From: Betaproteobacteria bacterium
GTDB taxonomy: Bacteria > Pseudomonadota > Gammaproteobacteria > Burkholderiales > Rhodocyclaceae
Assembly: GCA_028868235.1 (NCBI GenBank)
Contig: JAGWUW010000029.1
Coordinates: 1-13,866 of the forward strand
Direction of reading: 5' to 3'
Length of the DNA stretch: 13,866 nt
Shown here piece after piece: positions 1 to 13,866 of the stretch. The stretch's first letter is position 1, and each line of letters starts with the position of its first letter. Both the position numbers and the translations under genes were made by a program. A model generated the notes under the pieces. The model had not been told where the DNA came from. It saw only the letters and a list, made by a program, of their open reading frames with translations, and searched no databases.

Positions 1-482
1 GAGGACATGGTCGGCTTGACGATGCACGGGTAGCCGATGCCGCCGTCGATGGCGGCCTGCAGTTCGGCCAGCGAATCGGCGAACTTGTAGGGCGAGGTGG
101 GCAGGCCGAGTTCTTCGGCAGCCAGGCGACGGATGCCTTCGCGGTTCATGGTCAGCTTGGTGGCGCGGGCGGTCGGGATGACCTCGGCTAGTCCTTCCTT
201 TTCGATCTCGACCAGCATGTCGGTGGCGATGGCTTCGATTTCCGGCACGATCAGGTGCGGCTTCTCCTGCTCGACCAGGCGACGCAGGGCAGCGCCGTCG
301 GTCATTGAAATGACGTGGGCGCGATGAGCGACCTGATGACCGGGGGCGTCTTTGTAGCGGTCGACTGCGATGACCTCGACCCCAAGGCGCTGCAGGGCGA
401 TGATCACTTCCTTGCCGAGTTCGCCGGCGCCAAGCAGCATGACGCGCAGGGCTGAAGGGGAGAGCGGAGTGCCGATTTTCAT
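1..482 (-). CDS. purT: PurT, formate-dependent phosphoribosylglycinamide formyltransferase (N-terminal part, cut by window edge)
   Basis: PurT makes formyl-GAR from GAR, formate and ATP in cytosolic purine synthesis. About 160 N-terminal residues are visible, starting [20 protein letters not shown]; the gene runs off the left edge. The pre-ATP-grasp domain is clear: the nucleotide-fold segment [11 protein letters not shown], then VIAVDRY, the segment [18 protein letters not shown], and [20 protein letters not shown], all strongly matching E. coli PurT as I recall it. The start is supported by AAGGA six bases before the ATG and by a TTGACG-N17-TAAATT promoter upstream. The plus-strand glycosyltransferase gene diverges from it, so they do not share an operon. 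The 76-residue plus-strand frame lying over it is a shadow. Confidence 0.93.
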
Positions 483-518
483 GAAATGTCCTTGCCGGGC
501 AATAAGCGGAAACGGGCG

Positions 519-547
519 AATTTAGGCGCCGGGGGCGACAGCGTCAA
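519..547 (-). promoter_or_regulatory. Sigma70 promoter of purT
   Basis: On the minus strand TTGACG (542-547) is followed after exactly 17 bases by TAAATT (519-524). Transcription should start near 512, leaving a leader of about 30 bases that carries the AAGGA ribosome site. No purine-regulator (PurR) palindrome was obvious. Confidence 0.7.
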
Positions 548-576
548 GCTGCGCCGGGGTGATGAGTGCGCTGCTT

Positions 577-582
577 TATAAT
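577..582 (+). promoter_or_regulatory. TATAAT -10 hexamer before the ArnT-like gene
   Basis: A perfect TATAAT lies 7 bases upstream of the ATG at 590. No good -35 hexamer is found at 16-18 bp, and the TGn extension is absent. If it is used, transcription would begin at about 589-590, giving a leaderless mRNA for the ATG at 590. It would also argue against the ATG at 581, which overlaps the hexamer. Confidence 0.4.
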
Positions 583-589
583 GCCGGCC

Positions 590-2233
590 ATGCGAGCCCG
601 TGACCTCCCTTCCGCCATCGAGCGCTTCCTGCTGTCGCCGTTCAGCCTGCTGCTGGCCGTGTTGATCGCCTTCGTACTGAACGCCTACAGCCTGCCACTG
701 ACTGACGTGGACGAGGGCGCCTTTTCGGAAGCGACGCGCGAAATGATGGCGCGCGGCAATCTGGTCTCGCCTACCTTGAATGACGCACCGCGCCACGACA
801 AACCTATCTTGATCTACTGGGCGCAGGCCGTTTCGGTCGGCGCGCTTGGCGTCAGCGAAATCGGCTTCCGCTTGCCGTCCATCGTATTTGCCGTACTGTG
901 GATGCTCGCGCTCTACCGTTTCTGTGCCCGCCACACTGACCGGCGAACAGCACAGGTGGCATCGCTGGTCATGGCCCTGTCGCTGGCCGTCGGATTCGTC
1001 GCCAAGGCGGCAATTTCCGACGCCTTGCTCAACCTGTTCATCGCCTTGTCGATGTTCGGTGTCTACGATTATTTCTGCGCTGTGCGCGACGGCAGAGGCG
1101 ACGGATTGACGCGGCGCCTGCTGTTCTACACTTACGCCATGCTCGGCCTCGGCTTTTTAACCAAGGGGCCGGTTGCCGTCTTCTTTCCGCTTGTTGTCAG
1201 CGGAGTGTTCTTTGTTTCGGCCGGTGCCTGGCGGGCCTGGCTGCGCGCCATCTTCTTCTGGCCGGGCTGGTTGATCTTCCTGGCCATCGTCGTACCTTGG
1301 CACGTGGCGGTTTATCTCGACCAGGGCGATGCCTTCTTCCGAGGCTTCTACCTCAAGCACAACGTTAATCGCTATTCCAACACCTTCGAAGGTCACGGTG
1401 GCAAGTGGTACTACTATCTGCTTGTCCTGCCCTTCGTGCTGATGCCCTTTTTCGGCTGGCTGCTGGCCATCGTCGGCAAGCTGCTTGGCCGGCTGCGCCG
1501 CGTGCCACTCGGTACGATGTGCAGCGAAGGCTTGATCGAGCGTTTCCTGCTCATTTGGTTCGTCGTTGTGTTCGCCTTCTTCTCGTTTTCCGGCACGCAA
1601 CTGCCGCATTATCTGCTCTACGGCTGCACGCCAGTGTTCGTCCTGCTGGCTATATATCGGCCGGATTTCGAGCGGCGCTGGCTGGTTTACCTGCCCTTGA
1701 TTCTCTTCGCACTGATCTTGGCGGCCCTGCCGGAGGTTCTCGTCTTCGCCGCCGACAAAGCCGGCAAGCCGTTCGAGAAAACCCTGCTCGAAGGTCTGGT
1801 ACTGGCCTTTTCCGACCAGGCGCGCTGGCTGCTTCCACTGCTGGCGGTAGTTTCCATCGGGCTGGCGCTGTGGCGTGCCTTGCCTGTCTGGCAGGGCTTG
1901 GTGCTGGCTGCTCTGCTACAGGCGGTGCTGGTTTCCGCGGTGATCGCTCCGCGCGTTATCGGCGTCACTCAGGGGCCGATCCGCGAGGCCGCGAAGGTGG
2001 CCAAGGAGGCGGGCGGAACGGTCGTCGCCTGGCGCATCATTATGCCCAGCTTTAGTGTCTATCGGCAGGCTGCGACGCCGACGCGTGTGCCGGTCGAGGG
2101 CGAACTGGTCCTCACTCGTACCGACCGTCAGCCTGAAGTCCAGGCCTTGCTGGCTCCGGGACTGCGCATGAAGAACCTTTACCAGAAGAGCTTTGTCACA
2201 CTGGCCCGTGTCGAACGGGGGGGGCAGCCGTGA
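590..2233 (+). CDS. ArnT-like GT39/GT83 glycosyltransferase (integral membrane)
   Basis: Multi-pass inner-membrane glycosyltransferase of the PMT/ArnT superfamily. Such enzymes move a sugar from a polyprenyl-phosphate donor to an acceptor such as lipid A or protein on the periplasmic side. From the ATG at 590 it has 547 residues, the usual ArnT length. Seen: a first membrane helix at about 17-34; the acidic catalytic-loop motif D39-V-D41-E42 followed by GAFSEATREM; HDKPILIYW at 69-77; RLPS near 94; LTKGP at 190-194; then many hydrophobic helices and a soluble C-terminal part. Starts at 566 (GTG) and 581 (ATG) are possible; 590 is preferred because TATAAT covers 577-582. The TGA overlaps the GTG of the PAP2 gene, so they are co-translated. 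A run of eight G (2217-2224) lies just before the stop. The sugar and the acceptor cannot be read from sequence; no arn donor-synthesis genes are in view. Confidence 0.82.
   Translation: MRARDLPSAIERFLLSPFSLLLAVLIAFVLNAYSLPLTDVDEGAFSEATREMMARGNLVSPTLNDAPRHDKPILIYWAQAVSVGALGVSEIGFRLPSIVFAVLWMLALYRFCARHTDRRTAQVASLVMALSLAVGFVAKAAISDALLNLFIALSMFGVYDYFCAVRDGRGDGLTRRLLFYTYAMLGLGFLTKGPVAVFFPLVVSGVFFVSAGAWRAWLRAIFFWPGWLIFLAIVVPWHVAVYLDQGDAFFRGFYLKHNVNRYSNTFEGHGGKWYYYLLVLPFVLMPFFGWLLAIVGKLLGRLRRVPLGTMCSEGLIERFLLIWFVVVFAFFSFSGTQLPHYLLYGCTPVFVLLAIYRPDFERRWLVYLPLILFALILAALPEVLVFAADKAGKPFEKTLLEGLVLAFSDQARWLLPLLAVVSIGLALWRALPVWQGLVLAALLQAVLVSAVIAPRVIGVTQGPIREAAKVAKEAGGTVVAWRIIMPSFSVYRQAATPTRVPVEGELVLTRTDRQPEVQALLAPGLRMKNLYQKSFVTLARVERGGQP
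2217..2224 (+). repeat. G8 homopolymer at the glycosyltransferase/PAP2 junction
   Basis: Eight consecutive G lie three codons before the glycosyltransferase stop. In the reading frame they form G-GGG-GGG, a heptamer on which two glycine tRNAs can re-pair after a -1 shift. A -1 slip, or one added G, joins the frame to the PAP2 start at 2230 without a stop. The run may also serve as a weak ribosome site for the PAP2 GTG. Confidence 0.6.
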
Positions 2234-3069
2234 AGGATGAAGCGCTGTACGCCCGGCATCCATGGTTCGATGCCGGGGTCCTGGTGACCTGTCTGGTGCT
2301 GGCCGTAGCGCTGCTCGGTGTGTGGCAGAGCAATAGCTGGCAGGGGGGGTTCTTCATCGGTCAAGCTGCCGGCAGGCATTTGCCGCCGGTGCTCTGGGAG
2401 TCGTTGACGACGCTGGGCGACGCGCGTGTACAACTGGCCCTGATGCTGCCCTTCTGCCTGCGCTACCCGCGGGTATTCTGGGCGCTGTTTCTCGGCGCCT
2501 TGCTCGCCGGAGCGGTAAGCCGTGGGTTCAAGACGGCCGTTCCCTTGCCCCGTCCGGCCGCGGTGATCGATGCGGCGCAGATCACCATTATCGGTGCCAA
2601 GCTGATGGCGCACAGCTTTCCTTCCGGGCATACGGTGTCGGCTTTTTCTTTCGTCGTCGCCTGGCTTGCGCTGTTTGGTTGGCGCGCCGCACCGTTGGTA
2701 TTGCTTGCCGCGCTGGCCGGATTTTCCCGGGTGGCGGTTGGTGCCCACTGGCCGGTCGATGTGTTGGCCGGGGCGATGGTTGGCCTGCTCGGCGGTTGGC
2801 TTGGCCTGCGCCTGAGCGGCTGTTTCCGCTGGGGGCTGGGCGTGCGCGCCCACTGGTTCCTGATTGTCCTCTCCGTGGTCGCCGTGGCGACGCTGCCGTT
2901 CGACGGCCAGGGCTACCCGGATACATTCCCTTGGCGCGTCACCGCCTGTCTGTGGGGGCTTGGCGGGTTTGTCGCAGTCTATCTGCTGCCCCTGTTTGCC
3001 TTGGGCTGGCAAGAGGTCAATCGTGAACTGGCGGACTGTGCCCCGAAAAAGATGCCCGGGCAGGGCTGA
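2230..3069 (+). CDS. PAP2-family membrane lipid phosphatase
   Basis: Integral membrane phosphatase of the PAP2 superfamily (phosphatidate, undecaprenyl-pyrophosphate or lipid A phosphate as possible substrates), 279 residues. All three catalytic motifs are intact: K101-x6-R108-P109, P131-S-G-H134, and S166-R167-x5-H173-x3-D177 (SRVAVGAHWPVD). Hydrophobic helices flank them, and further helices continue to about 258. The start is the GTG at 2230, whose bases overlap the upstream TGA; no in-frame ATG fits and only the G8 run resembles a ribosome site. Pairing with an ArnT-like transferase suggests recycling of the spent polyprenyl carrier or dephosphorylation of the same glycolipid. Supplying diacylglycerol to the downstream GT4 enzymes is another option. 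The motifs make the family secure; the substrate is not. Confidence 0.85.
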   Translation: MKDEALYARHPWFDAGVLVTCLVLAVALLGVWQSNSWQGGFFIGQAAGRHLPPVLWESLTTLGDARVQLALMLPFCLRYPRVFWALFLGALLAGAVSRGFKTAVPLPRPAAVIDAAQITIIGAKLMAHSFPSGHTVSAFSFVVAWLALFGWRAAPLVLLAALAGFSRVAVGAHWPVDVLAGAMVGLLGGWLGLRLSGCFRWGLGVRAHWFLIVLSVVAVATLPFDGQGYPDTFPWRVTACLWGLGGFVAVYLLPLFALGWQEVNRELADCAPKKMPGQG

Positions 3070-3173
3070 TTCTCCGAGCGGCGGTTGCCGCGCCTACGGG
3101 AAAATCACACTATCGCGCGGGCGGCAAATTGGACAAAATCCTCCCTCCTCATTTCTTGCTGTGACCGAACAAT

Positions 3174-3953
3174 ATGACGCTGCATGAAGCCCTTCTCGTC
3201 GCTCTCGGCGCCTTTCTGGCTGGAGGCATGAACGCCATCGCGGGAGGGGGGACATTCTTCTCCTTTCCTGCCATGCTTGCTGCCGGGGTGCCACCTGTTA
3301 CGGCCAATGCCAGCAATACTGTTGCACTCTGGCCGGCCAGCTTGTCCAGCGCCTGGGCTTATCGCAAGGAAGCCATGCGCCATGGGCGCTGGGCCATCTT
3401 GTTGATCATCGTTTCCGTCATCGGTGGTCTGGCCGGTGGCTTGCTGCTGCTCGCCACGTCGAATGCTGCCTTCTCGGCACTGATCCCCTGGTTGCTTCTG
3501 GTTGCCACCAGCTTGTTCGCCTTCAGCGCCCAAGTTAGTCGGCTCGTTGCATGGGGCAAGCGGCGCTTTGGCGCGGCCTCGAGTGGCGAGCCGGGGGGAG
3601 GCATCGGTGGTGCGCTGTTTCAACTTGTCGTCGCCATCTACGGCGGGTTCTTTGGTGCTGGTATGGGCATCCTGACCCTGGCAGCGCTGTCCATTCAGGG
3701 GTATGAGGACATGCAGGAACTCAATGCCTTGAAGAACCTGACCTCTGCGGTGAATTACACCATCGCAGCAGCGACCTTTCTGATTGCGGGTGCGATCAGT
3801 TGGCCGCATACCTTGGTCGCCCTGGGCACGGCAGCCATCGGTGGCATGGCAGGGGCGGCCGTTGCCAAGCGTATGCCGGCGATCTGGCTACGACGTCTGG
3901 TGATCGCAGTCGGCGCGACGTTGACCATCGTTTACTTCATCAAAACATACTGA
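3174..3953 (+). CDS. TauE/SafE (TSUP) family membrane transporter
   Basis: Inner-membrane protein of the sulfite exporter TauE/SafE family, 259 residues, normal length. The family exports organosulfur or sulfur anions such as sulfite and sulfoacetate. Two homologous halves are visible: the first with NAIAGGGTFFSFPAM at about 20-34 and ASNTVALWPAS near 46-56, the second with YGGFFGAGMGILTLA at about 156-170 and NALKN at 184-188. Around eight hydrophobic segments are present. The ATG at 3174 has no clear Shine-Dalgarno sequence; no alternative in-frame start nearby is better. It lies 104 bp after the PAP2 gene and 62 bp before plcP, and plcP has its own promoter-like signals, so linkage to either is uncertain. 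The substrate cannot be determined from sequence. Confidence 0.85.
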   Translation: MTLHEALLVALGAFLAGGMNAIAGGGTFFSFPAMLAAGVPPVTANASNTVALWPASLSSAWAYRKEAMRHGRWAILLIIVSVIGGLAGGLLLLATSNAAFSALIPWLLLVATSLFAFSAQVSRLVAWGKRRFGAASSGEPGGGIGGALFQLVVAIYGGFFGAGMGILTLAALSIQGYEDMQELNALKNLTSAVNYTIAAATFLIAGAISWPHTLVALGTAAIGGMAGAAVAKRMPAIWLRRLVIAVGATLTIVYFIKTY

Positions 3954-3975
3954 ACGACATCGAAGCGTAATCCAG

Positions 3976-4009
3976 CTGTAACAGGCCGGTCACGGGCGGG
4001 TCTTATCGT
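3976..4009 (+). promoter_or_regulatory. PhoB box and -10 element before plcP
   Basis: Two 7-mers 11 bp apart, CTGTAAC (3976-3982) and CGGTCAC (3987-3993), match the Pho box CTGTCAT-N4-CTGTCAC at 5/7 and 6/7. Ten bases further lies TATCGT (4004-4009), a 4/6 match to TATAAT at the spacing used in PhoB-activated promoters, where the box replaces the -35. The predicted transcription start falls near 4016, which is the plcP ATG. Confidence 0.6.
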
Positions 4010-4015
4010 GGGGCC

Positions 4016-4834
4016 ATGCCCAAGGTCAGATCCGTTTTCTTATCCGATATCCACCTTGGCACGCGGGCGTGCCAGGCGGAACGTCTTCTCGAATTTCTCC
4101 GCGACCACCCCGCCGACCAGACCTACCTGATCGGCGACATCATCGATTTCTGGGCGATGAGCCGCAGCATCTGTTGGTCACAGGCGCAGAACACGGTGGT
4201 CCAGAAGTTGCTGCGCCGGGCGCGGCACGGCGAACGGGTGGTGTTCATTCCCGGCAACCACGATGAAGCACTGCGCGACTACTGTGGCATCGTTTTTGGC
4301 GATGTCGAGGTGGTGAATGAAATGGTTCATGAGACGGCTGACGGCCGTCGCTTCCTACTCATTCATGGTGATCAGTTCGACCAGGTCACACGCCACCATC
4401 GCTGGGTGGCTGTGCTTGGCGACAAGGCCTACGACCTGCTAGTACGCACCAATCACTGGCTATCCTGGGGACGGCGCAAGCTCGGCATTTCCGGCTATTG
4501 GTCGCTAGCCGGCTACGCCAAGCGGAAGGTCAAGACAGCGCTCAATTTCATTTTCGATTTCGAGGAATCGGCCATTCACCATGCTCGCGAGCGTGGCCTG
4601 GACGGCGTGATCTGTGGTCACATCCACTGGGCGACGATCCGCGATATCGACGGTCTGACCTACGTGAACTGCGGCGACTGGGTCGATTCCTGCTCCGCCA
4701 TCGTCGAACACTTCGACGGCCGGCTGGAGCTGGTGAACTGGAGCGAGCGGATGCCGCAACGCCTGCTCGCCGCTCCGCCAAAAGAGGTACAGACGGCGGT
4801 CCCTGCCCAGCTTGAAGAAACAATGGAGGTTTGA
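4016..4834 (+). CDS. plcP: PlcP-type metallophosphoesterase (phospholipase C of phosphate-starvation lipid remodelling; LpxH-like fold)
   Basis: Calcineurin-like dimetal phosphoesterase, 272 residues. Metal-site motifs are complete: D11-I-H13 (LSDIHLGTRACQA), GD41 in GDIIDFW, GNHDE at 80-84, HGD at 117-119 and GHIH at 201-204. LGTRACQA, IHGDQFD, CGHIHWATIRDIDG and NCGDWVDSCSAIVEH recall rhizobial and marine PlcP, which cleaves phosphatidylethanolamine or -choline to diacylglycerol under phosphate limitation. Family members are commonly labelled UDP-2,3-diacylglucosamine diphosphatase, but E. coli LpxH is shorter (about 240 residues) and lacks these segments. Two contexts support PlcP: a PhoB-like box upstream and a coupled diacylglycerol-glucosyltransferase-like gene downstream. 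No Shine-Dalgarno precedes the ATG, and the predicted transcription start coincides with it, so translation may be leaderless. No signal peptide, so it acts on the cytoplasmic face. Confidence 0.8.
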   Translation: MPKVRSVFLSDIHLGTRACQAERLLEFLRDHPADQTYLIGDIIDFWAMSRSICWSQAQNTVVQKLLRRARHGERVVFIPGNHDEALRDYCGIVFGDVEVVNEMVHETADGRRFLLIHGDQFDQVTRHHRWVAVLGDKAYDLLVRTNHWLSWGRRKLGISGYWSLAGYAKRKVKTALNFIFDFEESAIHHARERGLDGVICGHIHWATIRDIDGLTYVNCGDWVDSCSAIVEHFDGRLELVNWSERMPQRLLAAPPKEVQTAVPAQLEETMEV

Positions 4835-4835
4835 C

Positions 4836-6017
4836 ATGCGGGTATTGATGGTTTCCGATGTGTATTTTCCGCGCGTCAATGGAGTCTCGACCTCCATCGA
4901 AACTTTTCGGCGCACGCTGGCAGCACAGGGTGTCGAGGTCCGGTTAGTCGTGCCACGTTACAGCGACGAGCCCGATGAGGAGGGCATCGTCCGGGTTGCC
5001 GGTCGCCCAGTTCCCGGCGACCGCGAGGACCGCTTGGTCGGCTGGCGGGCGATGCACCAGGCTGTGCAGGCCGAAGCCCGAACGTGCGACCTGATCCATG
5101 TGCAGACCCCTTTCATCGCGCACTACGCAGGGTTGAAGGCGGCACGGGCGCTGGGGCTACCGGTTATCGCCACCTATCACACGCTGTTCGAGGAATATCT
5201 GCAGCACTATGCTCCCTTCCTGCCCGCCGCCTGGCTGCGTGGACAGGCTCGGCGTTTCTCGCGCCGCCAGTGCAATGCCCTCGACGCCGTGGTCGTGCCC
5301 TCGAACGCGATGCGCCAGCGGCTCGAAAACTATGGTGTGACGACCCCTCTGCATGTGCTGCCGACCGGCATCCCGATTGCTCAGTTCGGTGGCGGGAATG
5401 GCATGGCCTTCCGGCTACGCAATGGAATTGTCGAAGACCGACCGATGGCGTTGTTCGTCGGACGCGTCGCACATGAGAAAAATATCGGCTTCCTGCTCGA
5501 AGCGATACTGCAGGCACGGCAATCGTGTCCCGAGATCCTGCTGGTGATTGCCGGCGAGGGGCCGGCGATGGGCGATCTGCAAGCCAAGGTAGGCGTGTTG
5601 GGCTTGCAACAGGCGGTTTTGTTCATCGGCTATCTCGACCGTCGACAAGCATTGCCCGATTGCTACGCGGCAGCCGACGTCTTTGTCTTTGCCTCGCAGA
5701 CCGAAACCCAGGGTCTGGTGTTGCTTGAAGCGATGGCGGCGGGGGTACCGGTTATTGCCTTGGCCGAAATGGGGACGATCGATATTCTGGCGCCGGGGCG
5801 CGGAGCGCTATCGCCGCCGGCCGATGCACAGGCCTTCGGCGATACACTGGGTCATTTCCTCAGCCGGCCTACGGCTTGGCGGCAACTGGCCGATGAGGCG
5901 CCGATCTACGCCAGCGAATGGAGCGATGTAGCGATGGCCGAACGTCTGGCGGCACTCTATCGCAACCTGCGCGCCCCGCAGTTCGTGCCGGAGAACCCGC
6001 TCAGCGCTGCCGTCTGA
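4836..6017 (+). CDS. agt: GT4 glycosyltransferase, probable diacylglycerol glycosyltransferase (Agt-like)
   Basis: GT-B fold retaining glycosyltransferase, 393 residues. N-terminal MRVLMVSDVYFPRVNGVSTS resembles the acceptor-side segment of monoglucosyldiacylglycerol synthases, and YHTLFEEY (114-121) is the YHTxxExY pattern of that branch. The donor half shows VGRVAHEKN (208-216; R210, K215) and the EX7E motif E290-TQGLVLL-E298. Start chosen at the ATG 4836 because GGAGGT (4825-4830) lies five bases upstream, inside the last codons of plcP; the plcP stop is one base before the ATG. The two genes are therefore coupled. In known systems Agt puts glucose or glucuronic acid on the diacylglycerol released by PlcP, replacing phospholipids. 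The sugar specificity is not readable here; a lipopolysaccharide or polysaccharide role is the alternative. Confidence 0.78.
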   Translation: MRVLMVSDVYFPRVNGVSTSIETFRRTLAAQGVEVRLVVPRYSDEPDEEGIVRVAGRPVPGDREDRLVGWRAMHQAVQAEARTCDLIHVQTPFIAHYAGLKAARALGLPVIATYHTLFEEYLQHYAPFLPAAWLRGQARRFSRRQCNALDAVVVPSNAMRQRLENYGVTTPLHVLPTGIPIAQFGGGNGMAFRLRNGIVEDRPMALFVGRVAHEKNIGFLLEAILQARQSCPEILLVIAGEGPAMGDLQAKVGVLGLQQAVLFIGYLDRRQALPDCYAAADVFVFASQTETQGLVLLEAMAAGVPVIALAEMGTIDILAPGRGALSPPADAQAFGDTLGHFLSRPTAWRQLADEAPIYASEWSDVAMAERLAALYRNLRAPQFVPENPLSAAV

Positions 6018-6023
6018 GGTGAA

Positions 6024-7340
6024 TTAAAACTCAGCGTGCAGCCTGAGCGACAGGATATTTGCCGGGCCGCGATCAGCGTTATAGGCCGGGTTCTCGACGT
6101 GCTGGTAGTCGGCTGTCAGCCACACGCCGGACATGGCCTTCCAGCTGTAGTAGGTCTCGAAGATATTCTCCGGGTTGTAGCGCAGCTTGCCATCACCGAT
6201 GAAAAAGGAGATCCCCCCTTGCGCCAGGTAGTCACGCCGCTCGTTTGAGATGGTATTGCGTATCCAGGAGATACCGAAGGTATCGTCAGATCGATTCCAG
6301 CGCCCTCCCTTGAGCGAGAGGCCGGTGGCGAACGAGCCGTCGGCCTCGGTGAAAGCGTAGGTTTCGGTGCGGCCATCAGCGTGCATCCCGCGCAAAAACC
6401 AGCCAAGATCGTCGGCGATTTCCTGTTCGATATTGATACCGAAGCCGTACTTGATCCGTTCGCCATTGCGAACGTAGTTAATGGCTTGGGGGTCGCCGCC
6501 GGGATTGGCCTCCAGCCAGGCGCTGGCATCGGTGTAGGCGGCTACTTTTGCTCGGTTGCGGAAGGTGAGCAAGCGGACCTTTCCTGGGCGATCGGCAATC
6601 TTGTGGGCATGCTCGATTTCAAACTGGTCGCCGTAATGGTGCAGGATTTGGAAGTCGAGCGCTGTGCCGTTTGGTGTTTTCGGTCCGGTCATGCGTCCAA
6701 AGCGCCATACCCAGTCACCTTGGTACCACTCGGCGGCAAAACCCCAGCCGAAGCCCCGGGCGTCTGCCGCATAGTCGAAGGGGGTAAGCGCCATATTGCT
6801 CCAGTTCAGGAACTGAGTGCGCGGGTCTTTGGCGTAGGCGTTGTCATCGAAGATGTCGAGGGTCGAGAAGTTGCCGACGGTCAGTACGAAGCGGTCCTTG
6901 GCGACGCGACCGGCCATTTGGTTGAACTCGGATTCCTGATATTCGGTTTCGTCGCCCAAGCCCCAAGTCTGGCGCAGGAATAGGCGCTGCCGATAGGCTT
7001 TGAGGGTATTGCCGGAAACTCGGGTCGCCTCACCGTTGGTGAAACCGCCCAAGCCAGTCAGTCCGGACATCGGGTCGCCCTGACCCGCCTCGATATTGAG
7101 ATAAACCTCGCCACCTTTCCACAGTCGGGCGCCGAGAAAGGCCGTGGAGGTAAATGTATAGCTACTTTCGCCATTTGCCAGAAGACTATTCGTGCCGCTA
7201 TAGCTGGCATGAAATGGGCGGGAGTTTTGCGAAACGTAGGTAGCCTGGCCCTTGAGTTGCCAGTCCTCCTGCACCTCTTCAGCGGCGTGTGAAGCCGTTG
7301 CTACAGCCAGGGCGAGAAAAAGGGCGGAACGTTGGAGCAT
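6024..7340 (-). CDS. OprB-family carbohydrate-selective porin, likely PhoB-controlled
   Basis: Outer-membrane beta-barrel of 438 residues, the OprB family size. A signal peptide is clear: M-L-Q-R, a hydrophobic stretch LALAVATA, then SHA with cleavage before AEEVQ. Family-like segments include VYLNIEAGQG, LTVGNFSTLDIFDDNAYAKD, FLNWS, DYAADARGFGWGFAAEW, the late TADYQHVENPAYNADRGPA and the terminal LRLHAEF with C-terminal F, as expected for barrel assembly. Alternating hydrophobic strands fill the rest. The ATG at 7340 gives the signal peptide; the open frame extends upstream to 7634 but that part overlaps the divergent gene and its promoter. No Shine-Dalgarno is seen in the predicted ~24-base leader. 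It is convergent with agt (6 bp between stops). A strong PhoB box lies upstream, unusual for OprB, which in Pseudomonas is induced by sugars. Confidence 0.85.
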   Translation of the reverse strand: MLQRSALFLALAVATASHAAEEVQEDWQLKGQATYVSQNSRPFHASYSGTNSLLANGESSYTFTSTAFLGARLWKGGEVYLNIEAGQGDPMSGLTGLGGFTNGEATRVSGNTLKAYRQRLFLRQTWGLGDETEYQESEFNQMAGRVAKDRFVLTVGNFSTLDIFDDNAYAKDPRTQFLNWSNMALTPFDYAADARGFGWGFAAEWYQGDWVWRFGRMTGPKTPNGTALDFQILHHYGDQFEIEHAHKIADRPGKVRLLTFRNRAKVAAYTDASAWLEANPGGDPQAINYVRNGERIKYGFGINIEQEIADDLGWFLRGMHADGRTETYAFTEADGSFATGLSLKGGRWNRSDDTFGISWIRNTISNERRDYLAQGGISFFIGDGKLRYNPENIFETYYSWKAMSGVWLTADYQHVENPAYNADRGPANILSLRLHAEF

Positions 7341-7370
7341 GGGCGCGATGATCAAGGCAAAAAACGGCGA

Positions 7371-7404
7371 ATTATAGGCGCCCAGCGTGACAGTCGGGTG
7401 ACAA
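7371..7404 (-). promoter_or_regulatory. Near-consensus PhoB box with TATAAT, porin promoter
   Basis: On the minus strand TTGTCAC (7398-7404), four bases, CTGTCAC (7387-7393), ten bases, TATAAT (7371-7376). The repeats match the Pho box at 6/7 and 7/7 (C allowed at the last position), the 11-bp period is exact, and the -10 hexamer is perfect at the classic PhoB spacing. Transcription should start near 7364. Confidence 0.75.
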
Positions 7405-7407
7405 AAC

Positions 7408-7441
7408 CTGTCATCGCCGTGTAGCGATGGTCGATTAATCT
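7408..7441 (+). promoter_or_regulatory. Weaker PhoB-box-like site facing the second GT4 gene
   Basis: A perfect CTGTCAT (7408-7414), four bases, then GTGTAGC (7419-7425; only about 3/7), ten bases, then TAATCT (7436-7441), a poor -10; ATTAAT at 7434-7439 is a better hexamer but two bases closer. It lies four bases from the porin's Pho box on the other strand, so one PhoB cluster could serve both genes. Confidence 0.4.
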
Positions 7442-7463
7442 GGGCCGTAAACCGGGAGCAGCC

Positions 7464-8603
7464 ATGTACGCATCGAAACCGCTGGATATCGCCTTCGTTA
7501 CCGAAACCTTTCCCCCCGAGATCAACGGCGTCGCCATGACGATCGGTCGTCTGGTCGGTGGCCTGCGTGAACGCGGTCACCGTATTCGTATCGTCCGTCC
7601 ACGCCAAGGACACGCCGATGTCGATAGCGAACACGAGCTGGCCCTGCCGGGTTTTCCGCTGCCCGGCTATCCAGGGCTACGCTTTGGCCTGCCAGCCGGA
7701 CGCCGCCTGCGTCGCGAATGGCATCAGCGCGGGCCTGACCTGGTGCATGTGGTGACCGAGGGGCCGCTCGGCTGGTCGGCGGTCAATGCGGCACGCCACC
7801 TCGGCATACCGGTTACTTCCGGCTTCCATACCAATTTCGATCGATACAGCGTGCATTACGGGCTGGGCTGGATGCGACCGGCGGTCGCCGCGTATCTGCG
7901 CACCCTGCATCGACGGACACGGGCAACCATGGTGCCGACCGCAGCCCTTGCTGCCGACCTTGCGGGCGAAGGCTTGGCCGGTGTGCGTGTTGTCGGTCGG
8001 GGTGTCGATACCCTGCTGTTCGATCCAGAGCGGCGCAGTGCCGCCTTGCGCGCCAGGTGGGCTGCCCCCGAGGCGGCACCGGTTTGCCTCTACGTCGGCC
8101 GTCTGGCCCCGGAGAAGAATTTGCAACTGATTGAGCGGGCCTTTGCCGCCATCCGTCAGCAACATCCCCTCGCCACGATGGTCTGGGTAGGGGATGGACC
8201 AGCAGCGAAACAACTGGCCATAGATCATCCGGATCATCATTTTGCCGGTATGCGTACCGGAGCCGATCTTGCGGCGCATTACGCCAGCGCCGACCTGTTC
8301 CTCTTCCCCAGTCTTACCGAAACTTATGGCAACGTGGTGGCCGAGGCGATGGCCAGCGGCCTCCCGGTGCTGGCCTATCGCAGCGCGGCTGCCGCCGAGT
8401 TGATCGTCGATGGTGAGAATGGCCGGTTGGTTCCCCCGGGCGATGAGGCTGGTTACATCGATATCGCAGCCGGGATGGCTGCTGCCACCCTGAACCGGGA
8501 GCGCCTGGGGGTGGCGGCTCGGCAGGCTATGCTGCCGCATCGCTGGTCGGCGGTGGTCGAACGTTTCGAAATGGTGGTACGTGAAGCGCTGGGCAAAAAC
8601 TAA
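7464..8603 (+). CDS. GT4 glycosyltransferase (MgtA/SqdX-like; possible second lipid glycosyltransferase)
   Basis: GT-B fold glycosyltransferase of 379 residues, related to but distinct from the upstream GT4. Seen: IAFVTETFPPEINGVAMTIG at 9-28; GFHTNFDRYSVHYG at 120-133, the pattern of the MgtA/PimB-type and SqdX-type mannosyl- and quinovosyl-transferase branch; VGRLAPEKN at 211-219; and EX7E as E286-TYGNVVA-E294 followed by AMASGLPVLAY. GGGAG (7454-7458) five bases before the ATG supports the start. It diverges from the porin and its control region holds a perfect Pho half-site. Nearness to plcP-agt suggests it adds a second sugar to glycosyl-diacylglycerol, or makes an alternative glycolipid head group; this is inference. 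Its TAA overlaps the TAG of the opposing response-regulator gene. Confidence 0.8.
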   Translation: MYASKPLDIAFVTETFPPEINGVAMTIGRLVGGLRERGHRIRIVRPRQGHADVDSEHELALPGFPLPGYPGLRFGLPAGRRLRREWHQRGPDLVHVVTEGPLGWSAVNAARHLGIPVTSGFHTNFDRYSVHYGLGWMRPAVAAYLRTLHRRTRATMVPTAALAADLAGEGLAGVRVVGRGVDTLLFDPERRSAALRARWAAPEAAPVCLYVGRLAPEKNLQLIERAFAAIRQQHPLATMVWVGDGPAAKQLAIDHPDHHFAGMRTGADLAAHYASADLFLFPSLTETYGNVVAEAMASGLPVLAYRSAAAAELIVDGENGRLVPPGDEAGYIDIAAGMAAATLNRERLGVAARQAMLPHRWSAVVERFEMVVREALGKN

Positions 8604-8974
8604 GGAAACATGCCTTCGAGGCGTTGCTGTAGCGCACTTGGCGTGAAGGGCTTGACGATATAGCCGGCGGCTCCGCATTGCATGGCGTCGAGGACGTTGC
8701 CACGCTGTCCTTCGGCGGTGATCATGAGGAACGGAATGTGCGCCAGTTTTGAGTCGGCCTTGATCGCCTGGAGGAGCGAGATGCCGTCCATTTCGGGCAT
8801 ATACCAATCGGAAATGATGAGTCCGATTTTCTTGCTTTCCTTCAGTTTGGCCAGGGCAGCTTGTCCATTTCCTGCCTGATGAATCTCGGTGAATCCTGCG
8901 CGCTTGAGGACTTCGACCACGACGCTACGCATGGAGGCGTAATCATCGACGACGAGTGCGGCAGGTTTGGCCAT
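8600..8974 (-). CDS. CheY-like single-domain response regulator
   Basis: A lone receiver domain, 124 residues, with no output domain. The phosphorylation site is complete: acidic pair D10-D11, phospho-acceptor D56 (LIISDWYMP), T86 in MITAEG, K108 in VKPF, with aromatic switch residue Y105. The segment FLMITAEGQRGNVLDAMQCG and GYIVKPFT are very close to chemotaxis CheY, so it probably controls a partner by protein contact, perhaps the flagellar motor or another kinase. No chemotaxis, kinase or flagellar gene is in view, so the cheY symbol is withheld. There is no good Shine-Dalgarno before the ATG. Gene overlap with the convergent GT4 gene is limited to the stop codons (8600-8603). Confidence 0.92.
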   Translation of the reverse strand: MAKPAALVVDDYASMRSVVVEVLKRAGFTEIHQAGNGQAALAKLKESKKIGLIISDWYMPEMDGISLLQAIKADSKLAHIPFLMITAEGQRGNVLDAMQCGAAGYIVKPFTPSALQQRLEGMFP

Positions 8975-9004
8975 GGCAAAATTTGGATGAGTTTGAGCCC
9001 CGGC

Positions 9005-9032
9005 ATTTTGGCGGACTTGGCGCGTATGTCAA
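9005..9032 (-). promoter_or_regulatory. Probable sigma70 promoter of the CheY-like gene
   Basis: On the minus strand consensus TTGACA (9027-9032) immediately follows the stop codon of the FmdE-like gene; 16 bases later comes CAAAAT (9005-9010), a 4/6 -10. This suggests the response regulator is transcribed separately from the genes upstream. Confidence 0.5.
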
Positions 9033-9662
9033 TCAGCTTGGATTGCCAGAAGCAGTCAGGTAGCGGATTTCCACCAATTCCGGATCGCTCACATGATCAA
9101 CCAGGATACGGCGAACTCTGTCTTGCCACAGTTCACGAAACAGCATGACATCCTCCGGTGTGGCCGTGCCGCCGAGTATGCAGGGGAGCAGTTCGCTCAT
9201 GCGCGGGTCACCGGGGACCCTATGTAGTTGGGCGGTACTGTCCACGCTGGCGCCCGTGTCGCGTCGCGTCAAACGAATACCGCTGACCCCCGTGATCCCG
9301 AAGGAGAGCAGGTCGCGTCGCCTATATCGGCCTCCCAGTCCCTTGAACCCCCCTGCACCAGCTGCGCCGGTCAGCAAGGTGGCGATACTGCCTATGACGC
9401 CGGTCACACCCTCTTCGACCGTCTCCGGCAAGGCAACGGCGATCTGGCCGCGTACCGGCGTGTCGCTTCCGTACAGCGCGCCCAGTCCCCGTATGGTCGC
9501 CAGCCAGGCGCCGGCCACGGTTGGGCAGGCGTGGCCGGCAAGTTTGACGGCATCAGCGAAGGTGTATTCGATCAAGCCGTCATCGGTCGCTCCCAGTACT
9601 TCGGCCAAGGGGTCATACAGTGTGATGCTCGGAATGCGGGAAAAGTATTCGGCAAGTGGCAT
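9033..9662 (-). CDS. FmdE-like (COG2191-type) protein
   Basis: A 209-residue soluble protein resembling the FmdE domain (subunit E of formylmethanofuran dehydrogenase). The cue is FADAVKLAGHACPTVAG near residues 50-66, like the GHxCPG metal-site motif of FmdE, followed by the segment ALYGSDTPVRGQIAVALPE. A glycine-rich stretch (LTGAAGAGGFKGLGGRYRRR) follows, and the C-terminal part contains ELWQDRVRRILVDH. The start at 9662 is chosen because AAGGAG (9669-9674) lies six bases upstream; the frame is open further to 9770 but those residues look random. The protein cannot make formylmethanofuran alone, and no other C1-carrier genes are seen, so the true role is unknown. It lies 174 bp downstream of the DUF1302 gene in the same direction. 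Confidence 0.65.
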   Translation of the reverse strand: MPLAEYFSRIPSITLYDPLAEVLGATDDGLIEYTFADAVKLAGHACPTVAGAWLATIRGLGALYGSDTPVRGQIAVALPETVEEGVTGVIGSIATLLTGAAGAGGFKGLGGRYRRRDLLSFGITGVSGIRLTRRDTGASVDSTAQLHRVPGDPRMSELLPCILGGTATPEDVMLFRELWQDRVRRILVDHVSDPELVEIRYLTASGNPS

Positions 9663-9836
9663 GGCGATCTCCTTGGCTGACATTGTGCTTGTCGGCGAGC
9701 ACCTTGCCTTGATGTATATCGTCCTGCGAGGCGTCGGGTGTGCTGGCGTCGGTCTCAGCTTGCTTCCCATGTCGGTATGGGCAATGGCGGGACTGCCCTG
9801 CTAATTCCCGGATAAGTCGCAACGTGCAGCCGATGC

Positions 9837-11612
9837 CTACAGTTTGCTCCCTATCACAAGGGCAATGTTGTCTCGGTCGCGGGCGATGTCATACGCCTTG
9901 CCTGCATATCGTTGCCATTCGAGACGAGCGTATATGCCATTTCTGAACTCCGCGCGGAGCGACGTGATCCAGGTTTTTCGACCCTCAATGAACACATCGT
10001 CGGCTGACCAACCTCGGACATCCTGGGCGTAGGTGACCGTCGGCCTCAACATGACGCCTTCGATCAGCCCTGTGTACGTTAATTGGGCACGTAGTCGGTA
10101 ACCCCATGACCACGGAGTTACGTAACCGGCATTGGTACATAACTCGATCCCGCTGGGGCATGATCCCCCGATCGGTCCGCTACCAAAGACGTCTTTGCGA
10201 CCGTATCTCCTTTCGGATAAGTCAGGCAGACCGGCAACGTATTTCCCCGCCGTTTCCGCTCCAAGGCTCCCGATGTCAGCACCCAGAAAGTTCTCGACGG
10301 TTCTGGTCACGCCCATTTGGAAATGGGTGGTGTTGAAACGGTCATAGCCATGGAAGACCGCACCCGGTGCAAGCGCGTCGGCAGTGGTGCGCAGAGGAGT
10401 GAGGCTCGTCGTGGAAGTGAAAGCGTTACGTAGGTCGCCATTGTTAAGTTGGATCGGTTGGTTGGCGCGGTAAGTCAGTTCGCCGGCAAATGTGGTTTTG
10501 GGAATCCGGGTGTTGAAGGTCAGGCTGAACATGCGGATGCGCTCGGGGTATTCCAGAAAGAAATGGGTATTGCTGTCCGGATTGCCTGTCAGCACCGGGG
10601 TGTTCCCCGGGTTGGTGTTTTTGATGAAGCTGATGAATGGGGTGCGGCTGTGGTATTGCGCGGCGAACAAGCCGAAATCCGTTGAAAGCGGTTCCGCGCG
10701 GTGGTTCAAGGCGATGCCAAATTGCCCTCCTGCATTCGGGCGGCTGACACCCGTGCTCTCGATATAAGGGCTGCTTCGGTCTGATCCGCTACCGACGTAT
10801 ATCCGGTTACAGCCGTTGACCATGTAATCGGATGTGGAATAAAAGCTTCCGCAGACGGGAAGGGCGGAGGGTTCGAAGCCCAATTGCTGAAAGAATTCGA
10901 CGTTGGTTGTGTGGGTCAGATCAAGCCGGGCGAAAAGGCTCGGGACGGCGATGCGGGTCTCCTCCAGTACTGCTCCTGGACGGCGAGCTGCCGCCATATC
11001 TACCGGGCTGAGGCTATTGAGTCCGCCGCCAATGGTTAAAGGATCGCCCCATGTTAGGGTTTGGCGGCCGAGTCGAGCTTCCAGTGTGTGGCCCCAGGCT
11101 TCGATGCTGTCTTTGAGATAAGCGTCTTCCAGTACTGCCCCGGAAAATCGGGAGCGTGCAGGGAGGTCGCGGTCGCTCAGCGTATGGTCGACATCGTAGG
11201 TATTGACGCTATTTCCCCAGGGAACTGTGTCATTGATCAGGGCAAAGTCACGCCAAGCCTTGATGCGAGCGAAGGCCCCGAATCCTCCCTGACTGGCGTC
11301 GATATCCAGATAACCTTTGAGCACTCGGGACACGGTAGCGTCCTTTCGATAATTGAGATCCCCGTCGTCAGAATTGCGACCGCCCGCAGCAGTGCCGGAT
11401 ATTCCGATAGCGTGTCCATTGGCCCCGGGAATAAGGGCGGGGTCCGGATTTTCGATCCGCTGGGCCACGCCATAGGTTAGGAGTCCGCTGGTGCGAAGTG
11501 TGGCATCACCTAGCGCGATTTCGAACGCAAGTGTGGGCTGGCTGGCTACCAGGAGAGGAAAGAGGCTGCCCAGAGACAGTCGTCTGGGTTTTATTTTTTG
11601 AGGGGAGCGCAT
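9837..11612 (-). CDS. DUF1302-family outer-membrane protein
   Basis: 591 residues, usual for DUF1302, a family of predicted outer-membrane barrels often found with DUF1329 proteins and linked to lipid or steroid use. Seen: a basic N-terminus, hydrophobic stretch LSLGSLFPLLVA and likely cleavage after PTLA; an early LLTYGVAQRIENPDP; LNYRKDATVSRVLKGYLDID; EARLGRQTLTWGDPL and LNSLSPVD, which are family hallmarks; and amphipathic strands to the end at VIGSKL. The last residue is Leu, hydrophobic but not the usual Phe. Four Cys residues occur in two pairs in extracellular-loop-like segments. The ATG at 11612 gives the signal peptide; no strong Shine-Dalgarno was seen. No DUF1329 partner is in the window. 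TATAGT (11644-11649) and AT-rich repeats lie upstream. Confidence 0.85.
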   Translation of the reverse strand: MRSPQKIKPRRLSLGSLFPLLVASQPTLAFEIALGDATLRTSGLLTYGVAQRIENPDPALIPGANGHAIGISGTAAGGRNSDDGDLNYRKDATVSRVLKGYLDIDASQGGFGAFARIKAWRDFALINDTVPWGNSVNTYDVDHTLSDRDLPARSRFSGAVLEDAYLKDSIEAWGHTLEARLGRQTLTWGDPLTIGGGLNSLSPVDMAAARRPGAVLEETRIAVPSLFARLDLTHTTNVEFFQQLGFEPSALPVCGSFYSTSDYMVNGCNRIYVGSGSDRSSPYIESTGVSRPNAGGQFGIALNHRAEPLSTDFGLFAAQYHSRTPFISFIKNTNPGNTPVLTGNPDSNTHFFLEYPERIRMFSLTFNTRIPKTTFAGELTYRANQPIQLNNGDLRNAFTSTTSLTPLRTTADALAPGAVFHGYDRFNTTHFQMGVTRTVENFLGADIGSLGAETAGKYVAGLPDLSERRYGRKDVFGSGPIGGSCPSGIELCTNAGYVTPWSWGYRLRAQLTYTGLIEGVMLRPTVTYAQDVRGWSADDVFIEGRKTWITSLRAEFRNGIYARLEWQRYAGKAYDIARDRDNIALVIGSKL

Positions 11613-11643
11613 CGTCGGAGCCGGGGGTAACCGTTGGGTCCGA

Positions 11644-11649
11644 ACTATA
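11644..11649 (-). promoter_or_regulatory. TATAGT -10-like element before the DUF1302 gene
   Basis: TATAGT (5/6 to TATAAT) on the minus strand, 32 bases upstream of the ATG. No -35 hexamer fits at 16-18 bp, which would suit an activator-dependent promoter. Confidence 0.4.
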
Positions 11650-11660
11650 GGGGAATCTGC

Positions 11661-11698
11661 TTATAACAAAAAATAACGATTTGTTACTTGTTTATAAC
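11661..11698 (-). repeat. Phased GTTAT direct repeats, possible activator site
   Basis: Read on the minus strand, GTTAT occurs at 11694-11698, 11673-11677 and 11663-11667, offset by 21 and 10 bp, roughly two and one helical turns. The outer two extend to GTTATAA. The stretch is strongly AT-rich against a GC-rich background and lies just upstream of TATAGT, where an activator would bind. Confidence 0.4.
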
Positions 11699-11732
11699 TA
11701 AATTCGCGATGCGCCTTCTGGCGTAGTGCTCC

Positions 11733-11792
11733 TTGCTGCTAGCGGTAGCCCGTGTGGCAGCTAGCTGGCACACGGGCTACCGCTAGCAGCAA
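11733..11792. repeat. 60-bp near-perfect palindrome with no free loop
   Basis: Arms 11733-11756 and 11769-11792 are perfect 24-bp reverse complements. Between them, 11758-11767 (CAGCTAGCTG) is itself a palindrome, flanked by a single G on each side. The whole is thus symmetric except for one G/G pair. GCTAGC occurs three times, at 11738, 11760 and 11782, spaced exactly 22 bp. No T-run follows on either strand, so it is not a standard intrinsic terminator. It lies between gloA (upstream on the minus strand) and the DUF1302 gene. Confidence 0.9.
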
Positions 11793-11893
11793 AACCCGAA
11801 CCGTAGTGATACCCTGCGCTCTCAGCGGGGGCGGGTTCTTGACCACTGCAGAACCGATGCTCCAACCCCTCCCCAAAATAGGTTGTCGGTTTG

Positions 11894-12277
11894 CTAATGT
11901 CTCTGGATTAATTCGATTTTGTAGCCATCGGGATCTTCAACGAAGGCAATGATTGTCGTGCCATGCTTCATCGGCCCAGCCTCGCGTACTACCTTGCCGC
12001 CGCGAGCCTTGATCTCTGCGCAGGCACCTGCCGCGTCGGGTACCGCCAGCGCAATGTGTCCGTAACCGTTACCGAGGTCGTAACTTGGGGTGTCCCAATT
12101 GTGGGTCAGCTCGAGTACGGTTTCCTTGTCCTCGCTGCCGTAGCCGACGAAGGCCAATGTAAAACGACCATCCGGGTAATCCCGACGGCGCAGTAGCTGC
12201 ATGCCGAGGATTTCGGTATAAAAAGCAATGGAGCGATCGAGATTGCCGACGCGGATCATGGTGTGGAGGATGCGCAT
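11894..12277 (-). CDS. gloA: GloA, glyoxalase I (lactoylglutathione lyase)
   Basis: Cytosolic metalloenzyme, 127 residues, that isomerises the methylglyoxal-glutathione hemithioacetal to S-lactoylglutathione. The four metal ligands fall at the same numbers as in E. coli GloA: H5, E56, H74 and E122. [20 protein letters not shown] opens the first half and GYGHIALAV the second, and the ending [12 protein letters not shown] is typical. The short form without the loops of the long class suggests a Ni/Co-type enzyme. AAAGGAAA lies just before the ATG. It is the last gene of the gmhB-plsC-ygjP-like operon, 11 bp after the metalloprotease-like gene. The following 101 bases up to the palindrome show no T-run terminator. 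Confidence 0.96.
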
Positions 12278-12288
12278 GTTGTTTCCTT

Positions 12289-13005
12289 TTACAGACGAGG
12301 GATTTGCCGGGCTAGTTGACGCAATTCCAGGCGCTTGGCGCGCCAGTCCGGGCAGAGTTGTTCGACCACAGACCAGAAACGCGGGCTGTGGTTCATTTCC
12401 TTTAGGTGCGCCAGTTCATGACAGACGACGTAATCGACTACAGGAAGGGGCATAAAAACAAGCCGCCAGTTGAGCGAGATGCCGCCATGGTGGCTGCAAC
12501 TTCCCCAGCGCGTGCGCGCCGAGGAGAGGCGCAACGGCGGGATGGCAACGCCTAGCCGTGGTGCGTGCAGCGCCAGCCGCTCGGCAAAAATTACGCGGGC
12601 CTTGTCGCGCAGGGCCTTTTCCAGCACTTGCCTGACATCGCTTGGATTGCCGGCCTGGAGATACAGCGTGCGTGGACCAAATTGCCAGCGGGAGCGGCCA
12701 ACTGAGCTAATGGCGATAGTCAACGGCTCGCCGAGTAGCGGGATGATCGTGCCATCGGTGATTTCCAGCGGCTCAGCGGCTGGCCGGTCGCGCCAGTCGG
12801 ATAACTTGTCGAGTACCCACTGACTATGCTGCTGAATAAGAGCTTCGATATCGCCTAGCTTGGCCCGCGTCGGCGCGCCGACGCGCAGGCCGCGATGGTC
12901 GATGGTCAGGCCGATGGTGCGCCGTTGGCTACGTCGCAGCCGGTAGGCAACCGTCTGATTGCCGATCAGGATGCTGCGAACAGCGTCAGGTGCGGCTGGC
13001 GGCAT
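12289..13005 (-). CDS. YgjP/M48-like metal-dependent hydrolase (DUF45)
   Basis: 238-residue protein of the YgjP-like (DUF45) zinc metallopeptidase family. The zinc site is intact: H196-E-L-A-H200 with a likely third ligand H206 ([16 protein letters not shown]). The family segment [11 protein letters not shown] (161-171) precedes it, and the N-terminal half is the usual beta-rich portion. No signal peptide or membrane helix, so cytosolic. The substrate is not known for the family. The ATG at 13005 overlaps the end of plsC by 20 bp and has no Shine-Dalgarno, so translation probably depends on coupling with plsC. A fixed neighbour of plsC and gmhB in related beta-proteobacteria, as I recall. Confidence 0.85.
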
Positions 13006-13735
13006 CCGGGTAGCGGTGTGGTGAGATACGGCGCATTTCGTTCTCGATCCACTCTTCTGCTTTTTTGTTGACCTCGACTTCAGTCATGCCGGTGGCGTCG
13101 AAAGCCGGACCAATGCTGATAGTGACAGTACCAGGCTTTTTCAGGAAAGCCTGGCGTGGCCACAGTTCGCCGGCGTCGTGGGCGACGGGGACAACTTTGC
13201 AACCGACATGAGTCGCCAGGTAGGCCCCCCCCGGCTTGTAGCGCTTGGTCTGTCCAGGGGCAACGCGGGTCCCCTCGGGAAACAGGATGACGTAAAACCC
13301 CTGCTTGAGGCGTTCGCGGCCCTGGCTGACGACTTGGTCGAGCGCATCCTTGCCGGCAGCACGGTCGATCGAAATCATTTTCATGGCAGCCAGGCCCCAC
13401 CCGACGAAAGGCACCTTGAGGAGTTCCTTCTTTAATACGAAAACACAGTAGGCTCCGCTCGGCACGCAGTCCTGCAGGGTCATCGTTTCCCAGGCCGACT
13501 GGTGCTTGGAGAGGATGACGCAGGCTTCCTTCGGCATGTTTTCCAGGCCGATCACCTTGGGACGGATGCCGAGCATGTTCTCGACGCCGAACTGGATGCC
13601 CAGGCGCCACAGCTTGCCGAAGCGATAGGCCCAGATGCCCCGCAGCAAGGGGCCGGCGATGACAACGAGTGGTGCAGTCAGCACCGACCAGACGATAGCG
13701 TAGGCCATGAACAGGGTCGAGCGGATGGCGTTCAT
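12986..13735 (-). CDS. plsC: PlsC-family 1-acyl-sn-glycerol-3-phosphate acyltransferase
   Basis: Membrane-bound acyltransferase, 249 residues, that acylates lysophosphatidate to phosphatidate. An N-terminal hydrophobic segment (about 8-31) anchors it. Block I is H78-QSAW-E83, with Glu in place of the usual Asp of HX4D, a form I recall from neisserial and other beta-proteobacterial relatives. Block III is FPEGTR at 152-157, and VPVAHDAGELW (183-193) fits block IV. The start ATG overlaps the gmhB stop as ATGA (13732-13735), so translation is coupled. Its 3' end overlaps the ygjP-like gene. Phospholipid synthesis here sits close to the predicted phospholipid-degrading plcP, though in a separate operon on the other strand. 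Confidence 0.92.
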   Translation of the reverse strand: MNAIRSTLFMAYAIVWSVLTAPLVVIAGPLLRGIWAYRFGKLWRLGIQFGVENMLGIRPKVIGLENMPKEACVILSKHQSAWETMTLQDCVPSGAYCVFVLKKELLKVPFVGWGLAAMKMISIDRAAGKDALDQVVSQGRERLKQGFYVILFPEGTRVAPGQTKRYKPGGAYLATHVGCKVVPVAHDAGELWPRQAFLKKPGTVTISIGPAFDATGMTEVEVNKKAEEWIENEMRRISPHRYPDAASRT

Positions 13736-13866
13736 TTCTTTGCCTTGCCAAGGATGTGATCGACTGCCGTGGCCAGGTCGGCGAATTCCACCGTACCGTC
13801 TGGAAGGTTGCCTTCGGCCTTTGTTTTCTCACCTTTGCCGGTTAGCACCAGCATCGGCTGGCAGCC
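13732..13866 (-). CDS. gmhB: GmhB C-terminal fragment, heptose 1,7-bisphosphate phosphatase (cut by window edge)
   Basis: The last 44 residues of an HAD-type phosphatase run in from the right edge: GCQPMLVLTGKGEKT, then LPDGTVEFADLATAVDHIL and a basic tail. This is the ending of GmhB, which dephosphorylates D-glycero-D-manno-heptose bisphosphate for LPS inner-core synthesis. Catalytic Asp residues lie outside the window. The stop overlaps the plsC start by ATGA. The call rests on a short segment plus the common gmhB-plsC order. Confidence 0.8.
   Translation of the reverse strand, partial: GCQPMLVLTGKGEKTKAEGNLPDGTVEFADLATAVDHILGKAKK

Follow-up and report, generated by a model that had tools for sequence, protein, structure and literature searches.

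A probable PhoB-controlled envelope-remodelling island of Azonexus/Dechloromonas with plcP-agt, a second glycosyltransferase gene and an optional OprB-family porin

Introduction

The locus described here places an OprB-like porin gene and a second GT4 glycosyltransferase gene (GT4b) beside a plcP-agt pair, and the question it raises is whether all four genes serve one Pho response and what a porin of this family would do in it. Porins of the OprB family are known chiefly as sugar channels, and PhoE, OprP and OprO are Pho-regulated phosphate porins. PlcP-Agt lipid remodelling is described, in the excerpts of PMC4796936 and PMC9239053, for Phaeobacter MED193, SAR11 HTCC7211 and Methylosinus OB3b, where a PlcP-type phosphoesterase and a GT4 stand in tandem as they do here; Pho boxes are marked on plcP/agt-type genes in the former excerpt. 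The DNA analysed, referred to below as the window, is the whole 13,866-nucleotide stretch.

Materials and Methods

Pho boxes were scored over the 14 positions of CTGTCAY-N4-CTGTCAY across the entire window. Azonexus/Dechloromonas, the genus to which the window belongs, was the comparison genus, for which 71 genomes were compared; 62 of these had a plcP match (the window's own genome apart), and 60 loci were fetched, the fragments G022 and G036 being left out. In other families 22 genomes had a plcP match, of which 18 were fetched, giving 20 loci. From a contig scan for porin relatives the best 80 of 164 were retained, and the 42%-identical porin of genome G024 (locus L300) was left out of the analysis. 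The upstream stretches of plcP in locus L092 and of pstS in locus L073 ran off the contig start, were invalid and do not enter the final site counts, so that the 60 plcP promoters are those of the window and 59 genus loci. A search of the window's own genome allowing up to three mismatches was dropped because 105 matches, against 74 in the reversed control, showed it to be too loose. The reversed-sequence control scored in 11/67 porin and 10/61 plcP promoters; since the reversed motif itself partly scores, this control was poor, and other genes of the same loci were therefore used as background.

Results

All four genes named in the preliminary description (a PlcP-type phosphoesterase, an Agt-like GT4, an OprB-like porin and a divergent GT4) were found in the window (Table 1). 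Its count of three transcription units was also correct, with the qualification that the porin and GT4b have one divergent intergenic region in common. The spacing between plcP and agt is 1 bp, and agt directly follows plcP in the window and in 60/60 genus loci, which together with the Pho box upstream of plcP is the arrangement of the PlcP-Agt pathway. Against NCBIfam, plcP scored far below the cut-offs of the LpxH models and matched no PlcP-specific model, and the two best matches of agt were lipid glycosyltransferase models, both far under cut-off. The porin reading frame in the ORF list reaches 7634; the ATG at 7340 precedes a signal-peptide-like start.

Table 1. Genes and predicted promoter elements of the locus (positions in the window)
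Feature	Position	Strand	Remarks
Pho half-site array	3954..3993	+	Before plcP; half-sites 11 bp apart
Best plcP Pho-box pair	3976-3993	+	12/14 positions; ends 22 bp ahead of plcP
Predicted plcP -10, TATCGT	4004..4009	+	-12 to -7 from ATG; 10 bp past last half-site
plcP	4016-4834	+	Calcineurin-like phosphoesterase, PF00149/PF12850; predicted DAG-releasing phospholipase C
agt	4836-6017	+	GT4, PF13439/PF00534; predicted DAG glycosyltransferase, in operon with plcP
OprB-family porin	6024-7340	-	438 aa; PF04966
Porin -10, TATAAT	7371..7376	-	10 bp past Pho box; predicted from sequence
Porin Pho box, TTGTCAC-CCGA-CTGTCAC	7387-7404	-	13/14 positions
Weaker GT4b Pho box	7408-7425	+	11/14 positions; no good -10 found
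GT4b, second GT4	7464-8603	+	Predicted to act in the Pho response as a further lipid glycosyltransferase

Only the plcP and porin boxes of Table 1 reached at least 12 of 14 positions in the window. Four sites scored 11, namely the GT4b box, 3978-3995 on the minus strand, which overlaps the plcP box, and the intragenic sites 966-983 and 8705-8722; a first-order Markov control gave expectations per window of 0.25 sites of at least 12 and 2.3 sites of 11. The plcP half-sites lie at -62, -51, -40 and -29 from the ATG (ACGACAT, GCGTAAT, CTGTAAC and CGGTCAC, respectively), ACGACAT being weak, and the plcP mRNA is predicted to be leaderless. Both the plcP and the porin promoter follow the Pho-promoter pattern, in which 7-bp half-sites recur in tandem every 11 bp and the -10 comes 10 bp after them. 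GT4b fits the pattern less well, with a weaker box and without a good -10.

The Pho-box-like repeats noted in the preliminary description before plcP-agt and before porin/GT4b are kept in relatives. In 54/60 plcP promoters the 11-bp phase was retained, with the best site at -40, -51 or -62. Over 61 aligned rows, which include the invalid row of L092, the ten core half-site columns in 11-bp phase were 91-98% conserved and the six plcP -10 columns 81-96% conserved, and most spacer columns varied. Sites of at least 11/14 were found upstream of plcP (35/60), dgkA (28/40), the porin (11/13), GT4b without dgkA (8/9) and pstS (4/4), counts in which divergent genes share sites, compared with 17/288 other genes of the same loci. 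Considered from the window alone, the predicted Pho boxes are suggestive, not decisive; they become convincing because they are conserved in relatives. In the 8 kb upstream of plcP, phoB was found at 25/60 loci and phoR at 27/60. L072 and L076 carry an uninterrupted pstSCAB-phoU-phoB-phoR-plcP-agt cluster, and the PhoB and PhoR of L072 exceed the cut-offs of TIGR02154 and TIGR02966. The distance from pstS to plcP is about 8 kb in G017 and G056 and about 18 kb in G039; in the window's own genome, phoB and pstS are on contig C4.

The genome-neighbourhood survey of plcP-agt that had been proposed as a check was run in the genus and gave a divided result, GT4b being retained downstream of plcP-agt in 47/60 loci and the porin at the island in only 12/60. 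Across the 71 genomes, both plcP and GT4b were present in 58, plcP only in 4, GT4b only in none and neither in 9, and none of the nine genomes without plcP gave a GT4b match at E 1e-90. Two of the 58 GT4b calls (G016 and G019) depend on proteins of 50-52% identity, and of the 4/62 plcP genomes without GT4b, two have assemblies that are fragmentary at plcP. Five of the 13 loci without a nearby GT4b are on early-ending contigs (L058, L059, L072, L086 and L092), and three more genomes in this set (G044, G038 and G071) have GT4b 13-16 kb from plcP; in some genomes, such as G064, it is far from plcP. A plsC tree (a single gene from 68/76 genomes, with 18/65 inner branches well supported) gave three to four independent plcP/GT4b pairs, with GT4b in the same direction in nearly all pairings and never in the opposite one; these pairs are too few for significance. 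Since GT4b adjoins plcP-agt in most loci and is missing wherever plcP is missing, its predicted membership in the Pho response, as proposed in the preliminary description, is well supported.

Agt and GT4b belong to separate GT4 lineages. In other families, the glycosyltransferase near plcP was closer to GT4b than to agt in 12/15 loci, and no agt-type glycosyltransferase was listed between -2.5 and +4 kb around plcP at those loci; a GT4b-type enzyme therefore appears able to act first on DAG. The diacylglycerol-kinase gene dgkA precedes GT4b in 40/60 genus loci and accompanies a second, housekeeping-like copy elsewhere in 6/8 genomes checked; in the window's clade dgkA is not present at the locus.

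The porin scored 111 bits against PF04966 (cut-off, 22.9), a profile matched by 55/55 aligned porin relatives at E 0.001. Its predicted model found 4gey, the OprB of Pseudomonas putida, first by both comparison methods, with 14% identity in the structural alignment, and OprO/OprP fared no better than general porins (Z within 1). The sequence gave no match to solved structures at E 0.01. Of the 14 genus porin copies, 13 are located at the island, and the porin underwent at least nine gains or losses on the one-gene tree. The gene of another secreted, outer-membrane-like protein, omp230, occupies the same neighbourhood in 23/60 loci, with the porin also present only in L090; the omp230 copy of L046 matched nothing in Pfam or NCBIfam at E 0.001. 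Because the porin adjoins plcP-agt in so few genus loci, its presence in the island is regarded as optional, and its task need not lie in lipid remodelling.

Outside the genus, Pho-box-like sites of at least 11 were found in 33/67 porin promoters, compared with 29/478 other genes (two of the 69 porins, in L147 and L199, had fewer than 100 bases upstream, hence 67). The 34/67 without such a site included 7/9 titled Gallionella, Sideroxydans, Gallionellaceae or Gallionellales. At eight of the 69 loci the porin has ppk/ppx, pst-pho or plcP as a neighbour, with ppk, ppx or sixA in seven, pst-phoBR in L186 and plcP in only four; at the other 61, many of them on short contigs, no phosphate gene was recognised nearby.

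Discussion

The gene set, the phase of the Pho boxes, the synteny and the joint loss of plcP and GT4b, together with the OprB fold of the predicted porin model, point to what is probably a PhoB-controlled envelope-remodelling island of Azonexus/Dechloromonas, from which we infer PhoB binding, the enzyme activities, the sugars and the porin cargo. At low phosphate, PhoR would phosphorylate PhoB, which would bind the tandem 11-bp half-sites and turn on plcP-agt and the divergent pair porin/GT4b (dgkA-GT4b in most relatives). PlcP would cleave phospholipids to DAG; Agt and GT4b would each add a sugar to DAG, giving phosphorus-free glycolipids, probably of two kinds, and in relatives the second DgkA would turn excess DAG back into phosphatidate. 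The porin, with its OprB fold, would be a channel under Pho control, either general or for phosphate esters, and would increase uptake across the outer membrane, corresponding in function to PhoE or OprP but drawn from another porin family. Compared with the PlcP-Agt systems cited above, the pathway predicted here differs in its second GT4, its divergent porin, the dgkA of relatives and its place in the Betaproteobacteria.

That the Pho boxes are chance matches retained through common descent is very improbable. The related genomes are not independent and two further 11-point sites lie inside genes of the window; on the other side, the core half-site columns are conserved in phase while the spacers mostly vary, other genes of the same loci seldom score and all four pstS promoters do. 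The preliminary description had GT4b place a second sugar on the monoglycosyl-DAG of Agt, giving diglycosyl lipids. Two separate GT4 lineages within one response would suit this role, and some marine bacteria are reported to have a transferase beside plcP that makes di- and triglycosyl-DAG (PMC4796936, excerpt); it is nevertheless rather unlikely, as the GT4b-like enzymes that stand near plcP in other families without a listed agt-type partner, and the pairing of dgkA with GT4b, both point to DAG as the substrate. The closest precedent found points the same way. According to the excerpt of PMC8528852, P. aeruginosa has PlcP/Agt1 (PA3219-PA3218) and Agt2 (PA0842), and Agt1 and Agt2 both use DAG as substrate but differ in the sugar they transfer; a second glycosyltransferase with a Pho box is thus already known. 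The likeness extends to two DAG glycosyltransferases (predicted here) in one Pho response with a Pho box for each transcription unit, and the difference is that Agt2 is encoded elsewhere in that genome and GT4b adjoins plcP-agt. GT4b, too, has a predicted Pho box to itself and occurs in a genome that carries plcP; it is most likely a second DAG glycosyltransferase like Agt2.

The porin is read as a PhoB-controlled OprB-fold porin. An ordinary sugar porin placed here by chance, with the Pho boxes serving GT4b only, would agree with its OprB family and predicted fold and with its patchy occurrence in the genus. This is improbable, as the porin has a 13/14 box of its own 10 bp before TATAAT, its homologues in other families carry such sites far more often than other genes do, and nearly all genus copies are at the island. 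Less readily dismissed, if still somewhat unlikely, is that the porin is under PhoB control and serves outer-membrane permeability repair or sugar import for glycolipids instead of phosphorus uptake. The predicted OprB fold, the position inside a lipid-remodelling island and the filling of the same neighbourhood by omp230 would all be consistent with this, but in other families the phosphate genes recognised beside the porin are those of polyphosphate metabolism (7/8) or pst-phoBR, and plcP is among them in only half. The preliminary proposal that the porin belongs to the same response is supported in part, by promoter and context. Tentatively, it is possible that such Betaproteobacteria as Azonexus, Rhodocyclus, Zoogloea and many Comamonadaceae, with fewer of the Gallionella kin, take phosphate or phosphate esters through the outer membrane by this Pho-regulated porin of OprB fold, which would thus correspond to PhoE and OprP, and that Azonexus has repeatedly gained it at its lipid-swap locus or lost it there.

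A PhoB-controlled OprB-family porin was not recognised among the matches listed from open-licence PubMed Central, in agreement with the earlier remark that such a porin in lipid remodelling was not known to have been described. The nearest literature among these matches was PMC7367855, whose excerpt suggests possible import of organic phosphate through the OprB of cyanobacteria, and PMC5082522, whose excerpt describes PPUBIRD1_1354 of P. putida BIRD-1 as a PhoBR-dependent porin-like protein (Pfam16930); the latter resembles the present porin as a Pho-dependent (here predicted) outer-membrane protein with a porin-like domain and differs in Pfam family. The excerpt of PMC2621215 presents OprB porins without a tie to phosphate, and those of PMC11828411 and PMC11208175 have no bearing on the porin. 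Unlike the OprB of P. putida (4gey), the porin here has a Pho box in its promoter and lipid-remodelling genes as its neighbours; it is like PhoE, OprP and OprO in its predicted control by PhoB and unlike them in porin family.

If the porin is PhoB induced, the annotation 'carbohydrate-selective' would be misleading for this porin lineage in many freshwater and sludge Betaproteobacteria, and the gene would be a candidate for an outer-membrane phosphorus route in these bacteria. The pairing of dgkA with GT4b suggests that part of the DAG released by PlcP enters a glycolipid branch and part a return branch; such a split would be a simple and testable design point of lipid remodelling.

Pho-box-like promoters

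Pho boxes, the tandem half-sites bound by PhoB, were scored by counting matches (maximum 14) to CTGTCAY-N4-CTGTCAY, a consensus given in PMC8528852, with Y put in the last place for scoring here. In a scan of the whole window, the only sites scoring at least 12 lay before plcP (predicted phospholipase C) and the porin gene, and an 11-point site lay ahead of GT4b, the second GT4 gene (see table). The preliminary description of plcP-agt, a porin, GT4b, and Pho-box-like repeats was right. Since a Markov control gave an expectation per window of 0.25 sites of at least 12 and 2.3 sites of 11, and two 11-point sites in the window were intragenic, the Pho-box case was undecided from the window alone.

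Coordinates of features in the window and in L046, a locus from a relative
Feature	Location	Strand	Remarks
PMT_2, PAP2, and TauE genes	window 566-3953		upstream of plcP
Site before plcP	window 3976-3993		score at least 12
Predicted plcP -10, TATCGT	window 4004-4009		10 bp past last half-site
Site before porin	window 7387-7404	minus	score at least 12
Porin promoter		minus	TTGTCAC-CCGA-CTGTCAC, 10 bp, then TATAAT (sequence)
Site before GT4b	window 7408-7425		score 11
245-aa ORF	window 9033-9770	minus	adjoins island
dgkA	L046:4956-5372	minus	also in 39 further genus loci; most relatives have it overlapping GT4b or a short way ahead of it
omp230	L046:5474-6163	plus	229 aa, signal-peptide-like start, at porin's place, same promoter kind

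Across the genus (Azonexus/Dechloromonas), upstream sites scoring at least 11 were found for plcP (35/60 loci), the DAG kinase gene dgkA (28/40), the porin (11/13), GT4b without dgkA (8/9), the outer-membrane-like omp230 (18/22), a cyclic-nucleotide-binding gene (21/36), and pstS (4/4), against 17/288 for other genes of the same loci; the counts of different genes overlap because divergent genes have sites in common. Putative PhoB control, as originally proposed, is upheld by this excess at the island genes. The best plcP site fell at -40, -51, or -62, an 11-bp phase, in 54/60 promoters. In the plcP alignment, ten half-site core columns were 91 to 98% conserved, while the remaining half-site columns and most spacer columns were variable; the -10 hexamer was 81 to 96% conserved. 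Because this hexamer occupies positions -12 to -7 relative to the ATG, a leaderless plcP mRNA is expected, which should be conserved across the genus. Inspection of the GT4b promoter revealed no good -10.

Gene neighborhood

The predicted DAG glycosyltransferase gene agt directly followed plcP in all 60 genus loci. A cyclic-nucleotide-binding protein was encoded at the island in 36 loci and omp230 in 23. Within 8 kb upstream of plcP, phoB was present in 25 loci and phoR in 27. The order pstSCAB-phoU-phoB-phoR-plcP-agt was observed in L072 and L076, and PhoB and PhoR of L072 scored above the cut-offs of TIGR02154 and TIGR02966, respectively. These two closely related genomes carry different pstSCAB types ahead of the same phoU-phoB-phoR-plcP-agt genes. 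In the window's genome, phoB and pstS are on a different contig; their respective distances from plcP are about 13 and 8 kb in G017 and G056, and about 22 and 18 kb in G039.

Upstream of plcP in the window are genes for an ArnT-like PMT_2 transferase, a PAP2 phosphatase, and TauE. The first two recur in relatives, where Pho-box-like sites are rare (2/21 and 1/21, respectively). Many genus loci carry a relative of the 245-aa ORF at the corresponding position; the ORF gave no Pfam or NCBIfam match in a profile search.

GT4b and DAG kinase

With GT4b presence called at E 1e-90, 71 genus genomes comprised 58 with plcP and GT4b (G016 and G019 resting on only 50 to 52% identity), 4 with plcP only, 9 with neither, and none with GT4b only (Fisher p 1e-8, kinship ignored). 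For the 52 genomes at least 90% complete, the corresponding numbers were 43, 3, 6, and 0 (p 4e-6). Four more genus genomes had plcP and a GT4b match, two of these matches being just 52 to 53% identical. The plsC tree (68 genomes) gave 4 plcP changes and 3 to 4 independent pairs; GT4b followed plcP in nearly all pairings and the opposite was never seen, which is consistent with linkage, the pairs being too few for a test. The claim that GT4b belongs to the same response is thus supported, as it lies on the same strand downstream of plcP-agt in 47/60 loci and was found in none of the 9 genomes lacking plcP.

In other families, a GT4 was near plcP in 15/20 loci, scoring higher with GT4b in 12 and with agt in 3; L101 had both types. 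A tree splits the two types, with long branches making fine placement unsure.

A prokaryotic DAG kinase gene precedes GT4b in 40/60 genus loci (the L058 contig ends within GT4b). This dgkA is a second copy in 6/8 other genus genomes tested (two copies in 6, one in 1, and none in 1, an incomplete genome). The window's clade has no dgkA at the locus and one elsewhere. Two loci from outside the family, L119 and L120, have plcP in a row with a GT4 and a dgkA-like gene (60 to 64% identity), and the DAG-kinase link is therefore wider than Azonexus. PMC5082522 reports that PlcP and DAG kinase (DagK) increase in P. putida at low phosphate. Because of the dgkA pairing and the precedent of the P. aeruginosa glycosyltransferases Agt1/Agt2 (PMC8528852), GT4b is more likely a second DAG glycosyltransferase than a diglycosyl synthase.

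The porin

The porin was found at 68% identity or more in 14/76 genus genomes, with a 42% identical relative in G024, and requires 9 changes on the plsC tree. Thirteen of the 14 copies are at the island, the other being on an uninformative 3.2-kb contig. Its proposed membership of the response is favored by the Pho-box-like promoters, but its place at the island is optional (12/60 loci). In some relatives that place is taken by omp230, for which a profile search gave no Pfam or NCBIfam match.

Non-genus porins were drawn from the best 80 of 164 porin relatives, with kinship ignored in site counts. Among these, promoters scored at least 11 in 33/67 cases versus 29/478 for other genes of the same loci, and at least 12 in 22/67 versus 7/478. 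With the loci grouped by record title, sites of at least 11 occurred in 4/5 Zoogloea, in 15/24 Comamonadaceae, Limnohabitans, or Curvibacter, and in only 2/9 Gallionella, Sideroxydans, Gallionellaceae, or Gallionellales. In 8/69 loci, ppk, ppx, sixA, plcP, pstS, or pstB-phoU-phoB-phoR lay within about 9 kb. From these sites and neighbors, the porin's phosphate link is deduced to be broader than its island link, though not universal.

PlcP-Agt remodelling and two Pho-boxed glycosyltransferases in one response are already known from PMC4796936, PMC8528852, and PMC9239053. In PMC5082522, the PlcP/DagK rise in P. putida is accompanied by a porin-like protein that depends on PhoBR and belongs to a different family. 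Among the open-licence papers listed, none was found to describe an OprB-family porin under PhoB control. The new part would be an OprB-fold porin lineage with predicted Pho-box-like promoters in many Betaproteobacteria.
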